Source: a virus
IMG/VR virus record: IMGVR_UViG_3300017971_000283
Coordinates: 1 to 64,000 of that record
Length of the DNA: 64,000 nt
Direction: 5' to 3' (one strand)
The notes beneath the pieces were generated by a model. That model worked only from the letters and a program-made list of their open reading frames with translations, was not told where the DNA came from and did not search any database. Below, one piece after another: positions 1-64,000 of this stretch (positions are counted from its first letter, which is position 1; each line of letters opens with the position of its first letter). A program made the position numbers and the translations under genes.

Positions 1-1887
1 ATCCGGATCGATATAATTTGACTTTGGTATTGAAAGGGATTCAGAAACCCCAACATTCCAAAGTTGTTCAGGAGTTTCAACATATACTTCAGGCCCATTA
101 TTTAATTCATCACCAAAAAGTTTTACTTCATTTTCATTATAGTTTATTTGTACTCCCCTTAGAAACATTCTTATAGTTTCGCCTTGATCTTCAAAAACAA
201 CTATCATTCTTGGATAAAGATCTTTCATAATTGAAACTGTTTCACCATCATATGTTACATCTTCACACCAAATTTCGGACAATAAATCTAGTGGAACTAC
301 AATTTTTATTTTTCTGTGATTTTCTAAATATAGTAATTGACTGCCTATACCACCCAATCCATTCCATTGAGTTTCTGTCAAAAATTCATTATTAAAAGAT
401 GGTATTTCATCTACTGTACCTGAAAATGGTCCTAAATCTGTTTCAAAAACAAATGGATCATTTTTTATAAGTCTTTCACCCTCTATTTCTATTGGATATT
501 TTTTTATACAAGTTGTTTTTAAGTTATGAACATATTTTGGATTTATATACTCAGGTTTGTATAAAAATTGATTACTATCTAATGTTAAAATGAAATCTGT
601 ATCAAAACCATCAAATTCAGGAGTCATGATTTCATGCCAAACAACATATTCTTTACTACCAGTTTCATTTCCATATTCATCAAAAGGAATTGATTGATCA
701 TCTTTTTCAATCATACTTAATCTTCTCACTCCAAAAACTAATCCTTTTGACTTAAAAACATCATCCATAAAATCAAATACAGACTTGTTTTCAGTCGCAT
801 AATGTCCAATTTCTGGATATGTAATTCCAGTTGATATTAATGGCGATATTGGAAAATTGCAATTATCAATAAAGTTAAAATATATATTTAATACGACTTC
901 AATACGTGTGTATATAGTCAACAATGACATCCCTGAAATAGTTACAGGTGCTATTGGCTCTGCATTTAACTCCACATATGGGAGACTGGCACAAGTAGAA
1001 TAATTGACAATATTTCCTAAAATACAAGTGCCCGCATTATCATAAAGCCTCCACTGGGTTTCTGTATATATACATCCTGTTCCGGTAGCTACAAAAGGAA
1101 TATCAACTGTCAAAACATTTCCTGCTTTTACTTCAATTTCATAACCGTTTCCGCCATCTTCAACAGGATCATAAACTCCATCAACATCAGTTTCAAAATA
1201 TACAAAATCACCAACAAATAAAAATGTTGAATCGGCAACAGTAACATCTGTTTTTGCTCCTGCCGCTGCTGAAGCCATACTAACAATTTCTGCTCCGGGG
1301 TACCCAAATGGTCCACCAATAAAAGCCCTGTAATAAGTGGGATTGCTATTTTCATCCTGTATCCTTACAGGAATTTCATTTCTAACAGCTCCAAAAACAT
1401 GAGGTAAAATAGATTTTTCATTATTATCTATTTGCATTGTATATAAAAGATCTGTTTTCTCCCTTGTTGCAGTAACACTACCAACAGTTAGGGTACTAGT
1501 ATCAAGTTGTGGAGCTTCTTCAACCAATTCATAAGTTATTTCGGGACCATCTGAATTTATATCTTTTAGTTGGATCAATCCTGAAAATAATAGTTTTGAA
1601 TATCCAACCATTAATGATTTTCCAAAAAAAATTTGAGTATCTAGTATTTTTGGAAAATAAGGATAGTTATCAAAAATATTTTTATTTAAAATCATATTTC
1701 CAAATTTTGCTTTAAATTGACCACCTTTGTAATCTGAAATTTCTTGTCTAAATTCATCAATTGAAATTAATCCATCCTTATAATTTTGAGATGAGAATGC
1801 AAAGTCAGCTTCAGATGTTAAATTCCTATTTGAAACAAAAAAACCTTCATTTCTATTTCTATCAACAATATGAATAAATATATACAT
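1..1887 (-). CDS. Tail tip/hub protein, N-terminal part (runs off window)
   Basis: The frame opens at ATG 1887 behind an AGGA ribosome site and stays open for 629 codons to the window edge, so the C-terminus is missing. It starts 14 bases after the stop of the previous tail gene. The product begins MYIFIHIVDRNRNEGFF and looks beta-rich, with no signal peptide or membrane segment. I recognise no family. Its place two genes downstream of the tape measure is where siphophages encode tail hub, tip or receptor-binding proteins, so that role is inferred from position only. Confidence 0.7.
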   Translation of the reverse strand, partial: MYIFIHIVDRNRNEGFFVSNRNLTSEADFAFSSQNYKDGLISIDEFRQEISDYKGGQFKAKFGNMILNKNIFDNYPYFPKILDTQIFFGKSLMVGYSKLLFSGLIQLKDINSDGPEITYELVEEAPQLDTSTLTVGSVTATREKTDLLYTMQIDNNEKSILPHVFGAVRNEIPVRIQDENSNPTYYRAFIGGPFGYPGAEIVSMASAAAGAKTDVTVADSTFLFVGDFVYFETDVDGVYDPVEDGGNGYEIEVKAGNVLTVDIPFVATGTGCIYTETQWRLYDNAGTCILGNIVNYSTCASLPYVELNAEPIAPVTISGMSLLTIYTRIEVVLNIYFNFIDNCNFPISPLISTGITYPEIGHYATENKSVFDFMDDVFKSKGLVFGVRRLSMIEKDDQSIPFDEYGNETGSKEYVVWHEIMTPEFDGFDTDFILTLDSNQFLYKPEYINPKYVHNLKTTCIKKYPIEIEGERLIKNDPFVFETDLGPFSGTVDEIPSFNNEFLTETQWNGLGGIGSQLLYLENHRKIKIVVPLDLLSEIWCEDVTYDGETVSIMKDLYPRMIVVFEDQGETIRMFLRGVQINYNENEVKLFGDELNNGPEVYVETPEQLWNVGVSESLSIPKSNYIDPD

Positions 1888-1901
1888 TTTTTTATTTCCT
1901 T

Positions 1902-2735
1902 TTAGTTTTCCATATAAGCTATTTCTTCAATTGAAAAACTTACCTTGCTATCTATAGCCCTTGCTGTTGAGCTTATACTTAATGAACCAAATAACAAGTT
2001 TTCATAAGTATCTGCCATAATCTTGCAAGGTACTGGCATTTTCCCTGATACATAATGTCTTGCAATAAATTCTGATTCTCCATTATCTAATAGTTCTGAA
2101 GTTACCATTCCTGTAAATTTTCTTTTGATTGGTCCTTTGCTTCTATACATAGAGTAATCATTTAATTTTTTATATGATCCTTCATCAATAATCGATTGTT
2201 TCAATCCTTTTTCAGGATCAAGGCTTTCAAAATAATTCCCATAATCCTGAATATAATTAGCATTGTTTGGGTGTCTTGAAATTCCTAATCTTAAAAAAGC
2301 AACTGTTGGATCAGAAGCAAATGCAAACTTTACAGTTGCTCCTCTACCTGCCGTTTCTGAAAGATCAATGAAAGAATGATAGATATTAAAATCTTTCCTT
2401 ACCCTCTCAATAGTTGGATAAATCCAAGATCCGGTATCAGCTCCTAAATAATCAATTGGTCTTACGGAAAAAGTTGCATTACCAGGTGATGCATATCCGA
2501 CATATAAATATTGTAAGGTATGTAAATTTGCAGTACCACCAGAGGCAACAACACCAGATTGATGCAATGCCTCAATTTTAACCTGCCAAGTTGCTGTTGT
2601 AGCACTTTTACATACACTCGTAGGATATGAGTTCAATAAATTTTCAGCTTCAAATCCTACTACTTCATCAGCAGGATTAACATGTGCAACTTGAACATCA
2701 ATTAAATTTTCAGGTAATTCAAAAATAGCTTTCAT
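1902..2735 (-). CDS. Distal tail protein candidate
   Basis: This 277-residue protein follows the tape measure gene by 11 bases and precedes the tail-tip gene by 14, all in one transcription unit. It has no membrane segment and mixes a beta-rich middle with a C-terminal stretch resembling tail components (conserved-looking KRKFTGMVTSELLDNGESEF near residue 205). Siphophages commonly encode the distal tail (Dit) protein exactly here, so a Dit-like role is inferred. I do not recognise the sequence family itself. Confidence 0.6.
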   Translation of the reverse strand: MKAIFELPENLIDVQVAHVNPADEVVGFEAENLLNSYPTSVCKSATTATWQVKIEALHQSGVVASGGTANLHTLQYLYVGYASPGNATFSVRPIDYLGADTGSWIYPTIERVRKDFNIYHSFIDLSETAGRGATVKFAFASDPTVAFLRLGISRHPNNANYIQDYGNYFESLDPEKGLKQSIIDEGSYKKLNDYSMYRSKGPIKRKFTGMVTSELLDNGESEFIARHYVSGKMPVPCKIMADTYENLLFGSLSISSTARAIDSKVSFSIEEIAYMEN

Positions 2736-2746
2736 AAAAAAATTCC

Positions 2747-5700
2747 TTATTTATAAATTTTCATTTCAGATGGAACATTTCTCCTATCCCTTTCAACAAT
2801 TACTTCTTCTGATACCCTTTTTATTATCTTTTTGTCAAATTCAACATCAATATTATTTTCAATTTTTATTGGTTCATTATCTCTTTCTCTTAATAGTGCT
2901 TTTATTTCTCTTAATTCTGAAACTATTGTAGAGTCAGTTTGAATTCTACTTCCAGCCATATTTTCAAATCTTGACAAGTCTCCTGAATTAAGTTCTTCAA
3001 GGGCTCGAATACCTTCTGCTGTAATTATTCCTTCAGCTCCAGTTTTGACCGATATTAACCCATCATCACCCAATGACCTATCGATCATACCTCCAGTAGC
3101 ATAAGGTGGTGCTGGAAGACCGTGTTGTTTAAGTACTTGCTCCATATCATAGTGCCAAACCTCATATCTATGACCGTGGCTTTCAATTAAAGCCTTCATA
3201 TCTTCTTTACCCAATTGATTAAAATAATTCAAAACTTTTGTTGCTGCTTCTTTTTTTGTATAATCCCATCCAGGATATTTTCTACTAATCGCTGCCAAAT
3301 CAACAGTTGGAGTATTCTTATACAATTGAGCTATTTGTCCAGCAGCACTAAATTGACTTGCGAGTTGTGAAAGATCTGTTCCAGTCCCGAATGAAAAGGA
3401 TTCACCACTTGCACCTTGAAAAAATGCAGTATTCGCACCTGTAACAGTTGTTGTACCAAATCCTGCGATTTCTTGAGTATATCCAACGCCCTTGGATATT
3501 AGTGCTGCAATATCTTGCTGCCATCTATTAATATCATACTCAAAGGCAAATTTTAATTGAGTTACAGTGGTCCCACCAATTCCAGCCTCATCCATTTGTT
3601 TTTTTATAGTATCCCAAGAACCTTGGCCTGTAGCACCCAATGAACTTATGAATTTCATTGTTGCTGTACTATCCCATCCAGTCTCCCCGGCAACAAAACC
3701 AAGAGCATCCATTTTTGCTGCAATTGGACCTTCAAAATTTTCAACAAATTCACTCATAAATGTCATTGTTACTACGCCATCAGTTCCATATTGTTCAAAA
3801 ATACCACTTATTAAACTGATGGCAGATTTAGAATCACCGGTTATTCCTCCCCAATTTATATTTAAGACCGCTTCCTTATCAGCCAGACCTTTCATAGCAT
3901 CTTCAATTGATTTGGATAAAACTTTAAATTGAGCATTGACATCGGATAAATCAGCTTTAGTTCCGGTATCTCTACTAATACCGCCTGATATACCGACACC
4001 TGTTGCAGTGGCAGTTTGAGTGGTTGAATCTTTTACATTTTTTAAGAACTGATCAGGTGTCATAGTTGTTTTTAAATTTTCAAGATCGCTCATGGTATCA
4101 CTATAAATTTTTTGATATGTTGTACTTGATCCTAAATGTGATTGAGCTTGCTCTAAATACTGAGATGAAAATTTAACAAATTCTTGAACTTCTTCTTTCC
4201 CTCCTGTTTGTGCTTCTGCTCTTAATTTTTCATAATCTTTTGTTGCCATTTCGAATTTTTCTTTAATAGTAGAAACATTTAGGGCACCATATTTCATACC
4301 ATTAATTGTATTATCAATTGTTTTAACTAAACTTTCCATTATTTCTGTTGCTTTTATCCATTTATCTGCTGCTTCAGTAGACGCTTCCATTGCCTCTATA
4401 ATCGATCCTTGCCCTGTACCCATACCTCCTGATATTTGACTTTTGGCTTGTTGTTGCGCCTCTGATGAGGCCTGACCATACCATTGGACTAAAAGATCAG
4501 ATGCAGCAGACAAACTTTCTGCTGTTCCCATACTAATTTGAGTTTGTAGATTTTTCATTGTAAACTCAGCAGAAGTACCACCGCCAGCTTTAAATTCAAT
4601 TTCTGCAATTTGTTGTCTAATATTATCAAATTTTACTGTAGCTTCATCCGCCATATTTAGAATTGAATTTCTAATAGTGGAAATTCTTTGAACTTCTAAG
4701 TTTGTATAGTCGACAACTGTTCCCCCAAGCTGCTTCAATGTTTCTCTATGTTTTTCATAAGCGGCATTTGTATTTTTTACTATAGACTCAACAGCACCAA
4801 GGCTTTCTTGACTTTGAGCAAGGCCATTTATAAAGTTTTCCCTTTCAGATGCAAAAGCACTGTTCATTGCCGTAAAGTCTTCAGTTGTTCCACCAAGTTG
4901 ACGAATACTTTCTGTCATTTCCTCAACTTTTGTTCTAGATTCTTCAGTCCCGGCAATCGAATTAATTAGGGCCTGTCTTTTATCTGCAAAAGCATCATTT
5001 TCTCTTTTTATAAATTCAGCTTGTTTTACTCGTACTTCACCAAGAGCTGTTTCTGAAAACCCAAGTTCTTCAAGTGCTAATAATTGACTGTCAAAAGCAG
5101 TTCCAAGAACTTCAAATCTTGCGGCATATTCGGTTAAGGGTTCCGCCAATGAAATATCAAGGGCTGAATTTATATCAGTCCAAACCTGCTCTATTTGTTG
5201 CATTATTTCAAGGCGTTGGAATGCTGTATCTATTGCATCCATATAAACCGGCTCACCCTCTTCAGTTACAACACCTTTTCCTTCCTCATCAATTTTTTGA
5301 AATTGTTGAGCTATTAAACTACTTTTTGTTTCTTGTGTTAATAAATTTGCACCAATTTCCCCGCCTGCTTGAATATATTGATCAATTAAAGAAATTGTTG
5401 CATCATCCATTACCTGAGAAATTTTATCTTGATAATTAGTTAAAAACCTTGTGATATCTTGTTGCCAGTTTTTTGCATTTAATCTTCCTTCAGGAATTTC
5501 AAAAGTAAAGTCTCCATATGCTTCTAATTGATTAGCAAGAGCAGAAGCATATTCATCGGGTAATTTACCCATTCTATCTAGAGCTTGTTCATTAAAAGTA
5601 TCATTGATATCATTAATTCCATTTTTATAGCTAGCTTCGATCATAGCATACCAATGCATATCATCAGTAATTTCTGTTTCTTTTAATCTGGAGGCAAACC

Positions 5701-8700
5701 CTTTATCTCTACTCCAAGATTGATCTTCCATATAAGTTTGGACATCTTCTTGTTTTCCTAAGTCTCCAAATCGATAAAAATTTTCTTTATTTAATCCAAA
5801 AGCATCACCTATAAAAGAATTTTTTCCAAGTATTGCTGATGTTCCTAAAAGTCCTGATGTAGAAAGTAGTTTTCCAAAACCACCTAATTCGTCTGATGCC
5901 CACTTAGAAAGTAATGCTCCACCTGGATCAGTCCATTCGGCAACAGCAGCACCTCCTGATTTCCATCTTCCCTCAACATCTCCACTTTTCATTGCTGCTG
6001 CAAATTGCTGACCTCCTGTCCTATAATTCTCACCAAATAATTTTTGACTCGCATAAACCATTGCAGGATCAGCAGAATAATCACCAGTACTTACATCTCC
6101 AACCTCTACCCATTTGCCGCCTGATACCATACCTCCCTCAGTTCTTTCAGTCATACCTCTACCGGCTTGCCAACCGACATTAACAAGACTCCCAACCCAT
6201 CCCATTTGACCAAGACCTTCTGCAACTTTATCTAATTTTTTTTGAGTTTCCGTTTGTGCTGCTCCCTCAATTCTAAATCTATATGAAAAATGTTCTGCTA
6301 TATCTGCAAAAGCACCTTTATTTGCAATGAGAAATTCTTTCATTTCTCCCATTGAAAGCCCATCTTTAAAAGCACCACCAAGTTTCCCGATTAATGACGT
6401 AAAGTTTTCTTTTAAATTTTCATCAAGATCACTTAAAAAAGTGTCCATTAATAATTCAATAGTTGGCCCATATCTTTTTTGTCCCTCTAATCCTTCAATT
6501 CTCCATTCTCCCTTTTGTCTAACAGCTTGTTTTTCAGGGGAATCTCCTCGACCATATAAATTATTAAGTTCTTCTTCAAGTTGCCCCTTTAACCCTTCAA
6601 CATAAGAGTCAATTTCGTTACCATCTAAAATTCCACCTCTAAAACTTTTTTTAGCTTTTTCAAGTTCTTCTTTATCTTTTTTTGCCCTTTCCTCATCTTC
6701 AAAAAGAATCATTTGCGCTCTTTTTGAAGCTTCTTCTTTTCCTCCCATTAATGGATCTTCTTTTACTCCCTTTTCATATTTTTTCATTAATTTTTCTTGT
6801 TCTTTTAAAGCCTTTTCCCTTGCCCTTACTTCATGATCAAGTTGCTTATCAACTATTGTCATATGTTTGTCATAATATAAATCCCAAAGGGCATCCCAGT
6901 CTTGGGCATATTGTTCTTGATCAGTAAACCATCTGTCAAGATTATCCAATTCCTTTTCATATTTATTCATACCCATTTGAGCTATTTCAATATTTAATTT
7001 ATCATTTATTTCTTTTTTCTTTTTATTTTCCTTTTCAGCAATTTTAATTAATTCTTTTGAAAGTTTTTCTTCTCTTATTTTTTTTTCTTTTACTGCTTTT
7101 TCTTCTATTTCTTTTTGTTTTTTTATAGATTCCGATAATAACTTATCAGATTTTTCTTTTGCCTTTGCTCTAGCTTCTTCAAGTGTCATTACTTTTTTTA
7201 CAGAGTCACCCTTTTTAAACATTGCTTCTGCTTCTTTCATACTTGATTCATAAGTTCTTTTATTCAAATCAAGCTCTTTTCTTTTTTGCTCATCAAGTTT
7301 TTTTAAGTTTTCTAAATATTGTTTTGTTGCATTTTCATTTATTCCCATTCTTTCTTTTTCAGCTTTTATTGTTGCTTCAGCTTTTTGTTTGATTTCTTCT
7401 TTTGTTCTTTTTGATTCCTCTCTTAATTTTCTTGTGACATCGAGGAAACTTTCACTGCCTCCAATGGCGTCTTTCATCGCCCCTGAAAAACCCTTTAAAC
7501 TTTTAGCTAAATCATCTTGTCCAATAAAACTTAATGCTTTGGCAAGTGTATTTACAAAAGTTGCCATATTTTCCAATATAGTATCGAAAAAACCAAGAAA
7601 AACGGATTTCATTCCTTCAACTGTTACAGCACCTATATATTTGATCGATTCCCAAAAAGAAGCAAATGAGGCAGATGCACCATGAGTTTTTTCAATAATA
7701 TATTCAGCAAAACCTTCCATCCCATAATTAATTGTTTCAAAAGCCTTTTTCCCGGAATATTCAACTTCAATCCATGCTTTGGAAAAAGAATTAATTATTT
7801 CAATCATTGTTGCTCTTACACCTTCAACATTTTCATCTAGCCATCTTCCTAATTGAAATCCGGCTACTGCTGCCATTAAAACACCAAGGGCAACCTGGAT
7901 CATTGTGATTGATCCAGCGGCAACTTGAGCCCTTACACTATTTGTAGCCAGTACTTTATTAAAAGAGCTAAAAAGACCTGTTCCGGTAGCTACAGAAACA
8001 TTATTAGCTTGAATAGCCGTATTATATAACCATGTTGCTGCTGTTGTTGCTGCTGTAATAGTTTTTAATGTCGTCATTATTGCTATATAGGCCAAAACTC
8101 CTTGGCCTAATTTAACAAAAAAATCTGCAAGTTTTAAAATATTATCAGCATGATCTTTAATAAAACTTGCAGTATCTTTTAATGCCCCATAGATTGAGGC
8201 CTTATACTCATCAAAAACATTGATTGCTTGGTCTTGTAAAACTGAACTCAATTCTTTAAAAGCACCAGAAACAGTTGAAGACATTATACCGGCAAGCTCT
8301 TCAGTTTCACCACCAACATTATTAAGTTTTTCTTTTAAATCATCATATGTAGACAAGCTGTCTTTAATAATTAAAGCACTTGAAACCTGTTCTCTTCCAA
8401 ATGCTTTTTCCATTTCTGTTGCTGTCCATCCAGCTTCAGATGCTTTTTCAAAAACTAATCTTAACTTATCTTGAGATGAATTAAGCTCATCAGTTGAAAT
8501 ACCAAGCATACCGGCAGCTTTCCCGGTACTTAGCATAATACCTTTCAACATATTACCTGCTTGACTGGCTTTGATACCACCATTGGCCATAGTGCCTAAG
8601 TATGCTGAAAGTGATTCAACTTCAATACCCATACCCTTTGCTACTGGTGCAGCATATTTAAAGGCTTCACCAAGCATATTGATATCTGTATTTGCTCTTG

Positions 8701-9484
8701 TACTCGTACTAACTAAAATATCAGTAAATCTTGAAAGGTCATTTACACCCAATCCCATTGCTGTCATAGAATCGGTTACAATATCAGAAGCCCTACCAAG
8801 TTCAAGTTCACCGGCAGTTGCAAGATTTAAAATTTTAGGTAATGATGCTATTGAAGTTGCACTATCCCAACCGGCCAAAGCCATATATTTCAACGCTGTT
8901 CCTGCTTCTGTAGCACTAAATTTCGTCGTACTTCCTGCCTCTCTTGCTGCTTTTTGTAAGTCTTTAAATGCCTGCCCACCACCTTCAACACTCATATTGA
9001 TATCAGACATAATACCGCCAACAGTAGTCATAGTCTGCTGGAAGGCTGAACCAATACTTAAAATTTCTTTGACCATATATTGTGCTGAAAATCCAGCAGC
9101 AAACCCCATCACCATACTTTTAAAAGAGGCTTTTATTTTATCAAATGATTTGCTTGTAGATGTGGCTTGGCTTTTAATTTTTTCAAAAGAAGAAGTAATG
9201 GTTTTTGTACCTCTTTCAATATTTGCAGTATCTAATTGAGGTCTTTTAATTTTTTCAAGTGAGGTTTGAGTTTTTATAGCACTTTTTTTAATTTGATCAA
9301 AAGAAGAAGTAACAATTTTCGTATTGGATTGAACTTTTGCAGTGTCTACTGAAGGGTCAATTTTATCAAAAGTTTTTTGCGTAGAATCAGCATCTTTCTG
9401 AATTTTACTTAAAGATTCAGAAATTACTTTTTGACCTTTTACAAAATCAGAAGTATCTAGACTTACTTTAATTGGAGAGGGCAT
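2747..9484 (-). CDS. Tail tape measure protein
   Basis: At 2245 residues this is the longest gene. Residues 1-105 carry three imperfect copies of a Ser/Lys-rich unit ending FDKI, SLEKI or FDKIK. Residues about 130-330 match the TP901-type tape measure core (STKFSATEAGTALKYMALAG and neighbouring Gly/Ala helices). Hydrophobic segments follow near 455-545, then long Lys/Glu coiled coil near 690-900 and a largely helical C-terminal half. Tape measure proteins set tail length at roughly 0.15 nm per residue, which would imply a tail of about 300 nm or more unless it is processed. It begins 47 bases after the chaperone extension stop, behind AAGGAT. Confidence 0.95.
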   Translation of the reverse strand: MPSPIKVSLDTSDFVKGQKVISESLSKIQKDADSTQKTFDKIDPSVDTAKVQSNTKIVTSSFDQIKKSAIKTQTSLEKIKRPQLDTANIERGTKTITSSFEKIKSQATSTSKSFDKIKASFKSMVMGFAAGFSAQYMVKEILSIGSAFQQTMTTVGGIMSDINMSVEGGGQAFKDLQKAAREAGSTTKFSATEAGTALKYMALAGWDSATSIASLPKILNLATAGELELGRASDIVTDSMTAMGLGVNDLSRFTDILVSTSTRANTDINMLGEAFKYAAPVAKGMGIEVESLSAYLGTMANGGIKASQAGNMLKGIMLSTGKAAGMLGISTDELNSSQDKLRLVFEKASEAGWTATEMEKAFGREQVSSALIIKDSLSTYDDLKEKLNNVGGETEELAGIMSSTVSGAFKELSSVLQDQAINVFDEYKASIYGALKDTASFIKDHADNILKLADFFVKLGQGVLAYIAIMTTLKTITAATTAATWLYNTAIQANNVSVATGTGLFSSFNKVLATNSVRAQVAAGSITMIQVALGVLMAAVAGFQLGRWLDENVEGVRATMIEIINSFSKAWIEVEYSGKKAFETINYGMEGFAEYIIEKTHGASASFASFWESIKYIGAVTVEGMKSVFLGFFDTILENMATFVNTLAKALSFIGQDDLAKSLKGFSGAMKDAIGGSESFLDVTRKLREESKRTKEEIKQKAEATIKAEKERMGINENATKQYLENLKKLDEQKRKELDLNKRTYESSMKEAEAMFKKGDSVKKVMTLEEARAKAKEKSDKLLSESIKKQKEIEEKAVKEKKIREEKLSKELIKIAEKENKKKKEINDKLNIEIAQMGMNKYEKELDNLDRWFTDQEQYAQDWDALWDLYYDKHMTIVDKQLDHEVRAREKALKEQEKLMKKYEKGVKEDPLMGGKEEASKRAQMILFEDEERAKKDKEELEKAKKSFRGGILDGNEIDSYVEGLKGQLEEELNNLYGRGDSPEKQAVRQKGEWRIEGLEGQKRYGPTIELLMDTFLSDLDENLKENFTSLIGKLGGAFKDGLSMGEMKEFLIANKGAFADIAEHFSYRFRIEGAAQTETQKKLDKVAEGLGQMGWVGSLVNVGWQAGRGMTERTEGGMVSGGKWVEVGDVSTGDYSADPAMVYASQKLFGENYRTGGQQFAAAMKSGDVEGRWKSGGAAVAEWTDPGGALLSKWASDELGGFGKLLSTSGLLGTSAILGKNSFIGDAFGLNKENFYRFGDLGKQEDVQTYMEDQSWSRDKGFASRLKETEITDDMHWYAMIEASYKNGINDINDTFNEQALDRMGKLPDEYASALANQLEAYGDFTFEIPEGRLNAKNWQQDITRFLTNYQDKISQVMDDATISLIDQYIQAGGEIGANLLTQETKSSLIAQQFQKIDEEGKGVVTEEGEPVYMDAIDTAFQRLEIMQQIEQVWTDINSALDISLAEPLTEYAARFEVLGTAFDSQLLALEELGFSETALGEVRVKQAEFIKRENDAFADKRQALINSIAGTEESRTKVEEMTESIRQLGGTTEDFTAMNSAFASERENFINGLAQSQESLGAVESIVKNTNAAYEKHRETLKQLGGTVVDYTNLEVQRISTIRNSILNMADEATVKFDNIRQQIAEIEFKAGGGTSAEFTMKNLQTQISMGTAESLSAASDLLVQWYGQASSEAQQQAKSQISGGMGTGQGSIIEAMEASTEAADKWIKATEIMESLVKTIDNTINGMKYGALNVSTIKEKFEMATKDYEKLRAEAQTGGKEEVQEFVKFSSQYLEQAQSHLGSSTTYQKIYSDTMSDLENLKTTMTPDQFLKNVKDSTTQTATATGVGISGGISRDTGTKADLSDVNAQFKVLSKSIEDAMKGLADKEAVLNINWGGITGDSKSAISLISGIFEQYGTDGVVTMTFMSEFVENFEGPIAAKMDALGFVAGETGWDSTATMKFISSLGATGQGSWDTIKKQMDEAGIGGTTVTQLKFAFEYDINRWQQDIAALISKGVGYTQEIAGFGTTTVTGANTAFFQGASGESFSFGTGTDLSQLASQFSAAGQIAQLYKNTPTVDLAAISRKYPGWDYTKKEAATKVLNYFNQLGKEDMKALIESHGHRYEVWHYDMEQVLKQHGLPAPPYATGGMIDRSLGDDGLISVKTGAEGIITAEGIRALEELNSGDLSRFENMAGSRIQTDSTIVSELREIKALLRERDNEPIKIENNIDVEFDKKIIKRVSEEVIVERDRRNVPSEMKIYK

Positions 9485-9530
9485 ATCCGATCCTTATCGA
9501 ATGAATATGACCCTCTCATTTTGGGGTTCA

Positions 9531-9896
9531 TTAAGTAGTTTTACTTGCTTGCCATTCCATGTGAACATTATCTAATGCTTTCACGAAACGACGAATTTTT
9601 TGTCTTTCTTCAAAATCCATTATTTGGTTCTCATCCAAATATCCGGTGATAGTTTGATAATCAATAGTTGAGGCTGAAAAGCCATCGCCGGTTTTATATA
9701 GACATAGTTCGCAATATATTTTGTAAATATGTTGTACTCTTTCAAAATCTTGTTTAAGAGGTAATCTATCAACTTTCTTTTTACAGAGTCCATGTCCTTC
9801 ATTTGCTTTTTTGATCCATTCTTGTAAGCCGCCAAAAGTATCTTCACCGGTTTTTTTATTTTTAATTTCTAAAATTACTCTGTAATAATCAGTGAG
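9531..9896 (-). CDS. In-frame extension of the tail chaperone behind a UGA
   Basis: The frame of the upstream chaperone continues for 121 codons after its UGA (9897-9899) and ends at TAA 9531. It fills almost the whole gap to the tape measure gene. No ATG, GTG or TTG with a ribosome site opens it. The +1 and -1 frames at the UGA close within a few codons, so a frameshift there does not explain it. The translated stretch has normal composition, for example DFEERQKIRRFVKALDN. In most tailed phages a frameshift fuses two chaperones (lambda G and GT) at this spot. Here stop-codon readthrough would give a 287-residue fusion. A rare internal start or a recent nonsense mutation are alternatives. Confidence 0.6.
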   Translation of the reverse strand, partial: LTDYYRVILEIKNKKTGEDTFGGLQEWIKKANEGHGLCKKKVDRLPLKQDFERVQHIYKIYCELCLYKTGDGFSASTIDYQTITGYLDENQIMDFEERQKIRRFVKALDNVHMEWQASKTT

Positions 9897-10394
9897 TCAA
9901 GATTCTTCAAAATTATCTTTCTGAATTTGAAAAATTTCTCTTTCAAGACTCATACTCAAAACAAATTCTTTAAATGCTTCAAGTTCAGGATCAGAAAGCC
10001 ATTCATAGGCAGTTTTTACAGAGTAAGGAACCCAAGCATCAGGATTAGTAATTGTTTTTTTTGTAAAACTTTCACTTTCATCTTCAATAAAAAGTCGATT
10101 ATAAATTTCCTCATGATTATCGGATGGCATATTTTCCCAATTCAAAATAATATGGGTTGCCGTTGCTTTATTTATATTTTCATTTACTACACTGTCAGGA
10201 ATACTTTGTCCGAACCTAAGAGTTTTTAGATAAGGTTTGTTTAATTTTTTTACATAATCCTCATAATTTTTATTCCCATGCTTTGCAATTAGCACCTTGC
10301 TTCCATATTCTTCCATACCTGGAACCGGAACCCAAACGCCTTTTTCTGCCATTTTAAGATCATGACCCATTACTTTTTTGAGAGGATTTGCCAT
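9897..10394 (-). CDS. Tail assembly chaperone (gpG-like)
   Basis: The 165-residue product starts at ATG 10394, chosen because it has AGGAGATTAACA directly upstream; a longer frame to 10511 would run through the tube-gene terminator. It sits between the tube and tape measure genes, the usual place of lambda gpG/GT-type chaperones, which coat the tape measure during assembly and are absent from the virion. The protein is acidic toward its C-terminus. It ends in UGA followed by C, a leaky context, and its frame stays open for 121 more codons. Confidence 0.7.
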   Translation of the reverse strand: MANPLKKVMGHDLKMAEKGVWVPVPGMEEYGSKVLIAKHGNKNYEDYVKKLNKPYLKTLRFGQSIPDSVVNENINKATATHIILNWENMPSDNHEEIYNRLFIEDESESFTKKTITNPDAWVPYSVKTAYEWLSDPELEAFKEFVLSMSLEREIFQIQKDNFEES

Positions 10395-10474
10395 TGTTAA
10401 TCTCCTTATTTTTTCTTTTTGATTTAGATTTAATAAAAATAATACTGTTAATAAAAAAAATATTTTAAAAAATG

Positions 10475-10515
10475 GACAGTGATAGTTAATTAAAAAAATA
10501 TCTTCTATCACTGTC
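10475..10515 (-). terminator. Terminator of the tail tube gene
   Basis: An 11-bp perfect stem (GACAGTGATAG with CTATCACTGTC) lies 12 bases after the tube stop. On the minus strand it is followed by CATTTTTTAAAATATTTT, so it should reduce transcription into the chaperone and tape measure genes after the abundant tube protein. Confidence 0.7.
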
Positions 10516-10526
10516 TATTTTTCCCT

Positions 10527-11909
10527 TTAATTACTTTTCTGAAACATAATCTGATAGTCATTTGTAGCTGAAACGCTTGCCTTCCAGGTCATGTTTTGCA
10601 TAACATCAGCATTAACTCCTGTAGCTTGCCCACCAGGATTTTGCTGAATTTTTAGTCTTGGAATATATACTGCAATACTTTCGCCATCATTCCCAACAGA
10701 CCTTACGGAAATTGAAAGTGCAGTATTATTAATAAATTTTTCATAATATGTTTGACCATCAAAAAACATATTGAGATTACCAGTAATAGCAGAAAAACCA
10801 AACCCTACACCGGCATTACCTAACACTCCAATACCAGACTGTCCTCTTGCATTATTGTTTAAAGTAAAGTTAAACTCTGAAATCAGAGTAGTGCCAAAAA
10901 CAACTGGCGTATTGTCAATACTTAAACTTGCAACATCTGATGTTGCATTCAAGGATTCATTAGTAGGCGCAGCAACAAGAGTACTATGAAAGGCTGAAGT
11001 ATCAACATCAGTCGATACAAGATCAGCACCAATAAACTCCATACTCCCAGTAATAATAGCTTTACTTGTAAAAGTAAGAGTCATTTGACTTGGAGTCATT
11101 CCTCTAAAAAGAGTATATGCCCCAACATCATTATTAATTCGCTCAATACTAAAACTCTTTTTTGTTACTCCATCTTTCAAAAATGCAAATGGTACAAGAT
11201 ATCCGCTTGCAGCAACTTCATCGGTCAATGTTTCTTCTACTGTCAAATCAGTTGCCGTAACAGCAGATACAGTGACAACTTTATTATTAGTTGAAGTTGT
11301 GAATCCAACTAAAGTAATACACATTCCAACTTCAACTAGTGTTGTAAAATCATAAAGTGCTGCACTATTAATTTTCCCCGAAGCAATAGAAAGGTCACCC
11401 GGATCAATTACCCATCTTACATTTCCATCAACAGTTTCAGTTGCAAGCGTATCATTCATTGTAAGTACAGTATCAGTCAATGAAAGAATTTCAAGAGAAC
11501 CGGTATTTAGTGTTGAGCCTACAATTTGGACAAATTCACCGGCAGTAAATCTTTTTGTAAGATCAGTTACGCCAGCAATTTCAATTGTATCTGCTGTTAC
11601 AGTACTTGTGACAGATCCCTGTGCTTTCCCATAAAAAGAATGAGCAAAAACACCTTCCAAAAGATCTTCATTCAAATTCTCAGTTGAAAGTTCAAAACTA
11701 ACTGAACCTGATGGATTAGCTCCTACAACAACCGCATCAAGACTTTTTCTATCACTCCTGATAGTATTTGAATCAGTTGTTTCAACGCCATGAGAAAGGC
11801 TTTCAGATGTAATACCGATTGATTTCATTGTAGGTGTAGTTGGCAAAACACCAAAAGTAGTTTCTTTAATAACTGCAATATCAATTTGATTAGTTTCTGC
11901 AAAAGACAT
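10527..11909 (-). CDS. Major tail tube protein
   Basis: The 460-residue product has the N-terminal pattern of the Phage_tube_2 tail tube family: ETTFGVLPTTPTMKSIGITS, then ESLSHGVETTDSNTIRSDRK, then a Gly/Ser beta region (GANPSGSVSFELSTENL). It is longer than typical 300-350-residue relatives, with Thr/Val-rich inserts near 100-235 that may be surface beta domains. It forms the hexameric tube around the tape measure. The start has AGGAGGAATAAAA upstream, inside the end of the preceding zinc-finger gene, and a strong terminator follows the stop. Confidence 0.85.
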   Translation of the reverse strand: MSFAETNQIDIAVIKETTFGVLPTTPTMKSIGITSESLSHGVETTDSNTIRSDRKSLDAVVVGANPSGSVSFELSTENLNEDLLEGVFAHSFYGKAQGSVTSTVTADTIEIAGVTDLTKRFTAGEFVQIVGSTLNTGSLEILSLTDTVLTMNDTLATETVDGNVRWVIDPGDLSIASGKINSAALYDFTTLVEVGMCITLVGFTTSTNNKVVTVSAVTATDLTVEETLTDEVAASGYLVPFAFLKDGVTKKSFSIERINNDVGAYTLFRGMTPSQMTLTFTSKAIITGSMEFIGADLVSTDVDTSAFHSTLVAAPTNESLNATSDVASLSIDNTPVVFGTTLISEFNFTLNNNARGQSGIGVLGNAGVGFGFSAITGNLNMFFDGQTYYEKFINNTALSISVRSVGNDGESIAVYIPRLKIQQNPGGQATGVNADVMQNMTWKASVSATNDYQIMFQKSN

Positions 11910-11911
11910 TT

Positions 11912-12076
11912 TTATTCCTCCTTAATTCCAAAGATAATTAATTTTTTACACCTAGAACATTTTATTTGTAATTCAATAAGCGTAAAAACTTTTTGGATGT
12001 CGGAAGCTTTTTTTTTATACTTAAAAAGGAGCCTTCTGCAAAACTGACATCTAAAGTCTTTCAATTCATTGTCCAT
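11912..12076 (-). CDS. Com-like zinc-finger protein
   Basis: This 54-residue gene ends two bases before the tube start, and its last codons contain the tube ribosome site. The product has CxxC pairs at residues 10/13 and 40/43 in the arrangement RCQFCRRLLFK ... IKCSRCKKLIIF. This closely resembles phage Mu Com, a small zinc protein that binds the mom mRNA and allows its translation. The family is clear from the pattern, but the target here is unknown. Coupling to the tube gene hints at local translational control. Confidence 0.7.
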   Translation of the reverse strand: MDNELKDFRCQFCRRLLFKYKKKASDIQKVFTLIELQIKCSRCKKLIIFGIKEE

Positions 12077-12109
12077 ATTATTACCTATTTTTTCTTTATT
12101 GTCAACTCA

Positions 12110-12520
12110 TTATGAAATATCATCATAATAGAATTCAATTGTTATATTTTGTTGAATAAATCTTCCATTTTCACCAATATACCTTATATTTCTTTTTCTA
12201 AAAATTATTCCGTTTATATTTTTATTTCTAAAAATATTCTTTACTTTTGAAGTCAATTCTTGTAGCAATCTTTCACCGGTATCAATCAGAACATAAACAG
12301 AAATCATTAAAATACCATAAACCCTATTTAGTGAAACATTACCCACATTCTCTTTATCTTCTTCTGAATATCTTACAACTGCCTTCAAAAATGGTTGATC
12401 TTGATCATCAACATTTGTAGGGATGTTCCCCCAAACAATTGGATAATCATTTGGATAAAGTAAAAGCCATTGTGTATTCAGATAAGTTTCAATTTCTTTA
12501 TTTATTAAATTATAATTCAT
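12110..12520 (-). CDS. Tail terminator protein
   Basis: This 136-residue protein begins inside the end of the neck gene (11-base overlap). Length, position between neck and tube genes, and the pattern of an N-terminal helix (NKEIETYLNTQW) followed by strands ending ITIEFYYDD fit the gpU/gp17-type tail terminator. That protein caps the finished tube and joins it to the head. The assignment rests mostly on gene order. Confidence 0.6.
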   Translation of the reverse strand: MNYNLINKEIETYLNTQWLLLYPNDYPIVWGNIPTNVDDQDQPFLKAVVRYSEEDKENVGNVSLNRVYGILMISVYVLIDTGERLLQELTSKVKNIFRNKNINGIIFRKRNIRYIGENGRFIQQNITIEFYYDDIS

Positions 12521-12920
12521 TTAATGCCTCATTTAATTTATTTTCTAAAATCTGAATATTTGTTTCAACCATTCCAGTTGCAGCAATTTTAGGTGATCCA
12601 TATTCAACAAAAACTAAGTATTCGACATTGTTTATATATGTAATGATACCACCTAATTTAAAGTTATCAAGTTTTTTTAAGTTTTTAATTGCTATTGCTA
12701 TTGCTTCACTTTCTGATGATTCTTTTCCAATTCCTACTGGTTCAATATTTATACCTACATCCCATGAAGACTTTGAAAGACCAGTTTCAATTGGTGTTTC
12801 TTCTGCTATTTTACGAAAACCATCAAAAGCAATTTTTTTTGTAACTAATTCTATTTTTTGAAACTTCTCATCAACTTCTTTTTCTAAGTCATTAATAAAA
12901 TTTTTAATTTCAATTTTCAT
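12510..12920 (-). CDS. HK97 gp10-like neck/tail completion protein
   Basis: This 136-residue protein has the usual gp10-type layout: a helical start, then ETPIETGLSKSSWDV near residue 60, then YLVFVEYGSPKIAATGMV near 105. The 'tPvdTG.lr.sw' and 'v.yG' patterns are characteristic of HK97 gp10/Mu gpG-type neck proteins. It is translationally coupled to the tail terminator. A 14-bp hairpin separates it from the gene upstream. Confidence 0.75.
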   Translation of the reverse strand: MKIEIKNFINDLEKEVDEKFQKIELVTKKIAFDGFRKIAEETPIETGLSKSSWDVGINIEPVGIGKESSESEAIAIAIKNLKKLDNFKLGGIITYINNVEYLVFVEYGSPKIAATGMVETNIQILENKLNEALNEL

Positions 12921-12932
12921 AATTATTATTTT

Positions 12933-12965
12933 CCCATACTATAATTAAAAAAATTATAGTATGGG
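12933..12965 (-). terminator. Perfect 14-bp hairpin between neck genes
   Basis: CCCATACTATAATT and its exact complement flank a 5-base loop just upstream of the gp10-like gene. No U tract follows on the minus strand, so it may be an attenuator, an mRNA processing signal or a weak terminator. Confidence 0.5.
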
Positions 12966-12973
12966 ATTCCATA

Positions 12974-13249
12974 TTATTTTTTTGCTTCCATTATTTGCTT
13001 AAGGATTTGACCTCTTGCAAGAATATTCATACTACCTTCTTTTTCAAAAATCTCTTTAATTAAATTATAATCAGAAGTATCAACTTCAATTTTTTTATCT
13101 TTGTTTAACTTTTGAGCAATTTCAAGAATTTTAATAGCATTCCCATCAGGTCTTGCAACCATATAGTTTGCTGCTATAACTGCCATGTTTGAATCTTTAA
13201 GTATTTCACCGTTTAAATTTTTGATATCATGATCTAAATCGATTTTCAT
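12974..13249 (-). CDS. Small protein of the head-tail joining region
   Basis: The 91-residue product has no cysteines, membrane segments or recognised domain. It begins MKIDLDHDIKNLNGEIL and is predicted to be mostly helical. It lies between the connector-fibre gene and the gp10-like gene, so a structural or assembly role is likely but unproven. Confidence 0.55.
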   Translation of the reverse strand: MKIDLDHDIKNLNGEILKDSNMAVIAANYMVARPDGNAIKILEIAQKLNKDKKIEVDTSDYNLIKEIFEKEGSMNILARGQILKQIMEAKK

Positions 13250-13284
13250 TATTCTTCCCCCTTTACTTTTTATTTCTTTATTTT

Positions 13285-13569
13285 CTAATCTTCTATTTCA
13301 AAAGTTAATTCTTCATATGTAACGGTTTCTTCTGCTGCTCTTTTTCTTACAGATTTTACTTTATTTGTAATTTCTCTTTGCAACATTCTATTAGCAAAAT
13401 TTTTTTTTGATTCTGGATTTGGAATTTCTTCCCCTGTTTCTTGATTAATTATAGTTTCCTTATAATTATAATATGTAACATAATCATTGAGCATAACACT
13501 TTTTTTTGCATTGTCCCATGATAATGCGGGTTCCACTGAATTGATAAAGCCTATAATATCAACAGCCAT
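13285..13569 (-). CDS. Small protein downstream of the connector-fibre gene
   Basis: The 94-residue product starts MAVDIIGFINSVEPALSWD and ends in an acidic tail (YEELTFEIED). A good AGGAGG ribosome site precedes it. It ends in TAG, unlike most genes here. No family is recognised; context suggests head-tail joining. Confidence 0.55.
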   Translation of the reverse strand: MAVDIIGFINSVEPALSWDNAKKSVMLNDYVTYYNYKETIINQETGEEIPNPESKKNFANRMLQREITNKVKSVRKRAAEETVTYEELTFEIED

Positions 13570-13588
13570 TTTTTACCTCCTTTTTATT

Positions 13589-15961
13589 TTATGTTTCACC
13601 TAAATATTCAACTTTTAAATTGCCATATGCAACAGTGAAATTAATTGATCCGGCATTATCATGTCTAGCTCTTATATCAAGATCACTTGATGTTGTTACA
13701 TCTATTATACCACTCATACTCATAGATCCAATATCGTTTGCTGTTGAAATTTTCCTTTTCCAATGAATTTGATCTTGTTCAACCCCACCAAGAAAAGCGG
13801 ATGCTAAAAATACAACATTAGCAGTTCCAGATGATCCCGATATCGAACAAACTACAGAATACCTACCCGGTTTTGTAATTGTAATTTTATTATTTGAGGC
13901 ATCTGCTGTAATATTATTTGATTCGCCATTATTTGACCATGCCGTTAATTTAGTATATGTCGCACCAGTAGGGATACTTTGGGCAGTACTATTGTCATGG
14001 GTATAAATTTCAGCAAATGTACCGGGATACGATATCTCACCTCCACTTGGAAGTATACTTAAATTTCCATCACTATCTACTTCAAAGTCAGTATAATCAA
14101 CTGATAAAGTATTTGTTAATCTTAATTGAGGATCGGTATCATTTACAATATTTAAAAAATCTGTGATATCAACTTGTATTTCTCCAGAAGCCTCTGTAAT
14201 CCTTATTCCTTCAACTCCACCAGCAATTAAAGATAATTGATCAGCACCCGCACGACCCATACCAGTATCAAAATCATTAGTAAATAAATGAACAGGTTTG
14301 GTAGCATTTGAACTCAATGCTGTTATTGCAGCTCCACTACTACTACCTCCCAATAAATAGTATCCTTGTTCAAAAAGAAATCTCTGATACCCATTTAACG
14401 AAATACCAATTTTATTTGCTGCCGGTTGATAAAATCCTGTATTGTCATTGAAAAAAGATATTGATGGATTAGTAGCAGAACCAAGTGGGAAAAATACAGT
14501 ATTTCCACTTGGAAGTATATTTAAATTTCCATTGCTATCTACTTCAAAATCAGTATAGTCAGTTAATAAAGTATTTGTTATTCTCAATTGAGGATCGGTA
14601 TCATCAACAACTTCAAATTTTCTTGCAGGGGAATAAGTATTTACTCCTGTATTACCAGCAAAATAATTCTTGTCATTAGAACCAGATTGATAAATACCAT
14701 AAGCATCACTTATCGTATACATATTTGACTCTGGAATATTAAGTCCAGAATAACGAGTTACTGATCCAAGATAAATATACGGTGGAAATGCTCTAATTGC
14801 TGCTGCATCTACAATTGGATTTACTTCTGAACGACTAACATCCAATCGACCACCAATGCCAGTAGCTTCCTGCGTAGTTCCTTCAGAATTATTTTTCTGA
14901 AATACCCCAATAATACCAGCAGGACCAATGGTTGTATTAGTTGATACTGCTGTCAAATCATTGTTGGTTTGTACACTTATAAATCCCAAAATACTAAAAT
15001 ATGATGCATCTGAAGAAGATGTTGGTTGTATAGTTTTGAAAGAGCCAAATGAGTAAGTAAGTCCAGTATTTAAAATATCTGTATCTGCTATATGTAATCT
15101 ATCTGAAGATGGAGATTGCGTACCAATGGATAACCTTTCTGGTATATATACTTCTCCACTACTTGGAAGTATATTCAAATCTCCACCGCTATCTACTTCA
15201 AAATCAGTATAGCTTACAGCATCAACATTCGTTAATCTTAATTGAGGGATAAAATTATCAACAACTTCAAATTTTCTATTAGGCGTTTCAATTCCTATAC
15301 CTAAAAATTTATTTGTATTGTCCCAAAATAAATCGGATTTACTTATTGGTGACCAAATACTTGTAGTTGCATTCCAATAATTTAATTGGCCTTGGTCTGT
15401 TCCATCTTCGATATTTCCACTCCCACCACCAACCGGGACACCATTAATTTCAAGATTTTTTGTTGTATTATTATAAGATACTTCATTTAAAACATATCTA
15501 CTTAAAGCTATATCCCACCAAGGAATCGCTCCTTGAAAATACGTATCAGTTGGAGGAGGCACAATGCCTTGTGGAGAATCGCCCTGCTTTCTTATTTGAA
15601 AGGTGATTAAGGCCCCATAAGGGTCTTCAGTCATCTCATCTTCAATAACCCATTGTTGGTTATTATCATCGAACCAATCACCTTTTTTAGGATTGACTGC
15701 AAGACCATTATATACAAAATCTTTTTCAAAACATATTACTTTTCTATCAGATTGTAATATCTCATTGTTTTGTTTTTCTTCTATCGAAAATTCATCAGGA
15801 ATAAGTCTGACACCTGGTATTTTTGCTGCCTGTACTGTTGAAGTACCGGTTTCAGGATCATAAACATTACCTATTAATTGAAAAAAACTGACGGTCTTTA
15901 CAGCATCGCCAGCAATCCCAATTCCAACCTCAATAAGGTTTTCAATTTCAGTAATATTCAT
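13589..15961 (-). CDS. Head-tail connector (stopper) fused to a fibre
   Basis: This 790-residue protein appears to be a fusion. Residues 1-135 look like a stopper-type head completion protein, usually about 110 residues alone (KKGDWFDDNNQQWVIEDEM, then GALITFQIRKQ). Residues about 150-650 are Gly/Ser/Asn-rich fibre sequence with three copies of a module (PQLRLTN ... YTDFEVDS.GDLNILPSG) near 245, 465 and 620. The last 135 residues look like a C1q/TNF-type jelly roll, such as trimeric fibre tips use. It follows the adaptor gene by 3 bases. The fusion suggests a whisker or collar fibre anchored at the neck. The module style is common in fibres from uncultivated phages. Confidence 0.65.
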   Translation of the reverse strand: MNITEIENLIEVGIGIAGDAVKTVSFFQLIGNVYDPETGTSTVQAAKIPGVRLIPDEFSIEEKQNNEILQSDRKVICFEKDFVYNGLAVNPKKGDWFDDNNQQWVIEDEMTEDPYGALITFQIRKQGDSPQGIVPPPTDTYFQGAIPWWDIALSRYVLNEVSYNNTTKNLEINGVPVGGGSGNIEDGTDQGQLNYWNATTSIWSPISKSDLFWDNTNKFLGIGIETPNRKFEVVDNFIPQLRLTNVDAVSYTDFEVDSGGDLNILPSSGEVYIPERLSIGTQSPSSDRLHIADTDILNTGLTYSFGSFKTIQPTSSSDASYFSILGFISVQTNNDLTAVSTNTTIGPAGIIGVFQKNNSEGTTQEATGIGGRLDVSRSEVNPIVDAAAIRAFPPYIYLGSVTRYSGLNIPESNMYTISDAYGIYQSGSNDKNYFAGNTGVNTYSPARKFEVVDDTDPQLRITNTLLTDYTDFEVDSNGNLNILPSGNTVFFPLGSATNPSISFFNDNTGFYQPAANKIGISLNGYQRFLFEQGYYLLGGSSSGAAITALSSNATKPVHLFTNDFDTGMGRAGADQLSLIAGGVEGIRITEASGEIQVDITDFLNIVNDTDPQLRLTNTLSVDYTDFEVDSDGNLSILPSGGEISYPGTFAEIYTHDNSTAQSIPTGATYTKLTAWSNNGESNNITADASNNKITITKPGRYSVVCSISGSSGTANVVFLASAFLGGVEQDQIHWKRKISTANDIGSMSMSGIIDVTTSSDLDIRARHDNAGSINFTVAYGNLKVEYLGET

Positions 15962-15964
15962 ATT

Positions 15965-16726
15965 TTACCCTCTACCAATTTCAATATTTGATCCACTTAT
16001 TACTTGACCATAATTTTTTAAGTAATCACTTACTTGACTTGGCATTTTCGGAATTGAATCATAATTATTAAAAGCAAAAGCCATTGCTCCAAGTTTCATT
16101 GACTTTACTCCTGTTGTCCCTGAAGGAGCAGTCACATCACTTTTTATTAAAACCAAAGCGTATTCAGCAGTTGCATATTTTATTGCATCATCAATAAAAT
16201 TAATTGACGTTTCAATTCTTCCAGTGTCAGTATAAAAATAACAAGCCTTAAAAGTATATTTATTAGGAACCTTATCAAAAATTCTAAAATATAATGCATC
16301 GTTTCCAATTGAATCAATATCGCCAGATCCATATTCACCTATTTCTAAATAATTGGAAGCTTCAACATATCCTTTTGCAAGTTCAATTCCATCCAAACTT
16401 AATTTATCAAAAGTTGGATTACTATCAAGATAATATAATGAACTATCAACACTTGATTGAGTCCATGTTCCGGTCACATCATCACTATATAAATCTAAAA
16501 TCGAATTATAAAAAGGTGCAGGTAGCTTTTGATTTTGATTTAGTGGTGAGCTTGAAAATCTAACTTGTTGAATAATTAAATTAGTTGCCCATATTAATGC
16601 TGACTTTTTATCAGCATTAGAGGCACCACTCCAATCGCTTTTATGAAGACGATTCGAGTGGTAGTCATCTGCCTCATATAAAGATATAAAACTGTCAGTA
16701 TCTGGGCCTGCTGTTAGCAGATTCAT
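15965..16726 (-). CDS. Head-tail adaptor with an inserted domain
   Basis: The start (DSFISLYEADDYHSNRL, then ADKKSALIWATNLI) matches the adaptor-type proteins often labelled DnaT-like, which bind the portal ring and open the neck. Relatives are usually near 150-180 residues, but this one has 253. A beta-looking insert of about 100 residues (near 75-170) splits the family region, which resumes at YATAEYALVLIKSDVT. The gene overlaps the stop of the 74-residue gene before it by one base. Confidence 0.65.
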   Translation of the reverse strand: MNLLTAGPDTDSFISLYEADDYHSNRLHKSDWSGASNADKKSALIWATNLIIQQVRFSSSPLNQNQKLPAPFYNSILDLYSDDVTGTWTQSSVDSSLYYLDSNPTFDKLSLDGIELAKGYVEASNYLEIGEYGSGDIDSIGNDALYFRIFDKVPNKYTFKACYFYTDTGRIETSINFIDDAIKYATAEYALVLIKSDVTAPSGTTGVKSMKLGAMAFAFNNYDSIPKMPSQVSDYLKNYGQVISGSNIEIGRG

Positions 16727-16950
16727 TATTTTACTTTCTTATAAAAAGTATTTACAGTTTTATCAAAATTTGTTCTTATATCGTCTTTTTCAACAAACGT
16801 CCCCATCATTGAATCAAAATATCTCGCAATACAAACTTCAGTTTTTTTTATTTGTTTTTCATCCATACCCATTTCAATTACTTCCGGATTATCTTCAACT
16901 TCTTCCAGATTATCTTTAACTTCTTCAACTTCTTTTTTTAGCCTTGCCAT
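16726..16950 (-). CDS. Small charged protein between cement and adaptor genes
   Basis: The product has 74 residues. Residues 1-30 are Glu/Lys-rich and probably coiled coil; the rest (KKTEVCIARYFDSMMGTFVE) looks helical. No family is recognised. Its stop overlaps the adaptor start, so the two are probably co-translated. Confidence 0.55.
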   Translation of the reverse strand: MARLKKEVEEVKDNLEEVEDNPEVIEMGMDEKQIKKTEVCIARYFDSMMGTFVEKDDIRTNFDKTVNTFYKKVK

Positions 16951-17007
16951 TTTTTTAACTCCTTTTTAAAAAAGGTTTCTAAGAACTCTCAAATACAGGT
17001 AAATTCT

Positions 17008-17412
17008 TTATACAGGCGAATCATCCAACCATGCGTTTACTTTTCCTGCTGTAGTTGTAGCAGTAGCAATCACATATTTGACTCTCATATACCGTTTTGA
17101 AACAAAATTACCATCGAACGGTTTGTTCATTACTACAGCACCAAGAGTAAGTGCTGTAATTGCAGTTGCAGCAACAGAATGAATTGTTACCGGTGAAGTA
17201 AATATTTCATCAGTGGCATGTTCAACAGTGAATGCCACTGTAGCACCAGCACCAACAAAAGCTTCTGAAACTGTAATATGAGTAAAAATAGGTGCGCCAA
17301 CACCCAGTTTCAGATCAGTTGCAGTTTGAAGGTCAAGTACATTACTATAATATGTCCCTGCAACCTGAGCCAAATCTTGATTATCACTCATTGTCAATTT
17401 AAGGTCTTTCAT
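17008..17412 (-). CDS. Capsid cement protein (Bbp16-like)
   Basis: This 134-residue protein resembles the Bordetella phage BPP-1 cement protein Bbp16: SNVLDLQTATDLKLGVGAPI, then FVGAGATVAFTVEHATDEIF, then a Gly/Ala/Thr beta region. Bbp16-type proteins dimerise on the capsid surface and stabilise it. The gene lies directly downstream of the major capsid gene, the same pairing as in BPP-1 and epsilon15 relatives. Confidence 0.75.
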   Translation of the reverse strand: MKDLKLTMSDNQDLAQVAGTYYSNVLDLQTATDLKLGVGAPIFTHITVSEAFVGAGATVAFTVEHATDEIFTSPVTIHSVAATAITALTLGAVVMNKPFDGNFVSKRYMRVKYVIATATTTAGKVNAWLDDSPV

Positions 17413-17470
17413 GAAACCTCCTTATTATTAAAAAATTAATTTATTAATCAAAAATAATTAAAAACCAATA

Positions 17471-18418
17471 TTAAGTTACTGCACTTTCAGCGACCAAAGC
17501 TTCCATTTTCTTGACCGGCGTACCCTGATACATAGCTACCTGACGACCAAAAGGATTATTTACATCGTAAGAAACATTGGTTTTGTCCCGAGCAAATACA
17601 TCAAAATAACCGAGCAATTCTTTAGGAGCATAAATTACTGAACCTGCCCCATCATTAGGCATATTTCGAAGTGCAATACTCAATTTTTGGGAAGCTGCAT
17701 CAAGTTTTGTAATATCGATATTACAAACCCTTTGAACTTTCCTATCATCACGAACAACAATACCGGGACGAACAGAAAACTGAGTTTCATAGGCTTTATA
17801 TTTGGCGCTATTAGCATCTGTTACATCGACAAGTCCATTGTCTCGCTGCCTAATACCAAGCATAGGATCATTTTTCGGATATACTAGATGAACATCAATA
17901 CCCCATTGAATAATCCAAAAAGAATACATTGTACCTGACCCACCAGCACTATGAACATTATCAAGTGCAAGAGCATTATATCGATTAGCAAAGCCTGTAA
18001 TCTGATTGGGATTCACTGCTCGGTTTCCATAAACCATTGCAGATGCAAGGGTCTGCCCCATACCTTCAAGGAAGGCAAGATCTTCAATTGCTCTATATTG
18101 AGCTTTGTCAGGTGCAGAATTGACTTCATGTTCATCAATCTGGCTATAGCCTTCCAGAAGTCCAATAGGTTCTTCTTCCATAACTGTATGAGATCTTTCA
18201 CGGGCAACACCCTGATTCAACGCTCGCCAAGTTCCAGAAGGCAAACTTGTTCTCTTACCAAAAGAATGAGAATTTTCAGAACTTGATGCCAACCAAGGAG
18301 CATCGTCCCACATAGCATTTGTTTTATTAAGAGTCTCAACAATTGGAGTAAGTACTCCATTATTGATTCTCTTAGCAAAATCAAGAATTGTCAACATATT
18401 ACTAATAATTGTACTCAT
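17471..18418 (-). CDS. Major capsid protein (epsilon15 gp7-like)
   Basis: The 315-residue product matches the epsilon15 gp7/BPP-1 Bbp17 family of HK97-fold capsid proteins. Signs are the N-terminal LTILDFAKRI, the TSLPSGTWRALNQGV segment near residue 57, and the Ala/Gly-rich core. The length is close to epsilon15 gp7 (335). This family is best known from short-tailed phages, whereas the tail genes here are siphovirus-type. Confidence 0.85.
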   Translation of the reverse strand: MSTIISNMLTILDFAKRINNGVLTPIVETLNKTNAMWDDAPWLASSSENSHSFGKRTSLPSGTWRALNQGVARERSHTVMEEEPIGLLEGYSQIDEHEVNSAPDKAQYRAIEDLAFLEGMGQTLASAMVYGNRAVNPNQITGFANRYNALALDNVHSAGGSGTMYSFWIIQWGIDVHLVYPKNDPMLGIRQRDNGLVDVTDANSAKYKAYETQFSVRPGIVVRDDRKVQRVCNIDITKLDAASQKLSIALRNMPNDGAGSVIYAPKELLGYFDVFARDKTNVSYDVNNPFGRQVAMYQGTPVKKMEALVAESAVT

Positions 18419-18430
18419 ATTATATCTCCT

Positions 18431-19225
18431 TTATTGCATAGTTGGATACATTTGACCCAACAATGTTTGAGGATCAGGAGCATCGGATGTTCCACCTTGA
18501 CCTGATCCACTGGGTTTGTTATTTTTCAAAAAAGCATCCTTTGATGGATGTGATTTGACCAAAAGTTCAACCAATTCATCTCCTACAGCAGGCTCACCTG
18601 GAGTTTTTTGCGAAAGGATATCAAGATCATTTTGACCGACTCCATATATAGTTCTTTTTCCATTTTCTTCTCTAATCCTAATTTGATCAGAAAAAGCTTT
18701 GTAAGCTATATCAGGAGGCATATGCGTTTCATCTTTAATGAAAGACGAATTGAAAAAAAGTCTTTCAACCAAATAATTATCAAAATCAGTTTTTGTTTTT
18801 TTGATCTGAGCATCTCTTTCTTCAATTTCTTTTTTATACATTTCCTCTTGTGCTGTTATCTTGCTTTTCCAAGCATCATCTGTTAGCTTTCGCTTTTCTT
18901 CAAGTTCTGCTGCTGTTTTTGTTTCTTTATCACTTAAACCATCGATAGTTGCACGATCTGTTAATGCTTGTTCCTTGAACTTAGCAAAATCTTCAATATC
19001 GCCCATCAACTCTTTAAGCTTTGTCAATTCATCGCTCATTTCTTTCTTTGCTTTTCTTGCTTCTGCCTCAATCTCTCTTTGCTTCTTCATTGTTGCCATG
19101 ACCCTATCTCCATCATGCGGAGCTTCATTTTGATTTTCAGGATCAATGAGAATAGGCAAAATAAGTCCATCTTCTGTTTTTACAGTTACAAGTCCTTGAC
19201 CATCTTCTGTAAGTTTATACGGCAT
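18431..19225 (-). CDS. Capsid scaffolding protein
   Basis: This 264-residue, highly charged protein lies immediately upstream of the capsid gene. Residues about 40-155 form a long predicted coiled coil rich in Glu, Lys and Ala (KKQREIEAEARKAKKEMSDE). The C-terminal region (SGSGQGGTSDAPDPQTLLGQ) is flexible. This is the standard form and position of a scaffold that fills the procapsid. It is the first gene after the promoter/operator region at 19.3 kb. Confidence 0.75.
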   Translation of the reverse strand: MPYKLTEDGQGLVTVKTEDGLILPILIDPENQNEAPHDGDRVMATMKKQREIEAEARKAKKEMSDELTKLKELMGDIEDFAKFKEQALTDRATIDGLSDKETKTAAELEEKRKLTDDAWKSKITAQEEMYKKEIEERDAQIKKTKTDFDNYLVERLFFNSSFIKDETHMPPDIAYKAFSDQIRIREENGKRTIYGVGQNDLDILSQKTPGEPAVGDELVELLVKSHPSKDAFLKNNKPSGSGQGGTSDAPDPQTLLGQMYPTMQ

Positions 19226-19314
19226 TTTCTTTTCCTTTTTTAATGGTTATCGTTTACCTTGAAACGACATAAATTATTTTACTTTTTACCTTGAAAAAGT
19301 TAGACAATAGTTTA

Positions 19315-19377
19315 TTAACATATGTTAAGAATTAACATATGTTAAATTTAATATATAAGTGCATTAACACATGTTAA
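19315..19377. promoter_or_regulatory. Three palindromic operators upstream of scaffold/capsid
   Basis: Two perfect 14-bp palindromes, TTAACATATGTTAA at 19315-19328 and 19332-19345, and a one-mismatch copy TTAACACATGTTAA at 19364-19377 lie in the 240-base non-coding gap before the scaffold gene. Start-to-start spacings are 17 and 32 bp. Perfect dyads of this size, repeated near a promoter, are typical binding sites of a dimeric regulator. No obvious cognate regulator gene is in the window. Confidence 0.7.
19350..19377 (-). promoter_or_regulatory. Candidate promoter for capsid genes
   Basis: On the minus strand TTAACA (19377-19372) and TATATT (19355-19350) are spaced by 16 bases, a plausible sigma70-type promoter. 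The -35 element lies inside the third palindrome, so a protein bound there would affect it directly. Transcription would run into scaffold, capsid and tail genes. Confidence 0.5.
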
Positions 19378-19463
19378 GTTTGTTGTCAAGTTATTTGAAT
19401 TTAATAGTTAAACTTTTCGATTTTTATTGGTGAAGTTAAAGAGGAAAAGGAAACTTGGTTCAA

Positions 19464-20591
19464 TTAAAGATCTTTAATTGGTACTAAATCTCCTTTATTT
19501 GTTACCAAATCATCAAGGGAGATTTTTTTTGATTTCCATAAATCATATCTTACCGGACCAAGAGTATTTCTTTGATATACATCTGGCCTATCAATAAACC
19601 AACTTTTATAGTCCCCTTGATGAAATCCGGTTTCCAATATTTTAGCTTGATTACCCTTTCCAATATTACTATATAGTCTTTTTCCTTCTTTAGTAATCTT
19701 GCCCCTTTCATAATATACTCTGTAAGCATCATCAATTTCTTCTATATCAAGTCCTAAGTCTTTGAAAGTAGGAGTAACAGGAACAAGTATACACCTACAA
19801 TTGGGATGTAATGGGCAAGGTGGAGGGTCTGGTAAATTACTTTTTTTACTTCCATTATTAAATTTTTGTCCATCTAAAAAAGCACATCTCAAACAGGTAC
19901 CCCTACCTGTTTTCTTTTGTCCTCCTTCCAATGTTGCTGACCATTTTAATGCAATTACAATATCCTTATTTTTTTTAAAAACATCTTTTTGGGCATTTAC
20001 ATTTGCTGATTGAATATAAGTTCTTGTTAATGTTGTCAATTCTCTTTTAGTAATATCCAAAGTTTCATTTAGCCTATCAATTATTTTTCTTGTACTTTCT
20101 CCTTTTAATCTGCCTGTTAAAATTTCCTCTCTAATAATGCCTTTTGTTTTAATATCAAAGGATTTTGTTACCCAATTATTTAAAAGATCACCACCAACTT
20201 TTGTTTTTAAGGCAAATTGTGAAAGTTGATTTGATGATAATCCTACTGTTTTGAAACCAGAAACTTCACCATCAAAACTTAATATATTATTTGTATCAAT
20301 ATATGATTTTGCACCAACTTCACCATAAGTTTTTGCTATATCCCCGGTAATTTCATTCTGGATTCCTATCGTCAAATCAGATAGTTCATCTAACACCGCC
20401 AGAAGTCGTTCTTCAGCATAATCCTTAATAGATGATCCTTTATACATAATAAAGTCATACATCTCATCCTCCGCTTTTTTAACAGCCTTGCTGATACGCT
20501 TCAATGTTCTTACAGTATACTTTTCAAGATCGTATTCAGCAGCAATAAAACGAATAAGCATTACCAGATCTTTTTTTTCATCAGGAGTCAT
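19464..20591 (-). CDS. MuF-type minor head protein
   Basis: The 375-residue product carries the Mu gpF/SPP1 gp7 signature near residue 235: GTCLRCAFLDGQKF, then PLHPNCRCILVPV. Upstream is a long helical N-terminal half. Such proteins sit inside the head near the portal and are ejected or help assembly. The gene is close to the portal as usual, although a methyltransferase and a DUF1353 gene intervene. Confidence 0.8.
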   Translation of the reverse strand: MTPDEKKDLVMLIRFIAAEYDLEKYTVRTLKRISKAVKKAEDEMYDFIMYKGSSIKDYAEERLLAVLDELSDLTIGIQNEITGDIAKTYGEVGAKSYIDTNNILSFDGEVSGFKTVGLSSNQLSQFALKTKVGGDLLNNWVTKSFDIKTKGIIREEILTGRLKGESTRKIIDRLNETLDITKRELTTLTRTYIQSANVNAQKDVFKKNKDIVIALKWSATLEGGQKKTGRGTCLRCAFLDGQKFNNGSKKSNLPDPPPCPLHPNCRCILVPVTPTFKDLGLDIEEIDDAYRVYYERGKITKEGKRLYSNIGKGNQAKILETGFHQGDYKSWFIDRPDVYQRNTLGPVRYDLWKSKKISLDDLVTNKGDLVPIKDL

Positions 20592-20706
20592 TATATCTCC
20601 ATATTTTTATTATTTTTATTCATCGACAACACCTAAAGTTAAGGCATTACATGAAGTTTTTTGATGTCTAATGGAAAAATTATAATAATTACAATTATTT
20701 AACTTT

Positions 20707-20790
20707 TTATTTGTTTTCTATAACTTTATTTGCAATTTCCCGCATCTCACTTTTCGGTATTCCACTTATTTTAGAAAGAATTTTAACCAT
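20707..20790 (-). CDS. 27-residue peptide
   Basis: ATG 20790 has GAGGAAATTAATA upstream, overlapping the end of the methyltransferase gene. It encodes 27 residues beginning MVKILSKISGIPKSEMREIA. The strong ribosome site is the main support. Function unknown. Confidence 0.45.
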   Translation of the reverse strand: MVKILSKISGIPKSEMREIANKVIENK

Positions 20791-20792
20791 TA

Positions 20793-21404
20793 TTAATTTC
20801 CTCGTTTATGAAATACCCAAAAATAACTATGATGTTTTCTTGCAAAATTTTGTTTTTTCCATTTTCCTGATTTTAACCTATTTTCTTTTAAAAATAAAAA
20901 TAAATCTTTAGCAATAAACCCTCTTGATACTGCTATATTAAAAACATCAATATGAATAAAATTATTTAAACTACCATTAACAACATCTTGACATTTAAAA
21001 AATAAAACTCCATCTTTTTTCAATACTCTATAAGCTTCACCAATTGCCAACTTATAAAAATATAACAATTTTTTTTTGTTTTTAAATAAAGTAAATCTCG
21101 ATATGATTATATTACAATTCTTTTTTATTACTTTTAATGATTTACCACTACTCCATAAAAAAGGAGGATCAATCATTATTGACTTAAAAGTATTTCTTTT
21201 AAATGGCATATTGCACATATCCGAAAAAAATAATGGATTACCTATTGAAAAATCAGAATAAAATTTAGGTTTTTTTATATTCTTATAAAAATTTCCTTTC
21301 GAAAAAGTTGGATCATAATCAATCTGCCCATTTCCATGTAATTCTATCATTTCTTTTAATAATAAATCATGATTAAAATTATATGACTTTATACCTAAAT
21401 ACAT
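20793..21404 (-). CDS. DNA adenine/cytosine methyltransferase
   Basis: The 203-residue product has motif IV DPPF at residues 79-82, the mark of amino-methyltransferases acting on N6-adenine or N4-cytosine. It also has the phage-type HGNGQIDYDPTFSKGNFY segment near 23-40 and RVLKKDGVLFFKCQD near 127. A classical motif I FxGxG is not evident, so the fold may be circularly permuted or minimal. It is placed inside the head gene cluster. It probably modifies phage DNA against host restriction. Target site unknown. Confidence 0.75.
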   Translation of the reverse strand: MYLGIKSYNFNHDLLLKEMIELHGNGQIDYDPTFSKGNFYKNIKKPKFYSDFSIGNPLFFSDMCNMPFKRNTFKSIMIDPPFLWSSGKSLKVIKKNCNIIISRFTLFKNKKKLLYFYKLAIGEAYRVLKKDGVLFFKCQDVVNGSLNNFIHIDVFNIAVSRGFIAKDLFLFLKENRLKSGKWKKQNFARKHHSYFWVFHKRGN

Positions 21405-21413
21405 TTGTTTTCC

Positions 21414-21812
21414 TTATTTATTAATTTCGCCTTTTGTACTATCTTTTGCTGAACTTTTACCAAATATTCTAACTGCCCAATAAACCCATAATGCTCTTAT
21501 TTTCCACATTCCATATTGAATACATTCTTTATACAAAAATTTATCAGCTTTTATTCTTAAACTTAATGGCAATTTTTTCTCTCTAAATAATTGATAAAAA
21601 GCATCATGAACAAGACTTGCTTTTATAAATGCCTCAGTATCAATAGTTGGACCACTTGGGCCATCCCAAGAATATCCCTGAAAAATTACCATATTTCCGG
21701 TTTTATTTAAACCAATAAACTTATTGTTAGCAGAAAAACCGGTTATATTTGTTTCAACAAAATAGTTTTCAGTTAGCTGATACTTATATTTCCTGAGTTT
21801 CCTGTATTTCAT
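21414..21812 (-). CDS. DUF1353 family protein
   Basis: The 132-residue product has the DUF1353 pattern: YSWDGPSGPTIDTEAFIKAS followed by LVHDAFYQLFRE and a basic helical C-terminus. The family is widespread in phage structural regions but its role is not established. The gene overlaps the portal stop by 29 bases. Confidence 0.7.
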   Translation of the reverse strand: MKYRKLRKYKYQLTENYFVETNITGFSANNKFIGLNKTGNMVIFQGYSWDGPSGPTIDTEAFIKASLVHDAFYQLFREKKLPLSLRIKADKFLYKECIQYGMWKIRALWVYWAVRIFGKSSAKDSTKGEINK

Positions 21813-23283
21813 TGTCTTCCTCCTTTCCTACTATACTATCATTTCTCCAATCCAATGCCATATCACTATTCTCCTTTTGTTCTGCTTTTACTTTTTCTTC
21901 TTCTTCTTCAGGTGTCCAACCTTCGGGAAATGGGATTTCACCTTGTCGCAAAATATATCGAATAGTTTCTTTGCTTAATATATTACTCCTGTTTAAGCCA
22001 TCCAAAGCATTAATTAATTCAGATGATATCTCATTAGGATCAAAATCTTGATTATATTGTATAGTATTTTTTGAACTTTTATTTAACCATAAATTAAAAA
22101 TATCCCAACATCTTTTTTCTTTTTCTGAACATCTTAAACTAAATTCAGCAAGTTGTGTTATTAATTGTTGTTTATCCATTTTTTTTGCTTCATAAGTCTC
22201 ACCAACCGCTGTATCTGGCCTTGTCATTCTAAGAGCGATTTCTTTAATGGCTGTTTCAGTTTCCTTAATTGTTGTTCTAATAGTTTCAAAAGATACGTTT
22301 CCAGGTTCAATATACCCCAATTTTGCTTCTGGATTTCCAGGGAAAAGTCCGTTTGATGTTGCCTTAATAAAACCCTTATATTCATCTTCTGTAAGTCCTG
22401 AGCCAAAAAGTAATGGAACAGCACAATCAAATTCAGCCTTATCAAGTTCTGATAATTTCCAATACATTTTGAGTGCAAGCATATCAATATCTGATAATAC
22501 AGATGAACCAACCATTTCTACTTCTCTTTCAAAATAAAAAGGAACAATGGGAACAATTCCAAGATTATGATCGCCTTCCATTAAATTTCCATGTTCATCT
22601 TTTACTATCCCATAGTTTGTTTTATTTCCATCTTGATCAATAAAAGCTATATCACCATTTTCTATATTTTTAAGTACTGCCCATTTTTTAGTATCCCAGT
22701 ATCTTAAAATTGGAAATGATTCTTGTTTTTGAAATGGTTTCGATTCTAATACCATTAAATCTTTGATACAGATATATGTTAGAGTTCCATTTTCATCTCC
22801 CCAATCAATTAAATTTTCGCAAGAAATAATTGTAAAGAATGGTCTTATACCTTCATCTTTATAATCTTTTTGAGTATTAAGTGGTTTTGTTGATCGTGTT
22901 GCATTTACTAAAACAAAACTTATTCCTTGATACAAAGCCCTTTTTGATACCCAGGAAAAAAATAAATCAGCATTATTTTGATAAAGATCAACATTATCAA
23001 AATAATTCATAGCTTCAGTATCTAATTCTCTTTCAGGTTTTTTTCTCCAAATGGCTGAGTTAAAAACTTTTACTATTGGCCCACAGGCATTTCTGTAAAC
23101 TGCTCTTGCCTTTCTTATTTTCCACTGAGCATCAGATTCAAATGGATGTCTCTGAAGATAAGGTTTTTTGATTATATAATCACCACCTTTGTATAAATCC
23201 CTCCAAAACCTATACTTTTCAATCATTATTTTATACGATTTATTTTCTTTAAAAAGTCCATCATTTTTATTTTGAGTTGTCAT
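21784..23283 (-). CDS. Portal protein (DUF4055 type)
   Basis: This 499-residue protein has the DUF4055 portal start (KPYLQRHPFESDAQWKIRKA near residue 40, then NSAIWRKKPE). Further on are the portal-core helices around ELDKAEFDCAVPLLFGSGL and the TRPDTAVGETYEAKKMDKQQ stem region. The C-terminal tail is Glu-rich. The portal forms the dodecameric DNA channel. It lies between the large terminase (15-base gap) and DUF1353. Confidence 0.85.
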   Translation of the reverse strand: MTTQNKNDGLFKENKSYKIMIEKYRFWRDLYKGGDYIIKKPYLQRHPFESDAQWKIRKARAVYRNACGPIVKVFNSAIWRKKPERELDTEAMNYFDNVDLYQNNADLFFSWVSKRALYQGISFVLVNATRSTKPLNTQKDYKDEGIRPFFTIISCENLIDWGDENGTLTYICIKDLMVLESKPFQKQESFPILRYWDTKKWAVLKNIENGDIAFIDQDGNKTNYGIVKDEHGNLMEGDHNLGIVPIVPFYFEREVEMVGSSVLSDIDMLALKMYWKLSELDKAEFDCAVPLLFGSGLTEDEYKGFIKATSNGLFPGNPEAKLGYIEPGNVSFETIRTTIKETETAIKEIALRMTRPDTAVGETYEAKKMDKQQLITQLAEFSLRCSEKEKRCWDIFNLWLNKSSKNTIQYNQDFDPNEISSELINALDGLNRSNILSKETIRYILRQGEIPFPEGWTPEEEEEKVKAEQKENSDMALDWRNDSIVGKEEDNEIQETQEI

Positions 23284-23298
23284 TTTATTTTTCCTTTA

Positions 23299-24747
23299 TT
23301 ATCCTTGTATTGATCCATAAAAACATGAATATGATTTACTTAAAATTTCATATCTTACTGCATCCCACATATGATCTTCACTATCACTATCAACATCATC
23401 CATATTTGAAGGATTTCTGGGGATATTTGGAACAGTTCTTAGAAATTGCTCACAATTATTAAAAACAAAAAAACCTGGATATTCCATACTTCCTTTAGTA
23501 ATTAAATCATTTGAGCTTTCTAATAAATCCCTCATAAGCTCTACGCCTTGAACTCTTGAGTGAGGTTTTTTATTTGCCCATTCCCAAGTAATATTACAAC
23601 CATCAATTTTTAGCTCTGCCATTTTATCAGCAATTGTTCTTTCCCCCGGTGACGAGCTAAAAATCTGATTATCTGCTGGTCCTGGTCTTATCCTACCAAT
23701 ATTGAATTTTTTTTTCAATATTTTTTCTTTAATCAATATTGATTCAGCTATTTTTTTTGGAGTATGGTTGACCCCTTTATTTTCCTTGCCTGTCCATCCG
23801 TAAACTTCATCAATTAAAAATAAAGTCCCTTTTGGAAATGATCTTATTTTATTATTTATTTTTACCGGCGTACCATCTGACTCAGCAAAAAATGGTACTG
23901 CATAAGGGGCTGACGACCCCCAATCAAACGATCTTTCAACTTTCCAATAGGTAGGTATATCAAAGGGCTCAACTACGTGGATTTCAGGTGCCCAGAGATC
24001 ACTAAATGCCCCTCCTGCTACAATATCCCAGGAACCTTCATACCATGCTTTTCTTTTATTTGGATCAGTTATTGATTTTAACTTATTAATATATTTTGGA
24101 TCATTTTTAAGTAAAATTTTATTCTCTTGTACATTCCCATGGATTCTTACTCTTCTATTTTCATCCTTATCTGTAATAATTTTTCCGGCTGGTGCTGGAT
24201 CAACAAAATACTTTTTTACCCACGCATGACCAACTCCATAACTATTTGTTGTAGATCTTGTTCTTGGGATAATTCCTGGGCCGCTTGCTCTCAAACAAGA
24301 TTTATTCATTGACTCATAACATTCAATATCTTTCCAGTTTGTTAATTCCTCCCATCCAATCCAACTAAATTCTTTTCCATGATATACCGCATAATCCTGA
24401 ATATTCCTCATATAAGAAAGAAAAAGAACTTCACCTTCAGGAAAAGTCCATGACATAGCTGAAGCATTAAATTTTGCCCTTGGCTCAATTAATGAAAACC
24501 ACTTTTTTGTTTTAAGTACAATATCACTTAACTGTTTGTATGTATTTCTAAAAAGTATTCCTCTCCAATCAGACTTAAACCCCTTATTACAGTCTTGATA
24601 AAAATCCATTATTAGTGAATCAGTTTTTCCATTGCCTCTTGTCCCATCAAAAAGAACTTCTTCTATAGGACAAGAAAGAAAAAACAATTGAGAACCAGCT
24701 TGTGGTACCCATACTGCATCTTTTATATAATTACTATAATCATTCAT
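23299..24747 (-). CDS. terL: Terminase large subunit
   Basis: The 482-residue packaging ATPase-nuclease has Walker A GTRGNGKTD at residues 35-43, a Walker B-like FSWIGWEEL near 130 and the nuclease start SFDWGSSAPY near 265, with a late acidic region GPADNQIF. It translocates and cuts DNA at the portal. Its start overlaps the preceding methyltransferase by 8 bases. The candidate small subunit is encoded 13 kb away. Confidence 0.9.
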   Translation of the reverse strand: MNDYSNYIKDAVWVPQAGSQLFFLSCPIEEVLFDGTRGNGKTDSLIMDFYQDCNKGFKSDWRGILFRNTYKQLSDIVLKTKKWFSLIEPRAKFNASAMSWTFPEGEVLFLSYMRNIQDYAVYHGKEFSWIGWEELTNWKDIECYESMNKSCLRASGPGIIPRTRSTTNSYGVGHAWVKKYFVDPAPAGKIITDKDENRRVRIHGNVQENKILLKNDPKYINKLKSITDPNKRKAWYEGSWDIVAGGAFSDLWAPEIHVVEPFDIPTYWKVERSFDWGSSAPYAVPFFAESDGTPVKINNKIRSFPKGTLFLIDEVYGWTGKENKGVNHTPKKIAESILIKEKILKKKFNIGRIRPGPADNQIFSSSPGERTIADKMAELKIDGCNITWEWANKKPHSRVQGVELMRDLLESSNDLITKGSMEYPGFFVFNNCEQFLRTVPNIPRNPSNMDDVDSDSEDHMWDAVRYEILSKSYSCFYGSIQG

Positions 24748-25567
24748 TATTTAATCTTTTCCAATATGTTGGCCTATTATTCCAAAGTCTTGTTTTTATC
24801 TTTTCATATCCTAAGGATCGCATTTCTCTATTAAATATTCGAGATATTTTATCATTAGTTATAAATGCTCCATGTTTATCAGCATATATATTAAAGTGTC
24901 CTATAGCTCTAGTGTTAAATGAATTTGCAATCAAGAAATACCTTGGAGACAATTTTCTAACAATTTCGTGTAAATGATAAATTGGATATTGTATATGTTC
25001 AAAATATTCTGATGCAAAAATTAAATCAATATCTTTTGAAATATTATCGATTTCGTAACAAATGTCAAATTGATATTTATTTTTTATAACTTCAATAAAT
25101 TTGGATTGTTTTGTAAATTCAATATTTGTTCCAATTACATTTGAATTAGGGAAAGTTAATTTTAATGCGGCAGATGTATATCCAATACCACATCCCAAAT
25201 CAACAATATTTTTAACTTTTTCTAAATCTTTTTTTATAGAAGTATCAAATAATGACTTTCTATCTGATATTGCCATTATATATTTCCGTGAATATACTCT
25301 CCAGCATGCCCATAATTCAGATAGATAATAATCGTGGTCATATAAATTAAAATCAGGGTTGTTATTTTCTAATGATTTATACCATAAATTTTCAAGTTGT
25401 TGACTTTCTTTTAAACTTTTTCTTATATTACCATTTCCATTTAAGTATCTTATAGTATTTTTTGCAATATTATAAATCCTACCTATTTTTGCTTCTGGAT
25501 TTATTTTTTTATAGATCAATAAAAATCTTTTTAATCCATCATCTGATCTTTCATTTAATATATTCAT
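24740..25567 (-). CDS. Class I SAM-dependent methyltransferase
   Basis: The 275-residue product has motif I VDLGCGIGYTS at residues 122-132 and an acidic strand-2 region, then DLIFASEYFEHI in the motif IV position. This is the Rossmann-type fold seen in small-molecule, sugar or RNA methyltransferases rather than DNA base enzymes with DPPY. It overlaps the glycosyltransferase gene by ATGA, so the two are likely co-translated and may act in one pathway, for example on a DNA-linked sugar. Substrate unknown. Confidence 0.7.
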   Translation of the reverse strand: MNILNERSDDGLKRFLLIYKKINPEAKIGRIYNIAKNTIRYLNGNGNIRKSLKESQQLENLWYKSLENNNPDFNLYDHDYYLSELWACWRVYSRKYIMAISDRKSLFDTSIKKDLEKVKNIVDLGCGIGYTSAALKLTFPNSNVIGTNIEFTKQSKFIEVIKNKYQFDICYEIDNISKDIDLIFASEYFEHIQYPIYHLHEIVRKLSPRYFLIANSFNTRAIGHFNIYADKHGAFITNDKISRIFNREMRSLGYEKIKTRLWNNRPTYWKRLNNE

Positions 25568-26400
25568 TTTTTCTTCAACTCCATATTGTAATTATCTATA
25601 CCCTTTTCTATTTTTACACCTTCTTTTTTTATTAACTTATTTTTTTTAAATTGACTATAATTTACTGAATGTTGCCATCTTCCCCATTTTCTTACAACTT
25701 TTGTAACATCAGGATGTTGTCTTTGTAATGATCTTGCCATTTCAAGCCTACCATCAAAATTAGAGTCTTGTTTATAAAGTTCATCAGTATTCCCACCTTT
25801 CATTACCATTGTTGTTGTTTTTTCAACTAGAAATGCATTAAATAAAATTGTACACCATCCTCCCTTTAAAGCTCTTAAACATAAGTCAGTATCTTCATTA
25901 TATTTTCCTCTCCATCTATATTTCAAACTATTATTTACTAAGATGCAAGAATAAATACGAGTATTTATTCTAAATGGCACATCTTTCCATTTTTGCCTAA
26001 CAAACATAAAGTATTGTGGGCCTGAAAAAGCAATATTTGTATATCTATCTGTGAAATCTTCCATTGCTTTAAATATCATAGGTGAAAATACTTTTAATTT
26101 TCTATTTTTATTCCACCTATGAAATCCTCTCATATTATCATCCATTATCCAATGTCTTTCATGACCTTCTTCTAAAGAATGTTTCCAAACAAAATTTCTT
26201 GCTGGTATTGATCCCTTTCCCAAATTACTAAAAGGCAAAACTATTATTTTTTTTGGATCAATAACATTAGAATATTCGTCAAATTCTTGAGGCTCAATAA
26301 CTATTCTATAAGGACAATTCATCTTTTCAAGAGCTTTACTTGTTAATCTGCTTTCCCATCGTCCTTTAGAAATAATGTATATTGGATATTTATTTTTCAT
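25564..26400 (-). CDS. GT-A glycosyltransferase (TET-associated type)
   Basis: The 278-residue product starts YPIYIISKGRWESRLTSKAL and YRIVIEPQEFDEY, the opening of the TET/JBP-associated glycosyltransferase family. HWIMDDN near residue 92 fits the metal-binding DxD position, and EDTDLCLRALKGGW near 180 the C-terminal acceptor motif. Relatives are proposed to glycosylate hypermodified bases in phage DNA. No TET/JBP oxygenase gene is in this window. It overlaps both neighbours, a ParB-domain gene and a methyltransferase. Confidence 0.65.
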   Translation of the reverse strand: MKNKYPIYIISKGRWESRLTSKALEKMNCPYRIVIEPQEFDEYSNVIDPKKIIVLPFSNLGKGSIPARNFVWKHSLEEGHERHWIMDDNMRGFHRWNKNRKLKVFSPMIFKAMEDFTDRYTNIAFSGPQYFMFVRQKWKDVPFRINTRIYSCILVNNSLKYRWRGKYNEDTDLCLRALKGGWCTILFNAFLVEKTTTMVMKGGNTDELYKQDSNFDGRLEMARSLQRQHPDVTKVVRKWGRWQHSVNYSQFKKNKLIKKEGVKIEKGIDNYNMELKKK

Positions 26401-27091
26401 CGTAATATTCAGTTGTCATATCTATTTTTTTTGCTTCTGGATACCAAATCGATCTTGTTTTTTCTGTAATTTTTTGATCAATAAATGTAGCAAAAGAATT
26501 AAGATCATCAATACTCAAAAAATTTACTGTTATTGAAAATTTTGCCCCTAAATCTTCATTTTCACATTCCGGCATACCCTCCCATTCTTCAATATAATTA
26601 ATTTCTTCATCTTCATCTTCATCTTCATCTTCATTATTAAAATTAAAATCAATCATTTCCCATTCTTCATCAATACCATATTCGCTTAATTCTTCAATTG
26701 TAAAATTATCAGATAGCTTTTCTACTTCCTCATTAAGTAAATCAAGATCCCAATCTGATTCCCCGGATCTGTTATCAACAATCCTTGCAAGCCTTACCTG
26801 TTCTTCTGTCAAATCATCTCTTATAACTACAGGAAAAGCCTTCATATTAAGCTCATATGCTGCCTTAAGCCTTCCATGCCCTTTGATAATCATATTATCT
26901 TCTTCCCAGATTACAATGGGCTGATCTGGTTTAATTACTTTTTCTCTTTCCTTATCACTCATATTTTGAACATCTTCTTTAGTCAAACCAGTACCAATGA
27001 GAATTGAATTTATGATCCAATCAACATTATGATTCTTTGCATTTTTTGGATATGGAATTATATCATCTAATTTTCTTTTTATAACTTTCAT
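26390..27091 (-). CDS. ParB/Srx-fold nuclease-like protein
   Basis: The 233-residue product has the ParB N-terminal fold: DIIPYPKNAKNH at the start, then IIKGHGRLKAAYELNMKAFP near 80 and RLARIVDNRSGESDWDLDLL near 115. There is no helix-turn-helix as in partition ParB proteins, so parS binding is not expected. Standalone phage proteins of this type usually accompany DNA-modification genes, as here. An Asp/Glu run near 165 is low complexity. Confidence 0.75.
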   Translation of the reverse strand: MKVIKRKLDDIIPYPKNAKNHNVDWIINSILIGTGLTKEDVQNMSDKEREKVIKPDQPIVIWEEDNMIIKGHGRLKAAYELNMKAFPVVIRDDLTEEQVRLARIVDNRSGESDWDLDLLNEEVEKLSDNFTIEELSEYGIDEEWEMIDFNFNNEDEDEDEDEEINYIEEWEGMPECENEDLGAKFSITVNFLSIDDLNSFATFIDQKITEKTRSIWYPEAKKIDMTTEYYDEK

Positions 27092-27121
27092 TTTACTTTT
27101 CTCCTTACTTATTTGTTTTTA

Positions 27122-27325
27122 TTATTCTCCAAAACTACCCATTGGCAATTCTTCATCTGTCTTACCATTAATAATTGTTATTTTTTCAGGCTTTTTAATT
27201 GGATCGATATCTTCAATTCCAATTGGCTTGTCGGGAATAATACCCGAATCATCAGGAACTATTTTATTTGAAGCGGCACACCCAATCATACAAAATGATA
27301 TAGTAATGATAAAAAATATTTTCAT
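27122..27325 (-). CDS. Small lipoprotein
   Basis: The 67-residue product has a signal peptide MKIFFIITISFCMIGCAAS with lipobox MIGC (cleavage before Cys16). The mature part of about 52 residues is Pro/Ile/Asp-rich and probably extended. It would be anchored to a membrane by lipid. Phage lipoproteins of this size often block receptors or superinfecting DNA, but the role here is unknown. Confidence 0.7.
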   Translation of the reverse strand: MKIFFIITISFCMIGCAASNKIVPDDSGIIPDKPIGIEDIDPIKKPEKITIINGKTDEELPMGSFGE

Positions 27326-27326
27326 T

Positions 27327-27986
27327 TTAATTTTCTCCTATACTATCAAAAATTATTGGGACTTGTTTTTTTACATCTTCTAAGCAATTTTTCATTAATT
27401 TTCTTATTTGTGGATGAGCTTGTTTTGAAGTTCTTAATTTAAAAATATGTTTCCACTCTCTTAAATTTGCAGTCATAATTATTTCGGTTTTCAAACTGTT
27501 GGGCAATACTTCTCTCGCTTGTTCCGGTCTCCATCCATTATTAATTAAATTATTATAATCAAATTTTGAATTAAGACAAGATTGAAGAAAAACTTTGTGG
27601 GTGAAAGGGATATCATCTTTAAAAAAAATACATGAAGTTTCTTTATACTTTCCCAAATACTTTTTATCCATCCAAACAGGGAGAATGAAAAGTATATCTC
27701 GGTTTTTGTAATTAATATAACGGGTTGACTCAACAGATAAAGAACAAATCCTATGTCTTGCAATCTCCTGTAAGACTCCTCGATTTGTAATAAACTTAAT
27801 AGTAATTATAGCATGTTCAATTACCGATTCATGTCCCTTATTGATAATCATTTTAGTAAATTTTTCAGATGATTCTTTATTAATTTTGGACTCGCTTTTA
27901 TAGCAAGTCCGTCCAGCTTTCTCAATTAATTCAAGAGGACAATTATCAATTTTTATAATTTTATGACTTTGTTCAATTATCTCCAT
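27327..27986 (-). CDS. thyX: Flavin-dependent thymidylate synthase
   Basis: The 219-residue ThyX carries the diagnostic RHRx7S motif (RHR at 77-79, Ser87, then TRY). It makes dTMP from dUMP with FAD and methylenetetrahydrofolate. With the dCTP deaminase at 41.5 kb it supports a phage-driven dTMP supply suited to the A+T-rich genome. Its stop abuts the small lipoprotein start. Confidence 0.95.
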   Translation of the reverse strand: MEIIEQSHKIIKIDNCPLELIEKAGRTCYKSESKINKESSEKFTKMIINKGHESVIEHAIITIKFITNRGVLQEIARHRICSLSVESTRYINYKNRDILFILPVWMDKKYLGKYKETSCIFFKDDIPFTHKVFLQSCLNSKFDYNNLINNGWRPEQAREVLPNSLKTEIIMTANLREWKHIFKLRTSKQAHPQIRKLMKNCLEDVKKQVPIIFDSIGEN

Positions 27987-28018
27987 ATATGTTCTCCTTA
28001 ATTAATTTCTTTTATTTA

Positions 28019-28405
28019 TTATTTTTTGAAATCTTTTGCTTGTTCGTATTCCCTTATTTGTATATTCATATTTTGCATAAGTTCTATTCCAATGGGAAGG
28101 ATTCCAATAATAGCATTGATAAATAAATTGGGGTCTGTTTTACTTGCAAAATTAACATTATCGATACCATCTTTTATTGGACCGTATTGTTTGCGTATTT
28201 CATCATCAAATTTTTTAAGTAATTCCCAATCATCCTTTGATAAATGATGTTTTCTCGCTATAATCTGATCCCTGAAAAGATTATAGTTAAGTTGCAGATT
28301 TGCATCTGCAACTTTTAATTCATATATCGATTCTTGAAGGTCGTTATTAAAAAATGAACAACCGCTAATCAATAAAGACATAGCAATAATAAAAAACTTT
28401 TTCAT
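28019..28405 (-). CDS. Lipoprotein with helical mature domain
   Basis: The start at ATG 28405 is chosen because it begins a signal peptide (MKKFFIIAMSLLISGCSFF, lipobox LISGC) and overlaps the previous stop as ATGA. The mature part of about 113 residues is helical and charged, with a hydrophobic helix (NAIIGILPIGIELM) near the C-terminus that may insert in a membrane. An outer spanin or superinfection-exclusion role is possible but unproven. Confidence 0.65.
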   Translation of the reverse strand: MKKFFIIAMSLLISGCSFFNNDLQESIYELKVADANLQLNYNLFRDQIIARKHHLSKDDWELLKKFDDEIRKQYGPIKDGIDNVNFASKTDPNLFINAIIGILPIGIELMQNMNIQIREYEQAKDFKK

Positions 28406-28905
28406 ATAACACCTCCATATTTCCTTTTTACAGTACCGCATCCGCCGGGACATATATTATATGGATCATAATTTATTGTTTCTAACATCGCTTCAAAAAA
28501 ATACTCAGAAATCATTTCAGGCGTATATCTTGTATTATCGCAAGCATTTAACATAGTCATAGAATTTCTATAATGAAGAAAAACTGTTTCATAATCAAAA
28601 CATTGATCAATTGCTGAAAGAGAATGCTCATATATTCTATTTGCAACCTTACCCGGTTCATAACTAATCATTCCATCTTCATCATACAAAACTACTGTTA
28701 CAGCTACACTTTCAAAGTCATATTTTCCTTGACAAGGAAAATATATCAGATCCTCATCCACTTCATCATCAATACCTCTATCTGTATCCGTTACTTCATC
28801 TGTATTTTCTTCTGGCAATACATAATTACTTTCATCACCACATCCAATAAAAACTATAGTAGCAAAAAACATAATAAAAACAATCAATACTTTTTTCATT
28901 TCCAT
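28402..28905 (-). CDS. Acidic lipoprotein
   Basis: The 167-residue product begins with a signal peptide and lipobox VFIGCGDES. The mature start is a 40-residue Asp/Glu/Thr tether, followed by a domain with four further cysteines (FPCQG, DQCFD, LNACD, NICPGGCG) that could form disulphides. It is translated ahead of, and coupled to, a second lipoprotein. Function unknown; a surface role is likely. Confidence 0.65.
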   Translation of the reverse strand: MEMKKVLIVFIMFFATIVFIGCGDESNYVLPEENTDEVTDTDRGIDDEVDEDLIYFPCQGKYDFESVAVTVVLYDEDGMISYEPGKVANRIYEHSLSAIDQCFDYETVFLHYRNSMTMLNACDNTRYTPEMISEYFFEAMLETINYDPYNICPGGCGTVKRKYGGVI

Positions 28906-28954
28906 TTTCTTTTCTCCTTTTTAAAATTAAGTTTATAAAATATACATACAAAAC

Positions 28955-28983
28955 ACCATACAATATATTTTCCTTTTTTTCAA
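28955..28983 (-). promoter_or_regulatory. Candidate promoter for the lipoprotein genes
   Basis: TTGAAA (28983-28978) and TATGGT (28960-28955) are 17 bases apart on the minus strand, upstream of the acidic lipoprotein gene. A palindrome TTGAATTCAA lies just upstream at 28989-28998. Confidence 0.4.
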
Positions 28984-29000
28984 GTCTTTTGAATTCAAAT

Positions 29001-29035
29001 AAAAAACCCGATATGGATTTTCTCCAATACCGGGT
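29001..29035 (-). terminator. Terminator after the HigA-like gene
   Basis: On the minus strand ACCCGGTATTGG and CCATATCGGGT form an imperfect stem followed by TTTTTTATTT, which fits a factor-independent terminator for the gene ending at 29093. Confidence 0.65.
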
Positions 29036-29071
29036 CAAAATCGAGCTTATTGGGGTGTAGAATCGATTTTC
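29027..29071. repeat. 45-bp inverted long-range repeat, copy A
   Basis: These 45 bases recur exactly, in opposite orientation, at 62534-62578. The unit contains AAAATCGA and TCGATTTT arms around an 18-base loop, and runs into a CCCGGTAT hairpin at both places. A shorter related piece (GTGTAGAATCGATT) is at about 52883. Confidence 0.85.
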
Positions 29072-29092
29072 TTTTTATTTGAATATAAAGCC

Positions 29093-29371
29093 TTATCCAA
29101 AGGCTTCAGACAGTTTTAATCTTTCCTTATCTTTTTGATACTGTTTTTCTAAATTCATCCAAAATCTACTTGGTCTTTTAAAAATTTTTGCAAAAGAAAT
29201 AGCAATTTCACGGGTAATAGGTTCTTCCCCTTTTAAGATTCCGTTGATAATTTTTACATCAATATTAATTCTATCCGATAATTCAATTGGAAGTAAATTA
29301 AAATAATTAAGATCTTCAATCAAAATATCACCTGGAGAAACTAAATAATTTGGATAATATTTATTTTTCAT
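29093..29371 (-). CDS. HigA-like XRE-family DNA-binding protein
   Basis: The 92-residue product follows the HigA/VapI antitoxin pattern: SPGDILIEDLNYFNLLPIEL, the helix-turn-helix near 30-60, then ITREIAISFAKIFKRPSRFW and a C-terminal basic helix. Partner toxins (HigB/RelE type) are normally adjacent. None is seen here, since the upstream 181-residue protein is not recognisably one. It may be an orphan antitoxin or a repressor. Confidence 0.75.
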   Translation of the reverse strand: MKNKYYPNYLVSPGDILIEDLNYFNLLPIELSDRINIDVKIINGILKGEEPITREIAISFAKIFKRPSRFWMNLEKQYQKDKERLKLSEAFG

Positions 29372-29906
29372 TTCTCTTCTCCTTTAAAATTTCAATTCTT
29401 TTTTTTATACTTTCAAGAAATGCCAATTCACTTTCACAATATTCTTTTGTATATTTTATATTATTTATTCTTATTGGTGTTTTTGATTTTACTCTATAAT
29501 AAAAGTTTTGATTTGCAATAAGAATTTCCTCTGCTCCTTTTAACCAAGAATTTTCTATATTATCTGGAATATAGTGCAAGTTGCCTTTGTAATTTATTGG
29601 ATAAGGAATAAAAACTTCACAACCTATATCATTTTTATAAAAATGATATGCAGTCTCGCTTTTATTAATATTTTTTGTAAGCTCTTTAAAGTTTTTTTCT
29701 GTCATTGTAATTTCAGGAACATTTTTTTCTTTTACTTTTTCATCAAGTATTTGTATTTGTCCAGACTCCTTATGCCAAGTATATCCATTTCCAACAATAT
29801 TAAATAAATGATCTAAAACAAATAATCTTGAATTTTTAAAAGTTCGATGTAAAAATAATATAGGCCATTCTAATATATTTTTTGTTATTTGTTTTTCAAG
29901 ATTCAT
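29361..29906 (-). CDS. Protein of unknown function upstream of HigA-like gene
   Basis: The start ATG 29906 has AGGAGAAAAT upstream; a longer frame to 29924 lacks a ribosome site. The 181-residue product contains LFVLDHLFNIVGNGYTWHKE and an aromatic-rich middle, with a charged C-terminal helix. It overlaps the HigA-like gene by 11 bases. No domain is recognised, and a toxin role is only conceivable from context. Confidence 0.6.
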   Translation of the reverse strand: MNLEKQITKNILEWPILFLHRTFKNSRLFVLDHLFNIVGNGYTWHKESGQIQILDEKVKEKNVPEITMTEKNFKELTKNINKSETAYHFYKNDIGCEVFIPYPINYKGNLHYIPDNIENSWLKGAEEILIANQNFYYRVKSKTPIRINNIKYTKEYCESELAFLESIKKRIEILKEKRNEK

Positions 29907-29920
29907 ATTTTCTCCTAATC

Positions 29921-30198
29921 TCATCTTTCATTCTGATTTTTCTGCATTTCAATTTCTTTATTTTTCAACTCTTGTTTAATACGCATCATTTAAACAATCT
30001 CTTCCATTGAATGTTTTAAGTTTTGTTTTATATTTTTCAAATCCCATTTTTACTCTTGCTTCAATATCTTTTATTACAGCCTTTTTTAATATAGACGACT
30101 CAAAAGCAAAACCAATGTCCTTGATTACTTCTGGCACAACTTCTTTTTCCTTTTATTGGATCTGGTTCCGGGGTTGCTGCTTTAATATTTAATTTCAT
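29921..30198 (-). pseudogene. Broken MazG-like/dNTP pyrophosphohydrolase-type gene
   Basis: ATG 30198 (AAAGG upstream) opens MKLNIKAATPEPDPIKGK. After one frame step at the AAAAGGAAAAAG tract the coding continues as EVVPEVIKDIGFAFESSI and DIEARVKMGFEKYKTKL, then FNGRDCLNDAY and a stop. The KYxTxL and NGRDxLxDAY patterns belong to a common phage family with a nucleotide pyrophosphohydrolase-like domain. A third frame then gives KQELKNKEIEMQKNQ to the TGA at 29921. The usual helix after DAY is missing, so the gene looks frameshifted and internally deleted. Confidence 0.6.
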
Positions 30199-30271
30199 AT
30201 CAAATTACCTTTTATTAAAGTTTAATTTTCAAAACTTGACTATGTAGATGTTAAATATCTCAACTAAGATT

Positions 30272-30296
30272 AGTATATCATAAAAACAAAAAAGGT
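30272..30296 (-). promoter_or_regulatory. Extended -10 promoter, family member 1
   Basis: The minus strand reads CCTTTTTTGTTTTTATGATATACT, with TGATATACT as an extended -10 element. The same motif recurs at 34.94, 36.41, 37.72, 52.82 and 62.86 kb. It would drive the broken pyrophosphohydrolase gene and the HigA region. Confidence 0.6.
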
Positions 30297-30337
30297 GTTG
30301 TAAAAAATCGATATTTTTAGAAAAAACTAGAGATTGA

Positions 30338-30565
30338 CTATTTGAATGGATCTTCCATCTTATCAATATCAGTTTTAATAAAAGCAATAATTCCCTTCAA
30401 TCTTCCTTCAATATGTTTCAATGTTATTCCATTTTCATAAAATTTTATTATTACTTTTATTAAATCTCTATGGAAACTTGGTATTTCATAATCTTCATTT
30501 TTCATTAATTTTACTATTTGAGAATAATGTTTTGGTTTTAGCCTATAACAAAATTGATTATTCAT
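30338..30565 (-). CDS. 75-residue protein of unknown function
   Basis: The product (MNNQFCYRLKPKHYSQIVKL) is helical and basic, without a recognised domain. It is the last leftward gene before the divergent plus-strand island and may be regulated with it. Confidence 0.55.
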   Translation of the reverse strand: MNNQFCYRLKPKHYSQIVKLMKNEDYEIPSFHRDLIKVIIKFYENGITLKHIEGRLKGIIAFIKTDIDKMEDPFK

Positions 30566-30806
30566 TGTTATTAACTCCCTTATTTTGAATAAATATCAAT
30601 TCTTATAAGTTACTAATTATAATTTTGTCAATCTGTTTTGAATTTTTTTGAATTCAATCGAAAACCTATAGATTTTTTCAGAATAACTTGAATTCAAAAT
30701 CTATAACTATATCAATGCGTTATATTGACGATAATATTTTTATTTGATACCTTTTTAAAAAATCGAAAGGTAAAACCTTCCTGCTACAATAATCATAAGG
30801 AGAGAC
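30566..30806. promoter_or_regulatory. Divergent intergenic control region
   Basis: No gene is seen in these 241 bases between a leftward and a rightward gene. They contain two copies of the palindrome TTGAATTCAA at 30648-30657 and 30688-30697, exactly 40 bp apart. They also contain an inverted repeat TATAGATTTT/AAAATCTATA at about 30668 and 30700, and TTGACG at about 30733 as a possible rightward -35. AAGGAGAGAC precedes the plus-strand start. The pattern fits operators between divergent promoters. Confidence 0.5.
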
Positions 30807-31301
30807 ATGATGACAGACCAACAAGTAGAAAAGAAAGAGCCCGTCTATATTGAGTCAAACACAAATGATATTTTAAGACAATCTGAAGAAAGGCTTTTAG
30901 CTACTCAAAAAGCATTATTTAATGCTAATATGCGCCAATACCAATTAAACCAGCAATTTCAAAATCCTTATAATCAAAATCCTTATAATCAAAATCCTTA
31001 TAATCAACAATATAGTAATCAACAGAATCAACAACCACAACAACCTAAACCTGAACCACAACCTAAACAAAGACAAGAAAATTTAACACTATCAATGCTT
31101 AGTGTTATCGAACAACTCCATGCATTGCTAGAAATTTATAGTAATATAAATCCGACTATATATCCGGAACATCTAAAAAAACAAACAATAAAAGAAATTG
31201 AGCATTTGCGATCCTTTCAAACTCGTTTTAATGAAAATCCAATAGAGTCAAAAAGGATCTTAACCCTGGTGTCAAATGAAATGGCACCCAAACAAAATTA
31301 A
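30807..31301 (+). CDS. Gln/Asn/Pro-rich protein, first gene of plus-strand island
   Basis: This 164-residue protein has a helical N-terminus (residues 1-50), a low-complexity NPYNQ repeat near 52-68 and a Gln/Pro linker to residue 88, then a helical C-terminal domain (LSMLSVIEQLHALLEIYSNI). The architecture suggests two binding domains joined by a flexible arm. ATG at 30807 has AAGGAGAGAC upstream; a second ATG at 30810 is equally possible. No family is recognised. Confidence 0.65.
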   Translation: MMTDQQVEKKEPVYIESNTNDILRQSEERLLATQKALFNANMRQYQLNQQFQNPYNQNPYNQNPYNQQYSNQQNQQPQQPKPEPQPKQRQENLTLSMLSVIEQLHALLEIYSNINPTIYPEHLKKQTIKEIEHLRSFQTRFNENPIESKRILTLVSNEMAPKQN

Positions 31302-31316
31302 GTAAAGGAGATTGTT

Positions 31317-31967
31317 ATGGACACAACACCTGGTGGAAGTATTGGAACTGGAGATGCCGCCGTACTTGCTTTGCTTGCCGACACTGCAAGAGCAGGTAGA
31401 GGTGGCGGTTGGGGAGTAGGCGGTTGGGGAGGTGAAGGTGGAGGTTATGGAAGTGCTTATGGTAATATTGCAAACGCCGTAAGACTTGACCGAAATGCCC
31501 AACAAACTGAAGATCAGGCTGATTGTACAAGAAATCTTTTCGGGCAAGCTTTTTCGAGTATTCAGAATGCTTTTGAAAATGGTACTCGTGACAGGCAGCA
31601 AGCAGCATTGTCCAGTCAGATTACAAATGGCGAGTTCAGGATTTCTGACAGACTGCGAGATACTGAACTCAATTCTGTTCGGGAATCTGCTGATTTGGCA
31701 CGACAGATTGCTGCTTGCTGTTGTGATACTCAAAAAGGTTTTCTGGAACAAGCTCTGAGACAGCATGAATGTTGTTGTGAAACTCAAAAAGTAGTAATGC
31801 AGGAAAATCAGAAAACTCGTGATCAGATTATGGATAATGAATTGCGACGAGCTACTGATGCAAATAACATCAATGCTACTGTAGGAGCAATCAATGGTGC
31901 TGCTGCTGCGAATACTGCTGCTATTATTGCCGCTATTCGTGAAGGACACCATCATCCTCGTCCATGA
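31317..31967 (+). CDS. Gly-rich/Cys-triplet phage protein
   Basis: The 216-residue product has a Gly/Trp-rich segment (residues 27-48) and a long helical region dense in Gln, Asn and Arg. Two Cys triplets in similar settings (ACCCDTQKGF near 139 and CCCETQKVVM near 154) are followed by an Ala/Asn/Ile helix and a GHHHPRP tail. A similar layout (Gly-rich start, repeated ECCCxTQ, terminal NTA/A helices) is common in uncharacterised proteins of other phages. AAAGGAG precedes the start. It is richer in G+C than its surroundings. It ends in UGA, but the frame continues for 83 codons. Confidence 0.65.
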   Translation: MDTTPGGSIGTGDAAVLALLADTARAGRGGGWGVGGWGGEGGGYGSAYGNIANAVRLDRNAQQTEDQADCTRNLFGQAFSSIQNAFENGTRDRQQAALSSQITNGEFRISDRLRDTELNSVRESADLARQIAACCCDTQKGFLEQALRQHECCCETQKVVMQENQKTRDQIMDNELRRATDANNINATVGAINGAAAANTAAIIAAIREGHHHPRP

Positions 31968-32219
31968 AATAACGGACACTGCCCTTGCGGTGGTGGAAAC
32001 GGTGGTGGCGGGGATAATGTTATGCTGTGTCATCAACCAGGGACACCAGCTCAACAAACTTTAATCGTACCACCTGAAGCAGTTGAAGGACATTTAAGGC
32101 ATGGTGACTACTTGGGGGAATGCAGACCATTGGCGGTAAACGAGAAAAAGCCGGAAGAAATAAAAAAGCCGGGAACAATAAAGAAAGAAAAACCGTCAAT
32201 AGTTACAAACCCGAAATAA
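31968..32219 (+). CDS. In-frame extension behind the UGA of the Gly/Cys-rich gene
   Basis: After UGA 31965-31967 the same frame stays open to TAA 32219. It first encodes a Gly-rich linker (NNGHCPCGGGNGGGGDNV), then a domain with MLCHQPGTPAQQTLIVPPEA and HLRHGDYLGEC. The CHxPxG...HLxHGDxLGxC pattern is a small domain known from many bacterial proteins. The only ATG (32022) falls inside that domain, one residue before LCH, although GGCGGGGAT could serve as a ribosome site. Readthrough would yield a 300-residue protein; independent translation from 32022 would give 65 residues. Confidence 0.6.
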   Translation, partial: NNGHCPCGGGNGGGGDNVMLCHQPGTPAQQTLIVPPEAVEGHLRHGDYLGECRPLAVNEKKPEEIKKPGTIKKEKPSIVTNPK

Positions 32220-32265
32220 AGTATGGATTATGGTTGCTTGCAAGTTAGTTACTAAGTTTTAATTT

Positions 32266-32300
32266 AAGCCCCGGTTGAAATATACCGGGGCTTTTTAAGG
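32266..32300 (+). terminator. Strong terminator of the Gly/Cys-rich gene
   Basis: AAGCCCCGG and CCGGGGCTT form a perfect 9-bp stem with a 10-base loop, followed by TTT on the plus strand. It ends the transcript 46 bases after the TAA. Confidence 0.85.
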
Positions 32301-32309
32301 AGGTATTTT

Positions 32310-32387
32310 ATGAAACGATTTATAATCCCTCGAATTGCTCATTGTTGTGGCGGAAGTATAATCAACCCCTGTATGTTGAATAATTAA
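32310..32387 (+). CDS. 25-residue Cys-containing peptide
   Basis: AAGGAGG lies 6 bases before ATG 32310, one of the best ribosome sites in the window. The peptide starts MKRFIIPRIAHCCGGSIINP. It sits between two terminator hairpins, the second overlapping its 3-prime end. Function unknown. Confidence 0.5.
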   Translation: MKRFIIPRIAHCCGGSIINPCMLNN

Positions 32388-32401
32388 GGCATACAGGGGT
32401 T
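32364..32401 (+). terminator. Hairpin at the end of the 25-residue peptide gene
   Basis: AACCCCTGTATG and CATACAGGGGTT form a perfect 12-bp stem, followed by AATTTATAGG. The short U content makes it a weaker terminator than its neighbours; it may also protect the upstream message. Confidence 0.6.
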
Positions 32402-32422
32402 AATTTATAGGAGAAAATTATC

Positions 32423-32944
32423 ATGGAAATTATTATTTCAAAAGAATCAATCCATGCTCTCAACGAAATAATGCATGAACTATATATCGAATCGTACAAA
32501 ATAAAAGGTATTGGGTGTGCATTATATTCAATGGGATTAAAAGGCTTTAATTCTTTTACTAAAAATGAATCACACGAGAGATGGAAATATGGAAGTAAGG
32601 TAAAAAAATATATTTTGAATTTTGGTGGTAGAGTCATTCTCCCTATGATTCCTGAATCCGAAACAAAATACCCTAATGCTCTTGATGCAGTTACGATGAT
32701 TCAAACTATGGATAGAGGATTGCTTGAATTTATTAATCAAAAAACTAAAGAAATCGCCGAAAAAAAAGAATGGGTTGTTGTAGATTATATCGGGGAAATT
32801 TGTGAAGATATGATAAAAGAATTTAATGAAGTATCAGCAGTTGTTGAGAAAACAAAAATGATTGGTCCAGATCTTGTTGGATATGATATTTTTCTTTATG
32901 AACATTACCAACCAATGTCTGATAAAAGAATTGGAAAATATTAA
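32423..32944 (+). CDS. Ferritin-like protein with degenerate iron site
   Basis: The 173-residue product aligns by eye with bacterial ferritins: HELYIESYKIKGIG, then LKGFNSFTKNESHERWKYGS, then NFGGRVILPMIPE, then a third helix (MDRGLLEFINQKTKEIAEKK) and VDYIGEICEDMIKEF. The spacing matches a four-helix ferritin fold. Most ferroxidase residues are replaced: the second-helix Glu and His positions read Arg53 and Tyr56, and the third-helix Glu is Asp. Iron oxidation is therefore doubtful. It could be a structural or decoy cage protein. It has its own terminator. Confidence 0.55.
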   Translation: MEIIISKESIHALNEIMHELYIESYKIKGIGCALYSMGLKGFNSFTKNESHERWKYGSKVKKYILNFGGRVILPMIPESETKYPNALDAVTMIQTMDRGLLEFINQKTKEIAEKKEWVVVDYIGEICEDMIKEFNEVSAVVEKTKMIGPDLVGYDIFLYEHYQPMSDKRIGKY

Positions 32945-32945
32945 A

Positions 32946-32981
32946 AATAAAGCCTCATGTATTTTATCATGAGGCTTTATT
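32946..32981. terminator. Bidirectional terminator after the ferritin-like gene
   Basis: ATAAAGCCTCATG and CATGAGGCTTTAT form a perfect 13-bp stem with an 8-base loop. A/T runs on both sides suit termination in either direction. Confidence 0.85.
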
Positions 32982-32994
32982 ACTGGAGGTAAAA

Positions 32995-33207
32995 ATGGAA
33001 AATGATAATAAAGAAATAAATATAAATCTTACAAAAAAACAATTTTTTAATTTACTTTCAAAACTAGGAATAAGAAATTATCAATTAGGTAAAGATGAAA
33101 AAGAATTTGTAAATTTCCTTAATAATGGAACTGTTGAAACAACCAAAAGTGATGGTATTACTTCTGAAGATGCCGGAACATTATCTCTTATTTTTAAGAT
33201 AAGATAA
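32995..33207 (+). CDS. 70-residue protein, last gene of plus-strand island
   Basis: The gene starts behind TGGAGGTAAAA. The small acidic protein (MENDNKEININLTKKQFFNL) has a helical start and a strand-rich end (DAGTLSLIFKIR). No family recognised. It converges on leftward genes at 33.2 kb. Confidence 0.6.
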   Translation: MENDNKEININLTKKQFFNLLSKLGIRNYQLGKDEKEFVNFLNNGTVETTKSDGITSEDAGTLSLIFKIR

Positions 33208-33235
33208 ATTTATTCATCAATAATTTTTTTTATTC

Positions 33236-33379
33236 TTAATATATTCCATTCCTTCTATTATTTCGATATTCAGCATAACATTGCTCACAAACATTTAAGA
33301 GTTGCCCTCTCATTTTACAAACAATTCTCCTGAAAACTTGCACTCCACAGTTTTCGCATCGGTATTCTTTGGGTTTCAA
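33236..33379 (-). CDS. 47-residue zinc-ribbon protein (TTG start)
   Basis: The frame opens at TTG 33379, 9 bases after AAAGGAG, and encodes YRCENCGVQVFRR followed by VCEQCYAEYRNNRR. Two CxxC pairs (8/11 and 31/34) make a zinc ribbon. No ATG is available, so the TTG start is inferred from the ribosome site. Function unknown. Confidence 0.55.
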   Translation of the reverse strand: MKPKEYRCENCGVQVFRRIVCKMRGQLLNVCEQCYAEYRNNRRNGIY

Positions 33380-33439
33380 TCTTCTATACTCCTTTATTAT
33401 TTTAATTTATCTAAAAAACCCTCATATACTACCACACCC

Positions 33440-33628
33440 TTACATAACATTTCCCTTCCTTGTTTCTCCACAAAATATACAAACATCACCTTTCCACATA
33501 TGACCTGAAGGACGGTTACTGCACCATTGCTTCTTCTGACATGCTGAACAAAGCTGACCTTCTTGATAATATCCATCAAATAAAAAAGTATTACAATTTG
33601 AACAATGAATCTTTATTTTATTATTCAT
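33440..33628 (-). CDS. Zinc-finger protein
   Basis: The 62-residue product has four Cys pairs or half pairs (HCSNC, LCSAC, WCSNR, VCIFC), enough for two zinc sites. Its start overlaps AT-rich DNA with GGAAAATA upstream. No specific family is recognised. Confidence 0.6.
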   Translation of the reverse strand: MNNKIKIHCSNCNTFLFDGYYQEGQLCSACQKKQWCSNRPSGHMWKGDVCIFCGETRKGNVM

Positions 33629-33647
33629 TATTTTCCTTTTCTCCTCC

Positions 33648-33863
33648 TTACTTTACATAAATATATTCATAAGCAGCTTTTATTAACTCATTTATCAATA
33701 CATTATCAAGTATGATATTCTTACTATCGAAAACCATATTCCATTGATCTTTCATTGATTGATTTTCCGGTTTGGTTTTTACAACATCAATAATTTGTTC
33801 GATATGATTTTCAGGAGTACCACAACTAATAAGAATTTGTTTCATTCTCTCTGTAACCGTCAT
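33648..33863 (-). CDS. Small protein, 71 residues
   Basis: ATG 33863 is preferred over an upstream GTG because AGGTGAG lies just before it. The product (MTVTERMKQILISCGTPENH) is helical and acidic at the end. It overlaps the preceding gene's stop region. Unknown function. Confidence 0.55.
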   Translation of the reverse strand: MTVTERMKQILISCGTPENHIEQIIDVVKTKPENQSMKDQWNMVFDSKNIILDNVLINELIKAAYEYIYVK

Positions 33864-33864
33864 T

Positions 33865-34380
33865 TTACTCACCTGTTATAATATCACAAAAGATGTTTTC
33901 AGACTTTTTCCATAAATTCGTTTTATTTGTTTCCTTTTCTTTTATTTTAACATTATCTGATATTAAAACAGTATCTGTTTTAATATCATAAAAAAAAGAA
34001 AATATAACATCTCTTTTCAAAAAAGAGATGTTTATTTTTTCTAACTTTACCACCCTACATTTTCTTTGAGGTTCAGGAACTTCTTTTTTATATATAACTT
34101 TTGTTTTTTGATATGGCGAAAAAATAGGTAAAAGAATCGAATGCCGATAATTCCCGGTAATAATCTTATTTTTTCTTTTCTCTATTAGCCATTCAAGAAT
34201 TCTCTTATGATACTCAATACCAGTTTCCCAAAAGAAATAAGTTTTAATACCTCTTTTTAAAACTTTTACTTTAGTTTTATTATTAATATTTTGATAACGG
34301 ATTTGAAAATTTTTTAAGATTTGAATAGTTATTGTTTCAGAGCAATTTTTATTAAAAAAATCATAAAGGTCTTTATTCAT
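33865..34380 (-). CDS. 171-residue protein of unknown function
   Basis: The product begins MNKDLYDFFNKNCSETITIQ, has a basic centre (LEWLIEKRKNKIITGNYRHS) and a strand-rich C-terminal half. Composition and length are normal for a folded domain, but no family is recognised. Confidence 0.55.
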   Translation of the reverse strand: MNKDLYDFFNKNCSETITIQILKNFQIRYQNINNKTKVKVLKRGIKTYFFWETGIEYHKRILEWLIEKRKNKIITGNYRHSILLPIFSPYQKTKVIYKKEVPEPQRKCRVVKLEKINISFLKRDVIFSFFYDIKTDTVLISDNVKIKEKETNKTNLWKKSENIFCDIITGE

Positions 34381-34429
34381 TTTTTCTCCTTTAGTTAAAT
34401 AATCAATATTTTACCTGTGAATAATACTT

Positions 34430-34654
34430 TCAATCGTCCATTATAATATTACAAATATAGCCTAAAAAATTTATCTCTTCCTTTTTTTCCTGAGCTTTTT
34501 TGTAGGACATTTTTTGAGCATCATAAAAATTTTTTGTTAATGATAAAGTTTTTCCATTAATAATATTTTTAAAATAGTCATTACCAACTATAATAATACA
34601 ATTTGCCTTTATATTGTTTCTTATTCTTTCACCCAATGATTGTTTTTTAATCAT
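34430..34654 (-). CDS. 74-residue basic protein
   Basis: ATG 34654 has AAAGGGAATAAAG upstream and is chosen over a longer frame to 34705 that lacks one. The product (MIKKQSLGERIRNNIKANCI) is basic and mostly helical. Unknown function. Confidence 0.5.
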   Translation of the reverse strand: MIKKQSLGERIRNNIKANCIIIVGNDYFKNIINGKTLSLTKNFYDAQKMSYKKAQEKKEEINFLGYICNIIMDD

Positions 34655-34667
34655 CTTTATTCCCTTT

Positions 34668-34876
34668 CTATATCGCCCCCTGATTAGTTTTATAAGAATC
34701 TTCAATTTCTAAAGTTACTTCAAATTTAACAACTTTCACTGGTACATCAAACTCAAATTCATGGCACCACGCCGGGCAAGCTCCTTCTTTTATTAAATCT
34801 CTCTTACTCTGAACTTGAATTAATTCTTTCTCATCACCCCACCCACATTTCTTTGTTCTCCAACATTTAAGATCAT
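34668..34876 (-). pseudogene. Frameshifted CxxKxCGWxDE-type small gene
   Basis: AGGAGGGAT precedes ATG 34876, but that frame closes after 18 codons. One base back, an open frame encodes CWRTKKCGWGDEKELIQVQS and continues to ACPAWCHEFEFDVPVKVVKF and TAG at 34668, with no start codon of its own. The CWRTKKCGW motif resembles CFRKRKCGWKGDI in the intact gene at 36527. A one-base loss near the start codon would explain it. Confidence 0.55.
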
Positions 34877-34935
34877 ATCCCTCCTATATCGCCCTGATTG
34901 CCTTCTAAAATCGATTATTTTCATCGATTAACCCT

Positions 34936-34960
34936 AATATATCATAAAAATGAAAAAAGG
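34936..34960 (-). promoter_or_regulatory. Extended -10 promoter, family member 2
   Basis: The minus strand reads CCTTTTTTCATTTTTATGATATATT. The expected leader contains a 7-bp hairpin AATCGAT/ATCGATT with a 7-base loop. Confidence 0.6.
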
Positions 34961-34970
34961 GTCTAATCAA

Positions 34971-35339
34971 TCAGTCGTTTTTCCAGGTACAATCCCTATA
35001 TTTTTTTGCCTTATATTTTGAATCTATTTTTATGATATCCAAAAGCCCAAATCTTTTCCCGGTCACACCGCATCTCTTACAAAACATTCTATCAAAAATC
35101 CTACCTCTAGACATGACACTCATACCGTTTGTATATTTTTCCCAAATATGATCATTATTACTTTTATCTAATATAATGACATCAACTAAAATTCTTTTCT
35201 TTTCAAATGGCTTTAATGTATAATTGAAAGTTTTTATAATATCTTTTGCCCATTCCTCAGGACTATCAACCTGTCTATTGTATTTTTCTTCCCAAATTTC
35301 TTCCTCACCTTCGTTTTTTACTTTAATAATAAAATTCAT
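34971..35339 (-). CDS. 122-residue protein with a CxxC pair
   Basis: The product starts MNFIIKVKNEGEEEIWEEKY, has a beta/alpha centre and one CxxC (FCKRCGVTG) near residue 88 with a Lys/Tyr-rich end. It may bind zinc or nucleic acid. No family is recognised. Confidence 0.55.
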   Translation of the reverse strand: MNFIIKVKNEGEEEIWEEKYNRQVDSPEEWAKDIIKTFNYTLKPFEKKRILVDVIILDKSNNDHIWEKYTNGMSVMSRGRIFDRMFCKRCGVTGKRFGLLDIIKIDSKYKAKKYRDCTWKND

Positions 35340-35341
35340 TG

Positions 35342-35584
35342 CTACCTCATCATACTTTTATTTAAATAATTAATAAGCTTTTCTAAATAAGTGTTTTCAT
35401 CTTTTAATTTGTTTATTGCCATTCTCAACATTTGATTATGCCAAGAATTATGGACGGTGCAAGTTGTTTCGATACAACCTTTAAAATCTCCTTTAAATTT
35501 ACAATCATCACATTGGTCAATTGGCTTATTCATTAGTTTTTCTTTCAATTCCCTACCAGCTTTTGCTGATTTATTTAGATCCAT
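35342..35584 (-). CDS. 80-residue protein with four cysteines
   Basis: CDDCKFKGDFKGCIETTCTV near residues 25-44 looks like a compact zinc site, flanked by helices. The stop lies three bases from the next start, so the two are probably co-translated. Confidence 0.55.
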   Translation of the reverse strand: MDLNKSAKAGRELKEKLMNKPIDQCDDCKFKGDFKGCIETTCTVHNSWHNQMLRMAINKLKDENTYLEKLINYLNKSMMR

Positions 35585-35628
35585 TTTGTTTCCTTTGTTT
35601 ATTTTCCTTAAATTTTTTTTAAATATTT

Positions 35629-35657
35629 TGCTCCCTCTTTAATTTTTTGAGGGAGCA
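35629..35657. terminator. Hairpin with plus-strand U tract
   Basis: TGCTCCCTC and GAGGGAGCA form a 9-bp stem followed on the plus strand by TTAATTTTTATTTT. It would stop antisense transcription toward the right. Confidence 0.5.
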
Positions 35658-35692
35658 TTAATTTTTATTTTAATAAATTAAATAAAAAATCT

Positions 35693-35719
35693 ATTCCTCT
35701 TTTCATTAAATAGAGGAAT
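35693..35719 (-). terminator. Terminator after the 73-residue gene
   Basis: ATTCCTCT and AGAGGAAT form an 8-bp stem followed on the minus strand by AGATTTTTTATTT. Confidence 0.6.
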
Positions 35720-35739
35720 TGTAAATTTTATTTATAATT

Positions 35740-35961
35740 TCACAGAAATGCCGAACGATTACGGCTCAACCACCTCCTTAGATAAAGGAATCTTGATCTG
35801 ATCCTCTTATTATTTAAATCATTACACCTTTCAAATATATCATCACAAGGCTTAATAAAAAAATCTTCGATATTCATTAAAATATCATATGCTATACTTG
35901 CAGTCATAGTATTTGAATCAGAATAATAAGTGTCTTGCGATGATATATAAAAAGAAACCAT
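35740..35961 (-). CDS. 73-residue protein of unknown function
   Basis: The product begins MVSFYISSQDTYYSDSNTMT and ends with a strongly basic helix (RIRSRFLYLRRWLSRNRSAF). It follows a tiny lipoprotein gene by 9 bases. Unknown function; the basic end could bind nucleic acid or membrane. Confidence 0.5.
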   Translation of the reverse strand: MVSFYISSQDTYYSDSNTMTASIAYDILMNIEDFFIKPCDDIFERCNDLNNKRIRSRFLYLRRWLSRNRSAFL

Positions 35962-35970
35962 TCTTTTCCC

Positions 35971-36042
35971 TTAAGGCGTACAGGCTGAAATAAAGATAAA
36001 AAAAATCAAGATAAGAAAAATACTATAATAATTCCATTTCAT
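35971..36042 (-). CDS. 23-residue lipoprotein-like peptide
   Basis: AAAGGAGGTGATAATA precedes ATG 36042, an essentially ideal ribosome site. The peptide is a signal sequence (MKWNYYSIFLILIFFIFISA) ending in lipobox ISAC plus two residues, so the processed form would be a lipidated CTP tripeptide. It may act through its signal peptide, as colicin lysis peptides do, or be a remnant of a longer lipoprotein gene. Confidence 0.5.
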   Translation of the reverse strand: MKWNYYSIFLILIFFIFISACTP

Positions 36043-36097
36043 TATTATCACCTCCTTTGATTTTTTTATATAGTTTACTCTTAATAACTTTTAAGCA

Positions 36098-36310
36098 TTA
36101 CTCTCCTTTTTTAAGAATTACCATTGCAGAATATTCCTGAAATTTATCAGGAATAATCTCAACAATTCTTTTTATATCATTTGTATTTTTTTTCTGCTCT
36201 TTTTTTATATGACGCAACCAATAAAAAATATTAGTAAGAATTATCCCTGTTGAAACTATTGAGTTTAGGATAATAAAAATCATAATAAAAGTAATATTTG
36301 TATTACACAT
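36098..36310 (-). CDS. Single-pass membrane protein
   Basis: Residues 8-30 form a hydrophobic segment (FIMIFIILNSIVSTGIILTN), followed by a Lys-rich helix and an amphipathic tail. The 70-residue size and topology resemble small holins, antiholins or inner spanins. It sits next to the tiny lipoprotein gene, but no lysin gene is nearby, so the role stays open. Confidence 0.55.
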   Translation of the reverse strand: MCNTNITFIMIFIILNSIVSTGIILTNIFYWLRHIKKEQKKNTNDIKRIVEIIPDKFQEYSAMVILKKGE

Positions 36311-36339
36311 TATTTTTCCCTTATTTTAATTTATTGGGC

Positions 36340-36393
36340 TCGATTGAAAGGACTTCAACTTCCTGATTAACAGTCAGGCGTTATAACAATCGA
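36340..36393 (-). ncRNA. Compact tRNA-like element with an Asn (GUU) anticodon arm
   Basis: On the minus strand TCGATTG and CAATCGA form a perfect 7-bp acceptor-like stem closing 54 bases. Inside is a canonical anticodon arm: CCTGA/TCAGG stem with loop CTGTTAA, U33, anticodon GTT and A37. Only eight bases replace the D arm, and a 15-base segment could give just a 3-bp T-like stem. CCA is not encoded. A promoter of the extended -10 family lies about 12 bases upstream. It is not a standard tRNA. It could be a minimal tRNA, a mimic or a relic. Confidence 0.45.
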
Positions 36394-36410
36394 ACATCTT
36401 CTATAAACTT

Positions 36411-36438
36411 ACTATATCATAAAAATCAAAAAAAGGTT
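36411..36438 (-). promoter_or_regulatory. Extended -10 promoter, family member 3
   Basis: The minus strand reads TTGAACCTTTTTTTGATT followed by TTTATGATATAGT. The predicted start is just ahead of the tRNA-like element at 36393. Confidence 0.6.
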
Positions 36439-36524
36439 CAATTTAATTTTTTGATTTTCCATTTATCCCCATATCCCTTTCCCTTTAGAATTCCAAAACT
36501 CGATTCAGCTTCTTCTTTTGTCAT
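36438..36524 (-). CDS. 28-residue peptide
   Basis: ATG 36524 begins MTKEEAESSFGILKGKGYGD and ends at TGA within the promoter motif. It starts 3 bases after the preceding zinc gene. The ribosome site is weak, so this is a tentative gene. Confidence 0.35.
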   Translation of the reverse strand: MTKEEAESSFGILKGKGYGDKWKIKKLN

Positions 36525-36526
36525 GA

Positions 36527-36640
36527 TTATACATGATTCTTTTCACAAATCAGACAAACTGTCTTTTTATTAATTATTTTTGTTGATTCTATATCACCTT
36601 TCCATCCACATTTTCTTTTTCTAAAGCATTGCATATCCAT
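36527..36640 (-). CDS. 37-residue zinc protein (CGWxGD type)
   Basis: GGAGACAGAT precedes ATG 36640. The product has CFRKRKCGWKGD and a CLIC pair near the end, a four-Cys zinc site. It is related to the broken gene at 34668-34876. Confidence 0.55.
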   Translation of the reverse strand: MDMQCFRKRKCGWKGDIESTKIINKKTVCLICEKNHV

Positions 36641-36654
36641 ATCTGTCTCCTTAA

Positions 36655-36933
36655 TTATGTTTCTTTCTTTTTACTCCCTTCTTTCTCAAGAAATATAAAA
36701 TATAAAAAAACTTTATAATCAATATTCAATTCCTTCCCTAATTTTTTTGCTATTCTTAAATTGGCCTGTTCTTCCGACTCTCTAGCTGTCAATGGAACAT
36801 TACATTTTTTCATTTTCTCTTCCTTGTTTTCCTCTTGACAAATCAATATCGCCCGTGAGGGTGTTCCCATTTGCCTGAAATCACCTTCTTCGGTTTTCCT
36901 GGTACTGTAAATTCGTATTTCATATCTTTTCAA
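36655..36933 (-). CDS. 92-residue protein of unknown function
   Basis: The product (MKRYEIRIYSTRKTEEGDFR) has a strand-rich start and a charged helical end, with a Lys-rich tail. It overlaps the preceding gene by 14 bases. No family recognised. Confidence 0.5.
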   Translation of the reverse strand: MKRYEIRIYSTRKTEEGDFRQMGTPSRAILICQEENKEEKMKKCNVPLTARESEEQANLRIAKKLGKELNIDYKVFLYFIFLEKEGSKKKET

Positions 36934-37237
36934 GCCGTTCGACTAACATATGTATTATCTTATGAGTTAGGGCTTCATCATAACTGCCATCAATTGTGAA
37001 TTCATCAGTTTTTCTAAACTTGTTTGATGAGTTTGAAAGATAGTATTTCGCTCTTTGAATAAGGTATTCGTTTGACCATAAAGTCATGAGTAAGTTACTT
37101 TCATAGCTATTGCACCTTTTTGGAACATTCCTTTCCGAAATTGTAACTTTTTTATTATACAGATCGATAAATTCTTGCCTACAATTGGACAAAAATTTTT
37201 TCTTCCTTTTATTACTCCATCGCTTTAAAATTCCCAT
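36920..37237 (-). CDS. 105-residue basic protein with a decayed paralogue
   Basis: The product starts MGILKRWSNKRKKKFLSNC and ends THKIIHMLVERLEKI, predicted helical throughout. Pieces of a related sequence are found in broken form at 38653-38777, which supports this being a real, once-duplicated gene. Function unknown. Confidence 0.6.
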   Translation of the reverse strand: MGILKRWSNKRKKKFLSNCRQEFIDLYNKKVTISERNVPKRCNSYESNLLMTLWSNEYLIQRAKYYLSNSSNKFRKTDEFTIDGSYDEALTHKIIHMLVERLEKI

Positions 37238-37294
37238 TCTGACTCCTATTTACTTATCATTCCAGTTTCACGCCATGGTGTACCGGATCTTCAT

Positions 37295-37642
37295 TCAAGA
37301 TACCTTCCTCCTGTGTTCTTTTGGAGTTCCTGGACTATTTTCCCAATCTTTGGAGCATCCAGATAAAAAAGATACGGCCATTACAATTATCAAACATATT
37401 ACTATTTTTTTCATATTACCCCTATTTTCAAGGTATGCACCTTTTTTGATTTTACTTGGCTGATCGGAGCAAAACGGGCACAAATGTTTATAATCAAACA
37501 TTGTCCATCCTTTATGATGGATGGAATTCAACAAGGCATTTGCACGTTCTATACGACCTGATTTCATCCAATCTTCATAAACCTTTTTATATCTTATTTT
37601 GGATAAAAGATCACCTTGCCTTTCTCCTATATTTTCTTCCAT
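37295..37642 (-). CDS. Protein with an internal lipoprotein start
   Basis: The 115-codon frame starts at ATG 37642 behind GAGGAAATAGGAA. Residues 1-76 are soluble, with CPFC at 55-58. At residue 77 (ATG 37414, with AGGGGT upstream) a complete lipoprotein signal begins: MKKIVICLIIVMAVSFLSGC. Translation from the inner ATG would give a 39-residue lipoprotein; from the outer ATG, a fusion with an internal hydrophobic segment. Two genes joined by loss of a stop, or a dual-start gene, are both possible. Confidence 0.55.
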   Translation of the reverse strand: MEENIGERQGDLLSKIRYKKVYEDWMKSGRIERANALLNSIHHKGWTMFDYKHLCPFCSDQPSKIKKGAYLENRGNMKKIVICLIIVMAVSFLSGCSKDWENSPGTPKEHRRKVS

Positions 37643-37718
37643 TTCCTATTTCCTCTTGACAAATCCGTAAAAATAGAATATCTGATTCATCAGATATTTC
37701 AAAACGCCTTCCATATAG

Positions 37719-37745
37719 ATACTATCATAAAAATGAAAAAGGGGA
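37719..37745 (-). promoter_or_regulatory. Extended -10 promoter, family member 4
   Basis: The minus strand reads CCCCTTTTTCATTTTTATG and then ATAGTAT. The leader downstream has a strong hairpin ATATCTGA/TCAGATAT. Confidence 0.55.
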
Positions 37746-37772
37746 TTTCTTATTTCATACAGATAGCCAGAA

Positions 37773-38339
37773 CTATGATTCTTCATCAACTTTAATAACT
37801 TTTTTTGATTCTTCTATTTTATTAATAACCGGCTCTGCTATTAATTTTTCCCATTCTTCAACAGATAATCTTCCCGGTACAACTAAAGTGCCTTGTGTCC
37901 TGATATCGCCTTCAATATTTATATTTGTTTTGCTTTTGCATTCTTCAGGAAACTTATTTTCCATTATCCAAATGTTAGCTTTTAAATCAGATACCAATGT
38001 TCTTTTAATTGTTGATTTCAACCTTCCTTTTTTATCATATCTTTCTTCAACAACAACTCTACCACCTTTTCCAATCAATCTAATATTATCTAATGTACTG
38101 ATTAATAGAGATGACTTTGCCGCTTCCATCTTCTCTAAAAGTTTTCTATACGGACCATACTTTTGTTTTTTCCCAAGTTGCTTCCATTTATATAGTGTAT
38201 GTTCGCTTACACCTGCAAATTTAGCAGACTCCTTATCAGATATGCCTCTTGCCTTTGCCTGACATATCCTATCTATTACTTCAGTTGTTAGTTTTAAATC
38301 TGCACCTTTAATAAAATCAAGTTGTTTGAATTTTCCCAT
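37773..38339 (-). CDS. terS: Terminase small subunit candidate
   Basis: The 188-residue product begins with a helix-turn-helix of the small-terminase kind (AKARGISDKESAKFAGVSEH, then TLYKWKQLGKK). A helical oligomerisation region follows, then DLKANIWIMENKFPEECKSK and a C-terminal tail. This matches phage TerS proteins that recognise the packaging site. It is 13 kb from terL, whereas the two usually adjoin. A different DNA-binding role cannot be excluded. Confidence 0.65.
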   Translation of the reverse strand: MGKFKQLDFIKGADLKLTTEVIDRICQAKARGISDKESAKFAGVSEHTLYKWKQLGKKQKYGPYRKLLEKMEAAKSSLLISTLDNIRLIGKGGRVVVEERYDKKGRLKSTIKRTLVSDLKANIWIMENKFPEECKSKTNINIEGDIRTQGTLVVPGRLSVEEWEKLIAEPVINKIEESKKVIKVDEES

Positions 38340-38479
38340 AATACTTTCCTTTTTTTATATAATATTTTTTTTATAACTAATTTTTATTATTACATAAAAA
38401 AGGGAATAATGTCAATATACATTAAGAATAAAATAAAAATAATATTTAATTAATTTAAGTAAAAATTTAAATATTGTCT

Positions 38480-38653
38480 TTAATATACATCTAACTTGAT
38501 GATTTCTTCATTATAGTTTTCCTGTTTTAATATTTTCTTTTTAATAGGAATTTTAATAGGAAGTTGCTTGCCAAAAAAATCTATATAGACATTACTTATT
38601 TCAAAAATTACTGGTTTATATTTTAAGTATTTTTTCTTTATAATAAACTTCAT
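38480..38653 (-). CDS. 57-residue basic protein
   Basis: AAGGAGAAAAAATA precedes ATG 38653. The product (MKFIIKKKYLKYKPVIFEIS) is strand-rich and basic. It begins where the decayed paralogue ends. No family recognised; about 140 bases of AT-rich DNA without a gene follow it up to the small terminase. Confidence 0.5.
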   Translation of the reverse strand: MKFIIKKKYLKYKPVIFEISNVYIDFFGKQLPIKIPIKKKILKQENYNEEIIKLDVY

Positions 38654-38777
38654 TATTTTTTCTCCTTAACCTCTAATAATTTCTCAAATCTTTCAAGAAG
38701 CATATGAATCGATGAATTCTTGCCTACAATGTTCAAAAAAATCTTTTTTCCTTCTTTTCTTTTATTCCCTTAAACAT
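38653..38777 (-). pseudogene. Decayed copy of the 36920-37237 gene
   Basis: ATG 38777 opens MFKGIKEKKEKR. One frame over, DFFEHCRQEFIDS matches the FLSNCRQEFIDL segment of the intact gene, and a third frame gives SIHMLLERFEKLLEVKE, matching its C-terminal IIHMLVERLEKI. The central part of about 60 residues is missing. This is a duplicated gene reduced by deletion and frameshift. Confidence 0.65.
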
Positions 38778-38811
38778 TTTTACTTTCCTTTTTTAAATTA
38801 TTCTTAAGGTT

Positions 38812-38904
38812 CTAAGGGTATATCATACCTTGGCCTATGGTGGGTGTCTCACCACAAGCCAACAATAGAATTGCTGATATGAATATTAATATTATTTTTT
38901 TCAT
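38812..38904 (-). CDS. 30-residue lipoprotein
   Basis: ATG 38904 starts a signal peptide (MKKIILIFISAILLLACGE) with lipobox LLAC. The mature peptide is only 14 residues. The ribosome site is weak (GGGGAAAA). It resembles the other small lipoproteins of this phage. Confidence 0.5.
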   Translation of the reverse strand: MKKIILIFISAILLLACGETPTIGQGMIYP

Positions 38905-38947
38905 TTTTCCCCTTTACAAGTATCACTTCCAGTTTCATATTTAAAAC

Positions 38948-39375
38948 CTATTGAATTTTGTTTATCCCTAAAGCTGATTCTGTTCCCTTCCATTGAATAC
39001 TACTTATAACTTCAAACCGACCGGGACAATCATTCGGACATGATCCAATACCATTTAAACTTACTGTAAAATATGAACAATAAAAGCATTTTAAAATATC
39101 AACTTTAATAATAACTTTTTTTATAATATTTCCTTTTAATTTACTTAAATTTAGTAAGTCCATTTCAGGTGAAGGTAATTCAACAAGAAATCGTTTATTA
39201 CAAATCCTACATACAAAAGCGGCAATACAACATTCAAATGGCTGATTACAAATTTGGTACTTTTCTATTTCATTTTATATAACTGTATCATGTTTTTTAT
39301 CTGAAAACCCATTACAAAACGGACAAGGGCATCCATTAAAATTTCTATATTATCAAAATAAAATTCATCAGTCAT
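38948..39375 (-). pseudogene. Broken multi-zinc-ribbon gene
   Basis: ATG 39375 (GGGAG upstream) opens MTDEFYFDNIEI. One base back the frame reads NFNGCPCPFCNGFSDKKHD, meets an in-frame TAA, and continues as YQICNQPFECCIAAFVCRIC, then LVELPSPEMDLLNLSKLKG, KCFYCSYFTV and CPNDCPG to the stop at 38948. Three zinc-ribbon segments in order argue for one ancestral gene with a frameshift and a nonsense codon. The last 71 residues could still be made from ATG 39163. Confidence 0.55.
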
Positions 39376-39459
39376 ATCAACTCCCTTTTTTATCATATAC
39401 TAAACCAATTAACTAAAATGTAAGAGAAAAAAATACCATATGAAAGATAAATTATAGAC

Positions 39460-39720
39460 TCATATAAAAACTCTATTATTTTCATTTCTCTTTTCCTTTT
39501 TAAGTTTTAGTTTATTAATTAAATAACTTGAATATATAATCAAATAGTCATCAGCAACCCCATTATCAATAGCATTATAAAGATTTGATTTTATTTCAAA
39601 AATCTCCAACCTTATTGAAATTGATTCAAGATTATCTTTATAAGAACCTATAATCTTTGATTTTTCAAAAAGATAATTATGAATTTGATTTATCCATTCT
39701 TGCTTTGTATTTGCGTTCAT
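39460..39720 (-). CDS. 86-residue helical protein
   Basis: The product (MNANTKQEWINQIHNYLFEK) is predicted helical, with a coiled-coil-like centre and a Lys/Glu-rich end. No family recognised. Normal gene spacing to the neighbours. Confidence 0.5.
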   Translation of the reverse strand: MNANTKQEWINQIHNYLFEKSKIIGSYKDNLESISIRLEIFEIKSNLYNAIDNGVADDYLIIYSSYLINKLKLKKEKRNENNRVFI

Positions 39721-39730
39721 AAATCCTACC

Positions 39731-39847
39731 TTAACTTGTTTTATCTACTTCACTTTTACGATATACAGCAGAAACAACATCTATATTAAAATCACGAACC
39801 ATATGACATGATTTTATTATAATTACATAAATATAATCATATTTCAT
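39731..39847 (-). CDS. 38-residue peptide
   Basis: ATG 39847 overlaps the stop of the upstream zinc gene (ATGA). The peptide starts MKYDYIYVIIIKSCHMVRDF. The overlap style matches genuine gene pairs in this phage; no function can be suggested. Confidence 0.4.
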   Translation of the reverse strand: MKYDYIYVIIIKSCHMVRDFNIDVVSAVYRKSEVDKTS

Positions 39848-40005
39848 TTCATTTTAATAAACTTATCAATTTCAATAACATTATTTAAATTTTTCTTTAC
39901 TGTAAAGAATTTTTGACAAGTAAAACATTCAAAAAGTATTTGAATGTCAGTAATAAGTTTTCCTGTAAAATTGATATTTTTGCAATGTGGGCATTTTACA
40001 TCCAT
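39844..40005 (-). CDS. 53-residue zinc-ribbon protein
   Basis: Two CxxC pairs (CPHC at 5-8, CFTC at 27-30) bracket a short strand region. The ATG overlaps the previous TAA. Such ribbons bind nucleic acid or protein partners. Confidence 0.6.
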   Translation of the reverse strand: MDVKCPHCKNINFTGKLITDIQILFECFTCQKFFTVKKNLNNVIEIDKFIKMK

Positions 40006-40154
40006 TATTTTTCATCCCCTTTCATTACTCGATCAGTATATTCTCTCATTTTCTTATATGCAAGGCAATTAGGACATAAGATAACCCCATTATATAAAGT
40101 ACCATTCTTCCTGGGAATTTCCATTGTACATCCAGAACATTTAGTTTTATTCAT
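40005..40154 (-). CDS. 49-residue zinc-ribbon protein
   Basis: GGAGAAGATA precedes ATG 40154. The product has KCSGCTMEIPRKNG and LCPNCLAYKK, a four-Cys ribbon with a basic helical tail. It is co-translated with the next zinc-ribbon gene. Confidence 0.6.
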   Translation of the reverse strand: MNKTKCSGCTMEIPRKNGTLYNGVILCPNCLAYKKMREYTDRVMKGDEK

Positions 40155-40381
40155 TATCTTCTCCTTTGTAAATTACGTTTTTGTTCAAGATATCTTTTAT
40201 AGTCATCTTTTTTTTGTTCTTTTGTTCTTGTATCCAGATACCCTGTAATTGGGCTTTGGCCTGTATCATCCCAACAAAAAACTTGATTAGGTTGAGGAAC
40301 AGACTCATACATTGGTTTAGGCTCAATATCTTCAGGATAAATTACATTGTGATACTTCCTCATTATTTTTTTATATGACAT
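40154..40381 (-). CDS. 75-residue Pro-rich basic protein
   Basis: The product begins MSYKKIMRKYHNVIYPEDIE, has a Pro/Gln segment (YESVPQPNQVFCWDDTGQSP) and ends in a basic helix (RYLEQKRNLQRRR). It overlaps the next start. No family recognised. Confidence 0.5.
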   Translation of the reverse strand: MSYKKIMRKYHNVIYPEDIEPKPMYESVPQPNQVFCWDDTGQSPITGYLDTRTKEQKKDDYKRYLEQKRNLQRRR

Positions 40382-40567
40382 ATTCCCCCCTTAATAAAAG
40401 GTGATTTGATAAAAGAATTTTCATCATCACCTTTTATTCTTTCAAAAAATGAGTCTATTTGAGATTCAGATATTACAAAATCAATATCTTTATATTTCTT
40501 ACATCCAAAATGAACCTGTTTTTATCCCTCTTTTTTACAAAATCAAGTAAAAGTTTTTTAATATCAT
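40364..40567 (-). pseudogene. Frameshifted small gene
   Basis: AAAGGAGATATAATATAA precedes ATG 40567, but coding sequence lies one base back: NDIKKLLLDFVKKRDKN, then, after a further one-base step at GATAAAAACAGG, VHFGCKKYKDIDFVISE and DSFFERIKGDDENSFIKS to TAA 40364. Two single-base losses relative to one continuous gene explain it. Confidence 0.5.
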
Positions 40568-40583
40568 TTATATTATATCTCCT

Positions 40584-40757
40584 TTATTTAGTAAAACATT
40601 TTCTACAATAAATACTTTTTCCAACTCTTTGAAACCCTTTTTCTCTTGAAAATTTCTTTAATTCACTTTTTTTCTTTATATAAAAAGAGGCTTTGTTTTC
40701 ACAATCTTCAGTATCACATTCAAGTTCAATATAAATTACATTTTCTTGCTTAATCAT
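40584..40757 (-). CDS. 57-residue protein with two Cys pairs
   Basis: The product has ECDTEDCENK near 13 and YCRKCFTK at the end, a possible zinc site, with a basic centre. GGAGAATGAA precedes ATG 40757. No family recognised. Confidence 0.55.
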   Translation of the reverse strand: MIKQENVIYIELECDTEDCENKASFYIKKKSELKKFSREKGFQRVGKSIYCRKCFTK

Positions 40758-40758
40758 T

Positions 40759-41073
40759 TCATTCTCCTTTATGAATTTTCTTAAAATATAAAAATTTTTC
40801 GCCAGATGGTTTAGAAAATTCCAATTCCTTCCCTTTGAATTTTTTATTAAAATTCTTTGCCCAATTAATTGCTTCTTGTCTTGTTTTGAACTCTGTCTCT
40901 ATAGACATTCCTGTTGGCACATGTGTTACTGTAAAAAACTTTTTATTATGAAGAGTTTTATGAACAGCCAAATATTTTCCGATTTTAATCGCATAAATAC
41001 TTATTTTTTTATGTAATGGATAAAGATCCAATTCAACTTTTTCTTTTTTCGGAGTTATATTTTCAAGTTTCAT
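40759..41073 (-). CDS. 104-residue protein of unknown function
   Basis: The start ATG 41073 follows GGAAAG at good spacing; an ATG five codons upstream is an alternative. The product is basic, with HVPTGMSIETEFKTRQEAIN near the middle and a helical WAKNFNKKFKG segment. No family recognised. Confidence 0.55.
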   Translation of the reverse strand: MKLENITPKKEKVELDLYPLHKKISIYAIKIGKYLAVHKTLHNKKFFTVTHVPTGMSIETEFKTRQEAINWAKNFNKKFKGKELEFSKPSGEKFLYFKKIHKGE

Positions 41074-41116
41074 GATCAATCTTTCCATTCCATTAGTTTA
41101 TATTCCACTGTGGGCA

Positions 41117-41338
41117 TTACATCCTCAATTCTTCAGGAAATTTACCTTCAAGCCTGATACGCTGCACAATTTTCCAACACACAATGGCTTGTTCTGGACT
41201 TACCGAAACATCGTCAGGGAACAAATTATTTTCTTTAAAAGAGTACAATGCTTCACTTAAGTGGTCCATCTTGCTTTCAACCGGATCATGCATTTTAATC
41301 CACTCCATAAGATATTCTTTTAATCTACTCTGATCCAT
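41117..41338 (-). CDS. 73-residue protein of unknown function
   Basis: ATG 41338 has GGAGAGATATT upstream. The product begins MDQSRLKEYLMEWIKMHDPV and is predicted helical. About 165 bases without a recognisable gene separate it from the next gene upstream (dcd). Confidence 0.55.
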   Translation of the reverse strand: MDQSRLKEYLMEWIKMHDPVESKMDHLSEALYSFKENNLFPDDVSVSPEQAIVCWKIVQRIRLEGKFPEELRM

Positions 41339-41502
41339 AATATCTCTCCAATATTTTAACATTGTCATTTTTTTTCATAGTCTTTCTCCTATCCTCTCTT
41401 AATGCCATTCAAATAAATAGCTAATGAAAAAAACCATCAATACCAAATATTATTCGTTTAAAAGATTCATCTTTAACAATAAAAAATTTATATAATATCA
41501 TT

Positions 41503-42018
41503 TCAAAAATCCTTATACATTAAACTCGGTTGAATACCCTTATTATTCTGGTATTTATTACTTTGGTACTTATCACATTTACCTTCAATTGTATGATAAT
41601 AAATTTGACAAATTTCAATTCCCGGATAAATTCGAACAGGTTCTATACAAAATAATTCTAAAGTCCAGAATCCTTGAAACCCCATATCGCCAAATCCAGC
41701 CGTAATGTGAATAAAAAGACCAAGCCTCCCAATAGATGATCTTCCTTCGATCATAGGAACTAAATTGAATGTCTCTGTATATTCAACAGTTCTTCCCAAA
41801 TATAATTTATGAGGACTTAAAATCAAACCATCTTTTGGAATTGTTATTTTTTGAAATTGGTTTTTTATCTTTATATCAAGATGGGGATTTGTATAAAATA
41901 ATAACTCATTATGAAGCGATAAATTATAACTATTTGGATTGATTTTTCTTTCATCGAATGGATTTATTATTATATCAGAAAGCAGTCTTTCTTTTATTTC
42001 ATTACCCGATAAAATCAT
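41503..42018 (-). CDS. dcd: dCTP deaminase
   Basis: The 171-residue enzyme has the dCTP deaminase/dUTPase trimer signatures: SYNLSLH near 32, the substrate motif EGRSSIGRLGLFIH near 90, TAGFGDMGFQG near 107 and GFWTLELF with the catalytic-position Glu. It converts dCTP to dUTP (some relatives directly to dUMP), feeding the phage ThyX. Start ATG overlaps a second in-frame ATG. Confidence 0.9.
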   Translation of the reverse strand: MILSGNEIKERLLSDIIINPFDERKINPNSYNLSLHNELLFYTNPHLDIKIKNQFQKITIPKDGLILSPHKLYLGRTVEYTETFNLVPMIEGRSSIGRLGLFIHITAGFGDMGFQGFWTLELFCIEPVRIYPGIEICQIYYHTIEGKCDKYQSNKYQNNKGIQPSLMYKDF

Positions 42019-42023
42019 TATTC

Positions 42024-42365
42024 TTATCCCTTTAATTTATCTATTATTTCCTTTTCCTTTTCAGTTGCCATTTTTAAAACTTGATCAAAAATTTTCTTAT
42101 GTGATATCATTTTTTGTAATTGAGATCTTACTCCAAATTGCTTATGATAATCAATTAGGCTTAAAAATATTCGAGCAAAAAAGATTGATTCTAATTTTTT
42201 CAAATTACTTGTTTCAATACTTTTTTTAATCCTGTAATCAAGTCTATCAATATTTATTCTATCTTTATTCTCATTCCAATATTTTTTGTTATATTCTCTT
42301 ATTTCTTTTTTTTTCTTATCACGATATTTCTTTTTTCTTTGCTTTGTCCTTTCATCATTATTCAT
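42024..42365 (-). CDS. 113-residue Lys-rich protein
   Basis: The N-terminal third (RKKKYRDKKKKEIREYNKKY) resembles the basic lead-in of phage HNH endonucleases, but no HNH Cys/His core follows; the rest is helical. It may bind nucleic acid or be a trimmed relative of such genes. Confidence 0.5.
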   Translation of the reverse strand: MNNDERTKQRKKKYRDKKKKEIREYNKKYWNENKDRINIDRLDYRIKKSIETSNLKKLESIFFARIFLSLIDYHKQFGVRSQLQKMISHKKIFDQVLKMATEKEKEIIDKLKG

Positions 42366-42552
42366 CCTTCTTACCCCACAACAGGATCTTTTGTTTACAA
42401 TTTTTACAAAACTTTATTCCCGGTACAATGAAAACTTTATTTATTTGATTGCATTCAGGACAATAAAAAGATTTTCTTTCCTTATTGATTCCAAAATGTA
42501 TTCTTGGTTTATTTGAATTATCGATATTTTTTTTAACCTTTTTAAGTTTCAA
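42358..42552 (-). CDS. Zinc-ribbon protein (TTG start)
   Basis: The frame reaches 42597, but AAAGGAG lies just before TTG 42552, which avoids overlap with the preceding gene. The 64-residue product has YCPECNQINK and FCKNCKQK, a four-Cys zinc ribbon like those of transcription or replication factors. Confidence 0.55.
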   Translation of the reverse strand: MKLKKVKKNIDNSNKPRIHFGINKERKSFYCPECNQINKVFIVPGIKFCKNCKQKILLWGKKDE

Positions 42553-42553
42553 T

Positions 42554-42805
42554 TTAACTCCTTTTTTGTATACTAATTTTAAGAGTAGAAATATCATAAC
42601 CTCTATTTTTTAATTCTTCAAGAAAACTCCCATGAATATAATCAGTACTTTTCTTATTATTTAAAAACCAATGGAATAAATGCACATCTTGTGATTGAAA
42701 ATCCTTGCCATAAAAATAACAAATATTAATTTCACCATTAATATTGCCATATTGTATTTTAATTTCGTTATCATTAGCTTTTGGCTTTCTCCAACGCTTT
42801 TTCAC
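42554..42805 (-). CDS. 83-residue protein of unknown function
   Basis: The product begins MKKRWRKPKANDNEIKIQYG and is strand-rich, with FYGKDFQSQDVHLFHWFLNN in the middle. Its start follows the palindrome downstream of the HU gene. No family recognised. Confidence 0.5.
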   Translation of the reverse strand: MKKRWRKPKANDNEIKIQYGNINGEINICYFYGKDFQSQDVHLFHWFLNNKKSTDYIHGSFLEELKNRGYDISTLKISIQKRS

Positions 42806-42815
42806 ATTTTCTCCA

Positions 42816-42847
42816 ATAGCCCGGTAGCTATATAGCTACCGGGCTAT
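42816..42847. repeat. 32-bp perfect palindrome between HU gene and next gene
   Basis: The sequence ATAGCCCGGTAGCTAT is followed by its exact complement. It could fold as a hairpin with a minimal loop or bind a dimer. No U tract follows on either strand. The GCCGGTAGCTAT core is partly echoed by the hairpin at 50.2 kb. Confidence 0.7.
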
Positions 42848-42853
42848 AAAAAT

Positions 42854-43213
42854 TTAAATATTTGCTATTGCATCTTTCAAAACTGATGAAGGTTTAAACT
42901 TAAGAATATGCTTTGCCTTCACGTTTACATTTTCACCTGTTTTTGGATTCCTCCTGATACAAGCATCCTTGGCAATTACCTTAAAATTTCCAAAACCAAC
43001 AATATTTACATCCTTTCCCTCTAGTAGATTTTCTTGAATAATATCAAGAATAGTTATAACCGTTTTTTTTGCCTCTGAAGAATTCAAATCAAGTTCAAAA
43101 GATACTTCTTCAATAAGTTCTTTTCTACTTATAGAATCATTTGTTTCTTTTTTTACTTTTTTTGTTTCTTTTTTTACTTTTTTTGTTTCTTTTTTTGAAG
43201 TTTTCTTAGCCAT
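42854..43213 (-). CDS. HU/IHF-family DNA-binding protein
   Basis: The 119-residue product has a typical HU core from residue 27: SRKELIEEVSFELDLNSSEA, GKDVNIVGFGNFKVI, the DNA-binding arm RRNPKTGENVNVKAKHILKF and a final helix. Residues 1-25 are an added Lys-rich tail with repeated KKVKKET units. HU bends and compacts DNA; the tail may strengthen binding. Confidence 0.9.
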   Translation of the reverse strand: MAKKTSKKETKKVKKETKKVKKETNDSISRKELIEEVSFELDLNSSEAKKTVITILDIIQENLLEGKDVNIVGFGNFKVIAKDACIRRNPKTGENVNVKAKHILKFKPSSVLKDAIANI

Positions 43214-43288
43214 TTTAATTTTCCTTTTTATGATTTCGTTTTTGTTTTATTCCAATTCCAATAATACTTTATTTACCTCCTTCCGTTT

Positions 43289-43540
43289 TTATACTTCTTG
43301 AAAATATTTGATTACTTTATCAAGTGAATTTATATGTCTTTCTCCAAATTCACATTTACCACTATTTAATATATATCCTTTTAACCACCATAAAATATCA
43401 TTAAGCGCATCAATTTCATGTTGAACTATTAGTTCTTTATTTTCATATTCTTTTGAAATTTCTTCTAAGATATAAATTGCCTCTCTTAGTTTCGGACATC
43501 CTGTTTGTTCACCACCTCTAAATCCTTCTAATGAACCTCT
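43289..43540 (-). pseudogene. Start-less coding segment next to the parS palindrome
   Basis: A frame ending at TAA 43289 encodes RGSLEGFRGGEQTGCPKLRE, YILEEISKEYENKELIVQHE and ILWWLKGYILNSGKCEFGER, clearly coding in character. No ATG, GTG or TTG opens it, and a TGA inside the palindrome closes it upstream. Either the palindrome has replaced its beginning or a rare start codon is used. Confidence 0.5.
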
Positions 43541-43587
43541 ATATAGCCCTATATTGTTTCACGTGAAACAATATAGGGCTATATAGA
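43538..43587. promoter_or_regulatory. 50-bp perfect palindrome centred on a consensus parS site
   Basis: Positions 43555-43570 read TGTTTCACGTGAAACA, identical to the 16-bp parS consensus bound by chromosomal ParB (Spo0J) proteins in many bacteria. The dyad extends perfectly to 50 bp with arms TCTATATAGCCCTATAT. It lies between two short coding segments. No ParA, and no ParB with a DNA-binding domain, is in the window, so host ParB is the candidate binder. Confidence 0.85.
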
Positions 43588-43589
43588 TT

Positions 43590-43739
43590 TTAAATCTGAT
43601 CCATCAATACCATATCTTCTCCACTATATTTACAATCACATATAGAAGAAGGATTTTCATTAACAATACCATCATAACAACAGTTTGCTATTTGTATTTT
43701 TCTTAATACTGCTATTTGTTCTTTATCCATTTTCAACAT
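43590..43739 (-). CDS. 49-residue Cys-containing protein
   Basis: The gene begins at ATG 43739, adjoining the SbcC-like stop, with AAAGGAAAAG upstream. The product (MLKMDKEQIAVLRKIQIANC) has CCYDG and ICDCKY, possibly a metal site. It ends three bases before the parS palindrome. Confidence 0.5.
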   Translation of the reverse strand: MLKMDKEQIAVLRKIQIANCCYDGIVNENPSSICDCKYSGEDMVLMDQI

Positions 43740-44396
43740 TTACTTTTCCTTTAATTCAATAATATTTTCAGTTAAATTTCGAATATTTTCATCATGAGTT
43801 AATAAAATAATTTGGAAACCTAATTTTTTTGATACTTCTTGAATAAAAGAATATGCCATTTCCCTCATTTTACCAAGATGTAAGAATGGTTCATCTAAAA
43901 AAATTAACCTTCTTTTTCTAGGGCTTTCAAAACAAATCATTATGACTCTCAATGCAAAACCTACTATATCAATCGCCCCATCTCCAACCCCATATTTTAA
44001 ACTACGTTTTTTATTATTATCTAAAATATGGGGTTGGAATTCAATTTGGTTTCTTTTAATTTCTGAAACCAATATAAATTTGTAAGTTTCAAAAATATTC
44101 TCTAGAGCCTTTGATACCAGAGATTCTACTTTATTTTTGAAATTTACTTGCGTTTTTTGATTCGCAAGCATTATAATATTCATTGCTCGTTTATTATTAT
44201 TAACTTTTTTATTCAAACTCTCAATAGAATCTTGAAAATTCTCTTTTTGAGAATTTAAATGATCGAGCTTCCCTTTTATTTGCTGGATTCTATTTTTCAT
44301 TTCTAGGCCACATTTCTCCATCTTCAAAAATCCTGTAAATTTGTATTTTATTAATAAAAGGATTTTGTCTTCCATTTTCTTAATAATTTGATTCAT
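43740..44396 (-). CDS. Rad50/SbcC-like ATPase, C-terminal half
   Basis: The 218-residue product has the C-terminal ABC-ATPase parts: a coiled coil (residues 30-75), a signature-like GVGDGAIDIVGFALRVI near 135, Walker B RRLIFLDEPFLHLG near 165 and the H-loop ILLTHDE near 197. The matching N-terminal half, with Walker A and zinc hook, is the separate gene at 45726-46745. Coding sequence extends upstream of this ATG to about 44465, reachable from ATG 44476 only by a -1 step. The halves should assemble with the nuclease between them into an Mre11-Rad50 type complex. Confidence 0.75.
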   Translation of the reverse strand: MNQIIKKMEDKILLLIKYKFTGFLKMEKCGLEMKNRIQQIKGKLDHLNSQKENFQDSIESLNKKVNNNKRAMNIIMLANQKTQVNFKNKVESLVSKALENIFETYKFILVSEIKRNQIEFQPHILDNNKKRSLKYGVGDGAIDIVGFALRVIMICFESPRKRRLIFLDEPFLHLGKMREMAYSFIQEVSKKLGFQIILLTHDENIRNLTENIIELKEK

Positions 44397-44464
44397 TTTT
44401 TCTTCTGTAAATTCAGATTTAATTATTAATTCCCACGGATTTACTGGACCAGAATCTTTGTAGA

Positions 44465-44476
44465 TAAAAAACTCAT
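44465..44476 (-). other. Slippery heptamer at the start of the SbcC C-half
   Basis: ATG 44476 is followed by AGT TTT TTA in frame 0. The heptamer T TTT TTA (44471-44465) is in the correct X XXY YYZ phase for -1 slippage. A -1 step gives IYKDSGPVNPWELIIKSEFT and joins the downstream ATPase frame with no stop. AAGGGA precedes the ATG. A one-base deletion would look the same. Confidence 0.5.
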
Positions 44477-44480
44477 TTTT

Positions 44481-44636
44481 TTATCCCTTATAATCAGTAT
44501 ATCTTTTGTGTTTAAACAAATGATCTTTTGCTCTTACACAAAAACACCCATTTATAAATTTATAATCACATTGATACTCATATTTTCCAGTCCTATTCCA
44601 CATAAAATTATTGTATATCCATTTAAATATTTTCAT
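44481..44636 (-). CDS. 51-residue protein
   Basis: The product (MKIFKWIYNNFMWNRTGKYE) has CDYKFINGCFC near the middle and a basic end. Its ATG overlaps the stop of the preceding coiled-coil gene. Unknown function, within the recombination operon. Confidence 0.5.
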   Translation of the reverse strand: MKIFKWIYNNFMWNRTGKYEYQCDYKFINGCFCVRAKDHLFKHKRYTDYKG

Positions 44637-44872
44637 TACTCCTCCATTTCATCTAAAAGTTTTTCTATCTTTGAAAAAAGTTTTTCTATCTTTTTATTTT
44701 CATTACCAATGATATCTTCTACTTGCTTAATATTTTTATTAACATCTTTCTTTAACAACTTTATATCATATTTTTTTTCAATTTCCTTTTTTATTGAAAA
44801 AAATTCCTTTTCTATTACTTTTTTTTGTGCAATTAATTCATCAACTCGTTTTTTTAATCTTACAATATCCAT
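44636..44872 (-). CDS. Small coiled-coil protein in the Mre11/Rad50 operon
   Basis: The whole 78-residue product is a Lys/Glu heptad coil (LKKRVDELIAQKKVIEKEFF, then IEKLFSKIEKLLDEMEE). It overlaps the nuclease stop. It could supply part of the coiled-coil arm missing from the split ATPase or bridge its halves; this is inferred from position. Confidence 0.55.
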   Translation of the reverse strand: MDIVRLKKRVDELIAQKKVIEKEFFSIKKEIEKKYDIKLLKKDVNKNIKQVEDIIGNENKKIEKLFSKIEKLLDEMEE

Positions 44873-45726
44873 TATTCCTTCTCCAGCTCATATATGATTT
44901 CTTGAATCTCTTTTGGTTCATTTTCTATCGATATCTTTAATATATCATAAAAACCAAAAGAAGTTTCATTTTTCATTTGAATTTCTTCAATAAAATCATC
45001 AAAGCCCTGTTTATCAAAGCCTTGAAGCTCTATTTTTTCTTCAAAAACATCAGAAATAAAAGGGATCTCTATCCTTTTGACATTAGGTTTTTTTTCAATC
45101 CAGTCCAAAACATAAAAACAAGGATTATGTTTTTTCAATGTAATATCTTTTCTTAGCATTGGTCCGGTATTTAAAATATTATCTTTGAAAAATTCTTTAT
45201 GGATATCACCACACAAAACAAATCTAAAATCTTTTAATTTTTGAAAATCAACTAAATTATGACCATGATAATTTTTTTCTAATGCTATTGGGGAGTGAGC
45301 TACTAATAAATTTTTTTGAGTTTTATCATTAACCTTTGGAATGTCCTTTTGATTCCATGATTGCCCATAAATAAAAACACTATCAATAAAAACCGGTTGA
45401 TCATTGAGTATTTTCAAATAACCAGTTTTATTAAGAATACTCATATTTGTATTTTTTATATTCCTGAAAAGCATATCGTGTTGGCCAGATACACAATAAA
45501 CAGAAAAACTATATTTTGATAAAAGCTCCATAAAATCTTCAAGCAGGCGATATGATCTTGGCTTATCAAACATATCTCCTGCTTGAAAAATATATTCAAT
45601 ATCATTTTTTTTTGCATAATCAAAAATGAATTTAAGTTTTTCGAACTGAGTTTGATATGTATCATCCTTCCGGGAAAATATGGGCCTGTCAATTAAATGT
45701 AAATCAGATATAAGAATTGCTTCCAT
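44872..45726 (-). CDS. sbcD: Mre11/SbcD-type nuclease
   Basis: ATG 45726 is chosen (AAGGGA upstream, overlapping the previous TAA). The 284-residue product has the calcineurin-type metal motifs in order: SDLHL, AGDMFD, SGQHD, AHSP and GDIH. It would process DNA ends with the Rad50-like halves encoded on both sides. T4 gp47 and T5 D12 play this role in other phages. Confidence 0.85.
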   Translation of the reverse strand: MEAILISDLHLIDRPIFSRKDDTYQTQFEKLKFIFDYAKKNDIEYIFQAGDMFDKPRSYRLLEDFMELLSKYSFSVYCVSGQHDMLFRNIKNTNMSILNKTGYLKILNDQPVFIDSVFIYGQSWNQKDIPKVNDKTQKNLLVAHSPIALEKNYHGHNLVDFQKLKDFRFVLCGDIHKEFFKDNILNTGPMLRKDITLKKHNPCFYVLDWIEKKPNVKRIEIPFISDVFEEKIELQGFDKQGFDDFIEEIQMKNETSFGFYDILKISIENEPKEIQEIIYELEKE

Positions 45727-46745
45727 TAAAATTTCCCTTCGCATATCGGACAAAATTTTTGTTTCTTTTTCTCTTTTTCAAATATCTTCATTTGAACGTC
45801 TAATTTGCGATTTAAAGCGTTCAAATCCAAAAGTAAGGTCTTAACCTTCCGAAAAAAAGATAATCGATCCTTGGTGTCTTTCAGATCCAATAAACTATCT
45901 TTTAACTGATTTGTCTTCTCTAAGATTTGATATCGTTCAAATCTTTCCCGGTACTTATTTAAAAATTCAATTTTTTCTTTTTCTTGTTTCTGGTCATTAT
46001 TTATTTTTTCAACTTGAGATAATAGATTCATTACCCTATCCAAATTCTCAAATCTTTTTATCTCGTTTTGTTTTTTTTGATACTGACTTAATAATTGAAG
46101 TTTTTCTTTTTGTTGTTTTTGATTATCTTTCAACCTTTCATATTTTTTGAAAAATGCTTCAATTATATTAAATTTAGAATACTTTTTAAGTTCATTGTTT
46201 ATACTTATCAAATCATTTTTTCTAATTTCCAACTCCTTTTGTTTTGAATTAATTCTTTTTTTAAGTTTTGAAATCCATTCAAGTGCCTTATCTAATCTCA
46301 AAACTGAATTAAAATACCTACCTATTTCTCCAGCAGATGATTTTGCAAGAAAAACTTCATCAACAGTTCCAAAAACATATTCAGAAAAACCTAAAATATT
46401 CAATATTTCTTCTGGAACCTTTCTATTCAATACCCTAAATTTTTGATCATTTAAATAATACCACTCATCAATAATTTTTGGTTGATTATCTTTTTGAATT
46501 TTTACTTTTTGACATAAACCAAGAATCTTATTTTCTACATTTACTTCAATTTCAACATTCCCTTCTTTTAAGTTATCCGGAAAATATTCCTGGATTCCTG
46601 GTTTTTTAGTAATTAAAAGTTGAACGGCTCTTTGGATTGCCGTTTTTCCTGATTGTGATAATCCAATAATTGCCGTAATATCAGAAAAATCAATCTTAAG
46701 ATTTTTATGACATTGGAAATTTTTTATATGAATTGAATCAATCAT
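45726..46745 (-). CDS. Rad50/SbcC-like ATPase, N-terminal half with zinc hook
   Basis: The 339-residue product starts with IHIKNFQCHKNLKIDFSD and Walker A GLSQSGKTA near 28-36, and has a Q-loop region near 135. It then runs into coiled coil from 160 and stops just after a zinc-hook CPIC (KFCPICEGKF). Normal Rad50 continues through the returning coil to Walker B in one chain. Here the chain is split exactly at the hook. Confidence 0.8.
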   Translation of the reverse strand: MIDSIHIKNFQCHKNLKIDFSDITAIIGLSQSGKTAIQRAVQLLITKKPGIQEYFPDNLKEGNVEIEVNVENKILGLCQKVKIQKDNQPKIIDEWYYLNDQKFRVLNRKVPEEILNILGFSEYVFGTVDEVFLAKSSAGEIGRYFNSVLRLDKALEWISKLKKRINSKQKELEIRKNDLISINNELKKYSKFNIIEAFFKKYERLKDNQKQQKEKLQLLSQYQKKQNEIKRFENLDRVMNLLSQVEKINNDQKQEKEKIEFLNKYRERFERYQILEKTNQLKDSLLDLKDTKDRLSFFRKVKTLLLDLNALNRKLDVQMKIFEKEKKKQKFCPICEGKF

Positions 46746-46748
46746 TTT
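46719..46748. repeat. 30-bp direct repeat, copy 1 (start of Rad50 N-half gene)
   Basis: The 30 bases around the start codon, encoding MIDSIHIKN, are identical to 47368-47397 at the start of the gene two places upstream. Confidence 0.85.
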
Positions 46749-46990
46749 ATCTCCTCTCCAGCCGAAGAGTCCAGCGCCTTTATTCCTTTAAAATACACAT
46801 CATCATATAGCGGTGCGCTAAATCGAATCTTTCTTTTTCGTCTCTTCGCTTCAAGTTTTTCGCAGATTTTATTTTTTAATTTTTCGAGGGATTGTTTTCT
46901 CTTTTTCTTTTGTCTACAAGATATATCCTCAATAAAGACAGAAGGATTTTTATCATGTTTTATATAACTGGGTACGCTAAAACTCATCAT
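46742..46990 (-). CDS. 82-residue basic protein
   Basis: The product contains SCRQKKKRKQSLEKLKNKIC and KRRKRKIRFS, very basic, and overlaps both neighbours by ATGA or TGATGA. It lies between the two copies of the 30-bp repeat. Possibly nucleic-acid binding; no family recognised. Confidence 0.5.
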   Translation of the reverse strand: MMSFSVPSYIKHDKNPSVFIEDISCRQKKKRKQSLEKLKNKICEKLEAKRRKRKIRFSAPLYDDVYFKGIKALDSSAGEEIK

Positions 46991-47394
46991 TCCCCCACAA
47001 TTTCAATTGTGACATCAACCAAATCGCTCTTGAGATCCAGATCGTTTTCTATATACCAATCTTCAAACTGAGAATACCTTTCCATACCGTCATCAAATCC
47101 ACCTGTCCATTGGATCCATGCTACCAGATTCAATTCGTGGCTTGAATTCGGCATGATTTCTAAAATAACCGACAACGGAGAACCAAAAAACTCTATCAAT
47201 GCTGACGAGCATTTTTCGAGAATTTCTTTTGGTGTGAAGTGCCCTCCTGGCAGTTTATTAGGGTCGGAATATCTATTGAGAAAAAGAACTATTTCTTCTT
47301 TATTTTTGTCATTTTCAAGGCAAGCGATCATCCCCAGAAGTGCAAAACCTTCTGCTAAATCGACATTATTTTTTATATGAATTGAATCAATCAT
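46987..47394 (-). CDS. 135-residue acidic protein
   Basis: ATG 47394 begins MIDSIHIKNN, the same nine residues as the Rad50 N-half, through the 30-bp repeat. The rest (FALLGMIACLENDKNKEEIV, LVAWIQWTGGFDDGMERYSQ) is acidic and unrelated to Rad50. No family recognised. Confidence 0.55.
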   Translation of the reverse strand: MIDSIHIKNNVDLAEGFALLGMIACLENDKNKEEIVLFLNRYSDPNKLPGGHFTPKEILEKCSSALIEFFGSPLSVILEIMPNSSHELNLVAWIQWTGGFDDGMERYSQFEDWYIENDLDLKSDLVDVTIEIVGE

Positions 47395-47397
47395 TTT
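47368..47397. repeat. 30-bp direct repeat, copy 2
   Basis: Identical to 46719-46748, in the same orientation, again at a start codon. Confidence 0.85.
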
Positions 47398-47519
47398 GCC
47401 ACCCATATTTTTTTTCTTGTTTTTAAAACATCTTTTTTAAAAATATCTATCGCTTCTTTTGGATTAATTTTAGAAATAGTAAACCATGATGAAAACAATG
47501 CATCATTACCACAATCCAT
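47391..47519 (-). CDS. 42-residue protein
   Basis: ATG 47519, behind AAAAGGA, encodes MDCGNDALFSSWFTISKINP and a basic C-terminus. Its TGA overlaps the next ATG. It begins inside the end of the nuclease gene. Unknown function. Confidence 0.45.
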   Translation of the reverse strand: MDCGNDALFSSWFTISKINPKEAIDIFKKDVLKTRKKIWVAK

Positions 47520-47988
47520 TCCTTTTAAAAGTATCTACAAATCCATCCCAACTTAAAATAACAATTGGCTTACTAAAACTTTTTCTTTTAAAAACTATCA
47601 TCCAATTTCTATTTGATTTTTTATTATTATTTACTTGTTCAATTGTTTTCCCTAAATTTAATTGCTCTGTTGATTTACATTCAATATCATATGGAAAAAG
47701 TTTTCCTGCTTCCTCTCTTAGTATTATATCGGTTCCGGCTTGCCCCATTTCTCTTGATCTTATTAAACTTTCATCATCAGATTGATCATAAGGAATATTT
47801 ATCAAATCAGAAATCTTTCTACAAACCCATTGTTGAAGATTTCTTCCTTTACTTTTTGCTGATGAAACTTTTATTGGTTTTAGTCTCTTTTCAAATTTCT
47901 TTCTTAACTTAATATTTTTATTACTATCACAATATTTTATACAATCAATAATTTCTTCAACTTCCTTTTTATTCAATATTATATTCAT
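47506..47988 (-). CDS. PD-(D/E)XK nuclease (phage endonuclease/resolvase type)
   Basis: The 160-residue product has KSKGRNLQQWVCRKI, then AGTDIILREE and PYDIECKSTEQLN. The Asp and the E-x-K pair form the metal site of the PD-(D/E)XK fold, followed by NWMIVFKRK. Small phage proteins of this kind act in recombination or as Holliday-junction or flap endonucleases. The neighbours are recombination genes. Confidence 0.7.
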   Translation of the reverse strand: MNIILNKKEVEEIIDCIKYCDSNKNIKLRKKFEKRLKPIKVSSAKSKGRNLQQWVCRKISDLINIPYDQSDDESLIRSREMGQAGTDIILREEAGKLFPYDIECKSTEQLNLGKTIEQVNNNKKSNRNWMIVFKRKSFSKPIVILSWDGFVDTFKRNGLW

Positions 47989-47990
47989 AC

Positions 47991-48830
47991 TTATTTTCCT
48001 TTTTTACAAAATAACTTCATCCAATTTTTCGCATCATTTGAAAAACTATAAAATTCATACTTTTTAAATACTTTCAAAAAATCTTTTATCTTTAATTTTC
48101 TTTTTTCATATTTTATTTCTTTAGTTTTTTTATGTGGTAAACTTACTATTGGAAAATTCCTATCAAAGACATCATTATTTAATATAATATCGCTATATTT
48201 TTTTGTTGTTTTTTTCAACTCTTTGTTTAAGTATTTTATTGCAGTTTTGGGACCAATCCCCTTTACTCCTTGAACCGTATCAGTTTGACATCCTGCCCAT
48301 GCCTTTACTAATCGCCATGACCATGCACTCAAATTATACTCTTCCCAAAAACTTTCATTTGTCATTATATTTCTTGACATTATTGAATATTGTGAAGTTT
48401 CTAAATCAAGTAATTGCCAAAGATCATTATCAGAACTTATAATAATTTTTTTTTCATATGAATATTGATTACAAAATTGAGCAATTAAATCATCTGCCTC
48501 AAGACCTATTTGACGAAAACATTGAAACCCCATATCCGGAAGAATTTCTTTTCTTAAAAGTTCAAATTGTCTGTAAGCGTCTTGCAAACTTTCCTTTTCT
48601 TCATCAGTCAAATCTTTCCTTCTATCTTTGTATCCAGGATATTCTTTTTTTCTAAATGATTTTTTACTATCAAAAAAGAAAATGCATTCATTATCTTCAA
48701 ATTCTTCAACAATACTTTTTACTCTTAATAAAAATCCATAAATAACTGAAGTATTATTATCGTCTGAAGTTAATTTTGGCATTGAATAATAAACAGAATA
48801 CCCAATATTGTGGGCATCAAATAAAAGCAT
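47991..48830 (-). CDS. 5-prime to 3-prime exonuclease (FEN type)
   Basis: The 279-residue product has the FEN/PIN acidic residues (FDAHN, FFDSK, EADDLI, SSDNDLWQLL) and the helix-3-turn-helix GCQTDTVQGVKGIGPKTAIK. Phage relatives (T5 D15, T7 gp6) remove RNA primers and process flaps. The length is normal for the family. Confidence 0.9.
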   Translation of the reverse strand: MLLFDAHNIGYSVYYSMPKLTSDDNNTSVIYGFLLRVKSIVEEFEDNECIFFFDSKKSFRKKEYPGYKDRRKDLTDEEKESLQDAYRQFELLRKEILPDMGFQCFRQIGLEADDLIAQFCNQYSYEKKIIISSDNDLWQLLDLETSQYSIMSRNIMTNESFWEEYNLSAWSWRLVKAWAGCQTDTVQGVKGIGPKTAIKYLNKELKKTTKKYSDIILNNDVFDRNFPIVSLPHKKTKEIKYEKRKLKIKDFLKVFKKYEFYSFSNDAKNWMKLFCKKGK

Positions 48831-49120
48831 TTATACCTCCACTATATTTTTTTTTAAAGCTTCTTCAATTGCCGAAATAAGAGTATTTCCACCGTTATAA
48901 AATTTTACTTCAAAAGATATCGACCCATCTTTATTTTTTTTGATCTAAATATCTCTGTTTCATCAAAATATTCTTTTCTTTCAATAATTTTATATATGTT
49001 ATTTTCAAAAATTACATAATCTTCAAAATTACATATACGTTCTTCAAATTCTTCCAAGGCTGTTTTATACCATCTTGTGTTGATTTTTCCTATAATTTTT
49101 AAAGCATTTTCTTCAGTCAA
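48831..49120 (-). CDS. Small protein needing a -1 step on an A8 run
   Basis: Frame 0 from ATG 49120 encodes 71 residues (MTEENALKIIGKINTRWYKT ... EIFRSKKIKMGR) and stops at 48905. At TCA AAA AAA ATA (about 48946-48939) a -1 step leads into NKDGSISFEVKFYNGGNTLI and SAIEEALKKNIVEV, which stops right at the exonuclease start. The run offers the heptamer A AAA AAA in correct phase. Either programmed frameshifting or a one-base loss is possible. Confidence 0.5.
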
Positions 49121-49123
49121 TAA

Positions 49124-50128
49124 TTATATCCTCACTTTTATTTTTCTTGAAACTTTTAATTCTTGTTGTACCTTTCTCCAATAATCTCTTGTTAATTCCC
49201 TTAATTTTTTTTCATAATTATTATTTTCAATATAATCAATTGCAGTTTGAATACTACCTTGTTTATATATTTTATCAATTGCGCAATATTCCCCGGTCAA
49301 ACTATATATATATTCAAGATTTCCTCTTACATCATCAATACCATATCCAAAAACTATATTTATCAACCCTTCTCTCAAAGGATCATCAATTGAAGACTTA
49401 ATAACTTTACATTTTGATATAATACCTAAAACCTTTTCCACTTTTACCTTTTTCTTTCCTTCAATACTAATTTCTTTTGTTTTGATTATTTTAGATTTTG
49501 GGAATGCCGGGTTTATTTTTATTCTCAAAGAAGAATAATATATAACAGCGTTATTTGTTGTTGCATACTTTCCATTTGGTCCTTCTCTTTCTTGGTTTGA
49601 AAATATCAATATCATATTCTTATCTTCAATTTCTTTTGAAAACTTTCTCATTGCCGCTGAAAAATCTTTACCTCTTTTCATACCCATTTTATCTTCTGAA
49701 TCTTTTTCAAGATCTGACATAAGTGCAGCGGCAGAATCAACACAACAAAGATTAATTTTATCAGTAGAAGGTTTCCAATCATATAGTTCTTCAAAAAGCT
49801 CATTTATTGTTTTTGGCTTACTGTACTCAAAATTCTTTGAAAGATCCATTCCATAAACTTCTGAATATTCTTTATTCAATCGTCCTTCTGGATCTTTAAA
49901 CTTTACTTGCCCACCATGAATTTGACAAGACGCTGCAAGTTCAGCGAGTATTGAAGTTTTGCCACATCCTGAAGGACCAAAAATATCAATAATATTTCCT
50001 GAAGGAATACCACCTAATTTATTTACTCCACCTGAAATTATCATATCTAAAATTGTAGAACCGGTTGAAAGTGTTATTATCCTTTCTTTAGTTTCTTTTT
50101 TCTTTTTTTTTATTTTATTTAAATCCAT
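49124..50128 (-). CDS. RecA/UvsX-like recombinase
   Basis: The 334-residue product has Walker A GPSGCGKTS at 51-59, Walker B NLCCVDSAAAL near 127 and loop/sensor segments including FSNQEREGPNGKYAT. It resembles the compact RecA-like recombinases of large phages, shorter than host RecA. It catalyses strand exchange with the SSB and Mre11/Rad50 products encoded nearby. Confidence 0.85.
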   Translation of the reverse strand: MDLNKIKKKKKETKERIITLSTGSTILDMIISGGVNKLGGIPSGNIIDIFGPSGCGKTSILAELAASCQIHGGQVKFKDPEGRLNKEYSEVYGMDLSKNFEYSKPKTINELFEELYDWKPSTDKINLCCVDSAAALMSDLEKDSEDKMGMKRGKDFSAAMRKFSKEIEDKNMILIFSNQEREGPNGKYATTNNAVIYYSSLRIKINPAFPKSKIIKTKEISIEGKKKVKVEKVLGIISKCKVIKSSIDDPLREGLINIVFGYGIDDVRGNLEYIYSLTGEYCAIDKIYKQGSIQTAIDYIENNNYEKKLRELTRDYWRKVQQELKVSRKIKVRI

Positions 50129-50177
50129 TGTTTTTCCTTTATTAAAATTTAATGGTCGGTTTTATTTGGCAATCTTT

Positions 50178-50224
50178 CTGCGAAGGAACCGAAAAACCCG
50201 CAGTTCAGCCGGTAGCTATCCGGC
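50178..50224. ncRNA. Structured, G+C-richer leader upstream of the recombinase
   Basis: Two stems occur in tandem: CTGCG/CGCAG (50178-50203, with an inner GG/CC) and GCCGG/CCGGC with a 7-base loop (50208-50224). They lie between the SSB stop and the recombinase start, in DNA richer in G+C than its surroundings. A regulatory leader or terminator-like element is plausible. Confidence 0.4.
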
Positions 50225-50233
50225 AACCTTTAT

Positions 50234-51529
50234 TTATTCCTCACTTGCTTTATAACAATCATCAAAAAGATTGCATTCATCACAATTTTCAAAATCACCC
50301 AAATCCTTACCAAAAAAACCTCCTTCAGGGCATTCTTTTTCTTTCTTTTTCCCGGACTTTTTCTTTTTCCCGGACTTTTTCTTTTTTGCTTCCTTTTCTA
50401 TTTTCTTTTTTTCTTTCTCGCACCCCTTTTTATTTGGGCATTCTTCACATTCATCATAGTCTCCAAACTCTTTCCCAAAAATTCCGTCCTCTATAAAACA
50501 TTCATTCGGATCATTTTCAGGCTCTTCATTTTCAGGCTCTTCATTTTCAGGCTCTTCATTTTCAGGCTCTTCATTTTCAGGCTCTTCATTTTCAGGCTCT
50601 TCATTTTCAGGCTCTTCATTTTCAGGCCCTTCATTTTCAGGCTCTTCATTTTCAGGCTCTTCATTTTCAGGCTCTTCATTTTCAGGTTCCGGTTCTTCTT
50701 CAAAATGAGCCTTATATACAATCCTATAATACTTTTCAAAATCCCATTTACCATCTTTAATCGGCATATTCAAAAGCATTTCTAATGCTGGTGCTTCCTC
50801 ATAAACATCCTCTGGAATATCATATTTTCTACTATCTAATTTATGCCCTATACTTCCGGTATGATCGCCATCCGATCCCTCAAATGATTTTTTTACCCCC
50901 TGAAAACTCACTATATTTTCAGAAAGTCCTTCATATACTGAGATTGTAACTTCTTCATCTTCATCTTCATCATAACCACCCTTTAAGAGAGGATTTAATT
51001 CTTTCATCATATAATGATTTGATGATTCAAATATCATTGATTTTTTTTCTTTTTTAAACCAAATAAAATATAGTTCTCTTGGCTTAAATTTAAGTTTTGA
51101 AAGAACTGTTTTCCAGTCAGCACCAGTTCTTCTTAGTTCTTGAAAATCTTCGCAAACGGGACAGGGCATATCAAAAGTTTTTTTTGTACAAATAAAAGTT
51201 TCATCTCCAATATTAGGATGAGTATAAAATTCAAGAAAAATATCATAATCATCAACAAACTTTGCACTTTTACCAAAGAACTTTTTTCTTTCCTTACTTA
51301 CTTCAAAATCATCTTTATCTTTAATAAAAGAAGGATGAAGAGTCGTCATGGGAAATGGGATAACATTAAATCGATTTGTTCCCATTTGAACAGAATACAT
51401 TTCCCATGGATCAGCTTTCAAAAGATAAGGTTTTGAATTTACCTTTTCTTTTTCAGATTCCTTTTGATCTTTCTTTGCTCGCATCTTTGCCAAAATTTCT
51501 TCTCTTCGTGACATTTTTTTCTTCGCCAT
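50234..51529 (-). CDS. gp32-like single-strand DNA-binding protein
   Basis: The 431-residue product has a basic start (residues 1-30) and a core with FDMPCPVCEDFQELRR near 120, as in T4 gp32-type zinc SSBs. Residues about 280-342 are twelve PENEE repeats. Two related Cys-rich modules follow (GIFGKEFGDYDECEECPNKK and GGFFGKDLGDFENCDECNLF) separated by KKKSGKKKK. Relatives end in a plain acidic tail that recruits partners; this one has an expanded tail with zinc-like ends. AAAGGAAAGACAAA precedes the start. Confidence 0.75.
   Translation of the reverse strand: MAKKKMSRREEILAKMRAKKDQKESEKEKVNSKPYLLKADPWEMYSVQMGTNRFNVIPFPMTTLHPSFIKDKDDFEVSKERKKFFGKSAKFVDDYDIFLEFYTHPNIGDETFICTKKTFDMPCPVCEDFQELRRTGADWKTVLSKLKFKPRELYFIWFKKEKKSMIFESSNHYMMKELNPLLKGGYDEDEDEEVTISVYEGLSENIVSFQGVKKSFEGSDGDHTGSIGHKLDSRKYDIPEDVYEEAPALEMLLNMPIKDGKWDFEKYYRIVYKAHFEEEPEPENEEPENEEPENEEPENEGPENEEPENEEPENEEPENEEPENEEPENEEPENEEPENDPNECFIEDGIFGKEFGDYDECEECPNKKGCEKEKKKIEKEAKKKKSGKKKKSGKKKEKECPEGGFFGKDLGDFENCDECNLFDDCYKASEE
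50511..50690. repeat. Tandem 15-bp repeat in the SSB gene
   Basis: About twelve near-identical copies of the unit TTTTCAGGCTCTTCA (plus strand) encode PENEE. One copy has GGCCCT, giving Gly. Copy number is likely variable by slippage. Confidence 0.95.
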
Positions 51530-51653
51530 TTTGTCTTTCCTTTTGTTTAAAGTTTTCCTTAGTAATAAACCAACTATTAAATATAATCCTTGATAATAAA
51601 TGAGCTAAAAATAAAACAAAAAATCCAAATATTAAGTATTCCACTCCTTTCAT
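51453..51653 (-). CDS. Small membrane protein overlapping the SSB start
   Basis: The frame starts three bases after the preceding stop. The product begins MKGVEYLIFGFFVLFLAHLL, one clear membrane segment, then a basic tail, and overlaps the SSB gene by 77 bases in another frame. The overlap is unusually long for this phage, so the gene is tentative. Confidence 0.4.
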   Translation of the reverse strand: MKGVEYLIFGFFVLFLAHLLSRIIFNSWFITKENFKQKERQNGEEKNVTKRRNFGKDASKERSKGI

Positions 51654-51655
51654 TT

Positions 51656-52162
51656 TTACCCACTCTTTCTTTTTCCTTTAAATTTATTTTTTTTAGTAAT
51701 TTGAAAATATTCCTGTCTCCAGAGATCAGACAGGTCTTTGATAGCATCCCTCCTTTGTAAAAGTGCAGATTTAATACCATCCCAAAGCTCTTCATTTTTA
51801 ATTGCTTCTGAAAGTTTTTGGGACAATACTTTTTGTACTCGCATTTTTTTTTGAATAAAATCATTAATATCATCGTTTTGACTAACAAAAGCTTCAATAC
51901 TTTTATCAGTAATTTTGTTTCCAAGATTATATTTATCTTGGTTTGTTCTTACATCAAGGGCGAGTTCTGATTTCATTCTTTCAAGTTCAGTTTTAAAAGT
52001 AATCTTTTCCTGTCTCAATTTTTCAGATAGTTCAAAAGATCTTGATTTCCATCCCGCATATTCCTTTGTTGCTTCAAAAAAAAGTCCCGGTTGAATCTCC
52101 CACTCTTCATCTAATTTTGTTTTATCAGGTTGTAAATATTCTTTTATTTCTTCAGGTGTCAT
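51656..52162 (-). CDS. SSB-associated helical protein (recombination accessory candidate)
   Basis: The 168-residue product begins TPEEIKEYLQPDKTKLDEEW and IQPGLFFEATKEYAGWKSRS, followed by coiled coil and a basic end (KKNKFKGKRKSG). Similar phage proteins commonly sit beside SSB and recombinase genes and have been compared to mediator proteins such as UvsY. The mediator role is inferred. Confidence 0.55.
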   Translation of the reverse strand: MTPEEIKEYLQPDKTKLDEEWEIQPGLFFEATKEYAGWKSRSFELSEKLRQEKITFKTELERMKSELALDVRTNQDKYNLGNKITDKSIEAFVSQNDDINDFIQKKMRVQKVLSQKLSEAIKNEELWDGIKSALLQRRDAIKDLSDLWRQEYFQITKKNKFKGKRKSG

Positions 52163-52344
52163 TTTTTTATTCCTTTTTGTTTATGAAACTCTTCAATATC
52201 TCCAGGCGTATCCCAAATCCAAGATATTGAAAACGGGTATTTTTTATCAGCAGATTTAAAAAACTTTTTATTTGTTTTTAAATCTGATAAGATTTCTATC
52301 CCACCTTTTACATCTTTTATTTTGTAATAAAGTTTTTTAGCCAT
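52159..52344 (-). CDS. 61-residue protein of unknown function
   Basis: ATG 52344 has GGAAGGGAGACA upstream. The product (MAKKLYYKIKDVKGGIEILS) looks like a small beta-sheet fold, with SISWIWDTPGDIEEFHKQKG at the end. It overlaps the next gene by four bases. Confidence 0.55.
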   Translation of the reverse strand: MAKKLYYKIKDVKGGIEILSDLKTNKKFFKSADKKYPFSISWIWDTPGDIEEFHKQKGIKK

Positions 52345-52427
52345 TGTCTCCCTTCCTATGTGTTTTTTCTCCTTCATAAATAAAATTTGCAATGGTAAGC
52401 GGCTTGGGACTTCTCACTTCATGTGGA

Positions 52428-52712
52428 TCAACGCACACTGTGTATCCTCCTGTTTTTCTTAAAAACATCTTTTAAGTACAGTTCGAGGAAACTTATTTCA
52501 TACTCTATCTTTCCACCGTATCCATTTTTAGTGGTTTTCTCAACTGCTTTTTTTATGTCCAGAAATGACTTGTTTTTTCTATATTGCAACCCGTAGGCTG
52601 CAATGTATTTTCCGGTTATACCGGAAAATAGGATTTTTTCACTTAATTTTTTAAAATTAAGTGGTATTCTACCGGGTACTGGTTTTGGTTCTTTTTTTGC
52701 TACTCTGTTCAT
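52428..52712 (-). CDS. 94-residue basic protein
   Basis: ATG 52712 follows AAAGGAGAAAAAA; in-frame ATGs upstream at 52754 and 52775 are weaker. The product starts MNRVAKKEPKPVPGRIPLNF and contains KYIAAYGLQYRKNKSFLDIK. No family recognised. It lies in the replication module. Confidence 0.5.
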   Translation of the reverse strand: MNRVAKKEPKPVPGRIPLNFKKLSEKILFSGITGKYIAAYGLQYRKNKSFLDIKKAVEKTTKNGYGGKIEYEISFLELYLKDVFKKNRRIHSVR

Positions 52713-52779
52713 TTTTTTCTCCTTTGTACCAAAGGCAATTTGTTGCGCTGTCATTACTTGTCCACCAGTCTTCATTCAT
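52669..52779 (-). CDS. 36-residue peptide
   Basis: ATG 52779, behind AAGGGTATA, encodes MNEDWWTSNDSATNCLWYKG and a Lys/Ser/Thr-rich end. It overlaps the next gene in another frame and lies just downstream of a promoter of the shared family. Confidence 0.4.
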   Translation of the reverse strand: MNEDWWTSNDSATNCLWYKGEKNEQSSKKRTKTSTR

Positions 52780-52820
52780 TATACCCTTATCTTTGCACCT
52801 TGTTTCTATTCGATATTCTA

Positions 52821-52845
52821 TATGTATCACGAAAACCAAAAACAG
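52821..52845 (-). promoter_or_regulatory. Extended -10 promoter, family member 5
   Basis: The minus strand reads CTGTTTTTGGTTTTCGTGATACATA. It lies downstream of the DnaE gene and would drive the SSB and recombinase operon. Confidence 0.5.
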
Positions 52846-52919
52846 TTTTAGATTATTCCATATTTTTTTCGAAAGGATTGCCGTGTAGAATCGATTATCT
52901 CTATTCGCCCTATCTTTTC

Positions 52920-55529
52920 TTACCACCTATCTGATCCAAACACGTTAAAATCGAAATAAGCTGTATTACCATCTTCCATATCTTTAAAAATCTTTTCAAC
53001 TTTTTCAGGAATGCTTAAAACTTCTAATTTGAAAAAACCTTTTGTTTTTATTGGTGTTGAAATTTTTTCAGCCATAGCGGGACCAATACCTTTTATTTCA
53101 ATGAACGGTGGAATAATATAATCATTTTCAATTTTCCAATCATAAGGTAATCCATCTTTTAATGTAGGTGGTTTAAATTCAAGACCACCTTTTATTGATG
53201 AATCTATTATTGTTTGTTTTCCTTTTTTTCCTGCAAACTTTAATGAAGCTAAAATAAACTCATGTGGAAAATAAACCTTTAGCCATGCACACCAATAAGA
53301 AAGTACAGAGTATCCAACAGAATGGGATAAATTAAATGAATAAGCAGCATGTTCTTCAAAGCCCTTCCAAAGCTCTATAGCTTCTTTTTTTGATAATGTT
53401 TTTTCATTCTTACAACCTAAAATAAATAATTCTTTATACTTCTCAAATGCTCCTACATCACTTTTTTTAGCAATAATTTTTCTAATTCGATCCGCTGTTG
53501 TATAGGGCAATCCTGCAAGCCTGTTAATACACTGCATCACTTGTTCTTGATACGCAATACATCCATAAGTATCTTTTGTTATTTCTTCATAAATGGGATG
53601 AAGTTTTTTCCATTTTTTTGAAAATTTTCTTTTAATATATTCTTTAGTCATACCTGAATTCATTGGTCCCGGTCTTACTAAGGCAGTTGTCGCACACATT
53701 TCTTTAAAATTATTAACTTGTAAATCTTTAGAAAGTTTTGTCATGGGCCAAGTATTAAATTGAAAAATTCCTGAAGTATCACCTTTCGCAATTATTCTAA
53801 AAATATTTTTATCTTTCAAATCAAGAGTTGTTAAATCAATTTTATTACCTGATTTTTCTTCAATTAAATTTAAACAATGTTTTATTGTATCCAAGGTATT
53901 TAGTGCAAGAATATCAAGTTTTAACAAACCAAGATATTCACAATCATCTTTATCCCAATTTAACTTTGTCACCCCTTCACTTTCTGATATTACACCTTGG
54001 CCAGATAAAGGATTCTTTGATATTATTACTCCTGCTGCGTGTTTTGTATATGATCTTATTCTTCCTCTAATTTTATAAGCATAATCAAGATATTCTTTAT
54101 ATTCATTATAAAAATCTTTTGCGATTTTCTTTATATCATCAAGTTCTTCAATTTGAGTGCTAATAAAATCTGATTGTTTTGGAGAACATAAAGAAAACAC
54201 TCTACAAATATCCTTAAACGCTGCTCGATCTTGCATTTTTTGAAAACTTGCTACAACTGCAACTTTATCCTTACCATATTTATTTGATAAGTATTCAAAA
54301 ATATCTCCTATTCTTAATGATTCGAAATCAATATCAATATCCGGATAATCATTCCTATCTTCTGCAATAAATCTTGAAAATAAAAGATCATGTTTTATAG
54401 GATTTATTTGAGTTATTCCTAAAATATAAGCAACTAAAGAACCGCCCACGCTTCCTCTACCGGGTGAAGTTAAAATATTCTTTTCTTTACAAAATTGAAG
54501 TAGATCATATGTGATTAAAAAATAATCACATAAACCTTTACTTAAAATGATTCTTTTCTCTTCTTTTATTCTATCTTTATATACTTGAATATTATTTATA
54601 AATTCAGCTTGTTTTTCCCTCATACCTTTTGCTATCAAAATATTAAAAGCCTTTTCACCTGTAAAATTTATTGTACTTATTTCAACTTTTGGTAAGGAAA
54701 TATTTTTTTCTTTTAATTCAAAATTTACCTTATTTTCTATAATACTATTATTTTTAAACATCTGAAAAATTTCAGACTTAGAAAAAATACCTTGTCTTAA
54801 AAAACTTAAAAACATTTCCTTTCCTGATTTTAACCAATGAGTCCTTTCATCAAATTTCCATCTGTTAGGATTTGCCCAGGTATCACTTCTTTGAATACAA
54901 AGAAGTATTTCATGAACTTTTACATCTTCTTTTAAGACATAATGACAATCATTTGTTCCTATCAATGAAAGATTAAATCTTTTTTGTATTTGTTTTATTT
55001 TCAAATTCAAATCTTTTTGAATTTGAAGTTCCAAAGGCATTACTTCTAAAAATAAATCGTCCTTAAAAGTATTAATTAATTGAGGTAAGTATTCTTCATA
55101 TAAATTATCATCTTGCAAAAATGAAGCAATACAGCCGGATAAAATAATTAAGCCCTTTGAATGTTTTTGAAGTATATCAAAATCAATTCTTGGTTTTCTA
55201 TAATACCCATCAAGATTCGCAATTGATAATATTTCACAAAGATTTTTATATCCATATTCATTTTTAACTAGTAATGTTATATGATGTCTTTTTTCTTTCT
55301 TTTTAATTAAATGATTTTTTACAAGATAAGCTTCGCATCCAAAAATAGGTCTTATACCTTCTTTTTTACAGGCTTTATGAAATCTTACATGACCATCAAT
55401 ATTTCCATGATCTGTTATCGCAAGAACCTTTTGATCAAGCTCTTTTGCTCTTTTTACATACTCATCAACTTTACCAAGACCATCTAAAGGAGAGTATTCT
55501 GTATGAACATGAAAATGAGTGAAATTCAT
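52920..55529 (-). CDS. dnaE: DNA polymerase III alpha subunit (DnaE type)
   Basis: ATG 55529 is chosen (AAAGGACTAAAT upstream; the frame extends six codons further). The 869-residue product has an N-terminal PHP domain (HFHVHTEYSPLDG), the C-family polymerase core with SPGRGSVGGSLVAYILG and PDIDIDFES (catalytic Asp residues), KHAAGVIIS, and a C-terminal HhH (EIKGIGPAMAEKIS). It is shorter than host DnaE (about 1160), lacking the OB and tau-binding end. It is probably the replicative polymerase. Confidence 0.95.
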   Translation of the reverse strand: MNFTHFHVHTEYSPLDGLGKVDEYVKRAKELDQKVLAITDHGNIDGHVRFHKACKKEGIRPIFGCEAYLVKNHLIKKKEKRHHITLLVKNEYGYKNLCEILSIANLDGYYRKPRIDFDILQKHSKGLIILSGCIASFLQDDNLYEEYLPQLINTFKDDLFLEVMPLELQIQKDLNLKIKQIQKRFNLSLIGTNDCHYVLKEDVKVHEILLCIQRSDTWANPNRWKFDERTHWLKSGKEMFLSFLRQGIFSKSEIFQMFKNNSIIENKVNFELKEKNISLPKVEISTINFTGEKAFNILIAKGMREKQAEFINNIQVYKDRIKEEKRIILSKGLCDYFLITYDLLQFCKEKNILTSPGRGSVGGSLVAYILGITQINPIKHDLLFSRFIAEDRNDYPDIDIDFESLRIGDIFEYLSNKYGKDKVAVVASFQKMQDRAAFKDICRVFSLCSPKQSDFISTQIEELDDIKKIAKDFYNEYKEYLDYAYKIRGRIRSYTKHAAGVIISKNPLSGQGVISESEGVTKLNWDKDDCEYLGLLKLDILALNTLDTIKHCLNLIEEKSGNKIDLTTLDLKDKNIFRIIAKGDTSGIFQFNTWPMTKLSKDLQVNNFKEMCATTALVRPGPMNSGMTKEYIKRKFSKKWKKLHPIYEEITKDTYGCIAYQEQVMQCINRLAGLPYTTADRIRKIIAKKSDVGAFEKYKELFILGCKNEKTLSKKEAIELWKGFEEHAAYSFNLSHSVGYSVLSYWCAWLKVYFPHEFILASLKFAGKKGKQTIIDSSIKGGLEFKPPTLKDGLPYDWKIENDYIIPPFIEIKGIGPAMAEKISTPIKTKGFFKLEVLSIPEKVEKIFKDMEDGNTAYFDFNVFGSDRW

Positions 55530-55688
55530 ATTTAGTCCTTTTATCATTTTTTCAAATTCTTTATAAGAGAAACTAATTCATGCGACCAGTTTGATGGTTT
55601 CCTTTTTCCCGTTTTTCAAAATCTTATCACCCTTTTTCCCGATCTTAATCTTCCCGGCGCATGGCATGGCAGGTTTAAGTGTTTTCCA

Positions 55689-56615
55689 TCATCTATCCTC
55701 ACTTAAAAGATAACAAGCATTTATCAATCCTGCTTTTTTTGTATATATAAAGCTTTCTGAAAATAAAGATATAATATCTGATACTCTGTTTCTAATACTA
55801 TTATTATTTTGATTAAGAATAACAATACTCATATATCCAAGTACTGAATACCTTACAGATTCCGCTTCATCTTGAATACTTTTTAATATTAAAGATATCT
55901 CTTTCCAAGATTTTTTATAAAGCAATGCCTGACAAAGGTCTCTCATTTCTTTTGATTCTGATATTGATAAGTCATTCAAAACATTCCTTACAGCCTTTTC
56001 ATTCTTCAATTTAATAACTTTATTCAATAAAGTTAGAGCCTGTCTTGGTACTCCTTCAGATAATTTAATTATTTTATCAATTGTTTGATTTATTGTTCTT
56101 ATATTAAAATCAAAATTTTCCTTATCTATTATTTCTTTCAAAAAATTATCCATATTCTTATCGTTCAAGGGCTTTACTTCCAAAGTAACACATCTATTTT
56201 TAATAGTTTTGAGAAGTTTGGATGGGTCAGTAGTGCAAAGAATAAATCTTGTATTATTTGGTGGCTCTTCCAAAACTTCAAGCATACAATTCTGCCATTC
56301 CCTTGTAGCACCCGCAATCTCGTTAAGTATTATTACTTTCCTTTTTCCAAAAATAGATTTGTATTGAAGTGATTCTATCAAACTTTTTGCAGCATCAATA
56401 CCTCTTGCATTTGAAAGATTAAGTTCTTGAATTTCCCCATTTAATTCTTTTGCGATTATCCGGGCAAGTGTAGTTTTCCCACAACCACTTTCACCTTTTA
56501 GTAAAATGGTTGATGGAAATTCACTATTAAAAAAACCAGTAAGTTCATTTTTCAAATTTTCATTTCCATAAAAATCAGACAAACTATTTGGTCTATATTT
56601 TATATTTAGTGACAT
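55689..56615 (-). CDS. Clamp loader subunit (DnaX/RFC-small type)
   Basis: The 308-residue AAA+ protein has Walker A GESGCGKTT at 41-49, sensor 1 FILCTTDPSKL and an Arg-finger region KNRCVTLEV. The Walker B reads VIILNEIAGA, with Asn in place of the usual Asp before Glu, which may slow ATP hydrolysis. It lacks the C-terminal tau extension. With the clamp and DnaE genes it forms a phage replisome. About 140 bases without a gene separate it from dnaE. Confidence 0.85.
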   Translation of the reverse strand: MSLNIKYRPNSLSDFYGNENLKNELTGFFNSEFPSTILLKGESGCGKTTLARIIAKELNGEIQELNLSNARGIDAAKSLIESLQYKSIFGKRKVIILNEIAGATREWQNCMLEVLEEPPNNTRFILCTTDPSKLLKTIKNRCVTLEVKPLNDKNMDNFLKEIIDKENFDFNIRTINQTIDKIIKLSEGVPRQALTLLNKVIKLKNEKAVRNVLNDLSISESKEMRDLCQALLYKKSWKEISLILKSIQDEAESVRYSVLGYMSIVILNQNNNSIRNRVSDIISLFSESFIYTKKAGLINACYLLSEDR

Positions 56616-56619
56616 TTAA

Positions 56620-56817
56620 TTAACCCTTTAATAAATCAGTTTTATTTCCATTTTGATTATAAATTAATTCATTTAAATTATTCATTTTAGCAAAAATGAT
56701 ACAACTTCTTATTTCAAGATCATGGATATTTTTATCATAATTACTACGATATAATAACTTGCCATTATTAACAATGACCATAAACTTTTTCTCAGGACTT
56801 ATTAATAATTGAGCCAT
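56620..56817 (-). CDS. 65-residue protein between clamp and clamp loader
   Basis: The product (MAQLLISPEKKFMVIVNNGK) is strand-rich at the start and helical later. It is tightly packed between clamp and clamp-loader genes, so a replication link is likely. No family recognised. Confidence 0.55.
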   Translation of the reverse strand: MAQLLISPEKKFMVIVNNGKLLYRSNYDKNIHDLEIRSCIIFAKMNNLNELIYNQNGNKTDLLKG

Positions 56818-56826
56818 TTTACCCTC

Positions 56827-57822
56827 CTATTCTGTCAAAGATGCTATATGTTCATGGCAATCAGATATTACATAAACACTCGTCTGATCTTTTGATATCA
56901 TAACCTTTTTTGATATATTCAAACAAAATTTAAAAATATCACTTTTTAAAACTACATTTCCTTTCCAAGATACTTTATTTTTTACAACCTCTCTTATATT
57001 ACCCGACTCACTTTTTGTTTGAATTATTAATATTTTCCCTTTTCCTTGAATACTTAATTGATCAAAAAAATCATTATTAAAATCATCCTTACTCTCAAAA
57101 AAATCAATCCAATCTTGTTTAAATGCAGGAATAATAGTTTTTTTATATCCTTCACTACCAAAAAAAGGAGGTATATTTGAATCAAGAATTTTAGAAATAA
57201 AAAGAATATTATTACCTCGAAAAACAATGTAGTTATCTAAAAACATATACTGGGTATACTTATTTCCTATAATATTTTTTCCAGTTTTTTTAGGAATAAG
57301 TATTGGTTTTTTTGTCATTATTTGATCAAGACTATATTTTGAAATTCTTACCTCATCACTTGCTATTATCTTATCACGAAAAAGATAAAAAGCTGTCAAT
57401 CCCTTTAAATCTTTATTGTTTGAAACTACTGGTAAGCATTCCTTTAAGCCATCAACAAAATTGCTAGGAATATCTTTCCACTTATTATTTTTAATTTCTT
57501 TGAAAAATTCTTGATACTTAAATTCAATATCAATAATTTTTAAAGTTGCTTTTCTATTTTTACTTTTGAAAACTATATTATTTTCACCCTGAATAATCTC
57601 CAAATCATCCTTTACTTTTGTTTGAATGAATTTCAAAAGTAAAATGCCATCAATATATAAAGTTTCTGTTATCGGCAATTCAATCTTATAAAAAGTAAAA
57701 AATAAATCATTAAAACCAATAATACCATCTTTTTTTAACCCAATAATACTATTGTCTTTATCAATAGTTTTTAAGGATTGAATTGCATTTTCTAATTCAA
57801 CTTTTTGTATTTTCATAATCAT
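56827..57822 (-). CDS. Sliding clamp (DnaN-like)
   Basis: The 331-residue product has the alternating beta/alpha pattern and length of a bacterial beta clamp, with weak sequence match: MKIQKVELENAIQSLKTIDK at the start, LTAFYLFRDKIIASDEVRIS near 145, and a strand ending SVYVISDCHEHIASL. Position next to the clamp loader supports it. The second ATG (57816) is an alternative start. Confidence 0.6.
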   Translation of the reverse strand: MIMKIQKVELENAIQSLKTIDKDNSIIGLKKDGIIGFNDLFFTFYKIELPITETLYIDGILLLKFIQTKVKDDLEIIQGENNIVFKSKNRKATLKIIDIEFKYQEFFKEIKNNKWKDIPSNFVDGLKECLPVVSNNKDLKGLTAFYLFRDKIIASDEVRISKYSLDQIMTKKPILIPKKTGKNIIGNKYTQYMFLDNYIVFRGNNILFISKILDSNIPPFFGSEGYKKTIIPAFKQDWIDFFESKDDFNNDFFDQLSIQGKGKILIIQTKSESGNIREVVKNKVSWKGNVVLKSDIFKFCLNISKKVMISKDQTSVYVISDCHEHIASLTE

Positions 57823-57845
57823 CCCGGATTTTAAAATGGAGATTA

Positions 57846-57907
57846 TGGGCGGGTAGGAATCGAACCATCAACAGAATATCTTCTGGTTTAACCATAAGAA
57901 CCGCCCA
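57846..57907 (-). ncRNA. tRNA-like element without an anticodon arm
   Basis: On the minus strand TGGGCGG and CCGCCCA form a perfect 7-bp acceptor-like stem around 62 bases. TTCT/AGAA with GG in the loop resembles a D arm. GGTTCGATTCC matches the T-loop consensus, although its stem has only two good pairs. No 7-base anticodon loop fits, and CCA is not encoded. It looks like a degenerate or reduced tRNA upstream of the clamp gene. Confidence 0.45.
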
Positions 57908-57914
57908 TTTTTAA

Positions 57915-58493
57915 TTAATTCTTCATCAAACCATTTGTTCTCAATACCTTAAAAACAACCTTAGTATGATACCAGATGTTTTGGAGTGTATTCCTTGCAC
58001 CTCCAGTCATCTCCTCTAGTTCTTCCAAAGTAACATCTTCATTTTCGAGAAGTGCATTAACCACTTGAACTCCAATTGGCTTTTTCTTTTCCTTCTTTTC
58101 CTTCTTTTCCTTCTTTTCCTTCTTTTCCTTCTTTTCCTTCTTTTCCTTCTTTTCCTTCTTTTCCTTCTTTTCCTTACCAGGTTTTTTCTTTTTTACTTCT
58201 TCCGCTTCTTCAGTTTCAGTTTCAGTTTCAGTTTCAGTTTCTTCTTTAGATACATATTCAAATTTAGGACAAAATTCTTCTTCTACTTGTCCAAAATAAT
58301 CTAATACATCTTTTGGCAACTCATCAGTATCTCCATTAAAATGGATTTCTTGCACTGCAAGACAAAAATCATCATGTAATTTTTTCTTTTTTACTCCTAC
58401 AGTTTTGATTTTATTTTTAAGTAATCCTGTTTCATTAATTTGCTTTGCGACATCTTTCAATTCAGACATTTTTAATTCTTCAATATATCCCAT
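57915..58493 (-). CDS. Low-complexity Lys/Glu protein with a C-terminal folded domain
   Basis: The 192-residue product has an N-terminal helical domain (1-75), a Glu/Thr run (ETETETETETEE near 85), a long KEKKEKK array (about 105-137) and a compact C-terminus (NEDVTLEELEEMTGGARNTL) resembling a winged-helix or HTH. The linker may be an extended charged helix. Co-location with the clamp suggests a replication or transcription role. Confidence 0.55.
   Translation of the reverse strand: MGYIEELKMSELKDVAKQINETGLLKNKIKTVGVKKKKLHDDFCLAVQEIHFNGDTDELPKDVLDYFGQVEEEFCPKFEYVSKEETETETETETEEAEEVKKKKPGKEKKEKKEKKEKKEKKEKKEKKEKKEKKEKKKPIGVQVVNALLENEDVTLEELEEMTGGARNTLQNIWYHTKVVFKVLRTNGLMKN
58085..58172. repeat. 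9-bp tandem repeat in the Lys/Glu protein gene
   Basis: TTTTCCTTC is repeated about nine times in perfect register, encoding the KEK array. Confidence 0.9.
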
Positions 58494-58507
58494 TTTTCTT
58501 TTCCTTT

Positions 58508-58672
58508 TTAATCAATGTTGTTATTTTTTACTTTTTCCTCATTCTCTCTTAAAAAACATAACTTACATTTCTCAGGCAACTCATAATATGCTTTTGCTTC
58601 ATATCTTTCCCTATTTATTTGATACCCACAAGTAGCATCTGAACATCTTCTTTGTATTTGGGGTATTCTCAA
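58508..58672 (-). CDS. 54-residue zinc-ribbon protein (TTG start)
   Basis: GGGAGGTGATAGA precedes TTG 58672, an excellent ribosome site. The product has RRCSDATCGY and EKCKLCFLRE, a four-Cys zinc site. No ATG is available in this frame. Confidence 0.6.
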   Translation of the reverse strand: MRIPQIQRRCSDATCGYQINRERYEAKAYYELPEKCKLCFLRENEEKVKNNNID

Positions 58673-58769
58673 TCTATCACCTCCCTTTTAATTTTCAAGA
58701 TAATTGGCTCCTTTGTGCTCCCTCTCGGGGGTGGTTGGTTAATATAGAGTTATCTTTTCTTCTCCTTTA

Positions 58770-60335
58770 TTATTCCTCAAAAGTTTTTAAATCTCTGCTT
58801 ATATACTCACTATCAATATTCACATACGCTGAATCCAAAGCCATGAGTACCATCACTTGATAATTTTTCTTCCCTTTTCCGGATCTGTTAAAAAGATTTG
58901 AAATCCGAACAACTCCATCTTCAGATTCTTGACGCCCTTGATTTAAGCCAATTTTACGATTAAGATGTGCAGTGATAGATTTACTGCCATCCCAATCTGT
59001 TTCTTTTAAATGCATTCTGTTTTGTGCATCTGCCTTTGCCTGATCACCAGTTATATAACATAAATCATATTCATCCGCAAGTCTTTTTGCCTTTTTCCAC
59101 GTTATATCTATATTTGACCTTTCATTTGTTGCTTCAGGTTCCCATCCATGAATACCTAAATAATCATCAACTATTACATCAGGAACAAAATTTTGTTTTT
59201 CAAGTATTTCTAAGTCTTTATAAATTTGATCAAAAGTAATAGTAAAATTTGAGTATTTTTTAAATACCAATTTTCCTTTCCAATTTTTTTGAAAATTCTT
59301 TAATTTCTTATTTAATATTTTCTTATTCAATATTTTTGGGTTTTTAAGTTTTTTGAACCAATAAGAAGTTTTAAACGCATAATTACCTCTACAAAGGGTA
59401 CAAGGTTTATATTTCATATCTAGTCTAAAACTTGGTTTCCTTCCCTTCTTGTCTAAAAGTATTTCTTTATTTTTTCTTATACTTTTTAAACAATCTCCCG
59501 ACTGATTAAGATCACAATCAAAAACTGGAACAATAAACAAACCATTGTTATCCTGATAATGCTTATCTAGCATTGTTCCAGTCATTCTTGGATAAAATCT
59601 CTCTTTTATTTGGTATTCATCCATTTCATTTGAATACCAAAGAACTTTCCTATTTGCTTCCAATGCTGCTATCACCGCAGCTTGAAGCATAAAAGATTTT
59701 TTTCCTTTTTCAGGTGCAGTAAAAGTGACTAATTCTTTTCTTTCAAAAGCACCTAAATATTCACCAAGCTTACCATCAAATAGAAAAAGCCCATCTTCTT
59801 TTTCTATTTGTTGAAGGAAAAATTTGTCGACTTCTGATCCATCAAAAAAGTCAATAAACCCTCCTGTTTCAAATTCTACTTTTGGCCTTTCTAATAAAAG
59901 TTTTTCAGCCTTATCATATCTTCCAAGATCGACTAGCTTTTTTCCTTTAGTATATATTTTTTTGAGCCCTTGATTTTTGGCCCACTCTCTTGTTTTATCA
60001 ATATAAAAACTTGAATTTTCTGAATTTTTTTCATTTATTGAAAAATCCGATAAATTAAGCAAATAATTTCCAACAATACTTATTTTTTCTTCAGACATTT
60101 TTTCTTTCTCAATTGAAAAAATATCTTGGATTTTTTCTTTAATCGGATTTTTATATTTTAAGTAATATTCTTTTGTCCATTGAAAAATAACTTGTTCAAA
60201 ATCTTGTTCAAAATATTCCTTTTTTAAAAAATCAAAAGCGCTTAAACAAAATTCTTGATCGATAATAAGCAGAGAAAGTATTTTTTTTTCAAAAGGTAAT
60301 TGCTCAATAGTTATTTTTTTAAACGACATTATCAT
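58770..60335 (-). CDS. DnaB-like replicative helicase
   Basis: The 521-residue product has the RecA-like core of DnaB/gp41 helicases with Walker B PDVIVDDYLGI and the motif AHLNRKIGLNQGRQESEDG. A zinc-finger insert (FDCDLNQSGDCL, then CTLCRGNYAF) is typical of a phage subfamily. The Walker A position reads APEKGKKSF instead of GxxxxGKT/S, leaving GKKS. It should unwind DNA ahead of the phage DnaE. The second start (MSF, two codons in) is equally likely. Confidence 0.75.
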   Translation of the reverse strand: MIMSFKKITIEQLPFEKKILSLLIIDQEFCLSAFDFLKKEYFEQDFEQVIFQWTKEYYLKYKNPIKEKIQDIFSIEKEKMSEEKISIVGNYLLNLSDFSINEKNSENSSFYIDKTREWAKNQGLKKIYTKGKKLVDLGRYDKAEKLLLERPKVEFETGGFIDFFDGSEVDKFFLQQIEKEDGLFLFDGKLGEYLGAFERKELVTFTAPEKGKKSFMLQAAVIAALEANRKVLWYSNEMDEYQIKERFYPRMTGTMLDKHYQDNNGLFIVPVFDCDLNQSGDCLKSIRKNKEILLDKKGRKPSFRLDMKYKPCTLCRGNYAFKTSYWFKKLKNPKILNKKILNKKLKNFQKNWKGKLVFKKYSNFTITFDQIYKDLEILEKQNFVPDVIVDDYLGIHGWEPEATNERSNIDITWKKAKRLADEYDLCYITGDQAKADAQNRMHLKETDWDGSKSITAHLNRKIGLNQGRQESEDGVVRISNLFNRSGKGKKNYQVMVLMALDSAYVNIDSEYISRDLKTFEE

Positions 60336-60521
60336 TACTTTCAGTTTTATTATTACCCCTTAACATTTTATCAATATCATCAATAATAGAAAGTAACACT
60401 CTATTTGGAAAAATAATTAGCATTGCTGATAATTTAATATCTTCATCATATTTGTAAGGTCTTTACAAATATTGATTACGTTTTGTTCTGCTTGTTTCAC
60501 AAAACTTTTATTTTTTTTCAT
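60319..60521 (-). pseudogene. Interrupted small gene upstream of the helicase
   Basis: ATG 60521 opens MKKNKSFVKQAEQNVINICK and DLTNMM, ending after 34 codons. One base back, KYDEDIKLSAMLIIFPNRVL and DDIDKMLRGNNKTESNDNVV continues to TAA 60319, overlapping the helicase start. The break lies on a perfect 10-bp hairpin (60448-60472). One missing base, or a recoding event, would join them into a 66-residue protein. Confidence 0.5.
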
Positions 60522-60533
60522 TTCATTTTTTCC

Positions 60534-60734
60534 TCAATGAATAGTTAAACAACCAACTTGATAAATTTTTTCACCAACCTTGCAATAAGAAATATTTTTT
60601 AAACACCCACATTCTTTTCCTAAAACATTTTCAAAAATTTCATCATGATTTTTTGTATGGGAACAATCATCGCATTTTTCAAACCGATAAGCAAAAATGC
60701 ATTTTACTTTATTTTTTTCTTCTATTTTTATCAT
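60534..60734 (-). CDS. Cys-rich protein, paralogue A
   Basis: The 66-residue product has CIFAYRFEKCDDCSHTKNHD, then IFENVLGKECGCLKN and CKVGEKIYQVGCLTIH: eight cysteines and several His, enough for two metal sites. It is clearly homologous to 62252-62440, with about half of the residues identical by eye and all Cys conserved. Confidence 0.65.
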   Translation of the reverse strand: MIKIEEKNKVKCIFAYRFEKCDDCSHTKNHDEIFENVLGKECGCLKNISYCKVGEKIYQVGCLTIH

Positions 60735-60780
60735 GTTTTGGCCTACTCTTTTTTGTTGTTGATTTCAAAAATGCCCTTAT

Positions 60781-61674
60781 TTAAAACAATTCAGGTCTTA
60801 ATTCTTTGATTTTAAGAATAGTTAAGTTAAGTAAAGTTTTAAAATTAATAGTTGGATTTTTCATTTTTTTAACAATATCCCAAATTTCTTCACTTACCAA
60901 GTCATGATAAACAGTATTTAGCAACCTTGGAATATATTTTGAATTCCATCCTTCCATTTCATTAACTATTTTTGAATATACCTTACCAACAAAAAATGAA
61001 TCAATAAATTTATCAACAATTTCTTGTTCAATTAAATTTCTAAATTTCTTATCAGTAGGTCCCATTTCTTTCTGATGTTTTTCTTTAAAATTAGTTACAA
61101 TTTTAGCAAAACATAATCTACCAAACTTGTTTTGATAATCATAATTTTTAACAACAATACCCTCGCCTACCCCTGCACCATCACGAATCAAGAATTTGTT
61201 GTTTTGAAGTTCTATAAGTAAATTATCATAAGTAGAATTTCGTATAATCGACATTGCTGGAATATAATCAATCCCAAATTCTTCCAAAAGCGGTTGGTAA
61301 TCACTATAATTAAGATATTTGTCTGTCAAATCACTATAGACATCAAATACATAAAATTTTCGCCAAGCTTCATCTTTATATGTTTTTAGACTATGAGGAA
61401 CCAACCACTCACCATAAAGACGCAATTCAGAGTGTTCGAGAAAAAACATTTTAATATTTTCATTTTTCTCCATAGTAGCAAGAAAACCAGCATTATCATC
61501 TTCAAGAGTTAATTCTCTTGTTCTACTTCCAGCCATCAACAAACCGCCTATACCCGACCACAAACTTGCATTCGTTCCGTCAATTTTAGGAAAAATGTAA
61601 CACAATCCTAATTCGATCCCTTCCACTTCATCATTCCCAAACCTTTCAAGATGCATATATTTTTTAAAATTCAT
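60781..61674 (-). CDS. RNA ligase (T4 Rnl2 type)
   Basis: The 297-residue product has nucleotidyltransferase motif I PKIDGTNAS with Lys30 as the adenylated residue, motif III-like RKFYVFDVYSD, motif IV GEGIVVK near 172 and motif V CFAKIV. A helical C-terminal domain like that of Rnl2 follows. Such enzymes seal nicks in RNA, for example in tRNAs cut by host defence nucleases. Confidence 0.85.
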   Translation of the reverse strand: MNFKKYMHLERFGNDEVEGIELGLCYIFPKIDGTNASLWSGIGGLLMAGSRTRELTLEDDNAGFLATMEKNENIKMFFLEHSELRLYGEWLVPHSLKTYKDEAWRKFYVFDVYSDLTDKYLNYSDYQPLLEEFGIDYIPAMSIIRNSTYDNLLIELQNNKFLIRDGAGVGEGIVVKNYDYQNKFGRLCFAKIVTNFKEKHQKEMGPTDKKFRNLIEQEIVDKFIDSFFVGKVYSKIVNEMEGWNSKYIPRLLNTVYHDLVSEEIWDIVKKMKNPTINFKTLLNLTILKIKELRPELF

Positions 61675-61726
61675 TTCTACCCTCCTTCTCTCTATATTTA
61701 ATTGTCATCATAAATCCTCCATTTTC

Positions 61727-62137
61727 TCATTCCATAACAATTCCCACCTCTTGAAGAATTTTAGTTGTAAAAGAAAGAAGATCGCCAAAACAATAAAAAA
61801 ATGATAAATGATCTAAAAAACCCTCTTTTCTATTTTCTCCCAAAACTTCTTGAAAAATTATTTCTGAAATTCTATCATTTGGGAGATCGAAAGTTTTAAA
61901 AAGATCTTGTTTAAAACTTTCAAGTAATCTTTTTTTATCTTGAGAAAACAAAATAAAATCCTTTTTGTTTTTCTTCAAGGCTTCAAAATAATCCATCCCA
62001 ACATTTCTTCCACATCTTGAACAAAAATTATCACCATGTAAAAAAACTTTATTACATCTTTTACATTCTCTTTTTGGGTCTTTAGGGATTTTTAATTTTG
62101 TAGTGTATTTTCCATTTTTAATATCTTTTTCCATTTC
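61727..62137 (-). CDS. Zinc-ribbon protein, 136 residues
   Basis: ATG 62137 has AGGGAGGATAGAA upstream. Residues 20-40 form a ribbon (ECKRCNKVFLHGDNFCSRCG); the rest is helical. It follows a stretch that also encodes a conserved-looking peptide in another frame. No family recognised. Confidence 0.6.
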   Translation of the reverse strand, partial: EMEKDIKNGKYTTKLKIPKDPKRECKRCNKVFLHGDNFCSRCGRNVGMDYFEALKKNKKDFILFSQDKKRLLESFKQDLFKTFDLPNDRISEIIFQEVLGENRKEGFLDHLSFFYCFGDLLSFTTKILQEVGIVME

Positions 62138-62155
62138 TATCCTCCCTTTCAAAAA

Positions 62156-62198
62156 CGCCCTTATTCATGCCAAATTCAAGACTTCTATCTTCAACCTT
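62156..62198. repeat. Direct repeat, copy 1
   Basis: About 43 bases, nearly identical to 62468-62509. On the minus strand both can encode V(E/K)DRSLEFG followed by NKG, so they may be the ends of duplicated small genes. Confidence 0.65.
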
Positions 62199-62251
62199 TT
62201 TCCCATGCCTTTTTGAATTCAGAAAAATTAGTTAAATAAATTTAAACTTTC

Positions 62252-62440
62252 TCAATGAATAGATAAACAATTCACTATATAAATTCTTTCACCAACAATA
62301 CATCTTGAACTATTTTCTGAACACCCACATTTTTTACCTAAAACATTTTCAAAAACCTCCTCATGAATTTTTGCATGAGGACAAAATTGACAATTTTCAA
62401 ATTCATAAGACAAAATACATCTTACTTTTTTATTTCGCAA
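62252..62440 (-). CDS. Cys-rich protein, paralogue B
   Basis: The 62-residue product (CILSYEFENCQFCPHAKIHE, FENVLGKKCGCSEN) shares all cysteines and the GKxCGC and CLSIH ends with paralogue A, 1.7 kb away. Both sit beside copies of the same 43-bp repeat region, which suggests a segmental duplication. Confidence 0.65.
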   Translation of the reverse strand: MRNKKVRCILSYEFENCQFCPHAKIHEEVFENVLGKKCGCSENSSRCIVGERIYIVNCLSIH

Positions 62441-62467
62441 TTTAATCCTCCCAATTGTTTTTAATTT

Positions 62468-62509
62468 CGCCCTTATTTATGCCAAATTCGAGACTTCTAT
62501 CCTTGACCT
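62468..62509. repeat. Direct repeat, copy 2
   Basis: Nearly identical to 62156-62198, in the same orientation; copies are about 310 bases apart. Confidence 0.65.
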
Positions 62510-62533
62510 GTATCTCAGTATAACCAAAGTTTT

Positions 62534-62578
62534 GAAAATCGATTCTACACCCCAATAAGCTCGATTTTGACCCGGTAT
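62534..62578. repeat. 45-bp inverted long-range repeat, copy B
   Basis: Exact reverse complement of 29027-29071, 33.5 kb away. As in copy A, it runs directly into a CCCGGTAT hairpin. Confidence 0.85.
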
Positions 62579-62604
62579 CGGAAAGAATCCGATACCGGGT
62601 TTTA
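62570..62604 (+). terminator. Perfect 12-bp hairpin with U tract
   Basis: ACCCGGTATCGG and its complement flank a 7-base loop, followed by TTTAAATTTT on the plus strand. Genes on both sides are leftward, so it would block antisense transcription. Confidence 0.7.
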
Positions 62605-62672
62605 AATTTTCAATCTCCTTCGTTTTCTTTTTCATTGTAAAAAAGAGACATCAAAAAAAACTTTTTTACAAT

Positions 62673-62737
62673 AGCGGCAATACGAACAAAGGTTGGTAGA
62701 CCCCGGCAGATTGAGTACCGGTCGAAAGGATGCCGCT
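62673..62737. other. 65-base element bounded by AGCGGCA/TGCCGCT
   Basis: Perfect 7-bp terminal arms enclose a G+C-rich interior with an inner CCGG/CCGG pairing. It is tRNA-sized, but no anticodon or T arm fits on either strand. It may be a structured RNA or a protein-binding site. Confidence 0.4.
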
Positions 62738-62857
62738 TCATGAATATTTAAAAATAATTCTCGAACATCATATCCCCTTCACTTTCCGTCATTTCCATTG
62801 GCTTCTCCTTTTTTGATTGTTTTCAAAAAATCATTCGTTTTTTGCCCCGATATTTTG

Positions 62858-62885
62858 AATATATCACGAAAATCAAAAAAGGTTC
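62858..62885 (-). promoter_or_regulatory. Extended -10 promoter, family member 6
   Basis: The minus strand reads GAACCTTTTTTGATTTTCG followed by TGATATATT. It starts within 32 bases of the end of the initiator-like gene and would serve the genes from 62.4 kb leftward. Confidence 0.6.
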
Positions 62886-62889
62886 AAAA

Positions 62890-63924
62890 TTAATTTAAAA
62901 AAAGTTGATTTTGTTGTAGATGAGGGATGAATCTTGAGTTTTGATGATTGTCAGAAAGGAAGTAATGCAGTTTCATATCAGGTTGTTCCGCTGATTTAAA
63001 AAGCTCATCAATTAATTTTGGAATCCCAAAACGCCCTTTTAAATTTTCGGCCAAATTATCTTCATATTCCTCATAAAATTCTTTTATTTTTTCCCCTATC
63101 CTGGCACAAGTGTTTTCGTTATGGGTTGATTTTAAAGGCTCTATTTGAAATTCATTACAATATTCTTCCCAACATTCCCAAACAATTTCTGAATATCTTG
63201 ATTTTTTCTTTTTTAAAAAAAGTTTTTCGATATGTTCTTCCCCTTTCAAAAATTCCTCTAAAAGTGAATTTATTTTACCATATGCATTTTTTATTGTTTT
63301 TGTTCTCCCTCTAAAAAAATCCGATTCAAATTTGATGAAGTTTGAAATCGAAACTTTAAAAACATTTGTTGGAGAAATCTTTGAATCATGTGTTCTCATT
63401 GTTTTTTGATAAAGTGTCATTGCATTCATAATTTCTTCAGAAGAATGTTTTTTCAAAAATGATTTTATTAATTTTCTTGCTTTTGATTCGAGTTTTGTGC
63501 CGGTTCTATGTTTTTGAATCACCAAGCTATTCCAGTGCTCCCAAATAGTTTTGAAATCATCTGGAACATTAATTTCTTTAAAAAAACCTTTGCATTTCTT
63601 GTTAAAATTTTTGTTTTGTTCTTCTTTTCTGATTAATTTAAGTTTTTTAAGTTTCTTTTCTCTTATATCGCGCCCGCACGTTCTAGAATTATTATTATTA
63701 TTATTATTATTATTTATATAACTAGCCTTCTTTTTAAAATTATAAGAATACGGAGTATTCTTATAATTATTATAAAAGAAGTTTTTTCTAAACATATTAT
63801 ACTCCGTAGGAGTATAATATTTTAGAAAAAAGTTATTTAAATCTATGATATTATTATATCTTGATATATTATAATATAAGGCGAAATCATTTTTGGATAT
63901 AACTTGTTGATTTTGTTCGTTCAT
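62890..63924 (-). CDS. Probable replication initiation/helicase-loader protein
   Basis: The 344-residue product has a low-complexity N-terminal 85 residues (YNNYKNTPYSYNF, then nine Asn), a basic stretch and two helical domains (WEHWNSLVIQKHRTGTKLES and VWECWEEYCNEFQIEPLKS) that look like repeats. No family is certain. Position ahead of ligase, helicase and clamp genes, and strong DNA hairpins in its 5-prime part, fit an initiator gene that contains an origin, as lambda O does. This is an inference. Confidence 0.5.
   Translation of the reverse strand: MNEQNQQVISKNDFALYYNISRYNNIIDLNNFFLKYYTPTEYNMFRKNFFYNNYKNTPYSYNFKKKASYINNNNNNNNNSRTCGRDIREKKLKKLKLIRKEEQNKNFNKKCKGFFKEINVPDDFKTIWEHWNSLVIQKHRTGTKLESKARKLIKSFLKKHSSEEIMNAMTLYQKTMRTHDSKISPTNVFKVSISNFIKFESDFFRGRTKTIKNAYGKINSLLEEFLKGEEHIEKLFLKKKKSRYSEIVWECWEEYCNEFQIEPLKSTHNENTCARIGEKIKEFYEEYEDNLAENLKGRFGIPKLIDELFKSAEQPDMKLHYFLSDNHQNSRFIPHLQQNQLFLN
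63688..63714. repeat. ATT/AAT microsatellite in the initiator-like gene
   Basis: About nine uninterrupted trinucleotide units encode a run of Asn. Length is probably variable. Confidence 0.9.
63738..63768. repeat. 14-bp perfect hairpin inside the initiator-like gene
   Basis: AATTATAAGAATAC and its complement flank the loop GGA. It is in coding sequence for YKNTPYSYNFK. Confidence 0.85.
63782..63831. repeat. Long near-perfect hairpin inside the initiator-like gene
   Basis: A 12-bp perfect stem (ATATTATACTCC, loop GTA) extends after a single bulged base into a further 10-11 bp (TTTTTTCTAAA). It shares ATACTCCGTA-like core letters with the hairpin at 63738. Confidence 0.8.
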
Positions 63925-64000
63925 TTTTGGAAAGATTTTTTGATATTTCGATATTTCTAGAGAAGTCGTTTTGGTCGTTACTGTAGGATTTTTTTGGTCG
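63925..64000. other. Leader of the initiator-like gene with short repeats
   Basis: On the minus strand CGACCAAAA occurs twice and CGACTTC once within 76 bases, together with ATCGAAATATC. These could be initiator-binding iterons, but the window ends here. Confidence 0.35.

Follow-up and report, generated by a model that had tools for sequence, protein, structure and literature searches.

The DNA analysed here (the window, 64,000 nucleotides) spans positions 1 to 64,000 of the 69,526-base IMG/VR virus record IMGVR_UViG_3300017971_000283, the genome of an uncultured tailed phage that is AT-rich (30% GC). Its late genes are encoded by the minus strand and follow the standard order of terminase, tail terminator, tail tube, chaperone region and tape measure. 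Elsewhere in the window, two genes contain long low-complexity repeats (positions 50234-51529 and 57915-58493), one acidic (ENEEP units) and the other lysine-rich (KKEKKEK). The features of the chaperone region and its two neighbours are as follows.

10527..11909, minus strand: tail tube protein, the gene upstream of G (Pfam Phage_tube_2, E 1.7e-34)
9900..10394, minus strand: G, tail assembly chaperone by homology, 165 codons, ATG start at 10394, UGA stop directly after
9897..9899, minus strand: in-frame UGA stop, context GAA UCU UGA CUC, next base C
Junction bases at the UGA as assembled: TCTTGACTCACT and, within 9890-9905, TCTTGACTC
9534..9896, minus strand: T, downstream chaperone domain by homology, zero frame, 121 codons, TAA stop at 9533-9531
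2747..9484, minus strand: tail tape measure protein, the next gene downstream of T, starting at 9484 (phrog_1533, E 5.8e-62; Pfam PhageMin_Tail)

G is preceded by a Shine-Dalgarno sequence (AAGGAG at 10407-10402) and, as a first-pass annotation of this DNA had claimed for the gene before the tape measure, it stops at a UGA-C; the coordinates given there were right, the gene being on the minus strand. The same annotation held that past the UGA the frame remains free of stops for 121 codons and has coding character, that this stretch has no usable start, and that both alternative frames at the UGA close within a few codons, and all of this was borne out. The first ATG, GTG or TTG in the T frame is a TTG at codon 87, ahead of which we found rarer start candidates only (ATT, ATC and ATA, with ATT at codons 8 and 11). 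The -1 frame meets a UGA no more than 3 codons from the G stop, and a TAA closes the +1 frame after some 8 codons. We compared the length of T with 3315 stop-free runs from alternative frames of genes in this genome: the longest was 97 codons and none reached 121. The coding score of the T frame, based on codon usage, was +0.18 bits per codon compared to -0.31 and -0.33 for the other two frames. Because the T frame scores as gene-like and no alternative-frame run attains its length, the open stretch is more than chance, and its coding character was further upheld by a match to phrog_3817.

A PHROG search returned matches for each half of the region. The upstream part, G, matched phrog_8233 (E 1.7e-14) and phrog_313 (E 3e-7), both labelled "tail assembly chaperone", and the downstream part, T, matched phrog_3817 ("tail chaperonin", E 5.7e-5) on its own. 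These matches indicate that both halves of a chaperone pair are present in a single frame with a stop between them. By homology, the upstream part thus matches a tail assembly chaperone of the lambda gpG type and the downstream part a T-type domain. Furthermore, G is homologous to the pre-tape-measure chaperones of phiCbK and of Mesorhizobium phage Cp1R7A-A1, and the setting is that of the G/GT family: a G-type protein flanked by Phage_tube_2 and PhageMin_Tail genes, with a T-type domain directly 3' of it that lacks a standard start of its own. T is intact and retains the majority of the conserved positions listed for it.

Cultured relatives were found through tail tube and chaperone homology, and ten phages made up this set (DSS3P8, RcXuper, KF4, R5C, Xp15, Cp1R7A-A1, phiCbK, Mwe-JY26, Pan1 and EBPR siphovirus 3, the last being environmental). 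T lies in the -1 frame relative to G in all ten. The junction reads GGGAAAC or AAAAAAC in nine of them, with the G stop 1-2 codons after, and EBPR siphovirus 3 has GGGAAAG 66 nt upstream of its G stop; the annotation of phiCbK gives a programmed frameshift. In addition, 30 of 48 IMG/VR records found via terminase had a chaperone match (some of the 30 loci are near-duplicates). T was -1 in 24 of the 25 loci with a T match and +1 in the remaining one, and in the five loci lacking a T match the long open frame was the -1 frame. Slippery sites among the 30 loci include GGGAAAC, AAAAAAC, AAATTTT, TTTTTTA and CCCAAAC. Neither the ten phages nor the 30 loci included a T in frame 0, and a fused gene with a sense codon at the junction was found in none of the relatives examined, G and T being in different frames.

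Two variations were seen among these relatives. In a chaperone subgroup (loci L191, L192, L193, L195 and L200) an A AAT TTT heptamer replaces the usual GGGAAAC or AAAAAAC; it lies about 12 nt before the G stop in L192, L193, L195 and L200, and 24 nt before it in L191. Locus L201 (record G002, at about 1665) is the sole relative whose T is shifted +1 with respect to G (TTC TAC AAA AGC CGC TGA GGA TGA GG), and its sequence suggests that the recoding type changed a second time, independently, in the chaperone family.

We built a T profile from 27 relatives, leaving the window out and beginning at the slippery codons, and used it to search all three frames of the sequence surrounding the UGA. The profile matched frame 0 only (33.6 bits), with no match in +1 or -1. 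Profile position 3, where the residues encoded by the slippery codons (GK/KK) have just ended, aligned with the codon that immediately follows the UGA. A full-length MAFFT alignment agreed with this placement (EES*LTDYY in the window versus EGNLTEFLK in KF4). Since T lies -1 in the relatives (+1 in one), mostly behind a slippery heptamer, the junction alignment places the UGA in the column of their frameshift site. If a fusion of 287 codons acquired a nonsense mutation at random, the chance of its falling on the junction column would be about 1/287. Moreover, the G stop of most AAATTTT-site relatives lies 12 nt past AAT TTT, and the same holds in the window (AAT TTT GAA GAA TCT TGA). Judging from this shared spacing, the UGA looks like the ancestral G stop, with T brought into the frame of G; the exact indels behind the frame change cannot be reconstructed from relatives as distant as these.

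A programmed -1 or +1 frameshift does not describe the window, where T shares frame 0 with G and no slippery site gives access to it. The sole AATTTT-like site (T AAT TTT) does not have the form X XXY YYZ, and a shift to -1 there would meet a stop immediately. A +1 shift at UCU-UGA-C was also rejected, the +1 frame closing about 8 codons on without T homology. We found no usable slippery site joining the two parts: T continues the very frame that the UGA interrupts, and neither of the other two remains open for long.

UGA is used as an ordinary stop in this genome. It accounts for some 13 of 54 tabulated stops, several of them overlapping the next start, and it terminates a dozen genes other than G. 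Tryptophan is encoded by UGG 207 times, and long genes are without in-frame UGA. The use of UGA as an ordinary stop and of UGG for tryptophan indicates the standard code. The UGA of G is the sole one of the 54 tabulated stops with C as the next base. In bacteria, UGA-C is generally described as the weakest stop, one that terminates poorly.

Taken together, the comparison of frames and junctions across relatives argues that UGA readthrough replaces the ancestral -1 frameshift in the G/GT pair of this AT-rich long-tailed phage, a reading to which we assign a probability of roughly 0.63. The downstream reading frame is in phase with G and coding, as readthrough calls for, the UGA stands at the frameshift junction of the relatives, and we recognised no other route from G to T. 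The first-pass annotation had already interpreted the locus as a UGA readthrough fusion rather than a frameshift, and the comparative sequence evidence supports what we, too, infer. Under readthrough, most ribosomes would terminate at the UGA and release G, and a small fraction (a few percent) would decode UGA-C as an amino acid, most likely tryptophan via near-cognate tRNA-Trp, and go on for 121 codons to produce a G-T fusion. Low-level readthrough would in this way set the G:GT ratio. If the two products act as in lambda, G would coat the tape measure protein and G-T would recruit the tail tube subunit.

No unusually stable RNA structure was found 3' of the UGA in comparison with shuffled sequence (z-scores -0.95 to 0.23), a point against readthrough, though bacterial UGA leakiness does not strictly require structure. 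UGA readthrough occurs at about 1/15 in Qbeta (PMC8067240) and at 6% in B. subtilis (PMC7918605, PMC6316719), and natural UGA readthrough is thus near the level needed for a ratio like that of lambda, where G:GT is about 30:1 (PMC5009743). It has been previously reported that G-T frameshifting is widely conserved among long-tailed phages (PMC5009743), and Atkins et al. 2016 state that the downstream frame can move to zero given a different recoding type, their example being murine leukaemia virus gag-pol (PMC5009743). We found no report of readthrough at the G/T junction in the open-access literature, the coverage of which is incomplete.

A second contig, IMGVR_UViG_3300028840_005057, aligned to the window over 38,485 bp with 6 mismatches and 1 gap (7 sites) and was identical to it across the whole chaperone gene, including the UGA junction. 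Three of the six single-base differences cluster within 400 bases towards the 3' end of the tape measure gene (window 3176-3567). Because this contig may come from a related sample, it counters an assembly error and says little on long-term conservation. Single-protein scans of IMG/VR with the tail chaperone, the tail tube, the terminase (whole and in part) and the DNA polymerase returned the near-identical contig or nothing, and a single-protein scan of GTDB genomes gave no closer relative beyond that contig. Broader sampling with a tape-measure fragment (75 viral and 25 genome loci) and with a terminase alignment (80 loci) yielded distant relatives only, and a coarse scan of tape-measure loci for G, a stop and T in one frame revealed no other convincing case. 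A general scan for adjacent in-frame open reading frames was set aside, as GC-rich DNA gives many chance cases, and an alignment of distant chaperones varied too much to be of use in scanning a collection. The comparison of relatives proposed by the first-pass annotation was accordingly split in its outcome: the near-identical contig shares both the UGA and the downstream frame, whereas the other relatives are distant and frameshift instead. The in-frame UGA was present in no diverged relative among those found, so its conservation over evolutionary time cannot be shown.

The main rival to readthrough is that T was recently silenced: an indel would have put T into the G frame behind the stop, the phage would live on G, and T would be a young pseudogene. 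The in-frame arrangement is confined to one lineage, as this account would have it, and the two contigs, which have only 7 differences across 38.5 kb, are no proof by their agreement that the arrangement has long been conserved. However, none of the 121 codons of T is a stop, its coding bias and most conserved positions have been kept, and of 287 codons the stop occupies precisely the one where the two domains meet. The G:GT ratio is, moreover, reported to be crucial for lambda tail assembly (PMC5009743). We regard such silencing as unlikely.

Some other event at the UGA, namely a phage or host suppressor tRNA, selenocysteine insertion, an in-frame hop or non-AUG re-initiation (for example at the ATT of T codon 8), would in each case yield T from this sequence, and we judge this group quite improbable. 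A phage suppressor tRNA was rejected, as the 69.5-kb record contains no tRNA gene. Selenocysteine is opposed by the lack of a stable structure at the UGA and of an Rfam SECIS match; no Rfam match to SECIS or any other structured RNA reached the gathering threshold. For a hop, no codon matching UCU occurs close by in frame after the UGA. Re-initiation could draw on the ATT codons at T positions 8 and 11, but the relatives reach T solely by recoding from G.

It is very improbable that the UGA is a sequence or assembly error, either hiding a sense codon or arising from an indel that masks a normal frameshift. The sequence is a metagenome consensus, which leaves room for such errors, but the second, non-identical contig, possibly from a related sample, has the same bases, and the UGA was not contradicted when the contig consensuses were compared. 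An indel further upstream would be of no help, since T and the UGA share one frame and there is no slippery heptamer past the UGA. Were the codon a sense codon, G and T would form a complete fusion, which is seen in no examined relative. Finally, that the virus or its host decodes UGA as an amino acid throughout can be dismissed as next to impossible: the genome is AT-rich (30% GC), as are hosts with codes 4 and 25, but its stop usage (13 of 54 stops UGA, UGG 207 times, long genes without in-frame UGA) rules out an alternative genetic code.

The putative readthrough pair can be set beside known systems. Lambda G/GT and the pairs of phiCbK, DSS3P8, Xp15 and Vibrio KF4 are alike in their place between tail tube and tape measure, and their long form starts with G and extends at the same junction column; in phiCbK, DSS3P8, Xp15 and KF4 the G and T parts are also homologous to those of the window. 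These phages use a -1 frameshift at a slippery heptamer (for lambda, PMC5009743), whereas the window has a frame-0 T behind UGA. In Qbeta, UGA readthrough of the coat gene gives a minor extended phage protein, A1, at a few percent (PMC8067240), as we infer for the window, but Qbeta is an RNA phage and its virion coat protein belongs to an unrelated family. Murine leukaemia virus gag-pol uses stop readthrough at the same gene junction where other retroviruses frameshift (PMC5009743); it differs in having UAG with a pseudoknot, eukaryotic ribosomes and unrelated genes. In prfB (RF2) recoding likewise occurs at a slowly terminating UGA, but it shifts to +1, whereas the product in the window would stay in frame 0, the +1 frame closing about 8 codons on. 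The prfB site is a UGA-C.

We consider it rather likely that a tailed phage lineage has swapped a widely conserved programmed frameshift for programmed UGA readthrough at the same junction. For annotation, such a swap would mean that some tail chaperones are overlooked when slippery sites are what is searched for. The G/GT frameshift is among the most widely conserved recoding events, kept across phages otherwise unrelated in sequence, which suggests that selection acts on the ratio of the two products. If the swap is real, the recoding type changed and the junction and both domains were kept, and it would be the ratio, not frameshifting itself, that is conserved. The locus would then parallel, in a phage, the retroviral gag-pol case, where readthrough in one lineage stands in for the frameshifting of others, and a direct test would be possible by exchanging the two signals and measuring tail assembly.

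Follow-up and report, generated by a model that had tools for sequence, protein, structure and literature searches.

ParB proteins read a palindromic parS core, and the chromosomal parS of bacteria (the Spo0J/ParB site) has a 16-mer that is identical to the one found in the phage sequence described here. The chromosomal parS sites located near mnmG in Flavobacterium can also lie in perfect dyads of 32-54 bp, as the phage site does. Phage DNA bearing a centromere, as in the present case, is known from the parABS systems of mycobacteriophage RedRock (PMC7157519) and of P1; these phages encode both ParA and ParB and use a parS of their own, whereas neither protein was found in the record studied here. 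An artificial parS placed in phage lambda gave foci during infection when combined with CFP-ParB (PMC13190303), which shows that the assembly of a ParB on phage DNA is possible after injection; natural sites are not addressed by this result. The mobile element SGI1 carries orphan parS-like sites that hijack the ParB of IncC and harm this helper plasmid (PMC10954446), and therefore a mobile element can live off the ParB of another replicon via orphan parS copies.

The phage site resembles the SGI1 sites in that a mobile element carries centromere mimics without having partition genes of its own for them. It differs in that SGI1 targets the ParB of a helper plasmid, as shown experimentally, whereas the phage site would address a ParB of the chromosomal type. 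Unlike chromosomal parS, it is single, resides on a phage, and lies away from any parAB. A further likeness exists with the Gordonia phages Woes and PatrickStar, in which the exact 16-mer is found in perfect dyads of 30-36 bp between small genes and no ParB was found; these phages differ in being unrelated and GC-rich, in having two sites each (one of the two PatrickStar sites being without an extended dyad), and in their arm sequences.

Virus Record and Genomic Setting

The window, i.e., the whole stretch of DNA analysed, comprised 64,000 bp and corresponded to positions 1-64000 of a 69,526-bp IMG/VR virus record, which is possibly incomplete. The record contains tailed-phage genes (terminase, portal, head, and connector proteins), genes for replication and repair (DnaE-like polymerase, clamp loader, DnaB-like helicase, primase, UvsX-like recombinase, and SbcD/SbcC-like proteins), and genes for RNA ligase, ThyX, dCTP deaminase, and a glucosyltransferase. 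No integrase was found among the genes searched in the record. With its own replisome, and with neither integrase nor ParA found among the genes searched, the phage genome looks virulent, which makes plasmid-style partition less likely.

The parS site is thereby placed in a tailed-phage record, away from a chromosomal oriC/parAB, and all genes around it are carried on the minus strand (Table 1). The Rad50/SbcC-like protein encoded at 43740-46745 is apparently split into two pieces that flank SbcD, the N-terminal one with the ATPase and the C-terminal one with FLDEPFLHLG. The protein encoded by the next gene downstream of the site scored 2.5e-24 against the IHF-alpha model, which is under the cut-off of that model, and the Lys-rich motif of its N-terminal tail is repeated (KKETKKVKKETKKVKKET). 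Elsewhere in the window, a short plus-strand block at 30.8-33.2 kb, across which the GC skew falls to near zero, includes a gene for a ferritin-like protein (32423-32944, plus strand; PF00210, 1.4e-12), and genes for a DNA methyltransferase, an HMC-glucosyltransferase-like protein, a ParB-N-like protein, and ThyX are clustered at 20793-27986 as a possible DNA-modification set.

Table 1. Location of the parS site, the perfect dyads and the genes discussed in the text (window coordinates).
Feature	Position	Strand	Remarks
Consensus chromosomal parS 16-mer TGTTTCACGTGAAACA, putative ParB-binding core	43555..43570	.	16/16 match, single copy
Perfect zero-loop dyad, 50 bp, centred on parS	43538..43587	.	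25-bp stem as RNA
Second long perfect dyad, 32 bp	42816..42847	.	After the IHF/HU gene, on the side away from the parS dyad
49-aa ORF, SD-like leader, complete	43590..43739	-	Stop codon 2 bp before the dyad
Open frame without ATG/GTG/TTG start	43289..43558	-	Strong coding signal over 43292-43537
IHF/HU-like DNA-binding protein, Lys-rich N-terminal tail	42854..43213	-	PF00216, 6e-24; next gene downstream of the site
SbcD-like protein	44872-45753	-	Block 43740..46745 directly upstream of the parS site
Rad50/SbcC-like pieces	45726-46745 and 43740-44480	-	Same block 43740..46745
ParB-N-like protein	26390..27091	-	Below Pfam and NCBIfam cut-offs; no HTH domain found

No relatives covering the site were retrieved by megablast, by peptide searches with SbcD and the polymerase, or with a 20-mer from the flank. 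A single further contig of this phage was found (L134; terminase 100% identical), but it ends near 38.5 kb, short of the site, and a site that is known once, from one contig, could be transient. Flavobacterium was considered as the host, for which a common 28-mer (see below) is suggestive, but was rejected since SD-like leaders, which are unusual in Bacteroidota, precede 36 of 52 ORFs.

Partition Genes in the Record

The preliminary description had reported neither ParA nor a DNA-binding ParB in the window, and this held for the full 69.5-kb record at the sensitivity used: the ParA model PF13614, which was found in 14 of 14 control genomes, had no match, and no ParB with a DNA-binding HTH was detected. 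The only candidate was the ParB-N-like protein listed in Table 1, the gene of which lies in DNA-modification-like surroundings next to glucosyltransferase, methyltransferase-like, and thyX genes, and which by these tests is not a partition ParB. With ParA and full ParB not found, a ParABS cassette of a phage-plasmid was rejected as an explanation for the site.

The parS Core

The exact 16-mer claimed in the preliminary description was confirmed with no mismatch, and nothing else within two mismatches of TGTTTCACGTGAAACA was present in the 69,526-bp record. A chance occurrence had been put at less than one in ten thousand; this is correct unconditionally (1.7e-5 occurrences expected in 69.5 kb from base composition) and slightly optimistic when the dyads are taken as given, because a perfect dyad leaves eight free bases, at which the chance of parS is 2.9e-5 per given dyad and approximately 1.7e-4 for the record as a whole, in which six perfect dyads reach 18 bp or more. 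The parS site is real and not a chance match.

The 50-bp Dyad and Its Neighbors

The dyad around the core likewise proved perfect and without a loop over its full 50 bp. Thirty replicates of the window generated under a first-order Markov model contained no perfect dyad longer than 22 bp, whereas the real window has two, of 32 and 50 bp, which have the outer ends ATAGCCC/GGGCTAT in common. Another loop-less perfect dyad of 32 bp is located at 67763-67794 of the record.

Such a structure could be mainly an RNA hairpin (for 3'-end formation, processing, or termination) with the parS center present by chance or by functionless descent. In accordance with this, the dyad RNA has a 25-bp stem and a folding energy of -41.2 kcal/mol for 91 nt (z -8.7), it begins 2 nt past a stop codon, the next gene is also followed by a perfect dyad (32 bp), and parS sites in inoviruses and in Flavobacterium G113 likewise adjoin stop codons. 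Against it stand the half-site chance of about 2e-4 for the record and an enrichment in phages that is specific to the parS 16-mer and does not extend to palindromes of equal dinucleotide content (see below). Termination in particular is contradicted by the transcribed strand: the hairpin is present, but on the minus strand it is followed by GGTTCATTAG with no U-tract, and a weak TTTT occurs on the plus strand only, so that an intrinsic terminator for the minus-strand genes was rejected. Taken together, we regard an element that is mainly an RNA hairpin as unlikely. Searches for a known RNA family at the dyad gave nothing at the gathering score and only sub-threshold chance matches.

The coding pieces that had been described on either side of the element were recovered as the start-less coding frame (43292-43537, minus strand) and the 49-aa ORF ending 2 bp before the dyad. 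The start-less frame scored 0.34 per codon for coding signal, with negative values for the other frames, and its open end is a TGA within the parS core; no relative was found. Its position beside the dyad plausibly fits an insertion or rearrangement of the element. A small gene may accordingly have lost its start to a recent neutral insertion or template switch, which would have brought along a chromosomal parS without any effect of its own. This would leave the recurrence of parS in unrelated phages, with or without long dyads, unexplained, and we give it only a small probability. A translational bypass similar to that of T4 gene 60, joining the 49-aa and the start-less ORFs, was also considered and rejected: the codon before the stop is ATT, and a matching landing codon in frame is lacking near the dyad.

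A perfect phage palindrome of approximately 50 bp is similar in size to the protelomerase sites of N15 and PY54, and the element could in principle be the telomere-resolution site of a comparable linear plasmid prophage or the dyad of a replication origin. The resolvase gene was not found in the record (PF16684 without a match at E≤1), nor was ParA, and the cumulative GC skew does not turn at the site. Both the telomere site and the origin were rejected on these grounds and are considered extremely improbable.

parS Sites in Other Viruses

The parS 16-mer was present in 286 of 50,697 annotated phage records (2.3 Gb) under 27 organism names, a count that includes many close relatives and is not independent, for which reason no P-values are given. 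Among the names were phages of Listeria, Microbacterium, Arthrobacter, Gordonia, Lactobacillus, Bacillus, Ruegeria, Vibrio, and Butyrivibrio, as well as Microviridae and inoviruses, and exact sites were found in the Bacillus subtilis phages B103, Goe1, and Chedec 11. In contrast, two control palindromes with a dinucleotide content identical to that of parS (TTTGTCACGTGACAAA and TTGTTCACGTGAACAA) occurred in 0 and 0 annotated phage records. At least 120 viral contigs carried parS vs. 11 for the first control palindrome. Some of the matches in other phages fall inside genes and may have other causes there.

Sixty other parS-bearing virus records were searched for ParB, namely 21 annotated phages that represent different lineages and, drawn among the matches listed, 39 viral contigs with a length of 15 kb or more. 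A full ParB over the TIGR00180 cut-off was encoded in none of the sixty, and weak partial matches were obtained in only seven, which speaks against contamination by chromosomal origin regions and in favor of the use of another ParB.

Several viral genomes had multiple sites. The bajarodino inoviruses L153 and L154 (5.8-5.9 kb) have six and five exact parS sites per genome, with a start 0-2 nt past a stop codon in many cases. Clusters of three to five exact sites were observed in the viral contigs L016 (2657-3444), L043 (10535-11462), L052, L062, and L009; the whole records of L009 and L062 gave no ParB match.

Long Dyads at Other parS Sites

Perfect dyads of at least 26 bp were present at four of 37 parS sites in annotated phages (0.05 expected), at six of 36 sites in Flavobacterium (0.05 expected), and at two of the 146 sites listed in viral contigs (0.17 expected), the expected counts assuming independent flanks. 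Extended dyads at parS are thus commoner than expected in phages and in Flavobacterium chromosomes, and the long-dyad parS is a natural, recurring form. Since none of the 146 sites listed in other viral contigs had a dyad longer than 28 bp, the 50 bp of the present site are extreme.

In Flavobacterium the dyads measured 54, 38, 34, and 32 bp and, for the loci that were read, lay at mnmG or close to it; that of Flavobacterium G113 (54 bp) directly follows the mnmG stop codon. In the species-genome collection, the central 28-mer of the phage dyad had a single occurrence, located in Flavobacterium terrae between genes reading as ybeY and mnmG; there it is one of three clustered parS sites, the others being the variant TGTTCCACGTGGAACA in a 38-bp dyad and a plain parS. 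Given how many parS sites exist, the 28 bp common to the phage and F. terrae may be a coincidence. A parS cluster near mnmG was observed in many Flavobacterium species (L165-L193, L147), in which TGTTTCACGTGAAACA is mixed with variants of the TGTTCCACGTGGAACA type, some of them in long perfect dyads.

The Gordonia phage dyads measured 36, 32, and 30 bp. Sites 1 and 2 of Woes form a duplicated module with flanks approximately 80% alike and a core conserved at 16 of 16 positions; the arms differ between the two sites yet remain complementary within each (CGTAGGGCAG/CTGCCCTACG vs. CGCTCGA/TCGAGCG), and PatrickStar and Orchid have a third version of the arms in a 32-bp dyad. The preliminary description had envisaged, as an argument against a parS function, a core that varies while the hairpin is kept; Woes displays the opposite, an unchanged core with exchanged arms, in phages of a lineage other than the one studied here.

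Putative Use of Host ParB

We consider it probable that the element is an orphan parS of the chromosomal type which loads host ParB onto the phage DNA, with the arms representing a separate hairpin or a dyad extension. The proposal in the preliminary description that the phage recruits host ParB is sustained as far as the nature of the site is concerned, i.e., the enrichment of the 16-mer, the missing full ParB, and the core and arm pattern in Woes point to a parS-type site; the consequences put forward at the same time (partition, positioning, and disturbance of segregation) are indistinguishable on this evidence. Binding of host ParB, any benefit derived from it, and the origin of the arms are what we infer from these comparisons.

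Following injection of the phage DNA, host ParB would recognize the 16-mer, form a closed CTP clamp, and slide over the adjoining phage DNA, by which the phage genome would be marked as a host-like centromere region. Possible outcomes would be ParA-driven positioning and/or loading of the SMC condensin; alternatively, ParB might merely occupy or shield the phage DNA, being drawn off the chromosome. For ParB, the 17-bp arms that flank the core would be unnecessary. They form a 25-bp hairpin 2 nt past the stop codon that may serve the transcript as a 3'-end or processing hairpin, and snap-back copying, with nucleation at the 16-bp palindrome, may have given rise to them; the two origins would be compatible with each other.

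The site might also act as a decoy that draws ParB off the host parS sites and disturbs host segregation. Phage copy number goes up in infection. The parS copies of SGI1 do destabilize the IncC helper plasmid (PMC10954446), but the phage has just one site per genome, and we regard a decoy as very unlikely.

Extending the orphan-parS interpretation beyond this locus, tailed, filamentous, and microviral phages, mostly without ParB, might independently have gained host-type parS sites in order to load host ParB (and perhaps SMC) onto their DNA, which would represent a general, unnoticed strategy of exploitation, with the arms of the long palindromes separately selected in some lineages. We put this forward tentatively, as a serious possibility that falls somewhat short of a probable one. 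No report of orphan chromosomal parS sites in phages was found in the open-access papers searched. As a lone case the present site is of modest interest, and the general pattern of phages around parS is the more interesting one. If phages do recruit host ParB via orphan parS sites, the segregation and condensin machinery of the host would become part of infection biology.
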